A stretch of DNA of 64,000 bases from contig NZ_JARKMR010000002.1 of the NCBI RefSeq assembly GCF_029350975.1, forward strand, positions 124,001 to 188,000, in the 5' to 3' direction. The translations under genes were made by a program, and so were the position numbers. Positions 1 through 64,000 of the stretch are shown piece after piece (within the stretch, counting starts at the first letter, position 1; each line of letters opens with the position of its first letter). The notes beneath the pieces are model-generated. The model was given only the letters and a program-made list of their open reading frames with translations, was not told the DNA's origin and did no database searches. Source of the DNA: Maribacter zhoushanensis (GTDB taxonomy: Bacteria; Bacteroidota; Bacteroidia; Flavobacteriales; Flavobacteriaceae).

Positions 1-37
1 ATATAAGTGTCGATTTTAATTTCGACACTTAAAAAAA
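1..37. terminator. Hairpin at window edge, possible terminator
   Basis: A 9-bp perfect inverted repeat (AAGTGTCGA at 5-13, TCGACACTT at 22-30) with an 8-nt loop is followed by an A-run. It probably separates the first gene from an upstream unit outside the window. The A-run would be a T-run for minus-strand transcription only on the far side, so the direction is unclear. Confidence 0.4.
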
Positions 38-98
38 TAATTATTAATTCATCAATCGCCAAAACCTTAATTAGGTAGCGGCACTAAAATCAACAATC

Positions 99-641
99 AT
101 GAGAAAAGTAGCAGTAGTAATTTTAATGGCAATTTTACCCGCATTGGGTTTTTCACAATCTGTATTCGATAAATATGAAGATATGGATAACGTGGGGTCT
201 GTAATCGTAAACAAAAGTATGATCGACCTTGTTTCTAAATTTGGCGGAATGAGTGACGATGCTGAGGCGCAAGAATTCATAGAAGTAGCCAGCGGATTAC
301 GAAACGTAAAGGTCTTTATGACCGAAGATTCATCAGTTTCTGCAGATATGTCTTCAACAGTTAAGAAATACCTTAAGTCTTCTAAATTAGAGGAATTAAT
401 GCGTGTAAAAGATGAAGATGTCAATGTAAAATTTTATGTAAAAGATGGTAAAAAGAAGGATCATGTATCAGAATTACTAATGTTTGTTAGTGGTTTGGAA
501 AATGTAGAAGTAGGGCATAACGGAAGAAAGCTGGAAACAGTTTTAGTAAGTCTTACCGGTGATATCGATTTAAATAAAATTGGAACATTGACTAGTAAAA
601 TGGATTTGCCTAAAGATTTGAACAAGGCATCAGGAAAGTAA
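99..641 (+). CDS. DUF4252 domain protein, exported
   Basis: A 180-residue protein with a Sec signal peptide (about residues 1-20, hydrophobic core then FSQS) and a DUF4252-like body. The family is small, Bacteroidota-specific and of unknown function. It is followed 60 bp later by a second, divergent DUF4252-type gene, with a strong hairpin between them. From general knowledge, DUF4252 genes often sit downstream of an ECF sigma/anti-sigma pair; that would lie before the window start and cannot be seen. The mature part is rich in Lys, Asp and Glu and has no further membrane segment, so a periplasmic location is inferred. Confidence 0.75.
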   Translation: MRKVAVVILMAILPALGFSQSVFDKYEDMDNVGSVIVNKSMIDLVSKFGGMSDDAEAQEFIEVASGLRNVKVFMTEDSSVSADMSSTVKKYLKSSKLEELMRVKDEDVNVKFYVKDGKKKDHVSELLMFVSGLENVEVGHNGRKLETVLVSLTGDIDLNKIGTLTSKMDLPKDLNKASGK

Positions 642-652
642 TAATGATATAT

Positions 653-684
653 AAAGGTCTCCTTTAATTAGGAGACCTTTTTCT
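653..684 (+). terminator. Intrinsic terminator / intercistronic hairpin
   Basis: A 10-bp perfect stem (AAAGGTCTCC, 653-662, with GGAGACCTTT, 671-680), 8-nt loop, then TTCT. It lies between the two DUF4252 genes, so it may attenuate expression of the second. Confidence 0.8.
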
Positions 685-701
685 AATTTTAAAAACATAG
701 T

Positions 702-1241
702 ATGAAAAATGTATATTGGGTAATAATGATGGTAATTGGTTTTACCATTACATCATGCTCATCAGAACAGAGTCTACAGCAATATTATATTGCAAATGCA
801 GAGAACCCTAATTTTATGTCTTTTGATTTGCCCTCCAGTCTTTTAGATTTAGAAACCGCGAATTTGACAGAGTCTGAGAAAGAAGCTGCGTCGTCATTAA
901 AAAAGCTAAATATTCTAGCATTTCAGAAAAAACCTGAGAACGAGGCAGATTATTTAGTTCAAAAAAATGCGATTAAATCAATACTAAAAGGCGATGATTT
1001 TAGTGAGTTAATGAAAATGAATACCCCTTTTGGAAAAGCGACTATACAATTAAAAGGTGATGATGATAGCATTGATGAACTTGTTATTTATGGGGACAAT
1101 GATGAAAAAGGCTTGGTTTTAGTTAGGGTGTTAGGAGATAATATGAATCCGGTTCATTTAATGAAATTAATTAAAACCATAGAAAAATCTGATTATAAAG
1201 GAAAAGGATTGGAACAACTTGGAGATTTAATAAAAGGTTGA
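702..1241 (+). CDS. DUF4252 family lipoprotein
   Basis: A 179-residue protein with a lipoprotein signal peptide: hydrophobic residues 4-17, lipobox ending at Cys19 followed by Ser-Ser. The body has the same alternating charged/hydrophobic pattern as the preceding DUF4252 protein and is taken as a paralogue anchored in a membrane. No enzymatic motif is visible. It is the last gene of the unit, closed by a strong terminator at 1268-1300. Family membership is inferred from size, context and a similar segment around 'DDSIDELVIYGD'; function unknown. Confidence 0.65.
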   Translation: MKNVYWVIMMVIGFTITSCSSEQSLQQYYIANAENPNFMSFDLPSSLLDLETANLTESEKEAASSLKKLNILAFQKKPENEADYLVQKNAIKSILKGDDFSELMKMNTPFGKATIQLKGDDDSIDELVIYGDNDEKGLVLVRVLGDNMNPVHLMKLIKTIEKSDYKGKGLEQLGDLIKG

Positions 1242-1267
1242 GTTAAAGGTCTATCTAATTTAAATAC

Positions 1268-1300
1268 AGCCCGTTACGTAATTGTAACGGGCTTTTTGTT
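1268..1300 (+). terminator. Rho-independent terminator
   Basis: A 10-bp stem (AGCCCGTTAC 1268-1277 with GTAACGGGCT 1284-1293), 6-nt loop and a T-rich tail (TTTTGTTT). Ends the DUF4252 unit. Confidence 0.9.
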
Positions 1301-1401
1301 TATTGAAATTGTAGTATACCTCTTTTTTTATGTGACCAATCAAGAAAATAGGTGTCATAATAAGTGAGAATATATACAAACAACCTAAACAAAATTTAAA
1401 A

Positions 1402-2211
1402 ATGGAAAACGCAGAAGTATGGATTGACAAAGGGATTGACTTTGTTGTAGAATTTGGACCTAAAGTTATAGGTGCAATCTTAATTTACATTATTGGTTCA
1501 TGGATCATCAAGAAATTGATAGGAGTTGTTAATAAAAGCATGACCAAGCAAAATTATGACGAGTCGCTAAAAAAGTTTTTGCTGAACTTAGCAAAATGGG
1601 CACTTACAATCTTCCTGATTATAACGGTTATATCAACATTAGGTGTTGAAACTACAAGTTTTGCAGCAGTTATTGCAGCAGCAGGTTTGGCAATTGGTCT
1701 TGCATTGCAAGGGTCTTTATCTAATTTCGCAGGTGGTGTTTTACTTATCATATTCAAACCTTATAAAATAGGAGATTTAATTGAAGCTCAAGGGGTTCTT
1801 GGTAGTGTAAAAGAGATTGAGATTTTTACAACTAAATTGGTGACACCAGAAAATAAGTTAGCGATTGTTCCTAATGGTGCAATGGCGAACGGCAACATAG
1901 TAAACTATACTGCAGAAGGTAAAATTAGAGTTGATACTATTGTAGGTGTAGATTATGGTTCTGATCTTCAAAAAACAAAAGATGTGTTATTGGCAATGTT
2001 AAAAGCAAATCCTAAAGTGTTGCAGGATCCTGCTCCATCGGTTAACGTATCTGAATTGGCAGATAGTTCTGTAAACTTAGCTGTACGTCCTTTCTGTAAG
2101 CCAGAGGATTACTGGGATGTGTACTTTGCTACCATTGAAGGAACTAAGAAAGCATTGGATAGTGCAGGTATTGAAATTCCTTACCCACACGAAGTTAATA
2201 TTAGTAAATAA
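1402..2211 (+). CDS. mscS: Small-conductance mechanosensitive channel, MscS family
   Basis: A 269-residue MscS-type channel that releases osmolytes on hypo-osmotic shock, in the inner membrane. Three membrane segments are visible (about 20-42, 60-82, 88-115). The third is the Gly/Ala-rich pore helix (AAAGLAIGLALQGSLSN), followed by the conserved 'GGVLLIIFKPYKIGD' beta-domain entry and 'VPNG' in the middle domain. Length is close to E. coli MscS (286). It stands alone, and a bidirectional terminator separates it from a second, convergent MscS gene. Confidence 0.93.
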   Translation: MENAEVWIDKGIDFVVEFGPKVIGAILIYIIGSWIIKKLIGVVNKSMTKQNYDESLKKFLLNLAKWALTIFLIITVISTLGVETTSFAAVIAAAGLAIGLALQGSLSNFAGGVLLIIFKPYKIGDLIEAQGVLGSVKEIEIFTTKLVTPENKLAIVPNGAMANGNIVNYTAEGKIRVDTIVGVDYGSDLQKTKDVLLAMLKANPKVLQDPAPSVNVSELADSSVNLAVRPFCKPEDYWDVYFATIEGTKKALDSAGIEIPYPHEVNISK

Positions 2212-2230
2212 ATTAGTCTAGTTAGTTAGT

Positions 2231-2264
2231 AAAAAGCCCGTTGAACTTGCTCAACGGGCTTTTT
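2231..2264. terminator. Bidirectional terminator between convergent mscS genes
   Basis: A 14-bp perfect stem (2231-2244 with 2251-2264, GC core GCCCGTTGA/TCAACGGGC) with A-run and T-run on its two sides. It can serve both the plus-strand channel and the minus-strand channel. Confidence 0.92.
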
Positions 2265-2287
2265 TGATTTTATTCGTTAATAGATTT

Positions 2288-3169
2288 TTAGTCTCTTGCA
2301 ATCTGCAGGTTATTTTTTCCGAAGTCCAATGTTCTAATTGGGAAAGGAATATTGATATCGCGTTCATCAAAGTGTTTCTTAATGATTTTTATTGCTTTAT
2401 GTCTTGCGGCATGTTCTTGTTTTACATTAATACAGTCAACCCAAAAACGTACCATAAAGTTTATTGAACTATCTCCGAACTCTGTAAAAAAGAATTCAAC
2501 ATCTTCATCATCGTTTTGTTTAAAATTATCTGTAATAATTTTTACGGTTAAATCTTCTACCATTTGTAAATCGCTTTCATAGCCAACACCGCAATTCACA
2601 AAAATTCTATTTCTTTTATTCATTGAGTAATTGGTGAAAGACCCGTCTATAAATTTAGAATTTGGTATAACCACTACGTTGTTGTCAGGCTGTTTAAGAA
2701 TAATATTTCTTAGACTTATTTCGGTAACAAAGCCTAATACGCCATCAGCATTAATAAAATCATTGATTTTAAGCTGTGGCATAAATGATAGTATAAGTCC
2801 GCCAAATGTATTACTAAGCGTACCTTGTAGTGCTAAACCAACGGCAAGACCTACAACACCTGCACCTGCAAGTATACTTGTTAGTACTTTATCTAAATCT
2901 AAGACACCAAGGGCAATAAAGAACCCGATTAAAATAATGGTTACAAATATTACTTTTGCTATTATTTCCTGAATAGAGACTTGTGATATTTTTCTTAAAA
3001 TAGTTCTTTTAAGAAGTTTGCGTATTCCCCTAGCCAGAAAATAAAATAGAACCATTACCAAAATCGCCATTGCGAGATTTGGTAATTTTAAGACGATAGC
3101 TTCTAACCAACCATCTAATTTATCCCATAGACTACTTACTGATTCTTCAACTGAGAAATTTGTTTGCAT
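2288..3169 (-). CDS. Mechanosensitive ion channel, MscS family (second copy)
   Basis: A 293-residue MscS paralogue convergent with the preceding one. Membrane segments are near residues 28-48, 68-90 and 92-120. The pore helix is Gly/Ala-rich (AGAGVVGLAVGLALQGTLSN), followed by the beta domain (KINDFI..DGVLGFV, VVIPNS.F). It differs clearly from the first copy in N- and C-terminal regions (extra Asp/Glu stretch near 'NDDEDVEFF'), so it is an old duplication, perhaps with another tension threshold. Its promoter was not recognised in the 126-bp gap upstream, which holds the purB terminator hairpin. Confidence 0.92.
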   Translation of the reverse strand: MQTNFSVEESVSSLWDKLDGWLEAIVLKLPNLAMAILVMVLFYFLARGIRKLLKRTILRKISQVSIQEIIAKVIFVTIILIGFFIALGVLDLDKVLTSILAGAGVVGLAVGLALQGTLSNTFGGLILSFMPQLKINDFINADGVLGFVTEISLRNIILKQPDNNVVVIPNSKFIDGSFTNYSMNKRNRIFVNCGVGYESDLQMVEDLTVKIITDNFKQNDDEDVEFFFTEFGDSSINFMVRFWVDCINVKQEHAARHKAIKIIKKHFDERDINIPFPIRTLDFGKNNLQIARD

Positions 3170-3227
3170 GTAATTTTAGATTTGTGTTCACTTGTAATAT
3201 ATATGATGCAAGGCACAATCTAAAATG

Positions 3228-3252
3228 CATATCGCCCTAAACGGGCGATATG
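3228..3252 (-). terminator. Hairpin, probable purB terminator
   Basis: A perfect 10-bp stem (CATATCGCCC 3228-3237 with GGGCGATATG 3243-3252), loop TAAAC. It lies just past the purB stop on the minus strand. The T-run is poor (CATTTTAG), so efficiency is uncertain. Confidence 0.65.
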
Positions 3253-3295
3253 AAGTATTTGAATTAAAGAAAATTTTTAATGCATTAAAACTGGC

Positions 3296-4639
3296 TTAAA
3301 TACCAGTATAATTACTAGGAGATATTTGTTTTAACTCGTTCTTTATTTCGTCAGAAACTTCTAGTGTATCTATGAAATTTGCGATTGAGTTTTTATTGAT
3401 TTTTTCATTTGTACGTGTCAGACCTTTTAGGGCTTCATAAGGGTTAGGGTAACTTTCACGTCTCAATATGGTTTGAATAGCTTCTGCTACTACAGCCCAG
3501 TTGTTCTCTAAATCCTGCTCAAATTTCTCTTTATTTAAAAGTAATTTGTTCAATCCTTTTAAAGTAGATTGAAAAGCGATAATGGTATGAGCAAAAGGAA
3601 CACCAACATTTCTAAGCACAGTACTATCGGTTAAATCTCTTTGCAATCTAGAAACTGGTAGTTTAGCTGCTAAGTGCTCAAAAATAGCATTTGCTATGCC
3701 CAGGTTACCTTCAGAGTTTTCAAAATCTATTGGGTTAACCTTGTGTGGCATTGCAGAAGAACCAACTTCTCCGGCTTTAATTTTTTGCTTGAAATAATCC
3801 ATAGAAACATATGTCCAGAAATCGCGATCTAAATCTAAAATGATTGTATTAATACGTTTTAGACCGTCAAATAAAGCAGCTAAGTGGTCATAGTGTTCTA
3901 TTTGCGTAGTTGGGAACGAATGTTGAAGTCCTAATTTTTCTTGAACGAAATTTTGTCCAAAAGATTTCCAGTCTATAGATGGGTAAGCTACTAAATGAGC
4001 ATTGAAATTACCAGTAGCTCCACCAAATTTAGCAGCACTAGGTATATTGTTCAATAAATTGAATTGCTCCTTTAAACGCGCTACAAATACCATAACCTCT
4101 TTACCTAAACGAGTAGGTGAAGCCGGTTGCCCGTGTGTTCTTGCCAACATGGGTATATCTGACCATTCTAAAGTCAATACATCTAGTTTCTCTACCAATT
4201 CAAAATACTGAGGTACATAGACGTCATTCATTGCTTCTTTTATAGAAAGCGGAATAGCAGTATTGTTAATATCTTGAGAAGTTAACCCAAAATGAATAAA
4301 CTCTTTAAATTCAGATATGCCTAATGCATCAAACGCCTTTTTTATAAAGTATTCAACAGCCTTAACATCATGGTTGGTAGTTTTTTCTATTTCCTTGATT
4401 TCTTGAGCATCTGCGGTAGAAAAATCAGTATATATTTTTCTAAGCGTATCAAACTTTGAAGTATCGAAATTAGAAAGTTGTGGTAAAGGAATCTCACAAA
4501 GTGCAATAAAGTATTCTATTTCTACTCTAACTCTATATTTTATTAAAGCTTCTTCAGAAAAATAAGCGGATAATGATTTGGTTTTAGAGCTATAACGACC
4601 GTCAATTGGTGATATGGCATTTAGTGCGTTAAGAGACAT
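3296..4639 (-). CDS. purB: Adenylosuccinate lyase
   Basis: PurB (447 aa from the chosen ATG at 4639; a TTG two codons upstream is less likely) cleaves SAICAR and adenylosuccinate to release fumarate in purine synthesis. Seen: the N-terminal 'ALNAISPIDGRYSSKT', the catalytic-loop signature 'GSSAMPHKVNPIDFENSEG', and 'ARTHGQPASPT' with its conserved His. Length fits the E. coli-type enzyme. A TATATTTG -7 element lies about 26 bp upstream, so it can be transcribed on its own. The HEAT-like gene lies next to it, transcribed the same way. Confidence 0.97.
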   Translation of the reverse strand: MSLNALNAISPIDGRYSSKTKSLSAYFSEEALIKYRVRVEIEYFIALCEIPLPQLSNFDTSKFDTLRKIYTDFSTADAQEIKEIEKTTNHDVKAVEYFIKKAFDALGISEFKEFIHFGLTSQDINNTAIPLSIKEAMNDVYVPQYFELVEKLDVLTLEWSDIPMLARTHGQPASPTRLGKEVMVFVARLKEQFNLLNNIPSAAKFGGATGNFNAHLVAYPSIDWKSFGQNFVQEKLGLQHSFPTTQIEHYDHLAALFDGLKRINTIILDLDRDFWTYVSMDYFKQKIKAGEVGSSAMPHKVNPIDFENSEGNLGIANAIFEHLAAKLPVSRLQRDLTDSTVLRNVGVPFAHTIIAFQSTLKGLNKLLLNKEKFEQDLENNWAVVAEAIQTILRRESYPNPYEALKGLTRTNEKINKNSIANFIDTLEVSDEIKNELKQISPSNYTGI

Positions 4640-4664
4640 AGACAATGGTTAAATTATTAAGGGG

Positions 4665-4672
4665 CAAATATA
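4665..4672 (-). promoter_or_regulatory. -7 promoter element of purB
   Basis: TATATTTG on the minus strand, an exact match to the Bacteroidota TAnnTTTG consensus, 25 bp before the purB ATG. No clear -33 TTG is seen at the usual distance. Confidence 0.65.
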
Positions 4673-4768
4673 CCTAATCACATTAAAGTTTAAAACCTTA
4701 TTACCTTTAAGTTATGTTCAAAAAAAGGCATTTAATGAACAATGAGAGCTGGTAATTGATTTCTTTGT

Positions 4769-5332
4769 TCATTTCTCCAATACCTTCAATGTCATTCTTG
4801 CACGTGCCTTGTATGCGGCACTGCCACTTTCATAGCTTTGTTTAAGTATTTGACCAAGTTCTGGGTGAATCCACTTGATCTTTTTTCCTATTAAAAGTAA
4901 TGTTGTCATAGAATATGCTTTTGGTGCAACTTTGTGTTCTCCTATAAGCCAATCAAATGCAGATTCTGTAATAATGTTCAATTGACTAACAGATAAAGTC
5001 TGTGGAGATGTTCTATTCTTTTTGGGAAACTCATTTAAAGCCAATAATTGACAAATTTTTGAAGCGGGACGGATTGAAGATTCTAAAGAAATATGGTTTA
5101 AAGAATTAAGGAAAGAATCAATATGGTGATAAATGAGCTGCAAATCTTTTCTAGCTATGTATTCTAATACCCAAGCTGCTTTGCACGAAATGGGTTCGGT
5201 ATCATCTTTTATTATTTCAATAAGAATAGGAATTAGCTTTGGGTTTCCTTCAATTTTAGATGCCATTTTACTACGGTTTTCTCTAGAAGCACTAACATAA
5301 TTCAATGCTTCTTTAAGCTCTTCCTTTGTCAT
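4769..5332 (-). CDS. Helical HEAT-like protein next to purB
   Basis: A 187-residue, wholly helical-looking soluble protein without signal peptide. Segments such as 'IPILIEIIKDDTEPISCKAAWVLEYIA' style repeats (about 33-65) resemble HEAT/ARM repeats. From memory, homologues beside purB in Flavobacteriia are sometimes labelled adenylosuccinate lyase by database transfer; no lyase signature (the SSxMPxKxNP loop) is present, so I do not accept that name. It lies upstream of purB on the same strand, 129 bp away, with a purB promoter between. Function unknown; a scaffold or partner role is only a guess. Confidence 0.7.
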   Translation of the reverse strand: MTKEELKEALNYVSASRENRSKMASKIEGNPKLIPILIEIIKDDTEPISCKAAWVLEYIARKDLQLIYHHIDSFLNSLNHISLESSIRPASKICQLLALNEFPKKNRTSPQTLSVSQLNIITESAFDWLIGEHKVAPKAYSMTTLLLIGKKIKWIHPELGQILKQSYESGSAAYKARARMTLKVLEK

Positions 5333-5367
5333 AAAATTGTATCTTTATTTTTCATTTCCCCCCAAAT

Positions 5368-5841
5368 ATGAAATTACTAAAAAAAATTAGCCTAGGTGTA
5401 GTTGTTGTATTTATAGCCATGCAATTTTTCAGTCCTACCAAAAATATTGCTGCAGGCAACCATACGGAAGCTTTTATAGCGCAAACAAATCCTTCGCCAG
5501 AACTTAAGAACCTGTTTGAGACCTCATGTTATGATTGTCATAGCAACAATACAGATTACCCATGGTACAATAATATAGCTCCTATATCATATTTGCTTGC
5601 CGATCATGTTAAAGAGGGTAAAGAGCATTTAAATTTTTCTGAGTGGGAAAATTATTCTTTAGATAAAAAGGATCATCTGTTAGAAGAAATAGAAGAGGAA
5701 GTCGTTGATGGTAATATGCCATTATCACAATATACCCTGTTTCATAAAGATACAGAGCTTACCGCAAATGAGGTAGTTGAGTTAGTGGAGTGGGTAAGGC
5801 AGACTAGAATTATTTATCAACTAGGGAAGCAACCAAATTAG
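5368..5841 (+). CDS. Haem-binding domain protein (single CxxCH), membrane-anchored
   Basis: A 157-residue protein with an N-terminal hydrophobic helix (about 8-22) acting as signal or anchor, then a Haem_bd-type domain with one c-type haem motif, CYDCH, near residue 54-58 in 'ETSCYDCHSNNTDYPWY'. A downstream Met in 'DGNMPLSQYT' could be the second haem ligand. The product should sit in the periplasm facing the membrane and carry electrons or sense redox state; the partner is unknown. Its 3' end overlaps the convergent sirtuin gene by 32 bp. Confidence 0.85.
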   Translation: MKLLKKISLGVVVVFIAMQFFSPTKNIAAGNHTEAFIAQTNPSPELKNLFETSCYDCHSNNTDYPWYNNIAPISYLLADHVKEGKEHLNFSEWENYSLDKKDHLLEEIEEEVVDGNMPLSQYTLFHKDTELTANEVVELVEWVRQTRIIYQLGKQPN

Positions 5842-6496
5842 GAGTGCCTTCTACTGCAGTTTTCTCAATAATGGTCAAGTTGTTTTTATGAGTATTTGAT
5901 ATGGCAGGTTTTGGGTCTATGAAATAGATGGGCGTTGTGCCATCTACAAAATCAATTAAACTCGCTGCTGGGTATACTTGCATTGAAGTGCCTATTATAA
6001 TCAAATAATCTGCTTTTTCGGTTATTGAGATTGCATCTTCTAAAAGAGGCACAGCTTCACCAAACCATACAATGTGTGGTCTCAATTGATATCCGTTTTT
6101 ACAGGTGTCACCCAATAAAATATCATTCTTCTGCTCAAAGATTTCTTTGGTAGAATTTATACTTCTAGCTTTTAATAATTCACCATGTAAATGAAGTACT
6201 TGAGAACTACCTGCACGTTCATGTAAATCGTCTACATTTTGGGTGATGATATGAACGTTGAAATTTGCTTCTAAATCAACTAAAGCCTTATGTGCCGCAT
6301 TGGGTTCAACGGTAAGTAATTGCCTTCTTCTTTGATTGTAAAATTCTAATACTAATTCCGGATTTTTTTGAAATCCTTCTGGCGTAGCAACTTCCATAAC
6401 ATCATGCCCTTCCCATAGTCCGTTGGCATCTCTAAATGTTTTTAATCCGCTTTCGGCAGAAATTCCCGCTCCTGTTAATACGACGATGTTTTTCAT
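5810..6496 (-). CDS. cobB: Sirtuin NAD-dependent protein deacylase (class III/CobB-like)
   Basis: A 228-residue Sir2 protein. NAD-binding GAGISAESG at 9-17, 'TQNVDDLHERAG' at 85-96, catalytic His104 in HLHGE and 'RPHIVWFGE' at 139-147 are all intact. Tyr53 and Arg56 (YNQRR) match the Tyr/Arg pair that gives class III sirtuins activity on succinyl/malonyl lysines, so desuccinylation is a reasonable prediction. Between 107 and 140 there is only one cysteine (Cys132), so the usual four-Cys zinc module is missing. It overlaps the convergent haem-protein gene by 32 bp and diverges from trmH. Confidence 0.92.
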   Translation of the reverse strand: MKNIVVLTGAGISAESGLKTFRDANGLWEGHDVMEVATPEGFQKNPELVLEFYNQRRRQLLTVEPNAAHKALVDLEANFNVHIITQNVDDLHERAGSSQVLHLHGELLKARSINSTKEIFEQKNDILLGDTCKNGYQLRPHIVWFGEAVPLLEDAISITEKADYLIIIGTSMQVYPAASLIDFVDGTTPIYFIDPKPAISNTHKNNLTIIEKTAVEGTPNLVASLVDK

Positions 6497-6545
6497 GTTA
6501 AAATTCTAAATCTGTATAAAAATATACTTTTCTTATCTTGGGCGT

Positions 6546-7202
6546 ATGATTGATGTGAAGCTTTTAGAATATTTAGAAGAATTTATTTCTGAAAACAGAA
6601 AACAACGGTTTGTTGATATATTGGCGGAAAGAACAAATTACCTGACCGTTGCGGTTGAAGATGTATTTCAAATGCACAATACCAGTGCGGTGGTAAGAAG
6701 TTGTGAATCCTTTGGTGTGCAGACCGCTCATTTGATAGAAGATAGAAATGGTCAACATTTAGATGAGGAAATTGCCATGGGAGCTCAGAAATGGGTAGAT
6801 ATTAAACGCTATAGAAGTTCAAAACAAGTAATTGATACGTTACGGGAGCAGGAATATAAAATCGTAGCTACTAGCCCGCATGCGGATAGTTCTTTATTAC
6901 GAGATTTTAAGTTAGATGGTAAAACAGCTTTGTTCTTTGGTACAGAGAAAAGTGGGTTAAGTGATTATGTACTAGAAAATGCAGATGCCTATTTAAAAAT
7001 ACCAATGGTAGGTTTTACCGAGAGTCTTAATATATCTGTTTCCGCGGCTATTATTCTGCAACATTTAACTTCGCAATTAAAAGCTTCGGATGTAGCGTGG
7101 ATGTTAACAGAAGAAGAAATGTTGGAAAGAAGGTTAGATTGGACTAAAAAATCGATCAAGAGTATTGATGATATTTTGGAAAGATATAAGTCTGATAATT
7201 AA
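6546..7202 (+). CDS. trmH: tRNA (guanosine(18)-2'-O)-methyltransferase, SPOUT family
   Basis: A 218-residue SpoU/TrmH-type enzyme that methylates the 2'-OH of G18 in the D-loop of tRNA. Seen: 'NTSAVVRSCESFG' (motif 1, with the catalytic Arg), 'FFGTEKSGLS' (motif 2) and 'IPMVGFTESLNISVSAAI' (motif 3, trefoil knot). The length and the N-terminal 'LEEFISENRKQRF' are typical of TrmH rather than of longer TrmL/RlmB forms. It is transcribed divergently from the sirtuin gene over a 49-bp gap, which leaves little room for a leader. SRPBCC and VOC genes follow on the same strand. Confidence 0.9.
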   Translation: MIDVKLLEYLEEFISENRKQRFVDILAERTNYLTVAVEDVFQMHNTSAVVRSCESFGVQTAHLIEDRNGQHLDEEIAMGAQKWVDIKRYRSSKQVIDTLREQEYKIVATSPHADSSLLRDFKLDGKTALFFGTEKSGLSDYVLENADAYLKIPMVGFTESLNISVSAAIILQHLTSQLKASDVAWMLTEEEMLERRLDWTKKSIKSIDDILERYKSDN

Positions 7203-7242
7203 TTTTTATTTAACTTGTTAATCAACAACTAATTAACTGAAC

Positions 7243-7770
7243 ATGTATACCGTATTAATAATTCTTGGAGTGATAGTGGCATTGGTCATTATACTAGCGT
7301 TAATAGCACCTAAAAGTTATCAAGTATCTAGAAGTATAGAATTAGAGCATCCGCCAGAACAGATATGGCCTCATTTAAAGTTTTTAAAGAAACAGCAACA
7401 ATGGTCACCATGGGCAAGAAAAGATCCTGATATGGAGCTTATTTTTACCGGAATTGATGGTGAAGTAGGGGCTACCAGCCACTGGAATGGTAATAAGGAA
7501 GTAGGTGAAGGAGAACAAGAAATTACAAGAATTGTAGAAGGTGAACGAATTGAACAAGATTTACGATTTTTAAAGCCTTATAAGTCTCAGTCCGATTGCT
7601 ATATGAATCTGGAATCATTAGAAGGGAATAGGAGTAAGGTAACTTGGGGATTTGCAGGAAACAACAAGTTTCCAATGAGTATTATGATGTTGTTCATGTC
7701 AATGGATAAAATGGTGGGCAAGGATTTTGAAGCGGGATTGGAGAATCTAAAAACTAATTTAAATAAATAG
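7243..7770 (+). CDS. SRPBCC/START-like domain protein with N-terminal membrane helix
   Basis: A 175-residue protein with one N-terminal transmembrane helix (about 3-22, Ile/Val/Leu-rich) and an SRPBCC fold body beginning 'SYQVSRSIELEHPPEQIWPHL', typical of polyketide-cyclase/dehydrase-like lipid-binding domains. The motif 'QQQWSPWARKDPDM' is characteristic of this group in Bacteroidota. The ligand is unknown. It is followed 2 bp later by a VOC protein, so the two are co-transcribed, and it lies 40 bp after trmH. Confidence 0.82.
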   Translation: MYTVLIILGVIVALVIILALIAPKSYQVSRSIELEHPPEQIWPHLKFLKKQQQWSPWARKDPDMELIFTGIDGEVGATSHWNGNKEVGEGEQEITRIVEGERIEQDLRFLKPYKSQSDCYMNLESLEGNRSKVTWGFAGNNKFPMSIMMLFMSMDKMVGKDFEAGLENLKTNLNK

Positions 7771-7772
7771 TT

Positions 7773-8138
7773 ATGATAGCATGGTTTGAAATTCCTGTAG
7801 CAAATATGGAGCGGGCACAAAAATTTTATGAATCTATTTTAGATGTCTCAATTACGGTAAATAATTTCGGAGAATTTATAATGGGTTTGTTTCCTGACAA
7901 ACAAAGCATAGGGCAGGCAAGTGGGGCTCTAGTACAGCACGAGCATTACGTACCTAGTTCAACAGCCGGTGTACTTGTTTATTTTGCATGTGAAGATGCA
8001 GCCACGATTTTGGACAAGGTTGAAAAAGCAGGCGGACAAGTATTACAGCCTAAAACAGAAATAGGTGAAGGACATGGATTTATGGGGCTTTTAAAAGATA
8101 CGGAAGGCAATAGAATAGCTGTGCATTCAAATACCTGA
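7773..8138 (+). CDS. VOC (glyoxalase/bleomycin resistance) superfamily protein
   Basis: A 121-residue single VOC domain starting 'MIAWFEIPVANMERAQKFYESIL', with the paired beta-alpha-beta3 layout and the C-terminal 'GFMGLLKDTEGNRIAVHS'. Its small size suggests a homodimer. The metal-ligand pattern is not convincingly that of glyoxalase I, so substrate and reaction are unknown. It begins 2 bp after the SRPBCC gene stop, implying translational linkage. The convergent amylase gene ends 13 bp beyond it. Confidence 0.85.
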   Translation: MIAWFEIPVANMERAQKFYESILDVSITVNNFGEFIMGLFPDKQSIGQASGALVQHEHYVPSSTAGVLVYFACEDAATILDKVEKAGGQVLQPKTEIGEGHGFMGLLKDTEGNRIAVHSNT

Positions 8139-8151
8139 TTTTTTCAAGTCT

Positions 8152-9843
8152 TTAGTCCTGCAACTCTAATAAGGCGACATCAAAATCATTTTCTAAAATA
8201 ACTTTAGAATTTTTGACCGTAACTCCTGTGTTTGAGTAGCGGTCATACAATTTAGTGCCATCGCCAAAAATGCCTTTTACAGAAAGTGTCTTTTTTCCTT
8301 TTGGAAGATCCAAACCTATTACGACCTTGTCTACATATTCATCTTTAGCAAAATACCTGCTAAAAACGTAAGGAGCTTTTGAGACTCTTTTATGAATACC
8401 TGCGCCAATGGCTGGGTGGTCATTTCTAAAAGTTCCTAGTTTTTGCCAATGTGCCAGTGTTGCTTTTGTTTTTGGCAAACTATCTAATTCTTCCCAATTC
8501 ATAAAAGATCGTAATGTGGCGTCTCCTTCAGTACCTTCAATGACTAAACTACGAGCAGTTTCATCACCATAATAAATTTGAGAGGCTCCAGGGGTCAGCA
8601 GTAAAACGTTAGCCGCTCTTTTGGGGTTTGCTCTCTCTTGGTCAAAAGGTTGACCATCATCATGAGAGGTAAGGTAGTTTAATACGCTCTTATCTTTAAA
8701 CGTAGTATGTAATAGTTTACTGTATTTGGTGAAAATAGTTTCATAATCCTTTTCGGCATCTGTCTTTAATTCAAAATTTATAAGACTTTTAAATCCGTTA
8801 TCAAAGTAGTTGACTTTCTTGTCTCCAAGGTCAAATTCTTGTCCACCAGAAATGCCATAATTATAAACTTCGCCAACCATATAAAAAGGGTTATTGTCCA
8901 AAACTTTGTCTTTATTTTTCTTTTTCCAAAGTTCAAATGCCAAAGCAGCTTCTTTGTATAATTCTGCCCAGGAATTTTCATTGGCGTGCTTTACCGTATC
9001 TACTCTAAAACCATCCACACCATATTTGTTTACGTAGTCTGTAAGCCATTTAATAATATAAAAACGAGGTGCTCTAGGGTAACCAGTCCGATCAAAAAAT
9101 AATTCAAGTTCATCTAGCTCTTCGCTTAATCTACCTTCAGATTTCCATTTGGCAAGTAAGGCATCAGGTAAATTTACGGCAGCATCAGATTCGGTTCGTA
9201 TATCTGGTAAGTTTGCTACCAATGTGCAGGCTGTAGTATTTTCATAAGTAGTGAATTCACAAGTAGGAGAGGTGCGTACCCATTCATCTGGCCATACGGG
9301 ATCTTCTTTTGTTATGGGTCCGGTATGATTTAAGACAACGTCCAATAAAATCCTAATTCCGTTTTTATGGGCTGTTTTTATTAGTGTGTCAAGGTCTTTG
9401 TTAGTACCAAAATTTGGGTCAAGTGCTGTCCAGTCCTTAGCCCAATAACCATGATAGCCGTAGGTGTTACCCGTACCTTCATCTGTAGCGCCATGAATTT
9501 GCTCTACCACGGGCGTAAACCAAATAGCATTTACACCAAGGTCCGTAAAATAACCTTCATTAATTTTGTTCGTAATTCCTTGAATATCTCCGCCTAAAAA
9601 TCCTCTTAGTTTTCCGGTTTCTTCATCACGCTCAAAATTTAGGTCATTAGTTGTATTTCCGTTGTTAAAACGGTCGGTAAGAAGAAAATATACAGTAGCG
9701 GCCTCCCATTGAAAATTGGGGTTCTTTTTAGAAACTTCAATTGAGTCTTTAGCTACGGCAATAGTTTCTGATTTTTCCTTGCCCTTAGGTTGGCAAGAAA
9801 TCAACGCTATAAAAAATAGCCCTAGTAAAAATACGTTTTTCAT
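8152..9843 (-). CDS. GH13 alpha-amylase family lipoprotein
   Basis: A 563-residue secreted lipoprotein (lipobox Cys17 after LLGLFFIALIS) with a complete GH13 barrel. Region I 'LLDVVLNHTG' near 165-175, region II 'DGFRVDTVKH' with nucleophile Asp282, region III 'MVGEVYN' with acid/base Glu325, region IV 'LTSHDDG' with Asp395. A small C-terminal beta domain ends at 'VALLELQD'. The enzyme should cut alpha-1,4-glucans at the cell surface or in the periplasm. No susC/susD-like pair lies next to it, so it is an isolated amylase and not part of a canonical starch locus. Confidence 0.93.
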   Translation of the reverse strand: MKNVFLLGLFFIALISCQPKGKEKSETIAVAKDSIEVSKKNPNFQWEAATVYFLLTDRFNNGNTTNDLNFERDEETGKLRGFLGGDIQGITNKINEGYFTDLGVNAIWFTPVVEQIHGATDEGTGNTYGYHGYWAKDWTALDPNFGTNKDLDTLIKTAHKNGIRILLDVVLNHTGPITKEDPVWPDEWVRTSPTCEFTTYENTTACTLVANLPDIRTESDAAVNLPDALLAKWKSEGRLSEELDELELFFDRTGYPRAPRFYIIKWLTDYVNKYGVDGFRVDTVKHANENSWAELYKEAALAFELWKKKNKDKVLDNNPFYMVGEVYNYGISGGQEFDLGDKKVNYFDNGFKSLINFELKTDAEKDYETIFTKYSKLLHTTFKDKSVLNYLTSHDDGQPFDQERANPKRAANVLLLTPGASQIYYGDETARSLVIEGTEGDATLRSFMNWEELDSLPKTKATLAHWQKLGTFRNDHPAIGAGIHKRVSKAPYVFSRYFAKDEYVDKVVIGLDLPKGKKTLSVKGIFGDGTKLYDRYSNTGVTVKNSKVILENDFDVALLELQD

Positions 9844-9894
9844 TTCCCAGTTATTTGCAATAAAGCTATAACAAGGATTTCACTTTAAAAAATA

Positions 9895-10665
9895 TTATTT
9901 TTTTCTATTGAGAACTTTGTACTCCTCATAACAACTACTTATGGCGTCAAGTATCTGAAGATCATTGGCTGTAGTTATAAATGATTTAGAATAATTGCAG
10001 TTATTTAAAATGTCTTGAATATCTACTTTTTCTAATTGAAGGAACTCTGTAAGCGTTTCCCTGTCAAATTTTGAAGCAAGAAGATTGCGAATATCATCAT
10101 CTTCTCTCATTTGTCTAAGCTTGCGCATTTGTGCAGGTTTTTTGCCAAAGAGGTTTCGCAGTAAGTCTGCGGGGTTTAAAATGGCTCCCAAAACCTTTGT
10201 TACGGCACTTGGGTTTTTATTGCCGCCTTCATAGCTTACGCCTAAGCCAGAGATACTATATTGGTAAGCATTGTTAATAGGCAGGTTCTTAACGTCGATT
10301 TCAAGATACCCTGTAAGCTGATAAGGTCTAACAATAACTTCTTCAAGAGCATAAGCAAGTTCAGTCAATGCTATTTCGGTTTTTTCAAACTTGAACATGT
10401 CATTGGTTACCCTAATTTTTTGCGATTTAAATCCTAGAAAAGAAAAATATAAGGTGTCGTTTACTGCTGCGGTAATTGAAAACTCTCCTTTTTCATTGGT
10501 AATAGTTCCAAAAACTTGATTAAGATTTACTACGTGAACACTTTCTAGCGGTTCATTAGATTGTGCGTTTATAACAACGGCGTTCAAGCGTTGACCTTCC
10601 TCTGTTTCTTGAGAGAAACCTATAAAAGATAACAATATAAATGTGAGCGATAAAAAGTATTTCAT
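9895..10665 (-). CDS. Carboxypeptidase-like regulatory domain protein, exported
   Basis: A 256-residue protein with a signal peptide (about 1-18, ending FSQ) and a CarboxypepD_reg-like beta-sandwich (about 25-110: 'VINAQSNEPLESVHVVNL', 'GTITNEKGEFSI', 'FSFLGFKSQKI'). This is the domain found at the start of TonB receptors, but no plug or barrel follows; instead there is a helical C-terminal part of about 120 residues. Such stand-alone proteins are common in Flavobacteriia, role unknown. It is 51 bp upstream of the amylase on the same strand, so co-transcription is possible. Confidence 0.82.
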   Translation of the reverse strand: MKYFLSLTFILLSFIGFSQETEEGQRLNAVVINAQSNEPLESVHVVNLNQVFGTITNEKGEFSITAAVNDTLYFSFLGFKSQKIRVTNDMFKFEKTEIALTELAYALEEVIVRPYQLTGYLEIDVKNLPINNAYQYSISGLGVSYEGGNKNPSAVTKVLGAILNPADLLRNLFGKKPAQMRKLRQMREDDDIRNLLASKFDRETLTEFLQLEKVDIQDILNNCNYSKSFITTANDLQILDAISSCYEEYKVLNRKK

Positions 10666-10702
10666 TGTACTAACAGCGTAATTAGGTTACAAACAAAACA
10701 AA

Positions 10703-10726
10703 AAAAATACGCCGAAGCGTATTTTT
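10703..10726 (-). terminator. Terminator of the DEAD-box helicase gene
   Basis: A 10-bp stem (AAAAATACGC/GCGTATTTTT) with a CGAA tetraloop at 10713-10716, followed on the minus strand by a long T-run. Lies directly after the helicase stop codon. Confidence 0.9.
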
Positions 10727-10739
10727 AATATACAATTAA

Positions 10740-12563
10740 CTAAAAGAAATCTCCCTTTCTTTTGTTGCTACGTCTTTTTCCGGAGTTAGGACTGCTAGAT
10801 TCACTACGGTCGCGTCTTCTACCTTTAGACTCGCCACCGCCATCTCTTCTGCCTCTTCCGCCACGGTCATCATCTCTTCTGCCACCGCTTCTTTTACCTC
10901 TAAAGCCGCCGCCACCGCCGCCGCTTCTTCTTCGGTTACCGCCGCCGCCAGGGTTTTTAGAAACTTCAACGTTTACAAATCTACCGTCAACTTTAAAGTC
11001 GGTAAATTTATCTAGAATTTTTTGGGTTACTTCAGCCTCTGTATTAAAGAAAGAAAAACTCTCTTTTACATCAACTTTAAAAACATCTTCTTGACCCAAG
11101 CCAACAGTATCTCTAATGAAGTCTTTTAAGGACATCCAATCATAACCATCTCTTTCACCAACATTAACGAAGTAACGTACGGCGCCACTTGTTGGTATTT
11201 CAGCTCTATCTCTTCCTTCGCCACGATCTCTACCGTTATCAGAAGAATTTAAATCTTTAGATTTGTTGTAGTAGTTGAAGAATCTTGTAAACTCAACAGA
11301 AACTATTTTTTTGATCAATTCTTCACGATCAATACCTTCTAAAACATCATTGATAGCAGGTAGATAAGCATCAACATCTTCGTTAATCTTAGTATCCTTT
11401 ATTTTATTGGCTAGGTGATATAATTGAATCTCACAGATTTCCATTCCCGTAGGAATCTTTTTCACTAGAAATTTCTGATTGATTTTATTCTCAATAGCTC
11501 TAATCTTACGTTGTTCGCTACGAGTAACGATAACCATAGAAATACCAGATTTACCGGCTCTACCGGTTCTACCACTACGGTGCGTGTAAGTTTCGATCTC
11601 ATCTGGTAATTGGTAATTGATAACGTGTGTAATATCATCAACATCAATACCACGTGCAGCAACATCAGTAGCTACAAGCATTTGAATTTGCTTTTTACGG
11701 AAAGAGTTCATTACCAAATCTCTTTGGTTTTGACTTAAATCTCCGTGTAATGCACCTGCATTATAACCGTCTTCAATTAATTTTTCAGCAACTTTTTGAG
11801 TATCGCGTTTTGTTCTACAGAAAATTACCGAGAAGATATCAGGATTGGTATCTGCCAATCTTTTTAGAGCAGGGTAACGATCTCTACCACCAACAACATA
11901 GTATTCATGTTGTACGGTAGAAGCACCAGAATTTTTTGCTCCCACTGTAATTTCTTGTGGCGAGTGCATGAATTTCTTGGCAATAGTTGCAACTTCTCTA
12001 GGCATAGTTGCAGAGAACAACCATGTAGATTTATCATTAGGCGTACCAGAAAGAATTTCTTTAATATCTTCCATAAAGCCCATGTTCAGCATTTCATCTG
12101 CCTCATCAAGAACACAATAGTCAATTTTAGAAATATCAACAAGACGTCTGCTGATCATATCTTTCATTCTACCTGGGGTAGCTACAATAATTTGAGCACC
12201 TCTTTTAATTTGTCTTGCTTGTTCTGTAATACTTGCACCACCATAAATGGCAACTACATTGATATTACGTTCGTATTTTGAATACGCTTGCATTTCTTTC
12301 GTGATCTGTAAGCATAGCTCACGAGTAGGAGATAGTATTAAACCTTGTGTGGTTCTACTGTTACTATCAATTTTTTGAATTAATGGAAAACCAAATGCTG
12401 CGGTTTTTCCCGTACCTGTTTGCGCTAGGGCAACTAGATCGGTTTCACTTTCCAATAAAATTGGGATTGCTTTTTCTTGTACTTCTGATGGGGTTTCAAA
12501 ACCCATATCAGTAATAGCATCTAATAAGGACTTCTGTAGTCCCAGTGCTTCAAACTTTGTCAT
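10740..12563 (-). CDS. DEAD-box ATP-dependent RNA helicase, CsdA/DbpA-like with RGG tail
   Basis: A 607-residue cytoplasmic RNA helicase. Seen: Q motif near 1-30, motif I AQTGTGKT at 47-54, motif Ia 'PTRELCLQ', DEAD at 153-156, SAT at 184-186, 'HRSGRTGRAGKSG' (motif VI) in the second RecA lobe. A DbpA-type RNA-binding domain follows (about 470-545, 'SGAVRYFVNVGERDGYDW'), then a 60-residue Gly/Arg/Asp-rich tail. The family unwinds rRNA and mRNA in ribosome assembly and cold adaptation. A promoter 110 bp upstream gives a long leader, as known for cold-shock helicase mRNAs elsewhere. Confidence 0.95.
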   Translation of the reverse strand: MTKFEALGLQKSLLDAITDMGFETPSEVQEKAIPILLESETDLVALAQTGTGKTAAFGFPLIQKIDSNSRTTQGLILSPTRELCLQITKEMQAYSKYERNINVVAIYGGASITEQARQIKRGAQIIVATPGRMKDMISRRLVDISKIDYCVLDEADEMLNMGFMEDIKEILSGTPNDKSTWLFSATMPREVATIAKKFMHSPQEITVGAKNSGASTVQHEYYVVGGRDRYPALKRLADTNPDIFSVIFCRTKRDTQKVAEKLIEDGYNAGALHGDLSQNQRDLVMNSFRKKQIQMLVATDVAARGIDVDDITHVINYQLPDEIETYTHRSGRTGRAGKSGISMVIVTRSEQRKIRAIENKINQKFLVKKIPTGMEICEIQLYHLANKIKDTKINEDVDAYLPAINDVLEGIDREELIKKIVSVEFTRFFNYYNKSKDLNSSDNGRDRGEGRDRAEIPTSGAVRYFVNVGERDGYDWMSLKDFIRDTVGLGQEDVFKVDVKESFSFFNTEAEVTQKILDKFTDFKVDGRFVNVEVSKNPGGGGNRRRSGGGGGGFRGKRSGGRRDDDRGGRGRRDGGGESKGRRRDRSESSSPNSGKRRSNKRKGDFF

Positions 12564-12673
12564 AAATATGTTATACTAAATCGCAAATATGAATGTTGCA
12601 TAGAGCGATTATCGTATATAACCTATTTAGACTCAGGGCAACACATGCTATACCAGCGGCGTTAATTAAGCGG

Positions 12674-12681
12674 CAAAGGTA
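12674..12681 (-). promoter_or_regulatory. -7 promoter element of DEAD-box helicase, long leader
   Basis: TACCTTTG on the minus strand followed by CCGC, an exact TAnnTTTG match, 111 bp from the start codon. The implied leader is about 105 nt. The 161-bp gap contains nothing else I recognise apart from a short TTAATTAA palindrome near the predicted 5' end. Confidence 0.65.
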
Positions 12682-12724
12682 CTGCTAATAATTGAATCAG
12701 TATAATTTAATTGAAAAAGTAATC

Positions 12725-13369
12725 TTACGGTGCCAACGTATAACCATATATAGAAAGAAAAGTGCCTGTAATACCAAAGATGATCATTAACACTATAAGC
12801 CCTTTTTGTAGCACTGGACTGTCGTAAATAATAATACATACGGCTCCAAGAACAATACAGATTTGAAAAAATAGTAAAGCGTAGTCAAACCTTTTGGTGG
12901 CATAATCATAGGTTTGTGTCAATTTCTCCCATTGTTTAACTCCTGTGATCACACCCATTTTTCCTTCTATATCTTGTACCCAGTTTTCTTCACCTACTTC
13001 AGAAGAGCCTAGTAGAATTTCTGTTTTCTCAGATTCATATTTAGAAATCTTTTTTTCAACATTGGCCATTTTAAGTTCAATGGCCGCAATTTTGTCACCG
13101 GTGACTATACCGCTTTCAATTAAAGCCTTTAGATAATCAAGTTCACTTTCTTTAAGGCTTTCTTTAATACTTTTAGATTGGTACCAACTAGAGTAGCTCA
13201 CCACATTGTTGTGTGCAATCATCATTTCTTCTTCTAGCTCGCCGTTTACCATTTGCGATATTGCCATAAGAGCGGCAAATAATGCGATCAGTACACCACC
13301 AATAGCTTCTGCGCGTTCAGATGCAACTGATACTTCTACGGTTTCATTATTTTTTTTACCCTGTAACAT
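12725..13369 (-). CDS. DUF4337-like membrane protein
   Basis: A 214-residue protein: cytoplasmic N-terminus, a membrane segment near 22-42 ('AIGGVLIALFAALMAISQM'), a long charged helical/coiled-coil middle (about 50-150), and two membrane segments near the C-terminus (about 162-180 and 188-208). This matches DUF4337-type proteins, whose function is unknown. Its start overlaps the rdgB stop by 14 bp, so the two are translationally coupled, rdgB first. Confidence 0.75.
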   Translation of the reverse strand: MLQGKKNNETVEVSVASERAEAIGGVLIALFAALMAISQMVNGELEEEMMIAHNNVVSYSSWYQSKSIKESLKESELDYLKALIESGIVTGDKIAAIELKMANVEKKISKYESEKTEILLGSSEVGEENWVQDIEGKMGVITGVKQWEKLTQTYDYATKRFDYALLFFQICIVLGAVCIIIYDSPVLQKGLIVLMIIFGITGTFLSIYGYTLAP

Positions 13370-13943
13370 GAATATTGTTTAAATATGCAATCAATTTTTT
13401 AAAAGCCTGTGCTCTGTGGCTTATCTCGTTTTTAATGGATAAAGGTAATTCTGCAAATGTTTTCGAATATCCATTTGGTTGAAAAATAGGGTCGTAACCA
13501 AAACCGTTTTCACCTCTTTTCGTTTCTGTTATAATGCCCTCAATTTTTCCCTCAAATATATGTGTTTTACCTTTTAGGTTTAATGCAATTACGGTTTTGA
13601 AGTGGGCTGATCTATCTTTTTTACCATTAAGATTGGTCAGCAGCTTGTCCATGTTTGCATTAGAATCATTGTTGGGACCTGCATAACGTGCAGAGTACAC
13701 ACCAGGTTCTCCGTTTAGGGAGTTTACTAAAAGTCCCGTATCATCTGCAAAACAAGATAGGTCATAGTTGTTGGTTACAAAATCTGCTTTTAGTTTGGCG
13801 TTACCCTCAAGGGTTGTTGCTGTTTCAGGTATATCTTTAGTACAACCTATGGTTTCCAGATTTATGAGTTCTATTTGGGATGGGACCAAAGGTTGAACCT
13901 CTTTTAGTTTGTTAGGATTGTGGGTAGCAAAAACTAGCTTCAT
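13356..13943 (-). CDS. rdgB: Non-canonical purine NTP pyrophosphatase (RdgB/HAM1)
   Basis: A 195-residue Ham1-family enzyme that hydrolyses dITP, ITP and XTP to monophosphates, keeping damaged purines out of DNA and RNA. Seen: 'FATHNPNKLKEV' at 4-15 (NTP binding), 'ETATTLEGNAKLKA', 'CFADDTGLLVNSLNGEPGVYSARYAG' region with the catalytic Asp pair, 'GFGYDPIFQP' and C-terminal 'SHRAQAFKKL'. Full length. Overlaps the downstream DUF4337 gene by 14 bp and has a good -7 element 38 bp upstream. Confidence 0.96.
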   Translation of the reverse strand: MKLVFATHNPNKLKEVQPLVPSQIELINLETIGCTKDIPETATTLEGNAKLKADFVTNNYDLSCFADDTGLLVNSLNGEPGVYSARYAGPNNDSNANMDKLLTNLNGKKDRSAHFKTVIALNLKGKTHIFEGKIEGIITETKRGENGFGYDPIFQPNGYSKTFAELPLSIKNEISHRAQAFKKLIAYLNNIHVTG

Positions 13944-13981
13944 GGAAACAATTTGGAATCTGGTTTGTCAATTTACAGCAT

Positions 13982-13989
13982 CAAAAGTA
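13982..13989 (-). promoter_or_regulatory. -7 promoter element of rdgB
   Basis: TACTTTTG on the minus strand, exact TAnnTTTG match, 38 bp upstream of the rdgB ATG and inside the 59-bp gap to the divergent membrane methyltransferase-like gene. Confidence 0.6.
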
Positions 13990-14002
13990 GTAATTTTATA
14001 AA

Positions 14003-14455
14003 ATGGAGTTAAAAGTACCACCTGCTTTAGTGTTTTTATGTTTTGGATTGATGATGTATCTATTGGCAAAATTTTTACCAATTGGTTATTTTGATTTCTT
14101 TGGAAAGCTATTATTAACAAAGATTTTAATAGGTCTGGGGGTGGTGATTGCACTCTTTGCTTTATTTCAATTTAAAAAAGCAAGTACAACCATAGATCCT
14201 ACAAAACCAGATAAAGCTTCTAACTTGGTGGTTAACGGCATCTTTAAATATTCTAGAAACCCAATGTACTTAGCGCTTCTTCTTTTGTTGTTGGCTTTAG
14301 GTGTATTCTTGGGTAATGCTTTCAATACGTTGATCGCTGCTGGGTTTGTAAGCTATATGAATCGTTTTCAGATTATACCTGAAGAACGAATTCTCTTAGA
14401 TAAATTTGGGCGTTCCTTCAAAGATTATTGTATATTAACCAGACGCTGGTTTTAA
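14003..14455 (+). CDS. Isoprenylcysteine methyltransferase/PEMT-family membrane protein
   Basis: A 150-residue integral membrane protein with about four hydrophobic segments (8-25, 35-55, 90-110, 112-130). The SAM-binding signature of the ICMT/phospholipid methyltransferase family is visible: 'GIFKYSRNPMYLAL' (about 78-91) and, near the end, 'IIPEERILLDKFG..FKDYC..TRRW'. The methyl acceptor is unknown; bacterial members act on lipids or small molecules, not prenylated proteins. Transcribed alone, divergent from rdgB. Confidence 0.85.
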   Translation: MELKVPPALVFLCFGLMMYLLAKFLPIGYFDFFGKLLLTKILIGLGVVIALFALFQFKKASTTIDPTKPDKASNLVVNGIFKYSRNPMYLALLLLLLALGVFLGNAFNTLIAAGFVSYMNRFQIIPEERILLDKFGRSFKDYCILTRRWF

Positions 14456-14554
14456 TTCAGATTTTGTTTTTTTCACATTACCGACTGCGCTTATAATTAT
14501 AAATATTATCTAATTTGCTTATAATTTAATATATTAGCGTTTTAACTAATAATC

Positions 14555-15160
14555 ATGATAGCTATAATCACCGGAGATATTATTAATTCTGAAAACCACC
14601 CTAGTGCTCAATGGATGCATTTATTGAAGAATTATTTCAATCAATTTGGAGCATCACCAATGAATTGGGAGATTTATAGAGGTGATGAATTTCAGCTAAA
14701 GGTTACAGAAAAAAATGCTTTGTTCACGGCTATTCGTATAAAGGCAATGCTAAAAACAATTAAAGGCTTAGATGTTAGAATGGGTATTGGTATAGGCTTA
14801 GAGACCTATATTGGCACCGGTGTAACGGAATCTAACGGACCTGCATACCAAAGATCTGGGCGTAATTTTGAAACTCTTAAAGAAAGTAAAGTAAATCTTA
14901 GTATTGCAACCGGAGAAAAGGCACATGACCGTACATTAAATTTAATGTTGCGTTTAGCTTTAGATTTTATGGATGATTGGAGCGTTGTTTCTGCAGAAAT
15001 TGTAATACTGTCTCTAGACTATCCTCATTACTCACAAAAAGAAATTGCACAACAGTTAGGTATAAAACAGTCTGCTGTAAGTCAGCGTTTAAAAAGAGCA
15101 AGATTAGATTTGGTTTTAGATGTATTGTCATATTATAAAGAATTAATTACCGATAAATAA
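14555..15160 (+). CDS. SatD family protein with C-terminal HTH
   Basis: A 201-residue cytoplasmic protein. The N-terminal ~130 residues ('MIAIITGDIINSE', 'YRGDEFQLKV', 'GIGIGLETYIGTGV', 'GPAYQRSGR') match the SatD family; the GD.I.S pattern and 'RGDEFQ' resemble nucleotidyl-cyclase-like folds. Residues ~148-195 form a sigma-70 region 4-like HTH ('SQKEIAQQLGIKQSAVSQRLKRA'), so the protein probably binds DNA, perhaps in response to a small ligand. It is followed 2 bp later by DUF3307, a frequent partner in Bacteroidota. Function not established. Confidence 0.85.
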   Translation: MIAIITGDIINSENHPSAQWMHLLKNYFNQFGASPMNWEIYRGDEFQLKVTEKNALFTAIRIKAMLKTIKGLDVRMGIGIGLETYIGTGVTESNGPAYQRSGRNFETLKESKVNLSIATGEKAHDRTLNLMLRLALDFMDDWSVVSAEIVILSLDYPHYSQKEIAQQLGIKQSAVSQRLKRARLDLVLDVLSYYKELITDK

Positions 15161-15162
15161 AT

Positions 15163-15870
15163 ATGTTGATTTTCATAAAACTAATATTGGCCCATTTAAT
15201 AGGAGACTTTGTTTTACAACCTACAAGATGGGTACTTCACAAGCAAGCAAATAAGCTAAAATCTAAATTTCTATACATACATGTATTATTGCATTTTGCA
15301 TTATATATGCTTCTCTTATGGGATTTGTCACTTTATAAAATAGCATTAACGGTAACCGTGGCACATTTTGGTATTGATGCGCTAAAACTGTATGCAAATG
15401 ACTGGTTCAAGAGTAAAAGCGTTCCGTTTTTTATAGATCAAATATTGCACGTACTCGTAATATATTGCTGTGCTTTTTACACTGATTTATATGCTCATAC
15501 CTTATCACTTTTTGAAAATTTAGATTGGTATTTAATAACGGCAATTGTGTTTGTAACCTATCCGGCGGCAATTATAATGGGTATGATTTTAGAGGGAATG
15601 TCCAATCAAATTGAAACCGATCATAAATCGCTTCCAAATGCTGGTAAGTATATTGGTATAATAGAAAGATTATTTGTTTTGATTTTTATCGTGCTCGGTA
15701 GATGGGAAGTTATTGGTTTATTGATTGCGGCAAAATCTGTTTTTAGATTCAATGACCTTAAAGAACGCAATAATAGAAAGCTGACGGAGTATATTTTAAT
15801 AGGAACTTTAGTAAGCTTTGGTTTGGCAATCTTGGCAGGTCTTTTGTATACATCTCAAATAAAGGTATAA
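15163..15870 (+). CDS. DUF3307 membrane protein
   Basis: A 235-residue polytopic membrane protein. The N-terminal half ('LILAHLIGDFVLQPTRWVLHKQ', 'YIHVLLHF', 'VAHFGIDALKLY', 'FFIDQILHVLVI') is the DUF3307 module, with several His and Asp residues placed in membrane helices, suggesting a metal site. About six hydrophobic segments overall. It sits between SatD (2 bp gap) and an alpha/beta hydrolase (start overlaps its stop in TAATG), so the three form one operon. Function unknown; the SatD HTH may regulate it. Confidence 0.85.
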   Translation: MLIFIKLILAHLIGDFVLQPTRWVLHKQANKLKSKFLYIHVLLHFALYMLLLWDLSLYKIALTVTVAHFGIDALKLYANDWFKSKSVPFFIDQILHVLVIYCCAFYTDLYAHTLSLFENLDWYLITAIVFVTYPAAIIMGMILEGMSNQIETDHKSLPNAGKYIGIIERLFVLIFIVLGRWEVIGLLIAAKSVFRFNDLKERNNRKLTEYILIGTLVSFGLAILAGLLYTSQIKV

Positions 15871-16658
15871 TGGTTTCAAGGTATTTTTTCATCTGTTTGT
15901 TACTAGTATCTTTTTTGCAAAAAGCTAATTCTCAATCCAATAAATTTCAGTCGTTTGATGGTGTACAAATTGCCTATACCGATGAAGGTATGGGAGAGGT
16001 TGTTTTGTTGTTGCACGGATTTATAAATTCTAGAAAATCTTGGGATAAAACAGAATTAAAACAAGATTTACTTAAAGCCGGTTACCGAGTAATCATTCCT
16101 GACTTACGTGGTAACGGAGACTCTGACAAGCCGCAAAATGAAGAAGCATATCAAAACAATGCCGAGGTTAGAGATTTGGTGCTGTTGATGAATCATTTAA
16201 ATATTGACAGGTATAAAGCTATTGGTTATTCTAGGGGAAGTATTGTATTGGCAAAACTTTTGACCCAAGATTCTAGAATTAAAAAAGCTGTTTTAGGTGG
16301 AATGGGAATAGATTTTACGAATCCCAACTGGGATAGAAGAATTATGTTCTCTAAAGCATTTAATGGCGATGTCAATAATGAAACCAAAGGAGCTGTCGAT
16401 TACGCAAAATCTATAAATGCAGATTTACGCTCGTTGCATTTACAGCAAAAGTTTCAACCGGTAACCTCAATTGATGAATTAAATAAAATAGAGATTGACA
16501 TTATGGTGATTAGTGGAGATGAGGATAATGATAACGGTAATTCTAAAGAGTTAAGTACTGCGTTCAAAAATGGGAGTTTAAAAAGAGTGCCCGGTGATCA
16601 TAATGGTACCTATAAAACTAAAGAATTTTCATTATCGGTTTTTCAATATTTAGACTAA
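15870..16658 (+). CDS. Exported alpha/beta hydrolase
   Basis: A 262-residue alpha/beta-hydrolase with signal peptide (about 1-21, ending ANSQS). Oxyanion motif 'LLLHGF' at 46-51, 'DLRGNGDSDKP', nucleophile elbow G-Y-S-R-G with Ser121, probable acid Asp in 'VISGDEDNDNG', and catalytic His in 'VPGDHNGTY'. The triad is complete, so it should be an active esterase or lipase-like enzyme in the periplasm; the substrate is unknown. Start codon overlaps the DUF3307 stop by 1 bp, indicating coupling. Confidence 0.88.
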   Translation: MVSRYFFICLLLVSFLQKANSQSNKFQSFDGVQIAYTDEGMGEVVLLLHGFINSRKSWDKTELKQDLLKAGYRVIIPDLRGNGDSDKPQNEEAYQNNAEVRDLVLLMNHLNIDRYKAIGYSRGSIVLAKLLTQDSRIKKAVLGGMGIDFTNPNWDRRIMFSKAFNGDVNNETKGAVDYAKSINADLRSLHLQQKFQPVTSIDELNKIEIDIMVISGDEDNDNGNSKELSTAFKNGSLKRVPGDHNGTYKTKEFSLSVFQYLD

Positions 16659-16720
16659 AAGATTGTCATTTTGTCAATTTGCATCATAACATAACCTTTT
16701 TGTTTTATTTATAGGATATC

Positions 16721-16752
16721 ATTTATCAGGATAAATTAAATTTTTACTTTTG
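16721..16752 (+). promoter_or_regulatory. Promoter of serB-serA fusion with adjacent inverted repeat
   Basis: TACTTTTG at 16745-16752 is an exact -7 element 46 bp upstream of the ATG. Just before it lies the inverted repeat ATTTAT-CAGG-ATAAAT (16721-16736), placed where a regulator could cover the promoter spacer. Confidence 0.55.
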
Positions 16753-16798
16753 CTACTTATTTTAATAACAAAAATTCTTATCCACCCAAAAGAGAATA

Positions 16799-18691
16799 AT
16801 GGTAGAAGTTAGTAGAAAATACGTTTTTGATTTTGACAGTACGTTGACTAGGGTAGAAGCATTAGATGTCCTTGCCGAAATGACTTTAGAAGGACGATCC
16901 AACAAAGACGAGGTTATTAAAGAAATTCAAAAAATAACCAATCTAGGTATAGATGGCGATATTTCGTTTACTGAGTCGTTAGAGCGTAGAATTAAGTTGT
17001 TGCATGCTAAAAAGGAAGATTTAGACGGTTTGGTAGACAACCTTAGAAATAAAATATCTAAGTCTATCGCTGCCAATAAAGAGTTTTTTGAAAAGTATGC
17101 AGATGATATATATGTAATATCCTGCGGATTTAAAGAGTTTATAGACCCTATTGTAGAAGAATATAATATACCATCTGATCGAGTGTATGCTAATACGTTT
17201 AAATTCGACGAAGATGGTAATATCATCGGTTTTGATGAAAAGAATGTACTATCTCAGCACAATGGCAAAATTGATTGCTTAAAACAGATGAATTTGGACG
17301 GAGAAGTTCAAGTGATTGGAGATGGTTACAGTGATTATGTAATGCGCGAAGCAGGTATCGCAGATAAGTTTTTTGCATATACCGAAAACGTGCATAGAGA
17401 AAAAGCCGCTAATAATGCGGATTATGTTACACCAAGTTTAGATGAATTTTTATTTGTGAACAAGTTGCCAAGAAATATCTCGTACCCAAAGAATAGAATT
17501 AAGGTTCTATTATTAGAAAATGTGCACACCGCTGCATTTGATAATTTATCAGAAGACGGTTTTTCCGTTGAATTGATTAAGCACAGTTTATCTGAAGAAG
17601 AGCTGTTAGAAAAAATTAAGGGCGTTCATGTTCTTGGTATCCGTTCTAAAACCCAGGTAACACAAACGGTTTTAGACGCTGCTGATAAATTGTTGGTAGT
17701 TGGTGCTTTCTGTATAGGTACTACTCAAATAGATTTAGAAACTGCCAAGAAAAAAGGTGTAGTAGTTTTTAATGCACCGTATAGCAATACAAGGTCTGTA
17801 GTAGAATTGGCCATAGGTGAAATCATTATGTTAATGCGTAGTGTGTTTGATCGTAGTAGGGAGATTCATGAAGGGCAATGGCAAAAAACGGCAGCAGGCT
17901 CAAGGGAAGTTCGTGGTAAGAATTTAGGTATAGTAGGTTATGGTAATATTGGTAAGCAATTATCAGTTTTGGCAGAAGCTATGGGTATGCGCGTATATTA
18001 CTATGACGTTGATGATAAATTAGCGTTAGGTAATGCGGTTAAGTGTAATTCTTTAGAAGATTTGTTAAATGTGTCTGATGTGGTTACGTTGCATATAGAC
18101 GACAATAAGGCAAACAAAAACTTTATTGGTGCACGAGAAATAAAGCAAATGAAGAAAGGTGCCATGTTGATTAATCTTTCTAGAGGTTTTGTTGTTGATA
18201 TCGATGCTTTGGCAGAAGGGTTAAAAGATGGTCATGTTGGTGGTGCAGCGGTAGACGTTTATCCAGATGAGCCAAGAAGTAATGGTGAGTTTAAAACCAA
18301 ATTGCAAGGTTTTCCTAACGTAATTCTTACTCCGCATGTTGGTGGTAGTACAGAAGAAGCGCAAAGAGATATAGCTGATTTTGTTCCTAATAAAATAATG
18401 GATTATATCAACTCTGGTAACACTGTAGATGCAGTTAATTTCCCAAATATTCGTTTGCCAAAACAGAATAAATCACACAGATTCTTACATATTCATAAGA
18501 ATGTGCCTGGTATAATGGCTAAAATAAATAAGGTTTTAGCAGAGTATGAATTAAACATCTCAAGTCAATATCTTTCTACTGATAGTGAGGTAGGTTATGT
18601 GATAACAGATTTAGATAAAGAGTATAATAAAGATGTAATTAAAGCTTTAAGAAAAGTAGAAAATACTATCAAGTTTAGAGTATTGTACTAG
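16799..18691 (+). CDS. serA: Fused phosphoserine phosphatase (SerB-like) and D-3-phosphoglycerate dehydrogenase (SerA)
   Basis: A 630-residue two-domain protein. Residues ~8-220 are a SerB-type HAD: motif I DFDST with Asp11/Asp13, Glu20 after 'LTRVE', motif II Ser108 in VISCG, Lys157, motif IV GDGYSD with Asp175/Asp179, plus the capping segment 'SFTESLERRIKLL'. Residues ~233-550 are SerA: GYGNIG at 380-385, Arg462, Glu491 and His513 in 'TPHVGGSTEEAQ'. Residues ~560-630 are an ACT domain, the likely site of serine feedback. It thus joins steps 1 and 3 of serine synthesis; serC (step 2) is not in the window. Confidence 0.93.
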   Translation: MVEVSRKYVFDFDSTLTRVEALDVLAEMTLEGRSNKDEVIKEIQKITNLGIDGDISFTESLERRIKLLHAKKEDLDGLVDNLRNKISKSIAANKEFFEKYADDIYVISCGFKEFIDPIVEEYNIPSDRVYANTFKFDEDGNIIGFDEKNVLSQHNGKIDCLKQMNLDGEVQVIGDGYSDYVMREAGIADKFFAYTENVHREKAANNADYVTPSLDEFLFVNKLPRNISYPKNRIKVLLLENVHTAAFDNLSEDGFSVELIKHSLSEEELLEKIKGVHVLGIRSKTQVTQTVLDAADKLLVVGAFCIGTTQIDLETAKKKGVVVFNAPYSNTRSVVELAIGEIIMLMRSVFDRSREIHEGQWQKTAAGSREVRGKNLGIVGYGNIGKQLSVLAEAMGMRVYYYDVDDKLALGNAVKCNSLEDLLNVSDVVTLHIDDNKANKNFIGAREIKQMKKGAMLINLSRGFVVDIDALAEGLKDGHVGGAAVDVYPDEPRSNGEFKTKLQGFPNVILTPHVGGSTEEAQRDIADFVPNKIMDYINSGNTVDAVNFPNIRLPKQNKSHRFLHIHKNVPGIMAKINKVLAEYELNISSQYLSTDSEVGYVITDLDKEYNKDVIKALRKVENTIKFRVLY

Positions 18692-18740
18692 TTTACTTTT
18701 AATGGAGTAGCAATTAGTAGACATATAATTTTTTATATCT

Positions 18741-18773
18741 AAAGTGCAAGTTGAAAAACTTGCACTTTTTTTG
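18741..18773 (+). terminator. Terminator of serB-serA
   Basis: A perfect 12-bp stem (18741-18752 with 18757-18768) capped by a GAAA tetraloop and followed by a T-run, 50 bp after the stop codon. Confidence 0.95.
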
Positions 18774-18862
18774 TTTAATTTTTCAATAGGTTTTACAACA
18801 TTTCCAATTCTTAAAGGTTATGATAGTAACAGAATTATCGTTTGTAGGAAATATCTTTAACT

Positions 18863-19681
18863 ATGTGGAAAAAGATTTTATCGAAATTAAAATCTGGTAA
18901 AAGTTTCAATAACTATTACCTGTTGGTTTTTACTGTAATTGTATTAACGATAGTAATACAGTCTATAATACAGTATTCTCTGGCTAGGCAACAGCAAGAT
19001 GCTTTAAGAATAAATGTGGCAGGTAGGCAAAGAATGTTGTCTCAGTCAATTGTTAAAAGTATATACGAATGTAGATTTGGCACCTGTGACTATGGGCAGT
19101 TACGTTTGGCAATGAATAAATTTTCAAATGCCAACAAAGCATTGCAAGAAGGCAATGACGCCACCGGAATTCCAAAGTTAGATAATGATGAAATTCAAAA
19201 AAACTTTGATAGGTTGCAACCACACTTAAATTTTATTTTAGAAACAACCAATAACTTCCAAAAATTAGAATCGGTAGATTTAGAAAGGTTATCTGCTGAA
19301 GCCGATAAATTTCTTGTGGTCATGGATATTATTGTAGATCAATTTCAAAAAGCTTCAGAAGAAGATATTAGTACCTTGATGATCATTGAGCTGGAATTGG
19401 CTGTTTTTTCTTTATTGATTTTAATTGTAGAAATATTCTTTTTTATCAATCCATCTATTAAGAAAATAACAATTCAAAATCAGAAATTAAAAGAAATAGC
19501 TTGGCACCAAACACATGCTTTTAATTCTCACATGAAAAATATAAAGAATTATAATCATGTTCTTAAAATTGAAAAGAATTTGGACCATAAAGAAGAGCTC
19601 ATCTCCTTTCTAATGGAAGAACTTACAGATTTGGAAGGTGTTTCTGAGAACATGGTAAGATCACTTGAAAAGCAAGATTAA
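18863..19681 (+). CDS. PilJ-type sensor protein with degenerate histidine-kinase dimerisation helix
   Basis: A 272-residue membrane protein: TM1 about 19-42, a periplasmic helical domain (~43-170) with the PilJ/NarX-type N-terminal signature 'RINVAGRQRMLSQS', TM2 about 174-196, then ~75 cytoplasmic residues. The cytoplasmic part, 'LKEIAWHQTHAFNSHMKNI', resembles the His-containing DHp helix of Bacteroidota kinases (usual IAWxQSHxVRAPL) and ends without a HATPase domain. It therefore senses something outside but cannot phosphorylate alone. No kinase or response regulator is adjacent; rlmH is convergent 28 bp away. Confidence 0.82.
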   Translation: MWKKILSKLKSGKSFNNYYLLVFTVIVLTIVIQSIIQYSLARQQQDALRINVAGRQRMLSQSIVKSIYECRFGTCDYGQLRLAMNKFSNANKALQEGNDATGIPKLDNDEIQKNFDRLQPHLNFILETTNNFQKLESVDLERLSAEADKFLVVMDIIVDQFQKASEEDISTLMIIELELAVFSLLILIVEIFFFINPSIKKITIQNQKLKEIAWHQTHAFNSHMKNIKNYNHVLKIEKNLDHKEELISFLMEELTDLEGVSENMVRSLEKQD

Positions 19682-19709
19682 TCAGAGATAATTGTGCATA
19701 TGCTTTGTT

Positions 19710-20183
19710 TTATTGATGATGATAGGGTTCATTTTTTAAAATAGTAAACCCTCTATAAATTTGCTCAGTAATAAATAAGCGCACCATTTGATGGGAAAAG
19801 GTCATTTTAGACAAACTTATCTTTCCGGCAGCTTTCGCATAAATTTCACTGCTAAATCCATAAGGTCCTCCTATTAAAAATACCAATTGCTTAATGCCAG
19901 AATTCATTTTCTTCTGTAAAAAGGTAGAAAATTCAACAGAGGTATACTGTTTTCCTTTTTCATCAAAAAGTATTAAAACATCTGTAGAGGATAGCCTCTT
20001 AAGAATAAGTTCACCTTCTTTATCTTTTTGTTGGTCTTCAGATAGGTTTTTGGTCTTTTTAAGATCAGGAATCAATTCAATTTCAAAATTGATATAATGC
20101 TTTAATCGCTTTTGATATACCTCAATGAGTTCTTGTAATTGAGAGCTATCGGTTTTGCCAATGGCTAAAAGTTTTATAGTCAT
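19710..20183 (-). CDS. rlmH: 23S rRNA (pseudouridine(1915)-N(3))-methyltransferase
   Basis: A 157-residue SPOUT enzyme that N3-methylates pseudouridine 1915 in helix 69 of 23S rRNA on assembled ribosomes. The family signatures are clear: 'LLAIGKTDSSQLQELIEVYQKRL' start region, 'LFDEKGKQYTS', 'FLIGGPYGFS' (SAM loop), 'SKMTFSHQMVRLFITEQIYR' and the C-terminal 'NEPYHH'. Full length (E. coli 155). A TACTTTTG box ends only 4 bp before the ATG, predicting a leaderless or nearly leaderless mRNA. Confidence 0.97.
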   Translation of the reverse strand: MTIKLLAIGKTDSSQLQELIEVYQKRLKHYINFEIELIPDLKKTKNLSEDQQKDKEGELILKRLSSTDVLILFDEKGKQYTSVEFSTFLQKKMNSGIKQLVFLIGGPYGFSSEIYAKAAGKISLSKMTFSHQMVRLFITEQIYRGFTILKNEPYHHQ

Positions 20184-20187
20184 ACGT

Positions 20188-20195
20188 CAAAAGTA
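20188..20195 (-). promoter_or_regulatory. -7 promoter element of rlmH, predicts leaderless mRNA
   Basis: TACTTTTG on the minus strand, exact consensus, with its last base 5 bp before the A of the rlmH start codon. Transcription usually begins a few bases after this box, so the mRNA would start at or near the ATG. Confidence 0.55.
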
Positions 20196-20248
20196 AATCA
20201 ATTTCGCAAATGGATTTGTAAATTAGCAATACAATAGATTTAATATAT

Positions 20249-21106
20249 ATGATTTCAGAAGAACAATTTAAAGAAGAGATTACATTAATCATAGCAAATG
20301 CCATTAGAGAAGATGTAGGTGATGGTGATCACAGTTCACTGGCATGTATACCGGATACTGCAACAGGCAAGGCCAAATTGTTGGTAAAAGATGAAGGGAT
20401 AATTGCTGGGGTAGATTTTGCTGAACTTGTATTTTATTTTGTTGACCCAAATTTGAAAATAGAAAAATTAATAGAAGATGGTACACCTGTAAGTCACGGT
20501 GATATAGTGTTTTATATAGAAGGTAGCTCTCAAAGTATTTTAAAGGCGGAGCGACTGGTATTAAATGCAATGCAAAGAATGAGCGCCATTGCTACAAAAA
20601 CCAATATGTTCGTTAATCTTTTGCAAGGGACGGGTACAAAGATTCTAGATACTAGAAAAACAACACCAGGTATTCGTGCGTTAGAGAAGTGGGCGGTAAA
20701 AATTGGAGGTGGTGAAAATCACAGATTCGCATTGTATGATATGATCATGCTAAAGGATAACCATATTGATTTTGCTGGCGGAATTACCAAGGCAATAGAT
20801 AAGACTAAAAACTATCTAGAAGAAACAGGTCGTGATTTAAAAATCATCGTTGAAGCTAGAAATTTAGATGAAATCAAAGAAATTTTAGAGTCTGAAGGCG
20901 TATATCGTATATTGATAGATAATTTCAATTATGAAGATACACGTACTGCGGTAAAATTAATAGGAGACACCTGTTTAACTGAATCTTCTGGAGGTATAAA
21001 TGAAAAAACTATTCGTGAGTATGCGGAATGCGGAGTGGGTTATATTTCTTCAGGGGCATTGACGCATTCGGTTTATAATTTGGATTTGAGTTTAAAAGCA
21101 GTTTAA
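20249..21106 (+). CDS. nadC: Nicotinate-nucleotide pyrophosphorylase (carboxylating), quinolinate phosphoribosyltransferase
   Basis: NadC (285 aa) makes nicotinate mononucleotide from quinolinate and PRPP in de novo NAD synthesis. Seen: 'IREDVGDGDHSS' at the start, 'ERLVLNAMQRMSAIAT', 'TRKTTPGIRALEKWAVKIGGG..HR' (PRPP/quinolinate binding), 'MLKDNH', 'IIVEARNLDE' and C-terminal 'SSGGI..YISSGALTHS'. Full length. The stop codon overlaps the ATG of the next gene by 1 bp. nadA/nadB are not in the window. Confidence 0.97.
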   Translation: MISEEQFKEEITLIIANAIREDVGDGDHSSLACIPDTATGKAKLLVKDEGIIAGVDFAELVFYFVDPNLKIEKLIEDGTPVSHGDIVFYIEGSSQSILKAERLVLNAMQRMSAIATKTNMFVNLLQGTGTKILDTRKTTPGIRALEKWAVKIGGGENHRFALYDMIMLKDNHIDFAGGITKAIDKTKNYLEETGRDLKIIVEARNLDEIKEILESEGVYRILIDNFNYEDTRTAVKLIGDTCLTESSGGINEKTIREYAECGVGYISSGALTHSVYNLDLSLKAV

Positions 21107-22074
21107 TGTCTTTAGAGGTCGAAGAAAAGCTAGAAAAAATTCCTATTGTAAATTGGTTCGTCAGGTTGTTAAAACAAATCAGGCTACCTGGTTTTGAAGG
21201 GCTTTCTGTTTATGACCTTATTGAAATGTATGTACTTGGTATATTAAGAGGTACGTTGTCAACACGCGCCAGTGCAATTGCTTTTAGTTTATTTATGGCA
21301 CTCTTTCCGTTATTGATTTTCATGGTTACCCTGGTACCTTTTTTAGTGTCTTACATTAGTATTGAACATGGCGATTTCGATGTTCAGTTTCAGCTATTTT
21401 TAGAATCCTTTTTACCTAGCGCCACCGGTGATTATTTTGGTGAGGTATTTCAGCAAATAAAAGATCAAAAACGCGGTGGTTTGTTGTCATCGGCTTTTTT
21501 ATTATCTATTTTTTTGATTGCTAACGGGGTTAACTCTATTTTTGGTGGCTTTGAAACATCTTATCATATAGAATTAACAAGACATTTTTTTAGACAATAT
21601 TTATACGCCTTAATGGTAGGGTTGATTTTGGCGATATTGATAATAGTAGGTTTTGTAGCTTATATTTACTTTGAGTTTTATGTACTTGGTTATTTGTCAG
21701 AGTTTGCGGCTAAACGAGGCGGGTATATATTGGGTGAAGATGAAGTGGTGGGCGTACAAATAGCAAAAGTGCTGTTTTTTATAATTCTGTCTTATTTTAC
21801 AACAGCCATTCTATATTATTTTGGTACACAAGAGGGTAAGCAAGCAAAATTCTTTTCTTTTGGCGCTTTAATGACAACAACATTGTTTTTGTTGACCTCA
21901 TATTTATTTGGAATTTACGTTGAAAAGTTCGCTAGATACAATGAATTATATGGAGCGTTAGGAGGATTATTGATTTTAATGGTCTACATATGGTTAAATT
22001 CTAATATATTGCTACTTGGGTTTGAGCTGAACGCATCACTCAATACTTTACGTAAAATCACTAAAAAAGAATGA
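21106..22074 (+). CDS. YihY/BrkB family inner-membrane protein
   Basis: A 322-residue polytopic membrane protein with the YihY/virulence factor BrkB pattern: 'RASAIAFSLFMALFPLLIFMVTLVPFL' (first TM pair), a hydrophilic stretch 'SATGDYFGEVFQQI', then TM helices around 120-145, 160-190, 220-245, 255-280 and 285-310, ending 'NSNILLLGFELNASL'. Once labelled RNase BN by error; it is not that nuclease. Transport or envelope role unproven. Coupled to nadC (1-bp overlap) and to the DUF2147 gene (4-bp overlap). Confidence 0.9.
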   Translation: MSLEVEEKLEKIPIVNWFVRLLKQIRLPGFEGLSVYDLIEMYVLGILRGTLSTRASAIAFSLFMALFPLLIFMVTLVPFLVSYISIEHGDFDVQFQLFLESFLPSATGDYFGEVFQQIKDQKRGGLLSSAFLLSIFLIANGVNSIFGGFETSYHIELTRHFFRQYLYALMVGLILAILIIVGFVAYIYFEFYVLGYLSEFAAKRGGYILGEDEVVGVQIAKVLFFIILSYFTTAILYYFGTQEGKQAKFFSFGALMTTTLFLLTSYLFGIYVEKFARYNELYGALGGLLILMVYIWLNSNILLLGFELNASLNTLRKITKKE

Positions 22075-22511
22075 TAAATAAAACCGTACAACTAAGTATT
22101 TTATTCATAGTATTTGTTTCAATGAGCATTTCTGCTCAATCTGTCTTTGGTACATGGAAAACAATAGATGACCGAACAGGGTTGCCAAAGGGTGTTATTG
22201 AAATCTATAAGAAAGATGGCAAAATGTACGGTAAGGTCGTAAAGATTTTGGAAGAAGGACAAGAAGATAGAATTTGTGATAAATGTGATGGGGACTTAAA
22301 AGATAAACCGGTAACCGGTATGGAAATCATTACTGGTGGTGAGTTGCACGATGATGGAGAATGGAAGGGAAAGCGTTTGTTTGATCCTGAGCAGGCTATG
22401 ACCTTTCGTTTTAAAATTTGGCTCAATCCAGATAATCCAGATGAGTTGAAAGTACGTGGTTATTTGGCATTTATCTATAGAACCCAAACATGGCTACGGG
22501 TTGAAGGCTAA
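22071..22511 (+). CDS. DUF2147 exported protein
   Basis: A 146-residue protein with a signal peptide (about 1-22, ending SISAQS) and a DUF2147 beta-barrel-like domain: 'GTWKTIDDRTGLPKGVIEIY', 'GKVVKI', 'CDKCDGDLKDKPVTGMEI' and 'RGYLAFIYRTQTWLR'. The Cys-x-x-Cys and the conserved tryptophans suggest ligand or metal binding, but the role is unknown. It starts within the stop of the YihY gene and is followed 2 bp later by priA, so it is part of the nadC-priA operon. Confidence 0.88.
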   Translation: MINKTVQLSILFIVFVSMSISAQSVFGTWKTIDDRTGLPKGVIEIYKKDGKMYGKVVKILEEGQEDRICDKCDGDLKDKPVTGMEIITGGELHDDGEWKGKRLFDPEQAMTFRFKIWLNPDNPDELKVRGYLAFIYRTQTWLRVEG

Positions 22512-22513
22512 CT

Positions 22514-24970
22514 ATGGCGAACTTTATTAATGTAATATTACCTATTCCGCTAGAGAAAAGTTTTACTTATAGTATTACTGCTGAAGAAGCGGCACTACTT
22601 CGGCCAGGTATGCGCGTAGCGGTACCTTTTGGTAAATCAAAGATATATACCGGTATAGTTCAAGGTGTTCACCAGAATCCGCCAGAGGTCTATGAAGCAA
22701 AGGAAATTCATGAGTTATTAGATGATTATCCTATTGTAAATCCTACTCAATTAAAACATTGGGAATGGATAGCTTCCTATTACATGTGTACTTTAGGGGA
22801 AGTGGTGCGTAGTGCATTGCCAGGAGCATTTCTGTTGGAGAGCGAGACATTGGTACTTAGGAATACCGAATATGAGATAGATGAAAGCACCCTGTTAGAC
22901 GATGAATTTTTGGTGTTCGAAGCTTTGCAGCATCAAGCAATATTAAAAGTACAAGAAGTTTCTGCTATTATAGAGCGTAAAAATGTATTGCCAATTCTAC
23001 AGCGATTATTAGAGAAAAAAGTAATTGTATTAAAAGAAGAAGTATATGAACAGTACAAACCAAAATTGGTCAGGTACGTTAAATTGGGAGCTGAACATAC
23101 ATCAGACGAAAAACTAGAAGAGCTTTTAAAAACTTTGACCAGAGCGCCAAAGCAAAGTCAGGTGGTGCTTTCGCTGTTTCAATTACAGGGAAAAAGTCAA
23201 AATCCTATTAAAGTTTCAGAGCTTGAGGCATCTAGCAATACTTCTAAAGCTGTGATAAAATCACTTGTAAATAAAGGGGTTTTAGAAGAGTATTTTATTA
23301 AGACCGATAGGGTTAATTATGATGGTGAAGCTGATAATTCTGAAACTAAAGATTTAAACGAATATCAAGAATCGGCACTGGTTGATATAAAATCATCGTT
23401 CAAATCAGGGAAGGTTACCTTGTTAAAAGGTGTTACATCTTCTGGTAAGACTGAAGTTTATGTAAAGTTGATAGAAGAATGTCTGGAAAAAGGCTTACAA
23501 GCATTGTATTTGCTACCTGAAATTGCGTTGACTACACAGCTAATTGGTAGGCTTCAAGAATATTTTGGAGATAAAATAGCAATTTACCATTCTAAATATA
23601 ATGTTCAAGAGCGTGTAGAAGTTTGGCAAAATGTTTTACAGGCAAAACCTAAGGCACAATTGGTTATTGGAGCTAGATCTGCAATGTATTTACCTTTTAG
23701 TAAATTAGGGTTGGTAATTGTAGATGAGGAGCATGAGAGTTCTTTTAAGCAATTTGATCCGGCGCCTAGGTATCATGCAAGAGATGCGGCAATAGTTTTG
23801 GGACATTTGCATAAAGCAAATATTCTACTGGGTTCGGCAACACCAAGTGTAGAGAGTTACTATAATGCTCAAACAGGTAAATATGGCTATGCAGAAATTA
23901 CTAGACGCTATGGTAATGTCTTAATGCCAGAGATGGAATTGGTAGATATAAAAGAGGCGTCTAGAAAGAAAAAGATGAAAGGTCATTTCTCTGAACGCCT
24001 TTTTATGGAAATGGAAGAGACGTTGAATGAAGGTGCGCAAATCATACTTTTTCAGAATAGAAGAGGTTTTGCTCCGTTGATGGAGTGTTTAACATGTGGT
24101 CATTCTCCGCAATGTCCTAATTGTGACGTTAGTTTAACATATCACCAATATAGAAATCAATTACGCTGCCATTACTGTGGTCATCATACAGCGTTACCAG
24201 AAGTTTGCTTTGCATGTGGTAGCCCAGAGTTAGATACCAAAGGTTTTGGAACAGAGCAAATAGAGAAAGAAGTGTCTGGCTTATTTCCTGAAGCCAAAGT
24301 TGGTAGAATGGATTTGGATACTACCCGTGGCAAACACGGTTATGAAAAAATAATTACTGCTTTTGAGCAAAAAGAAATTGATATTTTGGTAGGTACTCAG
24401 ATGTTGACCAAGGGTCTAGATTTTAGAAATGTGAATTTGGTAGGTGTCATGAATGCAGATTCTTTATTGAATTTTCCAGATTATAGAGCTCATGAAAGAA
24501 CGTATCAATTATTAACCCAAGTATCGGGTAGGGCAGGGCGTACTAAAAAAAGAGGTCGTGTAATTATTCAGACGTATAATCCATATCACCAAATATTAAA
24601 ACAGGTAACAACGGGTGATTATGAGGGTATGTATACTGAGCAGTTGTATGAAAGGGAGCAATTTAAATATCCGCCCGTCAATAGAATTATCAAAGTAACG
24701 TTCAAGCATAAAAATTATAATGTGCTTAATGAAGCTGCAGATTGGTTTGCAGGTGCATTGCGTACTAATTTTGGTGGTACGGTTTTAGGGCCTGAATATC
24801 CGCCGGTAGCAAGGATAAGAAATCAATATTTAAAACATATCGTTATCAAAGTACAAAAAGTACATTCATTGGCACAGACAAAGGCCAATATTAGACGAAT
24901 AGAAAAATCGTTTAAAGCAGTAGCGATGTATAGAAGTGTTAGGGTCATTTATAATGTTGACCATATATAA
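22514..24970 (+). CDS. priA: Primosomal replication restart helicase PriA
   Basis: PriA (818 aa) recognises stalled forks and D-loops, unwinds with 3'-5' polarity and reloads DnaB. Seen: N-terminal 3' DNA-binding domain (~1-105), Walker A GVTSSGKT at 306-313, DEEH at 404-407, 'LLGSATPS', eight zinc-binding cysteines at 525, 528, 534, 537, 552, 555, 565 and 568, and the motif 'QVSGRAGR' in the second lobe. All key residues are present. Last gene of the nadC operon; a bidirectional terminator follows. Confidence 0.97.
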   Translation: MANFINVILPIPLEKSFTYSITAEEAALLRPGMRVAVPFGKSKIYTGIVQGVHQNPPEVYEAKEIHELLDDYPIVNPTQLKHWEWIASYYMCTLGEVVRSALPGAFLLESETLVLRNTEYEIDESTLLDDEFLVFEALQHQAILKVQEVSAIIERKNVLPILQRLLEKKVIVLKEEVYEQYKPKLVRYVKLGAEHTSDEKLEELLKTLTRAPKQSQVVLSLFQLQGKSQNPIKVSELEASSNTSKAVIKSLVNKGVLEEYFIKTDRVNYDGEADNSETKDLNEYQESALVDIKSSFKSGKVTLLKGVTSSGKTEVYVKLIEECLEKGLQALYLLPEIALTTQLIGRLQEYFGDKIAIYHSKYNVQERVEVWQNVLQAKPKAQLVIGARSAMYLPFSKLGLVIVDEEHESSFKQFDPAPRYHARDAAIVLGHLHKANILLGSATPSVESYYNAQTGKYGYAEITRRYGNVLMPEMELVDIKEASRKKKMKGHFSERLFMEMEETLNEGAQIILFQNRRGFAPLMECLTCGHSPQCPNCDVSLTYHQYRNQLRCHYCGHHTALPEVCFACGSPELDTKGFGTEQIEKEVSGLFPEAKVGRMDLDTTRGKHGYEKIITAFEQKEIDILVGTQMLTKGLDFRNVNLVGVMNADSLLNFPDYRAHERTYQLLTQVSGRAGRTKKRGRVIIQTYNPYHQILKQVTTGDYEGMYTEQLYEREQFKYPPVNRIIKVTFKHKNYNVLNEAADWFAGALRTNFGGTVLGPEYPPVARIRNQYLKHIVIKVQKVHSLAQTKANIRRIEKSFKAVAMYRSVRVIYNVDHI

Positions 24971-24973
24971 AAT

Positions 24974-25003
24974 AAAAAAGACCGCTATTAAGCGGTCTTT
25001 TTT
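24974..25003. terminator. Bidirectional terminator priA / LytTR regulator
   Basis: A 13-bp stem (24974-24986 with 24991-25003; core GACCGCT/AGCGGTC), loop ATTA, A-run and T-run on either side. Serves both convergent genes. Confidence 0.95.
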
Positions 25004-25025
25004 GAAAGTAAAATTATACCATATA

Positions 25026-25718
25026 TTATACGTTACTTAGCGCTTCGGCTAATTCTGTCTTTTTATTTCTACTTAGAGGTATTGATCTACCGCTAACTTC
25101 TACATTCTTACTATTGAACTTTTCAACCTTTTCAAGGTTAATGATGTAAGATTTGTGAATTCTTAAAAACTTGTCTTCTGGTAATTGCTTTTCAAAAGAT
25201 TTCATTGTTGATAAGATTACGATATTGGCTTCGTCAGTTACTAGTTTGATATAGTCGCCAAGTGCTTCTATCCACTTAATATCATTTAAAATAACCTTTC
25301 TTTTCTTAAGGTTGCTCTTTACAAAAATATGCTCTTCGTCTTCATTGACTCTGTGCAATTGTTCGTAATTGGCTACAGCTCTTTTAACAGATGCATCAAA
25401 ACGTGCCATGGTAATCGGTTTATGTAAATAATCCGTTACATCATAGTCAAATGCTTTAAGTGCATAATCTGGTTTACCGGTAATCAAAATTACCTGAGGA
25501 CTGTTTTCTAGGGACTCGAGTAGGTCAAATCCTGTGATAATTGGCATCTCAACATCAAGAAAAATAAGATCTATCTCATGGTTCTTGATTCCGTTTTTAG
25601 CTTCGATAGCATTACTGTATTCGGCTACCATAGTTAAATTCGGATGATTGTTTACCAACTTGGCAACGGCCATCCTTTGCATAGATGAGTCGTCAACGAT
25701 GATACTTCTTAACTTCAT
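25026..25718 (-). CDS. LytTR-family response regulator
   Basis: A 230-residue regulator: receiver domain (1-120) with acidic pair Asp9/Asp10, phospho-acceptor Asp55 in 'LIFLDVEMP', Thr80 and Lys100; then a LytTR DNA-binding domain (~133-230; 'DIKWIEALGDYIKLV', 'FLRIHKSYIINLEKV', 'IPLSRNKK'). It should bind paired 9-bp sites and act on transcription after phosphorylation. No histidine kinase is adjacent, so it is an orphan in this window. Divergent from rpsF across a 230-bp gap. Confidence 0.93.
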   Translation of the reverse strand: MKLRSIIVDDSSMQRMAVAKLVNNHPNLTMVAEYSNAIEAKNGIKNHEIDLIFLDVEMPIITGFDLLESLENSPQVILITGKPDYALKAFDYDVTDYLHKPITMARFDASVKRAVANYEQLHRVNEDEEHIFVKSNLKKRKVILNDIKWIEALGDYIKLVTDEANIVILSTMKSFEKQLPEDKFLRIHKSYIINLEKVEKFNSKNVEVSGRSIPLSRNKKTELAEALSNV

Positions 25719-25855
25719 AAGGGTTGATTTGTGGGGTTAAATCATCGACAAAGAACCGAAAAAACAAGCTGAACTGCAACAAAAGATGTGAACAATGCAC
25801 TGTTGATCGTGTAATTGGTAATGATGATATGTTTAAGATTTGGATTAATTTTCAA

Positions 25856-25925
25856 TGTTATTACCCTTCAATAACGAAGAATATTCGTATTTCTTATATT
25901 TATTTTAAAAAAATATCTATTTTTG
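25856..25925 (+). promoter_or_regulatory. rpsF operon promoter region with upstream dyads
   Basis: TATTTTTG at 25918-25925, exact TAnnTTTG, 24 bp before the rpsF ATG and followed by CACTCC. Upstream lie a hairpin-like repeat GTTATT-N7-AATAAC (25857-25875) and the 8-bp palindrome GAATATTC (25879-25886). No TTG is present at the -33 position, so an activator or different spacing may apply. The rest of the 230-bp gap (25719-25948) shows no further structure. Confidence 0.6.
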
Positions 25926-25948
25926 CACTCCTTAAAAACAAATATAAT

Positions 25949-26290
25949 ATGAACCATTACGAAACTGTTTTCATTTTGAATCCCGTTCTATCTGATGTTC
26001 AGATAGAGGAAACAGTTAAGAAATTCGAAGATTTCTTAATTAACAATGGCGCCAAAATGGTAGCTAAAGAGAATTGGGGGCTAAAGAAGTTAGCTTATCC
26101 TATTCAAAACAAAAAAAGTGGATTTTACCACTTGTTTGAATTTACGAACTCTGGTGAGGTAGTTACACCTTACGAACAAGAGTTTAGAAGAGATGAACGT
26201 GTTATGCGTTTCTTGACCGTTAAGTTGGACAAGCACGCTGTTGCATGGGCAGAAAAAAGAAGAACAAGAAACAAAACCGCTAAAGCTTAA
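25949..26290 (+). CDS. rpsF: 30S ribosomal protein S6
   Basis: S6 (113 aa from the ATG at 25949) binds the central domain of 16S rRNA with S18. Seen: '[29 protein letters not shown]' region, '[27 protein letters not shown]' and '[15 protein letters not shown]', all typical. The frame stays open to 25724, but the upstream part contains the promoter and is not S6-like, so the internal ATG is chosen. First gene of rpsF-rpsR-rplI. Confidence 0.97.
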
Positions 26291-26295
26291 GTATT

Positions 26296-26592
26296 ATGGC
26301 AACATTACAACAACAGGCAAAAGGAAAGAAAGATGGAGAGATCAGATATCTTACTCCATTAAACATTGAAACCAACACTAAGAAGAAGTATTGTCGTTTT
26401 AAAAAATCTGGTATTAAGTACGTAGATTATAAAGATGCTGATTTTTTATTGAAGTTGGTAAACGAGCAAGGTAAATTATTACCTAGAAGACTTACAGGAA
26501 CTTCATTGAAGTATCAAAGAAAAGTGGCACAAGCCGTAAAAAGAGCTCGTCATTTGGCGTTAATGCCATATGTTGCTGATTTATTAAAATAA
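26296..26592 (+). CDS. rpsR: 30S ribosomal protein S18
   Basis: S18 (98 aa), partner of S6 in the small-subunit platform. Seen: '[41 protein letters not shown]' spread, followed by '[20 protein letters not shown]', the usual RNA-binding C-terminus. Starts 5 bp after rpsF and is followed by rplI after 13 bp, the widespread bacterial order. Confidence 0.98.
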
Positions 26593-26605
26593 TAAGAAAA
26601 GAATC

Positions 26606-27058
26606 ATGGAGCTTATATTAAAAGAAGACGTACAAAATTTAGGTTTTAAAGACGACGTAGTAAATGTTAAGAACGGTTACGGAAGAAATTTCCTTATACC
26701 ACAAGGCTTAGCTACTATGGCTACAGTTTCTGCTAAAAAAGTTTTAGCTGAAAATCTAAAGCAAAGAGCACATAAAGATAAAAAAGTTGTTGACGCTGCT
26801 AAGAAAGTAGAAGAAGCGTTAAAAGCTTTAGAATTGAAAATTACTGCTAAGACAGGTGCTGCCGATAAATTATTCGGTTCTGTTACTAATGGTGATTTAG
26901 CTGATGCAATTGAAAAAGAAGGTCATTCAATTGACAAAAAATTCATTAACATTCAAGGTGGTGCAGTTAAAAGAACTGGACCTTATAATGCACAAATTAG
27001 ATTACACCGTGAGGTGATTGTTGATTTTGGTTTCGAAGTAGTTGCGGAACAAAAATAA
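26606..27058 (+). CDS. rplI: 50S ribosomal protein L9
   Basis: L9 (150 aa): N-terminal RNA-binding domain 'LILKEDVQNLGFKDDVVNVKNGYGRNFLIPQG' region, a long connecting helix (~50-75) and C-terminal domain with 'ADKLFGSVTNGDLADAI' and 'HREVIVDFGFEVV'. It binds 23S rRNA near the L1 stalk. Ends the S6-S18-L9 operon; a strong terminator follows. Confidence 0.98.
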   Translation: MELILKEDVQNLGFKDDVVNVKNGYGRNFLIPQGLATMATVSAKKVLAENLKQRAHKDKKVVDAAKKVEEALKALELKITAKTGAADKLFGSVTNGDLADAIEKEGHSIDKKFINIQGGAVKRTGPYNAQIRLHREVIVDFGFEVVAEQK

Positions 27059-27081
27059 ATAACTATCTAGTAGATATATTT

Positions 27082-27112
27082 AAAAGAGCTATGCGTGCAT
27101 AGCTCTTTTTTT
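27082..27112 (+). terminator. Terminator of rpsF-rpsR-rplI operon
   Basis: A 12-bp stem (AAAAGAGCTATG 27082-27093 with CATAGCTCTTTT 27098-27109), CGTG tetraloop, then T-run. Confidence 0.95.
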
Positions 27113-27117
27113 ATTGG

Positions 27118-27125
27118 TATTTTTG
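27118..27125 (+). promoter_or_regulatory. -7 promoter element of Oar-like TonB receptor
   Basis: TATTTTTG, exact consensus, 36 bp before the receptor ATG and immediately after the rplI terminator. It shows that the receptor is a separate unit and that its start is the ATG at 27161. Confidence 0.6.
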
Positions 27126-27160
27126 TTAAAGAACTCATAAATAACTCAAAACCAATAAAA

Positions 27161-30100
27161 ATGAAAAACAACTTGTTTTTTCAATTGCTGTTGCTACTTT
27201 TTGTAAGTGCAACCTATGGTCAAGTTACTACCTCTAATATTAGAGGTTTGGTAATGGACGATCAAGATCAACCACTATTTGGCGCAAATATTGTTGCTGT
27301 CCACACCCCAACAGGTACTAAGTACGGGTCTATTACCAATGAAGATGGTAGGTTTAACCTACTTAACCTTCGTGTTGGTGGTCCTTACAAGGTTGAAATT
27401 TCTTATGTAGGGTTTAAACCTTACGAACTTACCGATGTTAATTTGTCATTAGGGCAAACGTTCAATATTGATATTAAATTAGCAAGTGAAAGTCAGGCAT
27501 TGGACGAAGTTACCGTAGTATCTGATCGTTCTGGTACTTTTAGTAGTGATCGTACCGGTGCAGAAACTAGTGTGGGTAGAAGAGAATTAACGCGCTTACC
27601 AACAATTTCACGTTCTGCTGCAGATTTTACGCGTTTAGAGCCAACGGCTAGTGGAAATTCGTTTGGTGGTAGAAATGACCAATTCAATAACTTTTCATTG
27701 GATGGAGCAATTTTTAATAACCCTTTCGGCTTAGATGCGGCTACTCCTGGTGGTCAAACAGATTCACAACCAATTTCATTAGATGCAATTGATCAAATTC
27801 AAGTATCTACTGCACCATATGATGTTACCCAATCAGGATTTACAGGGGCTTCAGTGAACGCTGTAACTAAGAGTGGTAGTAATGAATTTCATGGTACGGT
27901 TTATGGATTTTTCAGAAATGAAGATATGACCGGAGGAAAGATTAAAGGAGACGATATTGTTAAGCCTAAATTAGACCAAAGTCAATACGGCGTTAGTATC
28001 GGTGGACCAATAGTAAAGAATAAACTTTTCTTCTTCGCTAATTTTGAAAGAGATGAACGTACAGATTTGGGAACCAATGGATGGGTTCCAAACACAGGTT
28101 CTGGTGCTATTAATGAATCTAGAGTGCTAGAAAGCGATTTAATAGCTGTTAGAGATCAATTATTGGCGGTAGGTTATGATCCGGGAGCATATGAAGGGTT
28201 TACGCATGATGCTGAATCTACAAAAGGACTTTTTAAATTAGACTGGAATATAAATGATAACAATCGTTTAGCAGTTATTTATAATTTTTTAAATGCATCT
28301 AAACAAAAGCCGGCTCACCCATCGGCAATACAATTTAGAGGACCTAATGCAAATACATTGCAATTTCAAAACTCTGGTTATGAAATAAATAATGAGATTA
28401 GGTCGGTGCAAGTTGAATTAAATTCAACGCTATCTGAAACAGCTTCAAATAAGTTACAAGTAGGATATACTCATTTTAACGATTATAGAAATCCATTTTC
28501 TACACCTGCGCCTTCTATTAATATTTCAAAAGATGGTTCTAATTATATCATAGCAGGTCACGAACCATTTTCGGCTAACAATAGGTTAGATCAAAAAGTG
28601 TTTCAGATTACGAATAACTTAAATTTTTACAAAGGCGACCATACATATACCGTAGGTTTTTCTTTAGAGAAATTTATGTTCGATAATTCATTTAATCTAA
28701 CTTCATATGGTTTTTCCAAATTTGGGAGTGTAGATATTAATGAGTTTGATGCAACTACATATGATTTTGCAGGTCCACAAGCTACGTTCAATGCAAATAA
28801 TGCAGTGCCAGACGGTGAAGGTTGGGCCTTGGCAGAAACTAATGTTGGTCAATTAGCGTTTTATGTGCAAGACGAGTGGAGTGTAAGTGAAAAATTTAAA
28901 TTAACGTACGGTGTTCGTTTTGATAAGCCGTTGTTTTTTGATTCTGCTGAAAAAGCACAAGATGTAATTGATAGAGGTTTTGTAATTGCAGATCAGCCAT
29001 ACCAAAATCCAAATACAGGTGAAACCGTATTTATAGATAATACGCAGATGCCTTCTAATGATTGGTTAATATCACCTAGAGTAGGTTTTAATTATGATGT
29101 TTATGATGATAAATCATTACAATTACGTGGTGGTTCAGGTTTGTTTACAGGTCGTTTTCCATTCGTGTGGTTAGGAAATCAGATTTCTTCTCCAGATGTA
29201 TTCTTCTTGCAGGCAGTTGATCCAGATTACAAATTTCCACAGGTTTGGAGAACTAATTTGGGTGCAGATAAACGTTTAGATAATGGTATGGTGCTTACGG
29301 CGGATGTTTCTTATACTAAAGATATCAATGGACCACATGTACAAAACTGGGCATTGACATCTCCATCAGGTATTTTATCTGGTGTAGATACGAGAGCAAC
29401 CTATACTGAAGGCGATTTATTAAATAGTTTTGGTTTAGGAGCCGGACCATATGTTTTTACAAATTCTAACAAAGGTAGAATTTGGAATGCATCTTTAAAG
29501 GCTCAGAAAAATTTCAATAATGGTTTATATGCAATGATGGCTTATAGCTACTTAGATGCAAAAGATGTAAATTCTATTGAAGCTGAGATTACTTCAGATG
29601 CTTTTGCAGGTAACCCAATTGTAAATGATGCTAATGCAGATATCTTAGCGCCATCAAAATATGGTGATAAACATAGATTTATTGGTGTGGCTAGTAAAAA
29701 TTGGGAGTACGGTAATGGAAAATGGGCTACCACTTTGTCAACATTTTTTGAATATGCTCAAGGCGGTAGATTCAATTATACATATGGAGGAGACATAAAC
29801 GGAGATGGCTCAGGTATCAACGATCTTATTTATGTACCAACATCTGCTGAAATAGGTCAAATGCAATTTTCAGGGGCTGGTCAAGGCGCTGCTTTTGATT
29901 CTTATATTGCTCAAGATGATTACTTAAGTGGTCGTAGAGGTCAGTATGCAGAGCGTTACGGAGCTTTAACACCATGGAGAGGTCGTTGGGATGTTAAATT
30001 CTTACAAGATTATAAAATCACTGTTTCTGAAGGTAAGACAAACACTATTCAATTTAGTGTAGATGTGTTGAATATTGGTAATATGATCAGTTCTGATTGG

Positions 30101-30268
30101 GGATTGGTTCAACAGCCAAACAACATTCAGCCAGTAGGTGTAACGGTTGATCCAGATTCAAGTGTACCAACTTACACGTTCAATCCTGAATTAACAGAAA
30201 CTTTTGGATATGATGCTAGCTTGTTATCTAGATGGCAAGCACAAGTAGGATTAAGATATATCTTCTAA
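27161..30268 (+). CDS. Oar-like TonB-dependent outer-membrane receptor
   Basis: A 1035-residue outer-membrane protein: signal peptide 1-20 (ends ATYGQ), CarboxypepD_reg-like domain (~25-115, 'RGLVMDDQDQPLFGANIVAV', 'GSITNEDGRFNLLNL'), plug domain (~120-235) and a large beta-barrel ending in aromatic 'VGLRYIF'. The plug sequence ('QPISLDAIDQIQVSTAPYDV', 'TKSGSNEFHGTVYGFFRNE') is of the Oar/OmpA-related type, not SusC. No SusD-like partner adjoins it. The substrate is unknown; import of a nutrient or role in adhesion are possible. The start at 27161 excludes an upstream extension that would contain the promoter. Confidence 0.9.
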   Translation: MKNNLFFQLLLLLFVSATYGQVTTSNIRGLVMDDQDQPLFGANIVAVHTPTGTKYGSITNEDGRFNLLNLRVGGPYKVEISYVGFKPYELTDVNLSLGQTFNIDIKLASESQALDEVTVVSDRSGTFSSDRTGAETSVGRRELTRLPTISRSAADFTRLEPTASGNSFGGRNDQFNNFSLDGAIFNNPFGLDAATPGGQTDSQPISLDAIDQIQVSTAPYDVTQSGFTGASVNAVTKSGSNEFHGTVYGFFRNEDMTGGKIKGDDIVKPKLDQSQYGVSIGGPIVKNKLFFFANFERDERTDLGTNGWVPNTGSGAINESRVLESDLIAVRDQLLAVGYDPGAYEGFTHDAESTKGLFKLDWNINDNNRLAVIYNFLNASKQKPAHPSAIQFRGPNANTLQFQNSGYEINNEIRSVQVELNSTLSETASNKLQVGYTHFNDYRNPFSTPAPSINISKDGSNYIIAGHEPFSANNRLDQKVFQITNNLNFYKGDHTYTVGFSLEKFMFDNSFNLTSYGFSKFGSVDINEFDATTYDFAGPQATFNANNAVPDGEGWALAETNVGQLAFYVQDEWSVSEKFKLTYGVRFDKPLFFDSAEKAQDVIDRGFVIADQPYQNPNTGETVFIDNTQMPSNDWLISPRVGFNYDVYDDKSLQLRGGSGLFTGRFPFVWLGNQISSPDVFFLQAVDPDYKFPQVWRTNLGADKRLDNGMVLTADVSYTKDINGPHVQNWALTSPSGILSGVDTRATYTEGDLLNSFGLGAGPYVFTNSNKGRIWNASLKAQKNFNNGLYAMMAYSYLDAKDVNSIEAEITSDAFAGNPIVNDANADILAPSKYGDKHRFIGVASKNWEYGNGKWATTLSTFFEYAQGGRFNYTYGGDINGDGSGINDLIYVPTSAEIGQMQFSGAGQGAAFDSYIAQDDYLSGRRGQYAERYGALTPWRGRWDVKFLQDYKITVSEGKTNTIQFSVDVLNIGNMISSDWGLVQQPNNIQPVGVTVDPDSSVPTYTFNPELTETFGYDASLLSRWQAQVGLRYIF

Positions 30269-30287
30269 GTTTAGAAAATTAAGTTGT

Positions 30288-30318
30288 AAAAGCCCTAGCA
30301 AATATGTTAGGGCTTTTT
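30288..30318 (+). terminator. Terminator of Oar-like receptor
   Basis: A 10-bp stem (AAAAGCCCTA 30288-30297 with TAGGGCTTTT 30308-30317), 10-nt loop, T-run. Its T-run is shared with the start of the next promoter. Confidence 0.88.
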
Positions 30319-30325
30319 ATTTTTG
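30318..30325 (+). promoter_or_regulatory. -7 promoter element directly before a start codon
   Basis: TATTTTTG, exact consensus, with the final G only 5 bp before the A of the next ATG (30330). Predicts a leaderless transcript. It is packed against the preceding terminator, sharing its T-run. Confidence 0.55.
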
Positions 30326-30329
30326 CAAA

Positions 30330-30806
30330 ATGAAATATACGAGGCTTACAAAAGAACAATTAGAGGAATTGCACCCAGAGTTTATAAACTTTCTGGCAAC
30401 ACAATCTATTACTGGTGATGAGTGGGATACCATAAAGAAAGATAAGCCAGAAGTAGCAGAAGAGGAGTTAGATGTTTTTAGCGATTTGGTATGGGAAGGT
30501 GTGTTGAGTAAAGTTTCTTATTTAGAAAATATTTCAGATAAACAAATGCACCTATTTCATTTAACCGATAAAGAGATGAAACTGATATCGGTGAAAGTGA
30601 TGAATCCAGAAATTGATTTGACTACGCCTATTGGTTTTGATTGGTTCAAGAGAAACTGGCAATCTGATTTTGTAGAATATTTGACCGCTGCAAAGGCATA
30701 TACCGAAGATAAAAACCTAGATAAGTTTTTGCTGCTGCAACAAGGTGCGGTAATAACAAAGGGTGAATTGTACAAATGGTTCGAGAAAGTCATCGTTACC
30801 AAATAA
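30330..30806 (+). CDS. DUF6495-like protein
   Basis: A 158-residue soluble acidic protein with no signal peptide or membrane segment. It begins 'MKYTRLTKEQLEELHPEFINFLATQSI' and carries 'EEELDVFSDLVWEGVL', a pattern I associate with the Flavobacteriia-specific family DUF6495; that assignment is from memory. Helical, no catalytic motif seen. Likely leaderless (promoter box ends 4 bp before the ATG). hisS follows 83 bp later with its own promoter. Confidence 0.75.
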   Translation: MKYTRLTKEQLEELHPEFINFLATQSITGDEWDTIKKDKPEVAEEELDVFSDLVWEGVLSKVSYLENISDKQMHLFHLTDKEMKLISVKVMNPEIDLTTPIGFDWFKRNWQSDFVEYLTAAKAYTEDKNLDKFLLLQQGAVITKGELYKWFEKVIVTK

Positions 30807-30862
30807 AACTCTAAAAATCTAAAATCCATACCGGTAAAATATGGCCTTACTTTATGGAAGGT

Positions 30863-30870
30863 TATATTTG
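30863..30870 (+). promoter_or_regulatory. -7 promoter element of hisS
   Basis: TATATTTG, exact TAnnTTTG, 19 bp before the hisS ATG at 30890. It lies inside the open frame upstream of that ATG, so it decides the start codon. Confidence 0.65.
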
Positions 30871-30889
30871 CAATACAATAAAAAAATTA

Positions 30890-32269
30890 ATGGCACAGAA
30901 ACCATCTATACCAAAAGGAACTCGCGATTTTAATCCATCAGAAATTGCAAAGCGTAATTATATATTTGACATCATCAAAAAGAACTTTCAGACTTATGGT
31001 TTTCAACCCATAGAAACCCCTTCTTTTGAGAACTCAGATACACTATTGGGTAAATATGGAGAAGAAGGTGACCGTCTTATATTTAAGATTTTAAATTCTG
31101 GAGATTTTCTTAGAAAGGTAGATGATACTACTTATGCTGAAAAAAACGCTAATAGTATAGCTCCTAAAATTACCGAAAAAGCATTACGATACGATTTAAC
31201 CGTACCATTTGCCCGTTACGTGGTAATGCATCAAAATGAATTAGATTTTCCGTTTAAGCGCTATCAAATTCAACCCGTGTGGAGGGCTGATAGACCTCAA
31301 AAAGGTAGATTTAGAGAGTTTTTTCAATGTGATGCCGATGTTGTTGGATCAGACTCTTTATTGCAAGAAGTGGAATTAATTCAGTTGTATGATGCTGTAT
31401 TTTCTGATTTAAAATTGGAAGGTGCTATCATTAAGATGAACAATAGAAAAATTTTAGCTGGTATAGCAGAAGTTATCGGAGCTAAAGATTTATTGATAGA
31501 TTTCACTGTTGCGTTAGATAAGTTAGATAAAATAGGGGAAGAGGGTGTTAAAAAAGAGATGCTCGCTAAAGGAATTACCGAAGAAGCAATTGAAAAAGCG
31601 TCTCCACTATTTTTGCCACAAGGTAATAACGATGAACAATTAGAGCGTTTAGATGCTTTATTAAAAGATTCTGAGGAAGGTAAGAAAGGGCTAGAAGAGC
31701 TTCGTTTTATTTTAGAGACTATTTCTGTTCTAGGTCTTCGGTCTGCAAATTTATCTATAGATGTCACTCTTGCCCGCGGATTAAATTACTACACCGGAGC
31801 TATTTTTGAAGTAGCGGCACCAAAAGGTGTGAAAATGGGATCCATAGGTGGTGGCGGTCGTTATGACGACCTTACAGGTATTTTTGGTTTAAAAAATGTA
31901 AGTGGTGTTGGTATTTCATTTGGTCTTGATAGAATCTATTTGGTTTTAGAGGATTTAGAACTTTTTCCAGAGGCAATTGACCAATCTCTTCAAGTATTAT
32001 GTGTCAATTTTGGAGATAAAGAAGCTTTGGCTGCTTTAAAATTGGTTACTCAATTACGTAAATCTGGGGTAAAGGCAGATATCTATCCTTCTAACGCCAA
32101 GATGCAAAAGCAGATGAAATATGCTAATAATCGTAATGTGCCTTATGTCATTCTAATAGGTGAACAAGAGTTGGATAATAATTCATTCGTTGTCAAAAAC
32201 ATGAAAGAAGGAACGCAAAAGGAGTATAGCTTGGATAAGGCTTCAGATTTTGTAAGCAACTTGAGCTAA
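30890..32269 (+). CDS. hisS: Histidyl-tRNA synthetase
   Basis: HisRS (459 aa from ATG 30890) charges tRNA-His. Class II motifs are visible: '[20 protein letters not shown]' start, motif 1 'QPIETPSFE', motif 2 '[21 protein letters not shown]' region, histidine-binding '[14 protein letters not shown]', 'GGGGRYDDL' and motif 3 '[11 protein letters not shown]'; then a C-terminal anticodon-binding domain ('[18 protein letters not shown]'). Complete. An in-frame upstream start at 30854 is rejected because the promoter lies after it. Confidence 0.97.
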
Positions 32270-32305
32270 TAGATTCAAAATCAGATATATTTTTACTGAG
32301 TCATT

Positions 32306-32335
32306 TTTGATTATATTTGGTTAACCAATTTGGTT
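32306..32335 (+). promoter_or_regulatory. Promoter with overlapping TTGGTTAACCAA operator
   Basis: TATATTTG at 32312-32319 matches the -7 consensus. Overlapping it is the perfect 12-bp palindrome TTGGTTAACCAA (32317-32328), itself followed by a second half-site so that AACCAATTTGGTT (32323-32335) forms another dyad. The shape resembles FadR/GntR-type operators (TGGT..ACCA). Binding there would block the polymerase. About 77 bp upstream of the SDR gene. Confidence 0.65.
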
Positions 32336-32405
32336 GTGCAATTTGTATTGTATGATTAAAATGCATTTAAATCAAAATTAAATTAAGTTTATAATTAAAA
32401 ACATC

Positions 32406-33176
32406 ATGACAAATAGTAACAAATTATCTGGAAAAAATATACTGATTACAGCTGGTGCTCAGGGAATTGGAGAATCAATTACCAAGCATTTTATCGATAG
32501 TGGAGCCAATGTTGCTATTCATTATTTTTCTAGCGCAGATTCTGCAAACGAATTGGTGAAATATGCCACAGATAAAAGGCTGAAAGCTATTGCAATTTCT
32601 GGAGATTTAACTAAAGAAGAAGATGCTAATACCTTAGTTGAAAAAACAGTAGAAGCTTTAGGCGGTCTAAATATTCTTGTAAATAATGCCGGTTCTTTAG
32701 TTGCTAGAAAGTTACTTAGCGAAATGGAAACAGAATTTTGGCACAAGGTCATGGATATTAATCTAACATCAATGATGTTTGTTACACGTGCGGCGGCATC
32801 TTATTTGGCAAAGCATGAAAACAGCAGTATAGTTAATTTAGCATCATTGGCCGGGCGTAAAGGAGGTCACCCGGGTTCTTTGGTATATTCTACCAGTAAA
32901 GGGGCTATATTAACCTATACGAGAGCTCTTGCGTCAGAATTAGGACCACAGGGTACAAGGGTTAATGCTGTTGCGCCAGGACTTATTTTAGGTACCTCAT
33001 TTCATAATACACATACCACAAAAGAATCTGCGGCAGAAACGACTAAAGGAATTCCTATTCAAAGAGCAGGTAATGCAGATGACGTAGCTAGAGCTGTATT
33101 GTATTTGGCATCTGAATATGATGGGTTTATTACAGGAGCTACACTTGATATTAATGGAGGTGTCTACAATATGTAG
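32406..33176 (+). CDS. Short-chain dehydrogenase/reductase (SDR)
   Basis: A 256-residue classical SDR: cofactor loop 'TAGAQGIG' at 15-22 (TAG replaces the usual TGG/TGA start), NNAG at 93-96, catalytic Ser147, Tyr161 and Lys165 (YSTSK), 'GTRVNAVAPG', and C-terminal 'GFITGATLDINGG'. The fingerprint is of the FabG-like/sugar-dehydrogenase group. A sugar or sugar-acid substrate is suggested by the adjacent RbsD/FucU gene and a GntR-type operator on its promoter. The 5'-flank is a 136-bp gap with that operator. Confidence 0.88.
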   Translation: MTNSNKLSGKNILITAGAQGIGESITKHFIDSGANVAIHYFSSADSANELVKYATDKRLKAIAISGDLTKEEDANTLVEKTVEALGGLNILVNNAGSLVARKLLSEMETEFWHKVMDINLTSMMFVTRAAASYLAKHENSSIVNLASLAGRKGGHPGSLVYSTSKGAILTYTRALASELGPQGTRVNAVAPGLILGTSFHNTHTTKESAAETTKGIPIQRAGNADDVARAVLYLASEYDGFITGATLDINGGVYNM

Positions 33177-33194
33177 AAGCTCGTAAACTTATAG

Positions 33195-33230
33195 AAACCC
33201 TAGTTTACTTTTTTAATTGACTAGGGTTTT
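33195..33230 (+). terminator. Hairpin between SDR and RbsD/FucU genes
   Basis: A 10-bp stem (AAACCCTAGT 33195-33204 with ACTAGGGTTT 33220-33229), 15-nt T-rich loop, weak T-tail. It probably ends or attenuates the SDR transcript. Confidence 0.75.
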
Positions 33231-33261
33231 ATTCTCATACTCTTTAAAAAAAAATATACAT

Positions 33262-33696
33262 ATGCTTAAGACTCCGGTTATACATCCACAAATTATGGAG
33301 GCGCTTGGGCGCTCAGGTCATTTTACACAAGTGGTCATTGCAGATGGTAATTTACCAGTAGGGGCTATGACGGGTCCTAATTCTACTACGGTACATTTAA
33401 ATTTTCGTCCGGGATTATTAGATGCACTAACTGTTTTAGAAGGAATTTTAGAAGTTTGCCCTGTACAAGGTGCTATAGTTATGGAAAAACCTGCTGAAGC
33501 AAATGCAGAGATTCATAATGCATACAAAAAGTTACTTGGAGATGTCACTTGGGATGAAATGGAGCGATGGGCTTTTTATGATAAAATTAGAGACCAAAAT
33601 ACGACCTTAATTATTCAGACAGGTGAGCAAAGACGTTTTGCAAATTTAATTTTAACCGTTGGCGTTGTAAAAATGGCTGAAGAATCTGGATTTTAA
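33262..33696 (+). CDS. RbsD/FucU family sugar mutarotase
   Basis: A 144-residue protein (ATG at 33262; the frame extends upstream through the terminator hairpin, so the longer form is rejected). RbsD/FucU fold: 'GRSGHFTQVVIADGNLP' with His20 and Asp28, the catalytic pair of ribose pyranase/fucose mutarotase, and 'DKIRDQNTTLIIQTGEQRRFANLIL' C-terminally. It speeds anomer or pyranose/furanose conversion of a monosaccharide, fucose or ribose being the known substrates. The preceding SDR could oxidise the same sugar. Confidence 0.9.
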   Translation: MLKTPVIHPQIMEALGRSGHFTQVVIADGNLPVGAMTGPNSTTVHLNFRPGLLDALTVLEGILEVCPVQGAIVMEKPAEANAEIHNAYKKLLGDVTWDEMERWAFYDKIRDQNTTLIIQTGEQRRFANLILTVGVVKMAEESGF

Positions 33697-33711
33697 AGAA
33701 GAGTATAGCTT

Positions 33712-34266
33712 TTACAAATTGTTTTCTTTACTGTGTATTTCTTTAAGTATAGTCTTGTAATAAGAATTATCATGAGGAACATAGCTGTATTTAATAGGAT
33801 TTTTCAATGCTTTGCTAAATTCATTTATAGAAATCAGTTTTAAGGCTTCAACTTCACTGTCTTGCTTTTGAAGTGTGCTAAATGATGATTTTAGCTTAGC
33901 GATAAATGTGTGATGAAACTCGTAATCTTTCAATAATTCAGAATGATTTTTGACAGATTTAAAAATGCCTATTTTTTTCAAATCTGAAGCGAATACTTTT
34001 AATCCAATTTCTTCTTGTATTTCTCTTAAAGCAGATGTAATGATATCTTCCCCAGCACCTATGTGTCCTGCAACGGATACATCCCAAAGTAAAGGGTAGA
34101 TATCTTTATCCTTTCCTCGTTGCTGCATTAGAATTTTTCCGTCCGAAGTATAGAACCAGATATGAACAGTTTGGTGAAACCATCCATTTTTATGTGCTTC
34201 CGACTTCATAGCGGTAGTATTCGTCATTATTCCATCAGCATCTAAAATGTCAATTAATTCGTCCAT
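33712..34266 (-). CDS. NUDIX hydrolase, YfcD/Idi-like
   Basis: A 184-residue NUDIX protein. The NUDIX box is complete (GxxxxxEx7REUxEExGU, about 73-95: G-A-G-E-D-I-I..REIQEEIGL). The N-terminal 'NGWFHQTVHIWFYTSDGKILMQQRGKDKDIYPLLWDVSVAGHI' pattern resembles isopentenyl-diphosphate isomerase and YfcD, without the full IDI active-site set, so a nucleoside-diphosphate-X substrate is likelier. It lies 44 bp downstream of the M42 peptidase on the same strand, beyond that gene's terminator. Confidence 0.9.
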   Translation of the reverse strand: MDELIDILDADGIMTNTTAMKSEAHKNGWFHQTVHIWFYTSDGKILMQQRGKDKDIYPLLWDVSVAGHIGAGEDIITSALREIQEEIGLKVFASDLKKIGIFKSVKNHSELLKDYEFHHTFIAKLKSSFSTLQKQDSEVEALKLISINEFSKALKNPIKYSYVPHDNSYYKTILKEIHSKENNL

Positions 34267-34271
34267 AAAAC

Positions 34272-34301
34272 AAAAAAAATCCCTCCGATGAAAGAGGGAT
34301 T
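34272..34301 (-). terminator. Terminator of M42 peptidase gene
   Basis: Stem AATCCCTC (34278-34285) with GAGGGATT (34294-34301) and, on the minus strand, a T-run of seven or more. Lies 8 bp past the M42 stop. Confidence 0.9.
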
Positions 34302-34309
34302 ATTAAAAT

Positions 34310-35398
34310 TTATTCGAAGTAGCTAAAAGTTTCTCCTTCTTTGATTGTCAACAATGTTTCGTAAATAAGACGAATAACATTTTCAACATCGTCTTTATGA
34401 ACTGTTTCTACCGTTGTATGCATGTAGCGCAATGGTAATGAAATTAATGCAGAAGCAACTCCGCCATTACTATATGCGAAAGCATCGGTATCTGTACCAG
34501 TTGATCTAGAAGCCGCCATTCTTTGAAATGGTATTTTGTTGTCTTCAGCTGTTTTAATAATACGTTCTCGCAATTTGTTTTGAACCGCAGGTGCATATGA
34601 AATAACCGGACCAGCACCAATTTCAGTATGACCTTGTACTGCTTTATTTATCATTGGTGTAGTTGTATCATGACAAACATCTGTTACAATAGCAACATTT
34701 GGCTTAATGGTCTGCGTAATCATTTCTGCACCACGTAAACCTATTTCTTCCTGTACAGAATTAGTGATGTAAAGTCCAAATGGTAACTCAACTTTATTCT
34801 CATGAAGTAAACGAGCAACTTCAGCAATCATAAATCCGCCAGCTCTGTTGTCTATTGCTCTACAAACGTATTTATTCTTATTTAAAATTTGAAACTCGTC
34901 TGGGTAAGTGATTACACAACCTACGTGAACGCCAAGTTTTTCAACTTCTTCTTTATTTGTAGCACCAACATCAACCGTGATGTTCTCAATTTTTGGAGTC
35001 TCTTCTTTAGGTCCTTTTCTGGTATGTATTGCAGGCCAGCCAAAAATACCTTTTACAATACCTTTAGTAGTGTGGATGTTTACCCATTTAGACGGAGCTA
35101 TTTGATGGTCACTTCCGCCATTTCTAATGACATGAATTAAACCATTATCGGTGATGTAGTTTACATACCAAGAAATTTCATCAGAATGTCCTTCAATAAC
35201 TACTTTATATTTGGCATCAGGGTTTATAACGCCCACTGCAGTACCGTATGTGTCCGTAATGAACGTATCTACATAAGGTTTTAGGTAGTCCATCCATATT
35301 TTTTGCCCTTCCCACTCATAACCGGTTGGAGCGGCATTATTCAAGTATTTTTCAAAAAAGTCTTGTGACTTTTTGGTAATTATTTTTTTATCAGCCAT
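34310..35398 (-). CDS. M42 family metallopeptidase (aminopeptidase)
   Basis: A 362-residue M42 peptidase (start MADKK at 35398; an extra 10 residues upstream in frame look like leader sequence). Metal-binding residues are in place: 'VIEGHSDEI' (His), 'RAIDNRAGG' (bridging Asp), 'NSVQEEIGLRG' (catalytic Glu pair), 'IVTDVCHDT' (Asp) and 'RYMHTTVE' (His). The family forms large tetrahedral assemblies with two Zn or Co ions and trims peptides in the cytosol; some members were misnamed endoglucanase. No signal peptide. Confidence 0.94.
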   Translation of the reverse strand: MADKKIITKKSQDFFEKYLNNAAPTGYEWEGQKIWMDYLKPYVDTFITDTYGTAVGVINPDAKYKVVIEGHSDEISWYVNYITDNGLIHVIRNGGSDHQIAPSKWVNIHTTKGIVKGIFGWPAIHTRKGPKEETPKIENITVDVGATNKEEVEKLGVHVGCVITYPDEFQILNKNKYVCRAIDNRAGGFMIAEVARLLHENKVELPFGLYITNSVQEEIGLRGAEMITQTIKPNVAIVTDVCHDTTTPMINKAVQGHTEIGAGPVISYAPAVQNKLRERIIKTAEDNKIPFQRMAASRSTGTDTDAFAYSNGGVASALISLPLRYMHTTVETVHKDDVENVIRLIYETLLTIKEGETFSYFE

Positions 35399-35468
35399 CA
35401 ATGTAAGTTTAAGATACAAACTTAACAATATTAGCGTTGTATTAATAATAACCTTCTTTAATAATCGT

Positions 35469-35476
35469 TAATTTTG
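35469..35476 (+). promoter_or_regulatory. -7 promoter element of DUF4294 gene
   Basis: TAATTTTG, exact consensus, 20 bp before the ATG at 35497 in the 98-bp gap to the divergent M42 gene. Confidence 0.55.
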
Positions 35477-35496
35477 GCAGGACTTTTGTTAAGCCT

Positions 35497-36195
35497 ATGG
35501 TAATGAAATATAACTTTTTACTTCTTTTTTTACTCTTCAGCGGTGTTTCTATTTGTACTGCCCAGGTTGAAGAACAGGAACTTGATTCTATTACAGAAAA
35601 GATGATTATAGTTGCTGGTGATTCTTTGGTTCAAAGTTCAATAGCCTTACAAGAAGCTTATGTATTTGGTAAACTCAAATTCTCATCTTATGATGAAAAA
35701 TTGCGGTATTATATTTTACGTAGAAAAACTCAGAAAGTGTATCCGTATGCAAAGATGGCGGCTGAGCGATTGGTTGAGCTAAACGATAGTTTGGCAAACA
35801 TGAAAAACAATAGAAAGCGAAAAAAGTATACCAAAAAAGTACAGAAGTTTATTGAAGAAGAATTTTCTGAAGAACTTAAAAAACTAACACGTACAGAAGG
35901 TCAAATTTTGGTGAAGTTAATTTACAGGCAAACAGGAACAACAGCTTTTGATTTGGTAAAAGATTTAAGAAATGGTTGGCGTGCATTTTGGTATAATACC
36001 ACAGCCAAGCTGTTTAGTATAAGTATCAAAGAAGAATTTCATCCTGATATGATCGAAGAGGATTATTTAATCGAAGATATTTTACAACGCGCTTTTTCTC
36101 AAGGTAAATTAGAACGACAAGAAACTGTGTTAGATTATGACTACGATCAGTTGTATAATAAATGGAAGAAGACCACAAAAATTCCTAAAGATTAA
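35497..36195 (+). CDS. DUF4294 exported protein
   Basis: A 232-residue protein with signal peptide (about 1-23, ends CTAQ) and a DUF4294 domain: 'KLKFSSYDEKLRYYILRRKTQKVYPYAKMAAERL', 'KKYTKKVQKFIEEEFSEELKKLTRTEGQILVKLIYRQTG' and 'RAFWYNTTAKLF'. Basic, helical, Bacteroidota-specific, of unknown function. A start three codons in (ATG at 35503) is equally possible. Its last 4 bp overlap the convergent DUF6095-like gene. Confidence 0.88.
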   Translation: MVMKYNFLLLFLLFSGVSICTAQVEEQELDSITEKMIIVAGDSLVQSSIALQEAYVFGKLKFSSYDEKLRYYILRRKTQKVYPYAKMAAERLVELNDSLANMKNNRKRKKYTKKVQKFIEEEFSEELKKLTRTEGQILVKLIYRQTGTTAFDLVKDLRNGWRAFWYNTTAKLFSISIKEEFHPDMIEEDYLIEDILQRAFSQGKLERQETVLDYDYDQLYNKWKKTTKIPKD

Positions 36196-36431
36196 GATTT
36201 TTTAGGTTTCTTGCCAAACATTGAATCCATTATGGTCATTATACCTTTGAACCCTGTTCTTACGGCAAAGAATGCAAGAATTACCCCAACAATGCAAACG
36301 GGCCAGAATAAAAAGTGCTCTTGATTTTTAAATGCTTGCCATAATACTATAGGAGCCGTAAACATAAGTACTACGGTTATTGCCAGCTTTTTTAAACCGG
36401 TAACAAGCATATCTTTATCAGTTCGTCTCAT
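36192..36431 (-). CDS. DUF6095-like small membrane protein
   Basis: A 79-residue protein with two membrane segments (about 13-30 and 38-58) and a basic C-terminus (KKPKKS). The pattern 'LVTGLKKLAITVVLMFTAPIVLWQAFKN' fits the small Flavobacteriia family DUF6095, as I recall it. No function known. Its start overlaps the DUF4249 stop by 14 bp, so it is translated from the TonB receptor-DUF4249 mRNA. Confidence 0.75.
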   Translation of the reverse strand: MRRTDKDMLVTGLKKLAITVVLMFTAPIVLWQAFKNQEHFLFWPVCIVGVILAFFAVRTGFKGIMTIMDSMFGKKPKKS

Positions 36432-37338
36432 TCTCTGTTATAGTTATACTGTCTTTATATTCTTCTACTATCGCAAAGTATCCCAAAGCATAATTATCTG
36501 TACGTTCTACGTTGTCAACAACTTCATCATTATCAATACCGGTAATATTAATAACATTACCGCGTACGGTAGCGGCAGGTGTTTGAAAAGGACCTTGGTC
36601 ACCACCAGATTGTACTATAATCTGGTTCATGTAATTGTAAAAGGGTTCATCTACTCCAATAAGGCTAACGTCTACCACAGAGCTGGTATTCAATTCTAGT
36701 TCATTATCATAGAAATAAGAGAATACAAATGTCTGCCCTTGGTAAAATTCATCCTCAGTTACCAGAAATTCTCCAAAATCTAAATCTAGAAGATAAAAAT
36801 CATCACTATCGCCAGGGTCGGTAAATGAAACAATGACCTCTGTTTCATCACCAGAGAACAAGGTTTCGTCGCCTTGTTCTAAAGAGTCGATGGGAACTGA
36901 TTTTACATAGGTAGTTGTAGCTAAATATTGTTCGTCATCAGTGGTGATCAACAATTGAAAAACATCACCTTCATTAATATTGCTAACCCTAATTCTTTGG
37001 TCGCTATCAAATGATGGGTCAGGTACCCATTTTCCGCTTCCAAGTTCAACTTCTGCTAAATTTGATATTCCGCCACCCTCCAATATTTCAGGTGCGTCTT
37101 CTCTGGGTGTACCGTAATATATGATAGCACTTTTTATAGATGCAACCGTGTTTTCTTCAAAGAAGGAACTACTCTCGGTAACTACTATTTCAATAGGTAG
37201 GTACTCTTCGTTCTCATCTACTCTAATAACTCCGTTAATGATTAGTCTGCTGACATCTTCTGGAAGCTCTACATCAATTACATCTTCACATGATGTAAAA
37301 AATGATATGGCTAATAAAATTATTAAATAGCGTTTCAT
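36418..37338 (-). CDS. DUF4249 lipoprotein, partner of TonB receptor
   Basis: A 306-residue lipoprotein (lipobox Cys17 after LLAISFFTS) with the DUF4249 pattern: 'CEDVIDVELPEDVSRLIINGVI', 'VTESSSFF', 'GDVFQLLITTDDEQYLATTTY', 'FYNYMNQIIVQSGGD' and 'NALGYF'-like 'NYALGYFAIVEEY'. DUF4249 proteins are usually encoded next to a TonB receptor, here 3 bp upstream, and are thought to sit on the cell surface like SusD. Substrate unknown. Confidence 0.88.
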   Translation of the reverse strand: MKRYLIILLAISFFTSCEDVIDVELPEDVSRLIINGVIRVDENEEYLPIEIVVTESSSFFEENTVASIKSAIIYYGTPREDAPEILEGGGISNLAEVELGSGKWVPDPSFDSDQRIRVSNINEGDVFQLLITTDDEQYLATTTYVKSVPIDSLEQGDETLFSGDETEVIVSFTDPGDSDDFYLLDLDFGEFLVTEDEFYQGQTFVFSYFYDNELELNTSSVVDVSLIGVDEPFYNYMNQIIVQSGGDQGPFQTPAATVRGNVINITGIDNDEVVDNVERTDNYALGYFAIVEEYKDSITITENETN

Positions 37339-37341
37339 GGC

Positions 37342-39744
37342 TTATAATTTAAAATTGTAGGTCACTGCTGGAACAATGCCGAATATTGATGTTCGCACCG
37401 CTTCGTTTACTCCGGTATCATCGTTCTGTCTAAAACTAACTGAAGCAGCATTTCTTCTATTATAAACATTGTATAGGCTAAATACCCATTCTCCCTTCAT
37501 TTTTCTAGTTTTATTCTTTCTGGGAGTCAATGTGGCAGAAAGGTCTAAGCGATTGTAAGCTGGTAATCGTTGTGTATTACGCAGCCCGTAATAAGGTACT
37601 GTCAAATTTTCGAATTCAAATTGCCCAATAGGGTAGTTGGTGGGTTGCCCGGTTTGGTAAGTAAAATTACCGCCAAAGCTCCATTTTTCATTGAGGTCAT
37701 AACTTAAGAACATAGAAACGTCATGGGTTTTGTCATACGGAGTGTTGTACCAGTCACCAAAATTAATTCCGGTTTCAATATTGCTGCGACCATTGTCTGC
37801 GGTAGAGGTTCTGCCCGGTGTACGCTGCTCAGATTTAGATAGGGTATATGCTAGCCAACCTTGCAGTTTACCTTCGTTTTTTCTAAGTAAAACTTCTAAT
37901 CCGTAAGCTCTTGCTTCGCCATTTAAAATAACCTGTTCTATGGTATTGTTCGCAATTAAATTAGCTCCATCAATATAATCTATTCTATTTTGAACGTCTT
38001 TATAGAATGCTTCGGTTTCAAATGAATAATCGCCATCATTTATATTTTTAAAATAACCGAAGGCATATTGATCTAATAATTGAGGTTTAGTGAAAGGTCC
38101 ACTTGGTGTCCAAACATCTAAAGGAGTAGGGGAGCTGGTGTTTGAAAGTAAGTGTAAGTATTGAGCCAATCTTGTATAGCTAGCTTTAATTGAGCTGGTC
38201 TCGTTCAGCGTGTACGACAATGATGCTCTTGGTTCAAAATTGCTGAAGTTGGAAAGTGTAGTGCCTCTACCCGGGTTAATAACATCAATAGGGTCAGCTT
38301 CTTTGTAAATTAATAATAAGGGGTCAAATTCAACAGGATTGTTATCGGCGTACACGTTTAGCTCATCTTGACCTAGTCTCGTGAAATGGCTAAAACGTAA
38401 TCCGTAACCAAGGCTAAGATTATCGGTTACCCGATGTTCAAAATCTACATAGGCGGCAAATTCGTTAGCGTATTTCTGAATAAGTTGTTCTTCAACAATT
38501 CCTGATTCGGAATTACTAGGTTCTATTTTACCAGGGTTAAATTGGTAGTAGACATTGTTTACACCATAGTTAACTTGTAATTTATCTGTAGCATAGTGTT
38601 TAAGATCATATTTAATATTGAAATTTCTAATACCGGAATTCCAATTGAAGCCAACGAAATCTAATTTTAAGCCGTAATAATAATCAGAGTAAATTAGGGA
38701 TAGGTTGGAGAATAGTTTGTCTGAAAATAAATGGTTCCATCTAAAATTACCAACAGTATTCCCGTAGGTGTTAACAAAACTATCATTGATACCGAAGACA
38801 TCACGACCAAAATAGCCAGAAAGAAAAATGTTGTTTTTGTCGTTTAACCTGTAGTTCAATTTTGTGTTCAGGTCATAGAAATAAGCCGTATTGTCCACAT
38901 CGAATAGAGGTAGAAAAAGGTGGGCGTATGAAGCTCTACCGCCAATAAGAAACGCAGCTTTATCCTTTTTAATAGGACCTTCAATTAAAAGCCTACTTGC
39001 AACGGCACCTATACCACCGTTCATTTTAAATTCTTTACTGTTACCTTCTTTTTGAAAAATATCTAATACTGATGACACTCTACCACCGTAACGTGCAGGT
39101 ATACCACCTTTATAAAGTTTTACATCTTTTATAGCATCAGGATTAAAAACAGAAAAGAATCCGAATAAGTGCGATGAATTAAAGATGATAGCCTCATCTA
39201 ACAAAATTAGATTTTGGTCTGCGGCACCACCACGCACATTAAAACCAGATGCGCCCTCACCGGCATTGGTAACGCCGGGTAATAACAATATAGATTTGAT
39301 GACGTCAGCTTCACCTAATATTACCGGTATTTTCTTGATGGTACCTACGGATAGAGTATTGACACTCATTTGTGGTTTTCTGATATCCATTTTTTCCACA
39401 TTCTCGGTAACCACAACTTCCTCTAATTGTTCAGCTTCTTCTTCTAATAAAAAATCTATACGTCTATTTTCGGTAAGTTCAATTTCTTGAATGATATCTT
39501 CAAAACCTAAATAACTAATAAGTACCTTATAGGTACCTTCAGGTAAGGATATAGAATAAAAACCATATTCATTTGTGGTGACCCCCGTACTCAATTCAGG
39601 AATAGCAACTGTAACCCCAATTAGTGTTTCATTACTACTAGATTCAGCAATAGAGCCACTTAAAGTATATTTTTGTTGTCCCCATGATGAAAAGGAGAAG
39701 CAAAGCAATGAAATAAGAATAAACGGTAAATATCCTTTCATCAA
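37342..39744 (-). CDS. TonB-dependent receptor with carboxypeptidase-like N-domain
   Basis: An 800-residue outer-membrane receptor: signal peptide 1-22, CarboxypepD_reg-like domain (~26-110, 'GVTVAIPELSTGVTTNEYGFYS'), plug (~115-225, 'GEADVIKSILLLPGVTNAGEGASGFNVRGG' pattern split around 'VRGGAADQNLILLD') and barrel ending with aromatic-rich 'IVPAVTYNFKL'. Partnered with the DUF4249 lipoprotein 3 bp downstream. The unit starts after the icd terminator; no consensus promoter box is exact in the 60-bp gap. Substrate unknown. Confidence 0.92.
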   Translation of the reverse strand: MMKGYLPFILISLLCFSFSSWGQQKYTLSGSIAESSSNETLIGVTVAIPELSTGVTTNEYGFYSISLPEGTYKVLISYLGFEDIIQEIELTENRRIDFLLEEEAEQLEEVVVTENVEKMDIRKPQMSVNTLSVGTIKKIPVILGEADVIKSILLLPGVTNAGEGASGFNVRGGAADQNLILLDEAIIFNSSHLFGFFSVFNPDAIKDVKLYKGGIPARYGGRVSSVLDIFQKEGNSKEFKMNGGIGAVASRLLIEGPIKKDKAAFLIGGRASYAHLFLPLFDVDNTAYFYDLNTKLNYRLNDKNNIFLSGYFGRDVFGINDSFVNTYGNTVGNFRWNHLFSDKLFSNLSLIYSDYYYGLKLDFVGFNWNSGIRNFNIKYDLKHYATDKLQVNYGVNNVYYQFNPGKIEPSNSESGIVEEQLIQKYANEFAAYVDFEHRVTDNLSLGYGLRFSHFTRLGQDELNVYADNNPVEFDPLLLIYKEADPIDVINPGRGTTLSNFSNFEPRASLSYTLNETSSIKASYTRLAQYLHLLSNTSSPTPLDVWTPSGPFTKPQLLDQYAFGYFKNINDGDYSFETEAFYKDVQNRIDYIDGANLIANNTIEQVILNGEARAYGLEVLLRKNEGKLQGWLAYTLSKSEQRTPGRTSTADNGRSNIETGINFGDWYNTPYDKTHDVSMFLSYDLNEKWSFGGNFTYQTGQPTNYPIGQFEFENLTVPYYGLRNTQRLPAYNRLDLSATLTPRKNKTRKMKGEWVFSLYNVYNRRNAASVSFRQNDDTGVNEAVRTSIFGIVPAVTYNFKL

Positions 39745-39804
39745 TTTTTTTTAGTAAAAATACTTAGAAATACGAGATACTCCTACAACTAATTAAAAGA
39801 CAAA

Positions 39805-39836
39805 AAAATACCCTCAATTTTCATTGAGGGTATTTT
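39805..39836 (-). terminator. Terminator of icd
   Basis: A 14-bp perfect stem (39805-39818 with 39823-39836), TTTC loop on the plus strand, T-run on the minus strand. Lies 20 bp past the icd stop. Confidence 0.95.
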
Positions 39837-39855
39837 GTAATATAAATTTATAGGA

Positions 39856-42084
<2,229 letters not shown>

Positions 42085-42099
42085 TTAATTTAAGCGGAA

Positions 42100-42107
42100 C
42101 AAATATA
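42100..42107 (-). promoter_or_regulatory. -7 promoter element of icd
   Basis: TATATTTG on the minus strand, exact consensus, 27 bp upstream of the icd ATG. Downstream of the terminator of the ncRNA candidate, so icd is transcribed separately. Confidence 0.65.
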
Positions 42108-42180
42108 CGATTTTCTAAAAGTTTTAAAACGTGCAAATGCCTTAATATTTCAGGCTTGGGAAGAAGTTTTGTTAAATAAC

Positions 42181-42220
42181 AAAAGCCATATCAATGTACG
42201 CATACAATGATATGGCTTTT
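42181..42220 (-). terminator. Terminator of the ncRNA candidate
   Basis: A 13-bp perfect stem (AAAAGCCATATCA 42181-42193 with TGATATGGCTTTT 42208-42220) and a 14-nt loop. Read on the minus strand it ends the non-coding stretch; the T-run is short, so it could also act in both directions. Confidence 0.8.
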
Positions 42221-42556
42221 TAGAAAAAGTTTACGGACAGTTTGTTCTAATTTTTCATTAGAACGGCAACCCTTGATTGCACCCGCTTCACTAATTCAAC
42301 GTTATAAAATGTTTTTCGATTCTCAGGTACGTAACCCAACATCTACACATCACTTCTTTTTGCTGTCTTTATCGTAAAATAGAAACCTAGTATATAGTCT
42401 TTCTATAATTCAATTGTCTTAAAGGCTATAAGCGACAGCTTGTAGACTTAAGATTTACCTCTTTTAATAAGTATTAAAAGATTTGGTCTAACAACAATAC
42501 GACAGAACGTAAACTCCGTAGCAGTCTAAAATTGGATTTTTCGTCCTTCCAATTTT
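42181..42556 (-). ncRNA. Candidate structured non-coding RNA between rplS and icd
   Basis: The 642 bp between icd and rplS hold no ORF, yet ~375 bp show nested complementarity. Long-range helix 42228-42235 with 42508-42515 (8 bp) closes a ~285-nt region. Inside it: hairpin 42244-42251/42257-42264 (8 bp); helix 42362-42367/42434-42439 with continuation 42369-42372/42428-42431 after a small bulge; hairpin 42460-42468/42473-42481 (9 bp). A 9-bp hairpin (42528-42536/42548-42556) lies at the presumed 5' end and a terminator at the 3' end. RNase P (GAGGAAAGTCC), tmRNA (T-arm GGTTCGA, CCA end) and SRP signatures were looked for and not found; 6S RNA is not excluded. Extent and strand are inferred. 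Confidence 0.55.
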
Positions 42557-42621
42557 TTAACTACACTACAATTTACGAAAAAATACAATTCAAAATTAAA
42601 AATTGTAAACTTTTATTAATC

Positions 42622-42660
42622 AACACATTATGAACATGTGTTATTCACTTTTGTTCATAA
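42622..42660. promoter_or_regulatory. Interlocking inverted repeats upstream of ncRNA candidate
   Basis: AACACAT (42622-42628) with ATGTGTT (42636-42642), spacer 7; and TTATGAAC (42628-42635) with GTTCATAA (42653-42660), spacer 17. The two dyads share sequence, so they are mutually exclusive as RNA hairpins, or could be a protein-binding site. They lie between the rplS terminator and the ncRNA 5' end. Confidence 0.4.
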
Positions 42661-42663
42661 AAA

Positions 42664-42693
42664 AAGCACTGTATCAAAAATGATACAATGCTT
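42664..42693 (-). terminator. Terminator of rplS
   Basis: Stem AAGCA-C-TGTATCA with TGATACA-A-TGCTT (one mismatch), AAAA loop, and a T-run on the minus strand. 21 bp past the rplS stop. Confidence 0.88.
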
Positions 42694-42714
42694 CATATTA
42701 TAAGGAAGAGAAAT

Positions 42715-43065
42715 TTATCCTCTTATCTCTTTAATTCTAGCTTTCTTACCGGTTAATTCACGGAAGTAGTAAATTCTAGATCTACGTACTTTACCACGCT
42801 TGTTAACTTCAATTTTTTGAAGTGCAGGTAAGTTTACAGGGAAGATACGCTCAACACCTACAGTACCTGACATTTTGCGGATAGTAAAAGTTTCTGTTGA
42901 ACCAGAACCTCTACGTTGTATTACAACACCTTTAAAGAACTGAGTTCTTGTTTTTTCACCTTCCTTAATTTCGTAGTACACAGTAATTGTGTCACCAGCA
43001 GAAAATTTTGGAAAATCTTTTTTAGTTACGAACTCGTCTTGTACAAATTTTATTAATGATTCCAT
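42715..43065 (-). CDS. rplS: 50S ribosomal protein L19
   Basis: L19 (116 aa from ATG 43065) sits at the subunit interface. Seen: 'MESLIKFVQDEFVTKKDFPKFSAGDTITV', 'GEKTRTQFFKGVVIQRRGSGSTETFTIRKMSGTVGVERIFP' stretches, 'KRGKVRRSRIYYFRELTGKKARIKE'. The frame is open for 24 more codons upstream but these include the 5' leader, so the internal ATG is chosen. trmD lies upstream; rplS has its own promoter, unlike the rpsP-rimM-trmD-rplS operon of E. coli. Confidence 0.97.
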   Translation of the reverse strand: MESLIKFVQDEFVTKKDFPKFSAGDTITVYYEIKEGEKTRTQFFKGVVIQRRGSGSTETFTIRKMSGTVGVERIFPVNLPALQKIEVNKRGKVRRSRIYYFRELTGKKARIKEIRG

Positions 43066-43134
43066 TGTATAGTTAATTGGAATTAAATTAAAGCAACATT
43101 CACGATTATCGTCAGAGGTTGTTCTAACAGGGTG

Positions 43135-43164
43135 CAAAAATAATATTTAAATTAAAACACACAA
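43135..43164 (-). promoter_or_regulatory. Promoter of rplS (-33 TTG, -7 TATTTTTG)
   Basis: On the minus strand, TTG (43164-43162), 19-bp spacer, then TATTTTTG (43142-43135). Both elements and the spacing match the Bacteroidota consensus. The leader is about 65 nt. The start of the transcript, CACCC after the box, nearly equals the rpsF promoter (CACTC). Confidence 0.75.
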
Positions 43165-43201
43165 GTATTTATTTGAATTTTCTTCAATATATATGTTTAG
43201 G

Positions 43202-43897
43202 CTATTCAAGTAGATCCGGACGTAGCTTTTCTGTACGTTCATATGCTTTGTTTTCACGCCATTCTTCAATCTTTCCGAAATTACCACTTAGTAAAATCTC
43301 TGGCACTTTCATTTCTTTATATTCCGCAGGTCTAGTATAAACGGGCGGAGCTAATAGTCCGTCTTGGAAAGTATCTGTTAGGGCAGAGGTTTCATCGTTC
43401 AGCACACCGGGTAATAACCTTATAATAGAATCACAAAGTACTGCAGCTCCTAGCTCTCCACCAGAAAGAACATAATCACCAATAGAAATTTCTTTAGTAA
43501 TAAATGCATCTCTAACACGCTGATCAACACCTTTATAATGACCGCAAAGAATAATGATGTTCTCTACCATAGAAAGTGTATTCGCCATTTTCTGATTTAA
43601 GGTAGCACCATCAGGAGTCATATAGATAACTTCATCATAATCTCGTTGCGATTTTAATTCGGTTATGCATTTATCAATTGGTTCTATCATTAAAACCATA
43701 CCGGCACCACCACCAAATTGATAATCATCTACATTACGGTACTTGGTAGAGGTGTAATCTCTTATATTGTGAAAATGAACTTCGACTAATCCTTTGTCAA
43801 TGGCTCTTTTTAAAATAGAGGCTTCAAAGGGGCTGGTTAGTAATTCAGGTAATACGGTAATAATATCTATTCGCATCTTTTGATTTTGCATCATCAT
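43202..43897 (-). CDS. trmD: tRNA (guanine(37)-N1)-methyltransferase
   Basis: TrmD (231 aa from the ATG that overlaps the upstream stop as ATGA; Met8, MRIDI, is the alternative start) methylates G37 next to the anticodon to prevent frameshifting. Seen: '[12 protein letters not shown]', '[19 protein letters not shown]', '[11 protein letters not shown]', '[15 protein letters not shown]', '[33 protein letters not shown]' pieces, all TrmD hallmarks. Coupled to the GNAT gene before it. Confidence 0.97.
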
Positions 43898-44337
43898 TTA
43901 ACCTGCCAAAAGTAATGAAAAGCATGGAAATCTTTTTCCCATCCTAATTTCTCATATAATTTTTGGGCAGGATTGTCAATAGCCGTTTCTAGTGCCAGTC
44001 TTTTGTAAGTGTTCTTTTTGCAAAACTCTTGTGCTTTCAATAGTAATTGTTCTCCTATAGATTGTTTTCTATAATTGGCATCAACATATAAATCGTTTAA
44101 AATAAGAGATTTTTGTAGGCTTACGGAAGAAAAAGTATAGTAAAGCTGGGTGAAACCTACCGCTTTGTTATTTTCGTAAGCTGCAAAAATAATAGATTCT
44201 TCTTTTGCAATTCTGTTTTTCAAAAACTCCGCAGCAGCAACAAGATCAGATTCCATTTTGTAAAACACTCTGTATCCATCAAAAAGAGGAGCAACTTCGT
44301 TAATCTCTGCTATTGTAATTCTTTTAATACGTATCAT
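43894..44337 (-). CDS. GNAT family N-acetyltransferase
   Basis: A 147-residue single GNAT domain: beta4 '[22 protein letters not shown]' with the acetyl-CoA loop (R/Q-x-x-G-x-G/A-like KQSIGE), and '[21 protein letters not shown]' C-terminally. The acceptor is unknown. Its stop overlaps the trmD start by 4 bp, so the two are co-translated; the functional link to tRNA is unproven. Confidence 0.85.
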
Positions 44338-44340
44338 ATC

Positions 44341-44367
44341 AAAAAAAAAGCTCCGTAAGGAGCTTTT
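44341..44367 (-). terminator. Terminator between coiled-coil protein and GNAT-trmD
   Basis: Stem AAAAGCTCC (44346-44354) with GGAGCTTTT (44359-44367), GTAA/TTAC loop, T-run on the minus strand directly after the stop codon of the upstream gene. Confidence 0.92.
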
Positions 44368-44369
44368 AA

Positions 44370-44993
44370 TTATTTAGTTTTCTTCTGTTTATTAATCTCG
44401 TCTTGTAGCTGTCTACTTATTTTTTGCTCTCGCTCTAAGGCTCTTCTTCTATGATCCTCATATTCGACTTCAAGTTCAGATAGGTTTTGTTTAGCCTCTT
44501 GAGTTAAAATATTACTATTTCTGAATTTATAAATAAACAAACCTAGAGTTAAAAACAACGCTCCTATAATAGTCCAAAGAACAAAATTATATGTTCCTTT
44601 AGAAACTGGTAAGCCTAAAAAAGACATACTATCCTTTTCTTCCGTGACTGCACCTAAATTAGTAGTAGTTTCCTCTAGTTTTTTATTTAAGGATGTAATT
44701 GTAGTCTCATGTTCTGCAATTGTAGATTTTAGCTCGCCTGTTTTTTTGTTCATAGCGGCAATAGAATCTAAAACATTCTTTCTAATTTTAAAAAGATTAG
44801 TTTCTTTTACCACTTCATACCTAACACCATCTGCTCTATAATTTCCTGAACGCTTCGCAATATAATCGAACTGATTACTGATTGGACCTTCGTCAAGAGA
44901 TAGTTTATCTCCTTCTTCTTCAGTGTCTTGTGCAAAATTTACATTACTAGCTAAAAGAAAGGCTAGCAACAATAGTATTCTATAAAACTTCAT
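44370..44993 (-). CDS. Exported coiled-coil membrane protein
   Basis: A 207-residue protein: signal peptide (~1-21, ends NFAQ), periplasmic segment with a coiled coil (~75-115, 'KKTGELKSTIAEHETTITSLNKKLEET'), transmembrane helix near 136-156, and a charged cytoplasmic coiled coil (~165-207, Glu/Arg/Lys-rich). As I recall, relatives near trmD are sometimes named tRNA (guanine-N1)-methyltransferase; nothing here supports enzymatic activity. It might bridge periplasm and cytoplasm. Function unknown. Confidence 0.75.
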   Translation of the reverse strand: MKFYRILLLLAFLLASNVNFAQDTEEEGDKLSLDEGPISNQFDYIAKRSGNYRADGVRYEVVKETNLFKIRKNVLDSIAAMNKKTGELKSTIAEHETTITSLNKKLEETTTNLGAVTEEKDSMSFLGLPVSKGTYNFVLWTIIGALFLTLGLFIYKFRNSNILTQEAKQNLSELEVEYEDHRRRALEREQKISRQLQDEINKQKKTK

Positions 44994-45139
44994 GTAATAG
45001 ATTCTTAGGTTAATTTGAATAATTTAGAGTTGACGAAAGTACTTTATAATTCTTGAAATATGAAAAAAAAGTACAAAGCATAAAACTGTTTATTTAATTA
45101 CGTAAGTAATCATTAAATAGATGTTTTGCTACAAGACTA

Positions 45140-46588
45140 TTAATAGTACGTAAAACGACGAACTTTAGCAATGTATTTTGCCAAGCGAATAACTTGATGC
45201 GAATAGCCGTACTCATTATCATACCATATATAAAGAACAATATTTTTACCAGATTCTGATACAATTGTTGCCATACTATCATAAATAGATGGGGCAGAGG
45301 TACCTATGATATCAGATGATACCAATTCTTTATCTAATGAGTATTTAATTTGTTCAACCAAGTCACCTTCAAGCGCATATTTTTTAATCATGCTATTAAC
45401 GCCCTCAAGAGATGTTTTTTGATTTATATCAAGATTTAAAATTGCCAAAGAACCATTAGGTACAGGAACTCTAATTGCGTTAGAGGTTAATTTACCTTTT
45501 AAAGATGGTAATGCTTTGGTAACAGCTTTTCCTGCTCCGGTTTCGGTAATGACCATATTTAATGCTGCTGCACGACCTCTTCTGTATTTTCCATGCATGT
45601 TGTCCACCAAATTCTGATCATTCGTATATGCGTGGATAGTTTCTAGATGTCCTTTTTCAATACCTAAAGTTTCTTCTATAGCCTTTAATATTGGTGTAAT
45701 TGCATTTGTTGTGCAAGACGCTGCGGAGAAGATTTCTGTATCATCTGGGCTATATTCTAAATGGTTAACACCGTGAACAATATTTGCTACTTCTTTGCCA
45801 GGTGCGGTCAATAGCACTTTTGATGCTCCTTTTGCCTGCAGGTGTCTTTCTAATTGTTCTTTTGTTCTAAAGGCACCGGTATTATCTATAACCAGTGCTT
45901 CGTTTATACCATATTCGGTATAATCTATTTCTTCGGGCATGTTTGCATATATAACATGTACCGTTGTGCCGTTGATAATAAGTTTAAGGTTGGCGTAATC
46001 AACTTTTACAGTACCGTTGAATATACCATGAACAGAATCTGTTCTTAATAAACTGGCTCTTTTTTCAAGATTTTCAATGCTCGGTTTTCCTCTAACAACT
46101 ACCGCTCTTAATCTTAATTGGTTTCCTTTTCCAGTTTTGGACATTAGCTCTCTGGCAACTAATCTACCGATTCTTCCAAAACCGTATAGGACAACATCTT
46201 TAGGCTCTATACTTTTAAAGTCTTGCGCAGACTTTAATTTATCTATGACAAAAGATTTTACATTGTTTAGAATATTGGTGTCAGAGTGATATTCGTAAGT
46301 CAATTTACCAATATCAAGTTTAGACGGTGGCAGCGACATATCTGATATGGAACGAAGAATTTCTACCGAATCAAAAATAGATATTGGTTTTTGGACAAAT
46401 TCGCCTGCGTATTCATGTAAGTGTATAATGTCGCTTACATTTTTGTCAATAACCTGATTTTTAAAAAGGACAATTTCAATAGATTTATCATACCATAAAT
46501 CACTTACGATTTTAATAAATTCTGTCGTAGCTTTTCTACGATCTGCTTGAAATGCCAGCTCTTTTTCAAATGTGGTCTGTGGAGCCAT
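45140..46588 (-). CDS. gap: Glyceraldehyde-3-phosphate dehydrogenase, long form with N-terminal extension
   Basis: A 482-residue GAPDH, ~145 residues longer than the usual 335. The Rossmann motif GFGRIGR starts at residue 136; catalytic Cys292 (SCTTNAITP) and His319 are intact, as is 'YDNEYGYSHQVIRL'. The N-terminal ~125 residues form a helical domain unlike other GAPDH parts. After the second beta-strand the sequence reads VVVRGK where NAD enzymes have an Asp, hinting at NADP use (inference). It may be the biosynthetic or gluconeogenic isozyme. Confidence 0.92.
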   Translation of the reverse strand: MAPQTTFEKELAFQADRRKATTEFIKIVSDLWYDKSIEIVLFKNQVIDKNVSDIIHLHEYAGEFVQKPISIFDSVEILRSISDMSLPPSKLDIGKLTYEYHSDTNILNNVKSFVIDKLKSAQDFKSIEPKDVVLYGFGRIGRLVARELMSKTGKGNQLRLRAVVVRGKPSIENLEKRASLLRTDSVHGIFNGTVKVDYANLKLIINGTTVHVIYANMPEEIDYTEYGINEALVIDNTGAFRTKEQLERHLQAKGASKVLLTAPGKEVANIVHGVNHLEYSPDDTEIFSAASCTTNAITPILKAIEETLGIEKGHLETIHAYTNDQNLVDNMHGKYRRGRAAALNMVITETGAGKAVTKALPSLKGKLTSNAIRVPVPNGSLAILNLDINQKTSLEGVNSMIKKYALEGDLVEQIKYSLDKELVSSDIIGTSAPSIYDSMATIVSESGKNIVLYIWYDNEYGYSHQVIRLAKYIAKVRRFTYY

Positions 46589-46616
46589 AATTAGTTGATT
46601 ATTTTTAGAATTCGCA

Positions 46617-46624
46617 CAAAACTA
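46617..46624 (-). promoter_or_regulatory. -7 promoter element of long gap
   Basis: TAGTTTTG on the minus strand, exact TAnnTTTG, 28 bp before the ATG. Confidence 0.55.
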
Positions 46625-46656
46625 GAAAAATTAAGCACTTAAAATAAATATTTTTC

Positions 46657-46685
46657 AAAAAAAAGCCTTCGTTTTTACGAAGGCT
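46657..46685 (-). terminator. Terminator of htrA
   Basis: A 9-bp stem (AGCCTTCGT 46664-46672 with ACGAAGGCT 46677-46685), 4-nt loop, T-run on the minus strand; 20 bp past the htrA stop. Confidence 0.93.
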
Positions 46686-46704
46686 GTATTTTTTGTTTGG
46701 TTTT

Positions 46705-48102
46705 TTATTGAAAGATCAATCGGTCTCTTTCGCCATTGGAACCTACCATTACAATAACAGTTTTTCCGTATTTAGAAATACTGCCAAATGCTGTGTAGGC
46801 GTCGTCAATATTTCCTATTTCATGGTCGTCTACCTTGACAATTACTTTTTCTGATAAACCGTAACCTCTGTATCTTTCAGGCACGCCGGTGATTTTAACT
46901 CCAGATGTTGTTTTGTATACCTTCTTATCATGCTCGGTAAGGTTTCTTACTTCTAAGCCCATTTCAGGTACAACTAAAGCTTGTCTTTCTTTTAGTACTA
47001 ACGGTAATTTAAGTAGCTCTTTGTCTCTGTCGATTACAAATTCTAAAGTGTCACCGGGTCTTTTTGTAGATAGATATCCGGTTAAATCAGGATATTTATG
47101 CACATCAATTTCATCGACTTTTTTAATGATATCACCGACAACGATTCCTGCTTCTTGTGCTGCAGACTCTTCTTCTACCAACTCAATGAATACTCCGTCA
47201 ATATTATTGATGCCTTTTGCAATGGCATCTCTGGTATTTACCGGCGCAGGACTAATACCCATAAACCCTTTTTGAACATTACCGTATTCCAAGATATCTT
47301 GAACAACCTTTTTTGCAATATTGCTGGGTACTGCAAATGAGTAACCAACATAGGATCCTGTTTGTGATGTAATGGCGGTGTTGATGCCCACTAAATCTCC
47401 GTTTGTATTTACTAGTGCCCCACCAGAGTTCCCTGGATTCACTGCGGCATCGGTTTGTATAAAAGATTGATTTTTACCAAGGTTACGTGCTTTGGCGCTC
47501 ACAATACCAGCTGTAACCGTTGATGTTAGATTGAATGGGTTGCCCACAGCTAGAACCCATTCACCAATTTTAGTATGGTCAGAATCTCCAAAAGCTAAAT
47601 AGGGTAACTTTTCTTTTGGTTCAATCTTAATTAAAGCGATGTCAGAATTAGGGTCGGTCCCAATTAATTCGGCATTATAGGTTCTGTTATTGTTCAAAGT
47701 GACCTGTAATTGAGTAGCTTTATTTATAACATGGTTGTTGGTTACAATATAGCCATCAGAAGATATAATCACACCAGATCCAGTTCCTACTTGTGGTACC
47801 GCACTTCTGCCTGTGCCATAAAATACATCGAATATGGTGGTAGGTGTCTTGCTGATTGTTATATTTTTTACGTGTACTACGGCATTTACCGTATTCTCGG
47901 CAGCTATGGTAAAATCAACTTCATTGATACCGGCACCTCTGGCAGAGGTTGGGGTATAACTTGCGTTAACAACACCACCATTGTTTTCTTGGCTAATAAT
48001 GGTGAAATTTTCCTTCTCGAAAAATAGTTTGTAAGCACCCAAAGTAATTGCACCAGCAAATACAGATACCAACAAGAGACTTGCTATTCTTTTCATATTC
48101 AT
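46705..48102 (-). CDS. degP: HtrA/DegQ-type periplasmic serine protease
   Basis: A 465-residue Do-like protease. N-terminal hydrophobic helix (~5-25) works as signal or anchor. Trypsin-like domain with His124 (TNNHV), Asp154 (SDIALI) and Ser226 (GNSGGAL); first PDZ ~275-365 ('GFMGISPAPV', 'AGIVVGDIIKKVD') and a second, diverged PDZ ~375-465. The catalytic triad is complete. It degrades or refolds damaged envelope proteins. Single-gene unit, divergent from dapF. Confidence 0.96.
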   Translation of the reverse strand: MNMKRIASLLLVSVFAGAITLGAYKLFFEKENFTIISQENNGGVVNASYTPTSARGAGINEVDFTIAAENTVNAVVHVKNITISKTPTTIFDVFYGTGRSAVPQVGTGSGVIISSDGYIVTNNHVINKATQLQVTLNNNRTYNAELIGTDPNSDIALIKIEPKEKLPYLAFGDSDHTKIGEWVLAVGNPFNLTSTVTAGIVSAKARNLGKNQSFIQTDAAVNPGNSGGALVNTNGDLVGINTAITSQTGSYVGYSFAVPSNIAKKVVQDILEYGNVQKGFMGISPAPVNTRDAIAKGINNIDGVFIELVEEESAAQEAGIVVGDIIKKVDEIDVHKYPDLTGYLSTKRPGDTLEFVIDRDKELLKLPLVLKERQALVVPEMGLEVRNLTEHDKKVYKTTSGVKITGVPERYRGYGLSEKVIVKVDDHEIGNIDDAYTAFGSISKYGKTVIVMVGSNGERDRLIFQ

Positions 48103-48124
48103 TAAAGATTTAACGTATTCTGAA

Positions 48125-48132
48125 CAAAATTA
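48125..48132 (-). promoter_or_regulatory. -7 promoter element of htrA
   Basis: TAATTTTG on the minus strand, exact consensus, 22 bp from the ATG. Upstream in the same gap is the direct repeat TTTAACTA (48159-48166 and 48170-48177, 11 bp apart), which may be a regulator site. Confidence 0.55.
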
Positions 48133-48200
48133 CTCGTTTTTATGCTATTTCATAAGCGTTTAACTAGTTTTTAACTACCAGGCAAAACCTAATTATATAC

Positions 48201-48208
48201 TATCTTTG
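48201..48208 (+). promoter_or_regulatory. -7 promoter element of dapF
   Basis: TATCTTTG, exact consensus, 15 bp before the dapF ATG at 48224. Confidence 0.6.
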
Positions 48209-48223
48209 AGGCTTTAATATAAC

Positions 48224-49000
48224 ATGGAAAATACGTTTTATAAATATCAGGGTACAGGTAACGATTTTGTGATGATAGACAATCGCAACGAACAATTTGC
48301 TAAGGACGATACAGAATTAATAGCCAAGATTTGTCATAGAAGATTTGGTGTGGGTGCTGACGGACTTATTTTGTTGGAAAATGACGGTAATACCGATTTT
48401 AGAATGGTGTATTATAATGCCGATGGAAATGAAGGAAGTATGTGTGGTAATGGCGGAAGGTGTATTGTAGCTTTTGCCCATTTTTTAGATATCATTAAAA
48501 AGGATACGGTTTTTATAGCGGTAGATGGGCTTCATGAAGCTACTATCATAGGTGATGTCGTTAGTCTTAAGATGACAGATGTTAGCGAAATTAAAGAGAA
48601 GTCAAATGCTCTTTTTATGAATACGGGTTCACCGCACCACGTACAATTGGTAGAAGGTTTAAAGTCGTTTAATGTTGTAAAAGAAGGTGCGCGTATGCGA
48701 TATGGTATTTATGGCAAAAAAGGTAGTAATATCAATTTTGTTGAAGCGAATGCCAATGGCGCTTTTGATATTAGAACCTATGAACGTGGAGTAGAAGATG
48801 AGACACTTTCATGTGGTACAGGGGTAACGGCGGTTGCATTAAGTATGTACCATTTAGGAAATACACAAGATAAAACTATTGCCATTAATGCATTAGGTGG
48901 CAATCTAGAAGTTACTTTTCAAGAAGAGCAGGGTGTTTATAGTAATATCTTTCTAAAGGGTGAGGCAAAACAAGTATTTAAAGGAGAATTGACGTGGTAA
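48224..49000 (+). CDS. dapF: Diaminopimelate epimerase
   Basis: DapF (258 aa) interconverts LL- and meso-diaminopimelate for lysine and peptidoglycan. Seen: 'KYQGTGNDFVMIDNR', the first catalytic Cys in 'EGSMCGNGGRC', 'NTGSPHHV', 'NFVE', and the second Cys in 'YERGVEDETLSCGTGVTAVAL'. Both active-site cysteines are in place. First gene of dapF-GNAT-mltG. Confidence 0.97.
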   Translation: MENTFYKYQGTGNDFVMIDNRNEQFAKDDTELIAKICHRRFGVGADGLILLENDGNTDFRMVYYNADGNEGSMCGNGGRCIVAFAHFLDIIKKDTVFIAVDGLHEATIIGDVVSLKMTDVSEIKEKSNALFMNTGSPHHVQLVEGLKSFNVVKEGARMRYGIYGKKGSNINFVEANANGAFDIRTYERGVEDETLSCGTGVTAVALSMYHLGNTQDKTIAINALGGNLEVTFQEEQGVYSNIFLKGEAKQVFKGELTW

Positions 49001-49518
49001 CATTAAAAGGAGAACAAATATATCTAAGAGCCTTAGAGCAGAGGGACCTTGATTTTTTGTACAAAATCGAGAATAATACTAAAGTTTGGGAAGTAAGTGG
49101 TACGGTTACGCCTTATTCGAAAGATGTGTTGCAATTGTATTTAGATAGTGCTCACAGAGATATTTATGATGTTAAACAATTAAGGTTGGTGATATGTACA
49201 AATGAATATAACACTGTTGGTTTAATTGATGTTTTTGATTTTGAGCCAAATCATAATAGGGCAGGTATTGGTATTGTGGTATTAGATGAAGCGCAAAGAA
49301 ATAAAGGAATAGGGGCAGAGGCAATTGCGCTTTTGTGTAATTACTTGTTTGATGTGTTAGGCTTAAAGCAAGTTTACGCTAATATTTTAGAAGAAAATGC
49401 TCCTAGCCTCCATTTGTTTAAAAAGATGGGATTTCAAGAAATAGGAATCAAGAAAGATTGGGTAAGATTTAAGGATACCTATAAGAATGAAGTATTATTG
49501 CAAAAAATAAATAATTAA
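48994..49518 (+). CDS. GNAT family N-acetyltransferase (RimJ/RimL-like)
   Basis: A 174-residue acetyltransferase: 'LKGEQIYLRALEQRDLDFLYKIEN' start, 'AGIGIVVLDEAQRNKGIGAEAIALL' with the Q/RxxGxG/A loop (RNKGIGAE), and 'ILEENAPSLHLFKKMGFQEIG'. The GTG start overlaps the dapF stop by 7 bp and keeps the conserved N-terminus, so it is preferred. It resembles spermidine/RimL-type enzymes; acceptor unknown. The stop overlaps the mltG start by 1 bp. Confidence 0.87.
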   Translation: MVTLKGEQIYLRALEQRDLDFLYKIENNTKVWEVSGTVTPYSKDVLQLYLDSAHRDIYDVKQLRLVICTNEYNTVGLIDVFDFEPNHNRAGIGIVVLDEAQRNKGIGAEAIALLCNYLFDVLGLKQVYANILEENAPSLHLFKKMGFQEIGIKKDWVRFKDTYKNEVLLQKINN

Positions 49519-50561
49519 TGAACATCAAGCGTATTTTATTGGGTGTAATACTCGTAGGTTTTATTGGCGGTGGAATTTTTGCTTACACTGTTTACGAAAC
49601 AATTTTCACTCCAAATACTAGTTTTGAAAATGAGGAAGCTATAGTATTTATACCTTCTGATGCCACAATTGATAATTTAAAAGAACAGCTTTCTCCGGTC
49701 TTAGAAGATTTTGATTCATTTGTTTCTGCGGCTGATAGAAAAGGATATTTAGATAATATTAAGGCGGGAAGATATAGAATAGGGAAGGGGATGAACAATA
49801 ATCAAATTGTAAATTCTTTGCGTAGTGGAAATTTACCTGTCAAAGTCTCTTTTAATAATCAAGAAAATATTAATGATTTAGCGGGAAGAATTGCTAGTCA
49901 GATAGAGGCTGATAGTATTTCATTGGTTACCGCATTTAATGATAAAGAATTTTTAAAGGCAAACGGATTTGATGAGGCTAATAAGATTTCTTTATATATT
50001 CCTAATAGCTATGAGTTCTTTTGGAATACTTCTGCGGAGTCATTTAGAGCTAGAATGCTAAAAGAATACAATCGTTTTTGGACAGCTACCCGTAAAGAAA
50101 AAGCGAGTGCTCTTGGTTTAAAACCTAATGAGGTAATTGCTTTGGCGTCTATAGTTCATAAGGAGACCGCAAAGGTTGATGAGCGACCTACCGTTGCCGG
50201 TGTATATTTGAATAGGTTAAGAAAGCGAATGTTATTACAGGCAGATCCTACTGTTATTTATGCCATAAAGAAAGAAACCGGTAATTTCGATACCATAATT
50301 AAAAGAGTCTTGTATAGAGATCTAGAAATGGATTCTCCATATAATACTTATAAATATGCTGGTTTACCACAAGGGCCGATAGCAATGCCTGATATTACTG
50401 CCATAGATGCTGTTTTAAATCCTAAAAAACACAATTATTACTATTTTGTGGCAAATGTTGAAAAGTTCGGTTATCACATGTTTGCAGAGAATTTAGCGCA
50501 ACATAACCGAAATAAAGCGCAGTACATCCGATGGATTAACGCTCAGAAAATCAATAGGTAA
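49518..50561 (+). CDS. mltG: Endolytic murein transglycosylase MltG
   Basis: A 347-residue inner-membrane protein: TM ~7-28, a LysM-like segment ('IKAGRYRIGKGMNNNQIVNSLRSG'), then the YceG catalytic domain with Glu216 in 'ASIVHKET' and 'RPTVAGVYLNRLRKRMLLQADPTVIY', followed by 'PYNTYKYAGLPQGPI'. It cuts nascent glycan strands and sets their length. Coupled to the GNAT gene and dapF, so the operon joins precursor and wall metabolism. Confidence 0.96.
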   Translation: MNIKRILLGVILVGFIGGGIFAYTVYETIFTPNTSFENEEAIVFIPSDATIDNLKEQLSPVLEDFDSFVSAADRKGYLDNIKAGRYRIGKGMNNNQIVNSLRSGNLPVKVSFNNQENINDLAGRIASQIEADSISLVTAFNDKEFLKANGFDEANKISLYIPNSYEFFWNTSAESFRARMLKEYNRFWTATRKEKASALGLKPNEVIALASIVHKETAKVDERPTVAGVYLNRLRKRMLLQADPTVIYAIKKETGNFDTIIKRVLYRDLEMDSPYNTYKYAGLPQGPIAMPDITAIDAVLNPKKHNYYYFVANVEKFGYHMFAENLAQHNRNKAQYIRWINAQKINR

Positions 50562-50643
50562 GCTTTCATCCGAATTTTAGAACTTCTTAACTAAATCTGT
50601 ATTCTTTTAACAGAACCTTCTTAAAGTCTCACAAAATCAGGTC

Positions 50644-50651
50644 TACCTTTG
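50644..50651 (+). promoter_or_regulatory. -7 promoter element of lysozyme-like gene
   Basis: TACCTTTG, exact consensus, followed by CCGC as in the DEAD-box helicase promoter; 57 bp before the ATG at 50709. Confidence 0.6.
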
Positions 50652-50708
50652 CCGCAGAAATTTAAGCAGGCAAATAGTAGTCGCCGTAAGTCTTAAGAAA
50701 TATATGAT

Positions 50709-51338
50709 ATGAGAAGATGGATATTAGCAAGTTGTCCTCTGATTGTGATTTTTGTTTTATCTGGTTATGGATTTAAGCCATTTAGCGTTGAAGTACCTAG
50801 GCAGTTAAAAGTGAAGGAGCCAATTTTGGTTTCTTATCCTAAAGAAGAGGCTTTATTGGCAAATTATCAAATCGCTCCCCCCTTTCTTGGTAGTCAATTT
50901 ATTGGTTTTAAAGAGGCATTAGCTTTTAAAGAATCTCAGGGTAACTATTTTGTGACCAATACTTATGGTTATATGGGTAAATATCAATTCGGAATTGGTA
51001 CGCTTGAATTGGTTGGCGTTTATGACGGTAATCAGTTTTTGAACAACCCGGTGTTGCAAGAAAAAGTATTTCAGGTAAATACATCTCGAAATAAGTGGAT
51101 TCTTAGAAAAGATATTAAGCGTTACGTAGGTGTAAACATGAAGGGTATACAGATTACCGAATCTGGTATTCTAGCAGCTGCTCATTTAGCAGGACCTGGT
51201 AACGTAAAATTGTATCTAAGATCTCACGGGCGTATCGAGCTATCAGATGGTTACGGTACTAGTATTTCTAATTACATGAAAAAATTTGCAGGTTATGATG
51301 TTTCTATGGTAGAAGCAAAACGTAATCCTAGAATATAA
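50709..51338 (+). CDS. Lysozyme-fold (SLT-like) exported protein
   Basis: A 209-residue protein with an N-terminal hydrophobic helix (about 4-23). The centre, 'FKEALAFKESQGNYFVTNTYGYMGKYQFG', shows the E-S-x-G and Y-x-G/Q-F/Q pattern of transglycosylase/lysozyme-like domains, with Glu in 'KESQG' the probable acid; 'SGILAAAHLAGPGNVKLYLRSHG' resembles the C-terminal helix of that fold. Some homologues are labelled LysM protein, but no LysM repeat is visible. It probably cuts peptidoglycan, fitting the mltG neighbour. Confidence 0.7.
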   Translation: MRRWILASCPLIVIFVLSGYGFKPFSVEVPRQLKVKEPILVSYPKEEALLANYQIAPPFLGSQFIGFKEALAFKESQGNYFVTNTYGYMGKYQFGIGTLELVGVYDGNQFLNNPVLQEKVFQVNTSRNKWILRKDIKRYVGVNMKGIQITESGILAAAHLAGPGNVKLYLRSHGRIELSDGYGTSISNYMKKFAGYDVSMVEAKRNPRI

Positions 51339-51363
51339 GAGTTTTGGTAAATATGAAAATGGG

Positions 51364-51395
51364 AAACCTTGGCATTTGTTTGTCAAGGTTTTTTT
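51364..51395 (+). terminator. Terminator of lysozyme-like gene
   Basis: An 11-bp stem (51364-51374 with 51381-51391, one G-T pair), 6-nt loop, T-run. Slightly overlaps the end of the convergent methyltransferase gene. Confidence 0.88.
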
Positions 51396-52116
51396 ATGCC
51401 TTAATAATAAATATAGCAGGTCTTTTGTGTAGGTCTACATTTTCTCTTTTCCAATTTATGGCTGTCTTAGTTTTAATGTATTCCGTAGGTAAAGTAATAT
51501 CTGCAGCTACGCAAATTCTTGTATTAGGGGCTAGAGTTTTAATAAGCTCTTCTAACATTTTGTTATTACGGTAGGGAGTCTCAATAAATACTTGAGATTG
51601 ATTTTCTTCTTTAGATCTTCGTTCTAAATTCTTGATATATTTTTTGCGATCAGAGCTATCAATAGGTAAATATCCATTAAAAGCAAAATTTTGACCGTTC
51701 ATGCCGCTTGCCATTAAGGCCAGTAGAATAGAAGAGGGGCCTACCAAAGGTATTACTTGGATATTTTTATCGTGTGCAATTTTAACTACTGCGGCACCTG
51801 GGTCGGCAATACCTGGGCAACCAGCTTCAGAAAGTATGCCTACATCAAATCCTTCTAAACACGGATTCAGAAAACTGGGAATTTCAGTAGCTTCTGTAAA
51901 CTTGTTTAAAACAAATAGTTTTAAGTCTGGTTGCGATTTTCTGGGGCTAATTTTCTTTATGAAACGACGAGCGGTTTTTTCATTTTCAACAACGTAGTGA
52001 TCAAGCCTTTCGATAGTCTGTTTAATTGAAATGGGTAGAACCTCTAAAGGCGGCATATCGCCAAGAGTTGTAGGAATTAAATATACCTTACCTATTTTTC
52101 CGTTTTGTGTACTCAT
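51394..52116 (-). CDS. SAM-dependent methyltransferase of the tetrapyrrole-methylase (RsmI-like) family
   Basis: A 240-residue TP_methylase fold protein: 'KVYLIPTTLGD' at the start (RsmI has 'LYVVATPIGNLxD'), 'ILSEAGCPGIADPGAAVVKIAH', 'VIPLVGPSSILLALMASGM', 'FAFNGYLP' and 'IETPYRN'. It belongs to the RsmI relatives that methylate the 2'-O of C1402 in 16S rRNA, but is shorter (E. coli 286) and lacks the C-terminal part. Rather than RsmI proper it could be a Bacteroidota paralogue. Last gene of dnaA-PTP-methylase. Confidence 0.85.
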   Translation of the reverse strand: MSTQNGKIGKVYLIPTTLGDMPPLEVLPISIKQTIERLDHYVVENEKTARRFIKKISPRKSQPDLKLFVLNKFTEATEIPSFLNPCLEGFDVGILSEAGCPGIADPGAAVVKIAHDKNIQVIPLVGPSSILLALMASGMNGQNFAFNGYLPIDSSDRKKYIKNLERRSKEENQSQVFIETPYRNNKMLEELIKTLAPNTRICVAADITLPTEYIKTKTAINWKRENVDLHKRPAIFIIKA

Positions 52117-52119
52117 CTA

Positions 52120-52569
52120 TTATTTTTCTAATCTAGCAGCTATTACATTGCAAGCTTGGTCGATCATTTGAAATACATTTTCAAACCCTTCTACAGCATC
52201 ATAATAGGGATCAGGAACTTCTTCGTCAAATGAGCTAATTTCATTTAATAATAACTTCACTTTGTCCGCATCTTCCTTATTTCTAGCCAAGCTTATAATG
52301 TTGTTATAGTTGCTTTTGTCCATAGCATATATCACATCAAAAGCATTAAAATCTGAAACACCGAATTTTCTGCACACTTGTGAACTGATGTCCAAGCCAT
52401 GCTCTTTAGCTACTTTAATGGATCTTGGGTCGGGTGCATTACCTATATGGTAACCTCCGGTTCCTGCCGAATCAACATAAACTTGATCACTGTTAACTTT
52501 GCTTTTTAAAATGCCTTCTGCCAACGGAGACCTACATATGTTACCTAGGCAAACCATCAACACTTTCAT
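52120..52569 (-). CDS. Low-molecular-weight protein-tyrosine phosphatase
   Basis: A 149-residue LMW-PTP: P-loop Cys7-(x)5-Arg13-Ser (CLGNICRSPLAEG) and the general acid Asp in 'VPDPYYD' near 115-120. Full length and soluble. In bacteria such enzymes often dephosphorylate exopolysaccharide kinases or arginine-phosphate, but no kinase adjoins it; its place right after dnaA is probably only co-transcription. It lies 12 bp after dnaA and 3 bp before the methylase. Confidence 0.94.
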   Translation of the reverse strand: MKVLMVCLGNICRSPLAEGILKSKVNSDQVYVDSAGTGGYHIGNAPDPRSIKVAKEHGLDISSQVCRKFGVSDFNAFDVIYAMDKSNYNNIISLARNKEDADKVKLLLNEISSFDEEVPDPYYDAVEGFENVFQMIDQACNVIAARLEK

Positions 52570-52581
52570 GCAAAGTAAGTT

Positions 52582-54006
52582 TTAAGAAAATTTCTTAGTT
52601 AAATCATCAATGTATTTGCGAAACTGCTTATCGGTTTCTGCTAAATTGTCTACAGTCTTACATGCATGTAAAACGGTTGCGTGATCGCGCTTTCCAATTT
52701 GTGAACCAATACTTGCTAATGAAGCTTTTGTAAACTTCTTGGCAAAGAACATTGCTAATTGTCTTGCTTGTACAATGTGCCTTTTTCTTGTTTTAGATTG
52801 TAAAGTGGCAACATCCATTTCAAAGTAATCAGAAACTACTTTTTGTATGTAGTCAATAGAAACTTCGCGCTTGGTATTCTTCACGAATTTTTCTACAACT
52901 TGTTGGGCAAGTTCAATAGTAACTTCTCTTTTGTTTAGAGTAGACTGTGCAATCAAAGAAATGATAGCGCCTTCTAATTCTCTAATATTGGTTTTAATAT
53001 GTTTAGCAACATATTCTATGATGTCTTCGGGTATTTCTACACCATCTCTATATAATTTGTTCTTTAAGATAGAGATTCTTGTTTCATAATCCGGACTCTG
53101 TAATTCTGCTGATAATCCCCATTTAAAACGAGAAAGCAAACGTTGCTCAATATCCTGCATATCTACAGGAGCTTTGTCAGACGTAAGAATTACTTGTTTA
53201 CCATTTTGGTGTAAATGGTTGAAAATATGGAAAAATACATCTTGTGTACCAGATTTACCTGATAAGAATTGTACGTCATCAATAATCAATACATCTATTA
53301 ACTGGTAGAAATGAATAAAGTCATTTCTAGTATTTTTCTTAACAGATTCAATATACTGTTGTGTAAATTTCTCTGCAGATATATAAAGAACTGTACGTTC
53401 AGGATATTTATCTTTTATTTCCACACCAATAGCATGTGCCAAGTGTGTTTTACCAAGACCAACACCACCGAATACCAATAACGGATTAAATGATGTGCCA
53501 CCTGGTTTGTTTGCTACCGCCATACCGGCAGATCTTGCCAAACGGTTAGAATCACCTTCTAAGAAGTTGTCAAAGTTATAATTAGGGTTTAACTGTGATT
53601 CAATTTTTATATTTCTAATACCTGGTATTACGAACGGATTACGTAACTCTGGATTTTTAGATTTAATTGGCACATCCATTTCTTGAGCAGCCATAGCACC
53701 TCTGTTAGAACTAGGAATCTTTTCTGTAAAAGGTTCTTTGTTGCCATAGGTGTTTTCCATTCTAATGATATAGACCAACTTTGCAGATTCACCTAACTCT
53801 TTTGTTAAGGCTACTTTTAAAAGTTTAACATAGTGTTCTTCTAGCCACTCGTAAAAGAATTTACTAGGTACTTGAATACTTAATGCGTTTTCTGAAAGCT
53901 TAATTGGTTTAATGGGCTCAAACCATGTTTTGAATGCCTGCGGTTGGATATTATCCTTAATAAACACCAAACAGTTTTTCCATACGGAATTTGCAGTAAC
54001 ACTCAT
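52582..54006 (-). CDS. dnaA: Chromosomal replication initiator protein DnaA
   Basis: DnaA (474 aa): domain I (1-85), a linker (~86-140), AAA+ domain with Walker A GGVGLGKT at 180-187 and IDDVQ at 242-246, 'RLLSRFKWGL', and domain IV with 'KRDHATVLHACKT' near 444-456, the DNA-binding helix. It unwinds oriC. No cluster of DnaA boxes is seen in the 203 bp upstream, so the origin is probably elsewhere. First gene of a three-gene minus-strand unit. Confidence 0.98.
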   Translation of the reverse strand: MSVTANSVWKNCLVFIKDNIQPQAFKTWFEPIKPIKLSENALSIQVPSKFFYEWLEEHYVKLLKVALTKELGESAKLVYIIRMENTYGNKEPFTEKIPSSNRGAMAAQEMDVPIKSKNPELRNPFVIPGIRNIKIESQLNPNYNFDNFLEGDSNRLARSAGMAVANKPGGTSFNPLLVFGGVGLGKTHLAHAIGVEIKDKYPERTVLYISAEKFTQQYIESVKKNTRNDFIHFYQLIDVLIIDDVQFLSGKSGTQDVFFHIFNHLHQNGKQVILTSDKAPVDMQDIEQRLLSRFKWGLSAELQSPDYETRISILKNKLYRDGVEIPEDIIEYVAKHIKTNIRELEGAIISLIAQSTLNKREVTIELAQQVVEKFVKNTKREVSIDYIQKVVSDYFEMDVATLQSKTRKRHIVQARQLAMFFAKKFTKASLASIGSQIGKRDHATVLHACKTVDNLAETDKQFRKYIDDLTKKFS

Positions 54007-54088
54007 AATAAATTATACTCTTTTAATGGTTAGTGTTGAGCTATAGGTGATTATAAAAAAATCATTATAGGTTCTCTTTCAACTTGGG

Positions 54089-54103
54089 CAAATATGTGAA
54101 CAA
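54089..54103 (-). promoter_or_regulatory. Possible dnaA promoter with a DnaA-box-like site
   Basis: On the minus strand CATATTTG (54096-54089) is one base from the -7 consensus, 83 bp from the dnaA ATG. It abuts TTGTTCACA (54103-54095), one base from the DnaA box TTATNCACA. This would allow self-repression. The rest of the 203-bp gap (54007-54209) shows A/T runs only. Confidence 0.35.
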
Positions 54104-54209
54104 ATTATTGAAAAAAAAAATCGATTGTCATTGAATTTGACCTTTTTTTTTCTCATGTTCGCTTACTCTAAAGGGGAGCTTTTAAATATATACTTTTTAC
54201 TTGAAATAA

Positions 54210-54608
54210 ATGCGAACAAACCAAATTTCTTTTCGAATTAGATATTCAGAAACAGACCAGATGGGGGTTGTGTATCATGGCAACTATGCTCAATACTTAG
54301 AATTGGCAAGAGTTGAATGGTTAAGGGCGTTGGGTATTTCTTACAAAAGCATGGAGGAAGGTGGAATAATGCTTCCGGTAATTAGTTTATCTATAAAATA
54401 TTTGAAGTCAGCTTTGTATGATGACTTAATAACAGTTAAAGTTATTTTGAACAAGAAACCAGCTGTTAGAATTGAATTTGACTATGAAATTACAAATGAA
54501 GCAGGAGAATTACTGGCTACTGCAAATACGGTTCTAGTTTTTATGGATATGGAGCGCAAAAGACCCACTAGATGTCCGCAACTACTTTTAGATAAATTGG
54601 GATATTAA
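54210..54608 (+). CDS. Hotdog-fold acyl-CoA thioesterase (YbgC/FadM-type)
   Basis: A 132-residue 4HBT protein: 'RIRYSETDQMGVVYHGNYAQYLELARVEWLRALG' with the catalytic Asp in 'SETDQMG' and the HGNY motif, then 'YDYEI'-type strand 'FDYEITNEAG'. It hydrolyses acyl-CoA in the cytoplasm. Alone on the plus strand between dnaA (divergent) and the convergent yigZ-like gene, 4 bp away. Confidence 0.93.
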   Translation: MRTNQISFRIRYSETDQMGVVYHGNYAQYLELARVEWLRALGISYKSMEEGGIMLPVISLSIKYLKSALYDDLITVKVILNKKPAVRIEFDYEITNEAGELLATANTVLVFMDMERKRPTRCPQLLLDKLGY

Positions 54609-54611
54609 AAT

Positions 54612-55214
54612 CTATTCAATTTCTTTTATTTCTAGTTTATGATGTGCTTTTAAAAGCAGCATAGTTTTTTCGAAATCACTTTTATTGATAGCGAGTATCA
54701 TTTTGCATTTTAGGTGTAAATCTTGAGATACAATATGCAATTGATGTTTTTTTACCAAACGCATTACAATATCCATTTCTGAATAATCAAAAGTTACCGA
54801 TAATTGCTTTTGTAATACCTTGGTTATAATAACGGCATTTTCTAAAGCTAACTTGGCTGCTTCTTTGTACGCACTTATGAGTCCGCCAACGCCTAGTTTT
54901 GTTCCTCCAAAAATTCGGACTACGGCAACTAAGGTGTTGGTCACGTCAAAAGATTGTAATTGACCGTAAATAGGCATGCCGGCAGAATTGTTTGGCTCGC
55001 CGTCATCATTAGCACGATATGATTTTGTCTCTACACCCATTTGCCAGGCATAACACACATGATTGGCTGTTGGGTATTCTTTTCTTAATGCTTCTATGTG
55101 TTCTTTAATAGTGTCTTCATTGGAAACCGGAAAGCAATAGCCGTAAAACTTACTCTTTCGCTCTTTGAACAAAATAGGTTCAGATGGTTTAGAGATAGTT
55201 TTGTAGGTATCCAT
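54612..55214 (-). CDS. YigZ/IMPACT family protein
   Basis: A 200-residue UPF0029/IMPACT protein: 'FKERKSKFYGYCFPVSNEDTIKEHIEALRKEYPTANHVCYAW' pattern, 'RANDDGEPNNSAGMPI' (conserved DDGEP.x.AG) and 'VVRIFGGTKLGVGGLISAYK'. Two-domain form with a C-terminal EF-G-like half. Relatives bind nucleic acids or ribosomes; no proven bacterial role. It ends the ribD-HAD-EamA-YigZ series on the minus strand. Confidence 0.92.
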   Translation of the reverse strand: MDTYKTISKPSEPILFKERKSKFYGYCFPVSNEDTIKEHIEALRKEYPTANHVCYAWQMGVETKSYRANDDGEPNNSAGMPIYGQLQSFDVTNTLVAVVRIFGGTKLGVGGLISAYKEAAKLALENAVIITKVLQKQLSVTFDYSEMDIVMRLVKKHQLHIVSQDLHLKCKMILAINKSDFEKTMLLLKAHHKLEIKEIE

Positions 55215-55227
55215 TCGATTATTGAAT

Positions 55228-56112
55228 TTATAGAAAAGTCATTATTTGCTGACCAAATGCAACGAGAATAATGCTAAATATAGCTAATCCTATTCCAAAC
55301 CAGTTTTTGGTCGTTAGTCGTTCTCTAAATAGTAAAATACCTAGTAAAGTTGAGAACATTACAATAGCAACATTGTTAATGGTAAAAACCGATGCACTGT
55401 TCCAGGTAGGGTGTTGCAACGCTTTTAGTAAAAAGAAAATGGAAAAATAATTTGGTATACCCAAACAAATACCGCCAAGTATATTTTTGAAATTAATTTT
55501 AAGCCGTTGCTGCGTAGATTTGAATCCGATGAAAAATAAACCGAATAGACCTGCCGCAGCGAAAACCGTAGCTGAAAATAATGCATATTCCTCTTCGGGC
55601 ATATGCGCATCTTGAAAATACTTTATGCTGGTATCAATAGTACCAGAACCAAGAAAGACTAAAACCGGTAGGGCAAAAGCCCATTTCTCAGCTTTTATTT
55701 TTTTCTCTTTTAGGGAAGTAAAGTAAACAGCTAATAAGGCTAAAATAATTCCTATAATTTCTAATAGTCCAAGTGATTCTTTGTAAAAGAATACTCCGAA
55801 TAGCACCGGAATGGTAAGAGACATTTTTGTAGCGACCGATGCGACAGATACTCCTAGTTTCTGAGAGGTCGCCGCCATTAGGTTAAATATCAGTATGAAA
55901 AGAAGACCTAATGCTATGCTCCCCCAAAACCAACTTTTCTGTGGTATTGCTGCAAAATCTATAGGCTCATTGTAATAGATAAGCCCAACCGTACAGGCAA
56001 CAAAATAATTGGTAATTATCGCATAAATTGTCTGAACCTGATATTTGGCATACAATTTAAAAATGACAAAAATTAAGCTTGAAAATAGAATGCTAAGCGC
56101 TAAATACATCAT
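55228..56112 (-). CDS. EamA/DMT-superfamily transporter
   Basis: A 294-residue inner-membrane protein with ten hydrophobic helices in two EamA repeats (helices roughly at 3-20, 32-50, 67-85, 93-111, 118-135, 148-165, 178-197, 208-226, 235-257, 266-288). Typical internal features: 'GVSVASVATKMSLTIPVLFGVFFYKESL' and 'ASVFTINNVAIVMFSTLLGILLFRERL'. Exporter of small metabolites; substrate unknown. It begins next to the HAD gene stop (no gap). Confidence 0.9.
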   Translation of the reverse strand: MMYLALSILFSSLIFVIFKLYAKYQVQTIYAIITNYFVACTVGLIYYNEPIDFAAIPQKSWFWGSIALGLLFILIFNLMAATSQKLGVSVASVATKMSLTIPVLFGVFFYKESLGLLEIIGIILALLAVYFTSLKEKKIKAEKWAFALPVLVFLGSGTIDTSIKYFQDAHMPEEEYALFSATVFAAAGLFGLFFIGFKSTQQRLKINFKNILGGICLGIPNYFSIFFLLKALQHPTWNSASVFTINNVAIVMFSTLLGILLFRERLTTKNWFGIGLAIFSIILVAFGQQIMTFL

Positions 56113-56715
56113 TTAAAGATGGCTTAAGGTTTCTAGTACATCTTGTTTTCCAACTTGCAGATTCCAGCACTTAATACCCAGTTTAGAGGCGCTATCTGTA
56201 TTTTCTTTAGTGTCATCTATAAAAAAAGTTTCTGCTGCAATTAAGCTGTTATCGGCAAGAACCTTTTCATAGATATTTGCATTAGGTTTACGCATTTTCA
56301 TTTGTTGGGATAAGTAGAACACCTCAAAGCAGTTTTTAAATCGGTTAAAACGTTCTAACCCCATAGACTCTTTTACTTTATCAATATGTAGGTCGTTGGT
56401 ATTGCTTAATAAAAACAATCGGTATTTATTATCGTTTTTTAATTTTTCAATGAATTCTAAGCGTTCCTCAGGAAAATCTAAAATAATGGAATTCCATGCA
56501 TCTTTAATCTGTTCTCTAGATGCGTTATTGAAAATAGCCTGTAGTTGGTCAATAAACTCATCAGATTCCATTAAACCCATTTCATATTCCTTAAAAATGG
56601 TATCTAACTCAGGGGTCAATTCGGTAAACCCAAATTTTGCCATTTCTAATAAAGGTGCTTTTTTATCTAAGTTGATGAAGATATCACCAAAATCAAATAT
56701 GATGTTTTTAATCAT
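56113..56715 (-). CDS. HAD-IA family phosphatase
   Basis: A 200-residue HAD hydrolase: motif I 'IIFDFGDIFINLD' with nucleophile Asp8 (the second Asp of DxD is Gly10, as in YihX-like members), motif II 'LFLLSNTND', Lys in 'MKMRKPNANIYEKVL', motif IV 'TFFIDDTKEN'. Helical cap of C1 type. It could hydrolyse a sugar phosphate or a riboflavin intermediate: the start overlaps ribD by 8 bp, and the riboflavin pathway needs an uncommitted HAD to dephosphorylate the RibD product. This role is a hypothesis. Confidence 0.88.
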   Translation of the reverse strand: MIKNIIFDFGDIFINLDKKAPLLEMAKFGFTELTPELDTIFKEYEMGLMESDEFIDQLQAIFNNASREQIKDAWNSIILDFPEERLEFIEKLKNDNKYRLFLLSNTNDLHIDKVKESMGLERFNRFKNCFEVFYLSQQMKMRKPNANIYEKVLADNSLIAAETFFIDDTKENTDSASKLGIKCWNLQVGKQDVLETLSHL

Positions 56716-57814
56716 TACGTATTATGGTTAGTTGGTCGGTTAAAATTTGAATGTGTTTCAGTGTGCGCCCTGTTACTTTTGGTGCGGTAATACCTTTAGA
56801 GAAAGTGTTTGCTCCTTTAAAAATTCGTGCTTCGTCCCAAAGTCCGGCTTCAATAAAACTTTGTAGTGTTTGCAATCCACCTTCAATTATGACACTTTGT
56901 ATTTGCTCTTCGTGCATCACTTTACACAATTGTTGTGGTAGATTGGTGCTAAAATCTAAGACTTTGTAGTTTACGCCTTCTACGAAATTGTCGCTATCGG
57001 CTAATTCGGTGCAAACTATAGTGTTTTGTTTTCCGTCGAGTACATGAAAATCTTTAGAGATTTTTAGTTTTCTGTCTAGTATAATTCGGGTAGGAGTTTT
57101 ACCTGCCCAATCTCTTAAGTTTAATTGCGGGTTGTCCGCTAAAACTGTATTGGTGCCTACTAAAATACCAGCTTCCTCACTTCTCCACTTATGTACTAAT
57201 TGTCGTGATTTGGTATTGGTAATCCAATAAGGTTTCTTTTCTTCTCCACGTTTTGTAGAATCTGGAGCAATAAATCCGTCAGCCGTTTCTGCCCATTTCA
57301 AAATAATATATGGTCTTTTTTTAATAAAAAAGGTAAGAAAACGTTTGTGGTGCTCTTCACATTCTTTTTGTAAAATACCTACTTGCACTGTACAACCTGC
57401 ATCCTCTAATTTTTTAATTCCTTTACCAGCTACTTTTTCATGTGGGTCTTTTAAAGCTATAACAACTCTAGGTATTCCCATTTTCACAATCAAATCTGCG
57501 CAGGGCGGAGTTTTACCGTAGTGAGAACATGGTTCTAAAGTAACATATATGGTAGATGACTTTAAAAGAGAAACATCAGAAACAGAATTAATGGCGTTTA
57601 CCTCAGCGTGAGAGCCGCCATAGGCACTTGTATACCCTTCGCCTATAATTTTGTTGTCATGAACAATTACAGCTCCTACCATTGGGTTGGGTGCTGTAAA
57701 GCCTAGTCCGTTCTTTGCTATTTGCAAACAACGAAGCATATAAGTTTCGTCGGTAGAAAGAGCATCTTTATTTAACGGCATTGAATTTTTTGGGTCTAGA
57801 TTATTAATGGACAT
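56708..57814 (-). CDS. ribD: Bifunctional riboflavin deaminase/reductase RibD
   Basis: RibD (368 aa from ATG 57814; a TTG just upstream is less likely) deaminates and reduces the riboflavin precursor. N-terminal deaminase: zinc ligands His69 in 'GGSHAEVNAI', Cys96 and Cys105 in 'LEPCSHYGKTPPC', Glu71 proton shuttle. C-terminal reductase: 'RPYIILKWAETADGFIAP', 'GTNTVLADNPQLNLRD', 'IIEGG'. Complete. The HAD gene overlaps its 3' end by 8 bp. Confidence 0.96.
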   Translation of the reverse strand: MSINNLDPKNSMPLNKDALSTDETYMLRCLQIAKNGLGFTAPNPMVGAVIVHDNKIIGEGYTSAYGGSHAEVNAINSVSDVSLLKSSTIYVTLEPCSHYGKTPPCADLIVKMGIPRVVIALKDPHEKVAGKGIKKLEDAGCTVQVGILQKECEEHHKRFLTFFIKKRPYIILKWAETADGFIAPDSTKRGEEKKPYWITNTKSRQLVHKWRSEEAGILVGTNTVLADNPQLNLRDWAGKTPTRIILDRKLKISKDFHVLDGKQNTIVCTELADSDNFVEGVNYKVLDFSTNLPQQLCKVMHEEQIQSVIIEGGLQTLQSFIEAGLWDEARIFKGANTFSKGITAPKVTGRTLKHIQILTDQLTIIRND

Positions 57815-57892
57815 CAAAACTTTAACATTATACGCATATCACGTATCTTCACACCTCAAAAATAGTACTTTAAAACCTATTGTCTTATTCAT

Positions 57893-58378
57893 ATGGAAAA
57901 TGTCATTATCCGTGAAATTAGAAGGGAAGATAACCCGCAAGTAGCCAAAGTTATACGACAGGTATTAGCAGATATGGGTGTTCCAAAAGTTGGGACAGCA
58001 TATGAAGACCCTTCGTTAGATAAAATGTTTGAGCACTATGAAAAATCTAAGGCAACTTATTTTGTGGCAGAAGAAAATGGTTCTATTCTAGGTTGTGCAG
58101 GTGTAGCTCAATTAGATAATTTTGAAGGTAATGTAAGTGAGCTTCAGAAAATGTATTTTTTGAAAGAGGCAAGAGGTAAGGGTTTAGGGTATAAAATGAT
58201 AAGCGTTTGTTTAAATAAAGCTAAAGAGTATGGTTTTGATTCTTGTTATTTAGAGACGCTGCCTAATATGGAAGCTGCCCAAAAATTGTACAAGAAAATG
58301 GGCTTTGAATATATAGATGATAGAATGGGAGATACGGGTCATTATTCTTGTCCTGTATTTATGCTTAAAAAATTGTAG
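57893..58378 (+). CDS. GNAT family N-acetyltransferase
   Basis: A 161-residue GNAT protein: 'IREIRREDNPQVAKVIRQVLADM' start, 'ELQKMYFLKEARGKGLGYKMISVCLNKA' with the R-G-K-G-L-G acetyl-CoA loop, and 'CYLETLPNMEAAQKLYKKMGFEYID'. Acceptor unknown. First gene of the six-gene plus-strand run to 63366; prmC follows 2 bp after it. Confidence 0.9.
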   Translation: MENVIIREIRREDNPQVAKVIRQVLADMGVPKVGTAYEDPSLDKMFEHYEKSKATYFVAEENGSILGCAGVAQLDNFEGNVSELQKMYFLKEARGKGLGYKMISVCLNKAKEYGFDSCYLETLPNMEAAQKLYKKMGFEYIDDRMGDTGHYSCPVFMLKKL

Positions 58379-58380
58379 CT

Positions 58381-59246
58381 GTGTTATTAAGGGAAATAAA
58401 AAATATATTCCATTTAGAATTAGATGCTATTTATGGTAAGGACGAGGTGAATAGTTTTTTCTATTTACTAATTGAGCATTATTTTAATTTAGAACGTTTT
58501 GTTTTGGTAATGCAGCCAGAATTAAATTTAGATAAAGAACAGGAAACCGCCATATTCGGTGCTCTTTCAGAGTTGAAATTAGAAAAACCTATTCAGCATA
58601 TTACCGGTACTGCCCATTTTATGGACTTAGATTTTAAGGTTAATAAGCATGTGTTGATACCAAGACCCGAAACCGAAGAATTGGTTCGGTGGATTTTGGA
58701 TGATGTTAAAGAACTAAATCAATCTTTAACTATTTTAGACATGGGTACGGGAAGCGGCTGTATTTCTATTTCTTTAGATAAAAATCTTATTGAAGCTGAT
58801 GTATTTGGCTTAGACATTTCTGTAGATGCCTTAGCGGTTGCAAAAGAAAACAATAAATTACTTCATGCTGATGTAACGTTTTTACTGGCAGATATACTAT
58901 CTCTGGATAAAGAAACCTCAGCAAAGGGATTAGAGCGAAAGTTTGATGTCATAATATCTAATCCGCCTTATGTTAGAGAATTGGAAAAGGCAGAAATGCA
59001 GAATAATGTAATAAATCATGAGCCTAGTTTAGCGCTCTTTGTACCTAATGAGGATCCGTTGAAGTTTTATAAAGCAGTTGTCAATTTTGCAGCTAAACAT
59101 TTAAATGAAAATGGTTGTCTGTATCTAGAAATCAATCAGTATTTAGGCGAAGAAACAAAACAAATATTAAAAGAATCTAAATTTAAGACTATAAGCTTAA
59201 GAAAAGATATGTTTGGTAATAACCGCATGATAAAAGGAGTAAGAGA

Positions 59247-59250
<4 letters not shown>
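58381..59250 (+). CDS. prmC: Peptide chain release factor N5-glutamine methyltransferase
   Basis: PrmC (289 aa, GTG start 2 bp after the previous stop) methylates the GGQ glutamine of RF1/RF2. Seen: 'EKPIQHITGTAHFMDLDFKVNKHVLIPRPETEELV' N-terminal segments, SAM-binding 'ILDMGTGSGCISISL' (118-132) and the N-P-P-Y motif at 194-197 in 'DVIISNPPYV'. Helical N-domain somewhat diverged. Overlaps the next gene by 4 bp (ATGA). Confidence 0.95.
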
Positions 59251-61825
<2,575 letters not shown>

Positions 61826-61831
61826 ACAACT

Positions 61832-63070
61832 ATGGACGTTTTTACAATAATTTCAGTATTAGTATTTCTATCGGCAATTTTTGGCTATATAAATGCCCGC
61901 TTTCTAAAACTGCCTAATAGTATTGGCTTAATGCTGATTACAATTCTCTTTACGTTGGCAGTTTTTTTAATAGGTTATATTGATGATACGTTAATCAATG
62001 CAGAACGTTATATCATTACCCAAATAGATTTTAAATCTGTACTGCTAGATATTATGTTGAGTTTTCTGTTGTTTGCAGGAGCGTTACATACCAATTTTGA
62101 ACAATTAAAAGTGCAGCGCTGGCCAATATTGGTGTTTTCTACCTTGGGTGTATTGGTATCGACCTTTTTAGTTGGTACTAGTATGTATTATTTATTGCAG
62201 CTAATAGGTATGGAAATTTCATTTATCTATTGCTTATTGTTTGGTTCGTTAATCTCACCTACTGATCCTATTGCCGTATTGGGAATATTAAAAAAGGCAG
62301 GAGCACCAAAGGCATTGGAAACCAAAATTGTAGGTGAATCATTGTTTAATGACGGGGTAGGGGTAGTTGTATTCTTGACTATATTTCAACTGGCATCGGC
62401 TACTGAGGTAGCTGTAAGTCCGTTAGATATTGTAGAACTTTTCGGAGTTGAGGTTATTGGCGGATTGGCTCTTGGTTTAGCCCTAGGTTGGGGAACATGG
62501 AAACTTATGAAATCTATAGATGATTATGATATAGAAGTAATCATCACCTTGGCAACAGTTATGGTAGGTACTTTAATAGCGCAGAAATTCCATTTGTCTG
62601 CGCCTTTGGCAATGGTAGCTGCTGGTTTAGTAGTAGGTAATGACACCGTACGTAATTCTGCCATGTCAGAAACTACAGAGACGTATGTAGATAAATTTTG
62701 GGAGCTTTTAGATATTCTTTTAAATACATTACTGTTCGTTTTAATAGGAATGGAAATGCTTGTGTTATCCTTTAAAACAGAATATGTAATTGCCGGGTTA
62801 TTGGCAATACCGTTAGTATTAATTTGTCGTTATTTATCCCTGTTGATTCCCATTAAATTCTTTGAGAAGAAATTAGACTTTGTGCCTAGAACCAATTTGG
62901 TAATGACTTGGGGAGGATTACGTGGAGGTATATCCATTGCGTTGGCATTAGGCTTATCTGACGATATGCATAGAGATGCATTTTTAGTGATTACGTACAT
63001 AGTGGTGGTATTCTCTATTATAGGACAAGGATTAACTGTAGAGAGGCTAATAAAACGTGTAGTAAAATGA
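61832..63070 (+). CDS. Sodium/proton antiporter, CPA1 family
   Basis: A 412-residue inner-membrane exchanger with ~12 TM helices. Marker motifs: '[11 protein letters not shown]', '[14 protein letters not shown]', the ND ion-binding site in '[19 protein letters not shown]', '[14 protein letters not shown]' and '[13 protein letters not shown]'. It couples Na+ efflux to H+ uptake, useful in a marine organism. No C-terminal TrkA domain. It starts 6 bp after ligA and overlaps the next small gene by 4 bp. Confidence 0.95.
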
Positions 63071-63366
63071 TACCGAAGAACTATTTAGAATTCGAAAAGA
63101 GTTTAGAGTTGTCTCATGTGCCAAAAGAATGGCGTGACGGACTAAAAGCAGCCTGGTATGATGCCAAAGGTAATTGGGAGGCTTCACATGATTTAGCTCA
63201 AGACATGCACAATGCTTTAGGTAGTTGGTTGCATGCCTATTTGCACAGAAAAGAAGGTGATCGTTTTAATGCAGGGTATTGGTACGGTTTAGCGAAAAAA
63301 GAATATCCCGCAATTAGCTTAGACGAAGAGCTTAAGGTAATTGTGGAATTTATACTTAGAAATTAA
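63067..63366 (+). CDS. Small conserved protein coupled to the antiporter
   Basis: A 99-residue soluble protein with '[60 protein letters not shown]', very rich in Trp, His and Tyr, wholly helical by appearance. I know similar short proteins from many Gram-negatives but no assigned function. Its ATG overlaps the antiporter stop (ATGA). The convergent lipoprotein ends 8 bp away. The conserved Trp/His set suggests metal or ligand binding; this is inference. Confidence 0.78.
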
Positions 63367-63374
63367 GGTGAATT

Positions 63375-63803
63375 CTAATTTGTTTCATCCAATGCCACTA
63401 CGTGAGTAAACTCTGCGCTTCCCTTAGAGTCTTTAGCTGTTACTTTTAAAACTGCATCTCCATTAAAGTCTGAATTAAATTTAATGGTAGCTATAGATTT
63501 TAAAGTAGAACCAGTTGCACTTTCATCAATATTAATAATTTCTATATTTCCAGATTCAATAGTCCATGTGATAGTTGCTACGCGAGCATTAAACTCCGTA
63601 GCGAATGTAATTGTTTCATTAGGTAATGCAAAATCTGCACCATTGAAACAAATTTTAGTGCTAGTAGGAGTAAAATCCCCTAAATCACAAGAGGTAAAAC
63701 TTTTTGGATTCAAGCTTGCCTCGTTATCATTATCATCACTAGAACATGAAAATTGAAACGCAGTAATAGCGACTAGAAGTAATAGATTAATTGATTTTTT
63801 CAT
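63375..63803 (-). CDS. Small lipoprotein with Ig/PKD-like domain
   Basis: A 142-residue lipoprotein: signal ending at lipobox Cys20 (AFQFSCSSDD), an acidic stretch (SSDDNDNE) and a beta-rich domain ('NETITFATEFNARVATITWTIESGNIEI', 'ATIKFNSDFNGDAVLKVTAKDSKGSAEF') resembling an Ig-like or PKD sandwich. The acidic Asp/Glu stretch after the lipid Cys is like surface lipoprotein export signals in Bacteroidota. The frame is open upstream to 63938, but the MKK start at 63803 has the signal peptide. Function unknown. Confidence 0.75.
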   Translation of the reverse strand: MKKSINLLLLVAITAFQFSCSSDDNDNEASLNPKSFTSCDLGDFTPTSTKICFNGADFALPNETITFATEFNARVATITWTIESGNIEIINIDESATGSTLKSIATIKFNSDFNGDAVLKVTAKDSKGSAEFTHVVALDETN

Positions 63804-64000
63804 TGGTAGAGTTTTAGATAGGTTTTGATTAAAAAATACTAACTCTAAAATAGGAAAAATAGTACATAATTTTATCGGTTTAACTTTTTGTTTTTTTAAA
63901 ATTCCCATGTAATTGTATTTGTAGTTAAGAGTTTCCATTTTGGATTACCTATTTAGCAAATTGGTAAAGTGCTTCAAACGATTATGTTTGAACTTTGCAG

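Follow-up and report, generated by a model that had tools for sequence, protein, structure and literature searches.

A predicted structured noncoding RNA gene between rplS and icd in Maribacter zhoushanensis and other Flavobacteriaceae

Large, deeply structured bacterial RNAs are few. Among these, OLE, GOLLD and ROOL are large, complex RNAs of unclear function that belong to other phyla and adopt other folds. In flavobacteria, 6S-Flavo RNA (RF01685), like the RNA predicted here, is noncoding and has its own gene, while Flavo-1 (RF01705), also of flavobacteria, is similarly unassigned. In passages of PMC9723704, the Rfp18 sRNA of Flavobacterium psychrophilum is described as being conserved in its genus. 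Here, a 64,000-nucleotide stretch of the Maribacter zhoushanensis genome (hereafter, the window) was examined for a further RNA of this kind, predicted to lie between rplS and icd.

On the minus strand of the window, trmD, the L19 leader, rplS, the rplS terminator, a DNA element, a -7 box, the predicted RNA, its terminator and icd follow one another in this order. The RNA gene is preceded by rplS (42715..43065, minus strand) and followed by an ORF (39856..42072, minus strand) for a monomeric-type isocitrate dehydrogenase, presumably icd, as it was named in the original prediction. The L19-Flavobacteria ribosomal protein leader (RF03130; Rfam match at 43094-43121) lies upstream of rplS and was found in 20 of 21 relatives' loci scanned, while the rplS terminator, a hairpin and T run with counterparts in relatives, is found at 42660..42694 (minus strand), upstream of the RNA gene. 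The original prediction, made from the DNA of the window, had pointed to a gap of 640 bp without a gene. Indeed, the rplS-icd gap measures 642 bp, and neither the ORF list nor comparison with relatives' gaps revealed a credible protein gene within it. In two relatives, Flavo-1 RNA immediately precedes the L19 leader and rplS (L217:290-429 and L233:1283-1365), such that two unassigned RNAs are able to flank rplS.

The gap was used as a DNA query in 60 genomes, the source genome included. Matches were obtained in 41, with rplS, the conserved gap and icd being consecutive in 36 of these. The five matches in the order's other families (E 1e-4 to 8e-4) adjoin neither rplS nor icd and were considered spurious, while no match to the query was obtained in G024, a genome of the same genus that is 64% complete. 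The near relatives include Maribacter, Arenibacter, Zobellia and other Flavobacteriaceae, as reflected in a pattern scan of 55 stretches. An alignment was prepared from 34 of the 36 syntenic loci, mostly from Maribacter, with L004 and L005 being omitted as close to L003. RNAalifold assigned 67 pairs to this near alignment, 30 with compensatory changes. When 65 pairs were counted across the 34 sequences, 97.4% of cells were paired and double changes were seen in 30 pairs, as compared to a mean of 14.8 (sd 1.9) in shuffled alignments, a control that does not keep relatedness, and at most 13 in slid versions, a control that keeps relatedness but favours structure derived from the same sequences. 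None of 500 shuffles matched the observed covariation on any of five measures. Adding helices P7 and P6 and the loop pairing described below gave 35 double-changed pairs out of 81 (shuffled, 18.4; slid, at most 20). The conservation and covariation of helices that the original prediction proposed to seek in relatives were thus found, above both controls.

The minus-strand fold of the gap beats 100 of 100 dinucleotide shuffles (z -4.6), as does the plus-strand fold (z -6.5), such that the strand is not given by folding alone. In the near alignment, however, G-U cells far outnumber A-C cells (196 vs 13), which points to the minus strand. A coding gap was ruled out by indel lengths, as 287 of 303 gap runs relative to the window sequence in the near set are not multiples of three; one antisense frame exceeds shuffles (51.5 vs 36.9 codons). 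The region thus displays what is expected of a structured noncoding RNA gene, namely, compensatory changes above controls, strand bias and noncoding character, and it is almost certain from these comparisons that a conserved structured noncoding RNA exists in the gap. The gene, placed at 42174..42569 (minus strand) on the basis of syntenic loci, covariation and wobble bias, would span some 390 nt including the terminator, with the 5' end of the RNA being judged to lie near 42563-42569 and the 3' end past the T run. The conservation, covariation and wobble bias, the promoter-like box and the terminator, together with the failure of any Rfam family to match above threshold, all support the proposal that the minus strand encodes a new Flavobacteriia RNA.

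All helices of the predicted RNA are given on the minus strand. P1, a 5' hairpin (42521..42564; 42560-42564/42521-42525), shows double changes in 5 of 5 pairs and is followed by P2 (42498..42520), a hairpin with a conserved loop (UUUACGUU) and double changes in 5 of 7 pairs, two of them in 15 sequences. P3, a long-range helix (42490-42497/42361-42367; double changes in 6 of 8 pairs), closes a variable central domain (42361..42497) that contains P4 (42485-42487/42457-42459; 3 of 3 pairs) and the P5 hairpin (42429-42442; 2 of 5 pairs), the loop of which includes GCUGUCGC. P7 (42306..42356; 42351-42356/42306-42311) has 4 of 6 pairs double-changed and 90.6% of cells paired, in columns picked by best pairing. 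The 3' domain (42223..42297), with covariation in a wider set of sequences, comprises P6 (42290-42297/42223-42230; double changes in 2 of 8 pairs, 90.5% of cells paired), P6a (42282-42286/42233-42237; 4 of 5 pairs) and the P6b (42266-42280; 1 of 5 pairs) and P6c (42244-42264; 6 of 7 pairs) hairpins, all values being those of the wider set. P6 is weak in the source genus, with 78.3% of cells paired in the near set.

The terminator foreseen at the 3' side was indeed encountered as a terminal hairpin and T run at 42181..42220. Its outer stem (GCCAUAUCA/UGAUAUGGC) is nearly invariant, being almost fixed in sequence as GCCAURUCA/UGAUAUGGC, while the inner stem varies and covaries. Because a terminator needs no fixed outer-stem sequence, the outer stem may be a binding site. 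The near-invariance of the terminal stem and of P6b means that these offer little evidence for or against pairing. In 21 of 24 wider rows, the P2 loop (RCGUU) can pair fully with AACGY, a pairing that varies at only one of its five positions (A-U, G-U, G-C). Although several of the helices originally foreseen in the region covary, the long-range helix said to close most of it (42228-42235 with 42508-42515) does not. In the 34 near sequences, 96.3% of its cells are paired, but only one pair is double-changed, a level reached by 226 of 500 shuffles. With the loop located by pattern, 4 of 24 wider-family rows contain the whole helix vs 7 of 10 near rows, and its bases belong instead to the P2 hairpin, P6 and P6a.

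The distribution of the RNA was considered across the family. The terminal-hairpin pattern was detected in 212 of 397 family genomes, representing 139 of 237 genera, with the reversed control yielding 0. Among 30 hairpin loci fetched, 25 contain rplS and icd, four rplS only and one neither (L271), such that the hairpin follows rplS in 29. In nearly all hits, there is one RNA gene per genome. R2, a covariance model for which 34 sequences of the 3' domain were used (16 pairs double-changed in its alignment vs 8.1 shuffled and at most 7 slid), matches 84 of the 397 genomes and 54 of the 237 genera at E 1e-6. The R1 model matches 207 of 397 genomes at E 1e-3; as its weak matches include terminator-only and reverse-strand ones, the counts rest on R2 at E 1e-6 and on the hairpin pattern. 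Of 27 further loci, with three of the source genus left out and L063 repeating an earlier genome, 25 include rplS and icd and two icd only, while all of 20 weaker hits, hand-picked from the match lists, adjoin rplS and/or icd (14 both, four rplS only, two icd only). In a separate search, 8 of 296 genomes were matched, all from Flavobacteriaceae, with the share of other families among the 296 not being given. In L065, L072 and L205, stretches of about 3 kb, no rplS precedes the RNA. The central domain changes quickly, while the place between rplS and icd is kept across much of Flavobacteriaceae.

A diverged form of the RNA, of about 530 nt, occupies the same gap in further genera. Inspection of rplS in 15 genomes (14 family members that R2 failed to match at E 1e-6, plus one genome of another family) revealed the same terminal hairpin in the gap of seven (L229-L234 and L240). 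By eye, an element upstream of the RNA (see below) was discerned in six of these seven, not in L232, and an ACGUUC loop in five, not in L232 or L234. L235 contains the upstream element twice, together with a different terminator. Hairpin, element and loop were all absent from 7 of the 15 genomes, four of them being the genomes examined of genus g146, all with a short gap of 241-296 bp; this many-species genus is, we guess, Flavobacterium. In a diverged alignment of 18 of the 24 sequences with coordinates, 65 of 101 predicted pairs are double-changed (shuffled, 34.6, sd 3.1; slid, at most 33), with G-U and A-C cells numbering 190 vs 27. R2, a model of the first clade, matches 18 of 18 diverged loci (E 2e-8 to 4e-5; 108 kb searched), matches judged to owe much to the terminal hairpin. 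The order P2, P3, P7, P6 and terminator is identical in both clades, with helix 12 of the diverged clade being the likely counterpart of P7. In light of this shared order, the near and diverged forms are, in our reading, homologous. Shorter or strongly divergent gaps that fit both clades poorly were seen in L234 (G072), L235 (G083), L251, L252, L272 and L276.

Upstream of the RNA lies a predicted promoter -7 box, TAAATT (42570..42575, minus strand), of which TA..TT is conserved in two alignments and which we take to be of the Bacteroidetes TAnnTTTG type. Further upstream, a pattern of four GTTNATAA-type boxes, three direct and one inverted, which to our eyes resemble DnaA boxes, makes up a DNA element (42613..42661, minus strand). 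The dyads earlier noted at the 5' side are hence present, yet correspond to a conserved DNA element upstream of the promoter, outside the RNA as drawn. The element was found in 86 of 92 gap sequences, some genomes being counted twice, and as it was sought by pattern, part of this conservation is by construction. With the -7 box being sought 60-112 bp from the element, the distance between the two has medians of 85, 84 and 83 bp (35 of 36, 24 of 27 and 24 of 29 sequences), with 10-90% ranges of 84-86, 83-91 and 83-94 bp. A regulon of the upstream palindrome was also considered and rejected, the strict pattern being present in 8 of 18 genomes and at the RNA locus in six; near three copies elsewhere (G182, G473 and G565), the terminal hairpin was absent within the 5 kb fetched.

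Lying on the same strand as icd, directly upstream of it in most loci, and ending in a terminator, the RNA could be a cis-acting icd leader, either riboswitch-like or an attenuator, with the terminal hairpin deciding read-through into icd. Such a leader lies upstream of and co-directional with the gene it regulates, an arrangement not seen in L208, L214, L215, L217 and L233. In these stretches of about 3 kb, the gene after the RNA terminator is convergent in L214, L217 and L233; that after the RNA is ABC-transporter-like in L215 and lipoprotein-like in L208, while a pentapeptide-like gene separates the RNA from icd in L211 (gene names assigned by eye). Moreover, icd has a conserved promoter-like box of its own (TATATTTG) after the RNA terminator. 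As the RNA is kept beside other or convergent genes, it is most likely its own unit and hardly an icd leader, a role deemed very unlikely. Its own promoter-like box, terminator and conserved unpaired stretches would also suit a large base-pairing sRNA that uses its conserved loops to bind several mRNAs. Such action has been proposed for Rfp18, the precedent for this in the family (passages of PMC9723704). Still, the size, multi-branch fold and long-range helices go beyond what an antisense sRNA needs and many loops differ between the two clades, such that this role seems rather unlikely.

A further possibility is that the box array serves replication or chromosome organisation at the DNA level, with the RNA being secondary. 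The array of DnaA-box-like 9-mers is marginally the densest in the approximately 234 kb of G001 scanned, with no cluster as dense being detected beside parS in the stretches scanned within G001:C1:1727001-1941000, while dnaA is some 10 kb from the RNA locus (52582-54006, a position seen in the window only). These boxes, the nearby dnaA and genome records that start near the locus raised the idea of the RNA locus as oriC, which was rejected. In 15 of 15 complete genomes (G001, G007, G010, G012, G032, G033, G090, G114, G199, G272, G284, G293, G313, G429 and G452), parS clusters lie 55-90% of half a chromosome from the locus, as worked out by hand. Judged by eye, rRNA genes are oriented away from the parS side in every one of the 15 genomes. 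In 13, they point to the RNA locus along the shorter arc, with those of G313 and one of three G429 operons doing so only by the longer arc. GC skew in G001 is negative in 8 of 8 stretches sampled over 0.21-1.73 Mb and positive in 9 of 11 over 1.92-4.08 Mb; finer sampling was noisy, with a second switch near 4.14 Mb, about 140 kb from the locus. Taken together, the positions of the parS clusters, the orientation of the rRNA genes and the coarse GC skew put the origin on the side far from the RNA locus, and the rplS-icd locus is therefore likely origin-distant in all 15 genomes. While such a position counts in favour of a DNA-level element, the locus is not itself the origin, its RNA helices show covariation that a DNA element would not call for, and the box-to-promoter spacing is near-constant. 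As such, a DNA-level role is highly improbable. Separately, an rRNA operon 10-14 kb from the RNA locus and pointing to it was noted in G114, G199, G272 and G429, which is unusual for an origin-distant place.

The probable role of the locus is instead that of a standalone noncoding RNA gene, the product of which acts in trans as a component of a ribonucleoprotein. Separate transcription and trans action of this type are inferred from covariation in the two clades and in the wider 3' domain, wobble bias and noncoding indels, together with the constant rplS-icd place, persistence beside other or convergent genes and promoter geometry. In such a scheme, the RNA would be transcribed on its own and work in a ribonucleoprotein, with a shared core comprising the 5' module (P1 and P2) and the 3' domain (P6 with P6a-c). 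The two parts of this core would perhaps be joined by pairing of the P2 loop (RCGUU) with AACGY, which immediately precedes the 3' domain. P3 would close an exchangeable central domain, and the invariant loop and terminal stem would be the binding site of a protein. The amount of RNA, in turn, would be set by a DNA-binding protein at the upstream boxes. It is quite unlikely, although worth stating, that an undescribed Flavobacteriaceae ribonucleoprotein machine is built around the RNA, with a catalytic or scaffolding shared core and a clade-specific central domain, and is tied to the replication cycle through DnaA-type boxes that set the amount of the RNA. Judged by its hallmark hairpin, the RNA occurs in 139 of the 237 genera sampled from a major family of marine bacteria. 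It sits at a fixed place, and its relatives in the culturable genera Zobellia, Maribacter and Arenibacter open its function to direct test.

The predicted RNA was also compared with known RNAs. At the gathering score, Rfam 15 contains no family matching the gap, in line with the expectation of a new RNA, and the 20 matches below gathering with E of 10 or less, the best at E 0.099, all involve unrelated families. In 21 relatives' loci, gathering was reached only by the L19 leaders and by two copies of Flavo-1 lying outside the gap. As originally stated, signatures of tmRNA, RNase P and SRP RNA are absent from the gap's Rfam matches (SRP RNA at E up to 10), and an ARAGORN scan of the whole window revealed no tmRNA. 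By contrast, the suggested kinship with 6S RNA was not borne out, as none of the gap's matches with E of 10 or less is to a 6S family and the genome's copy of 6S-Flavo RNA (model of 108 positions) lies elsewhere (G000:C13:313096-313206; 105 bits). No description of this RNA was found in the literature searched, including passages of PMC9723704 and PMC2864571, with subscription papers and supplements lying outside its scope; nor did the terms looked up occur in PMC11109978 and PMC8632094. With no Rfam 15 match above threshold and no literature description, what is new is hence the RNA family, rather than a proven new type of function.

Of the other RNAs mentioned above, Flavo-1 is 76 positions long, occupies a separate place and does not match the gap. 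Rfp18 is, like the gap RNA, a conserved structured RNA of Flavobacteriaceae, the two being set side by side by description. Rfp18 is kept in its genus, while g146, by our guess that genus, has just the short rplS-icd gap noted above. The OLE, GOLLD and ROOL families, which are represented in Rfam, gave no match to the gap with E of 10 or less. tmRNA (RF00023) and class A RNase P RNA (RF00010) are likewise absent from these matches, and the genome's own copies, at 149.6 and 198.3 bits, respectively, both above cut-off, lie elsewhere; what the predicted RNA has in common with these two is a multi-domain fold and a comparable length, their models having 374 and 367 positions.
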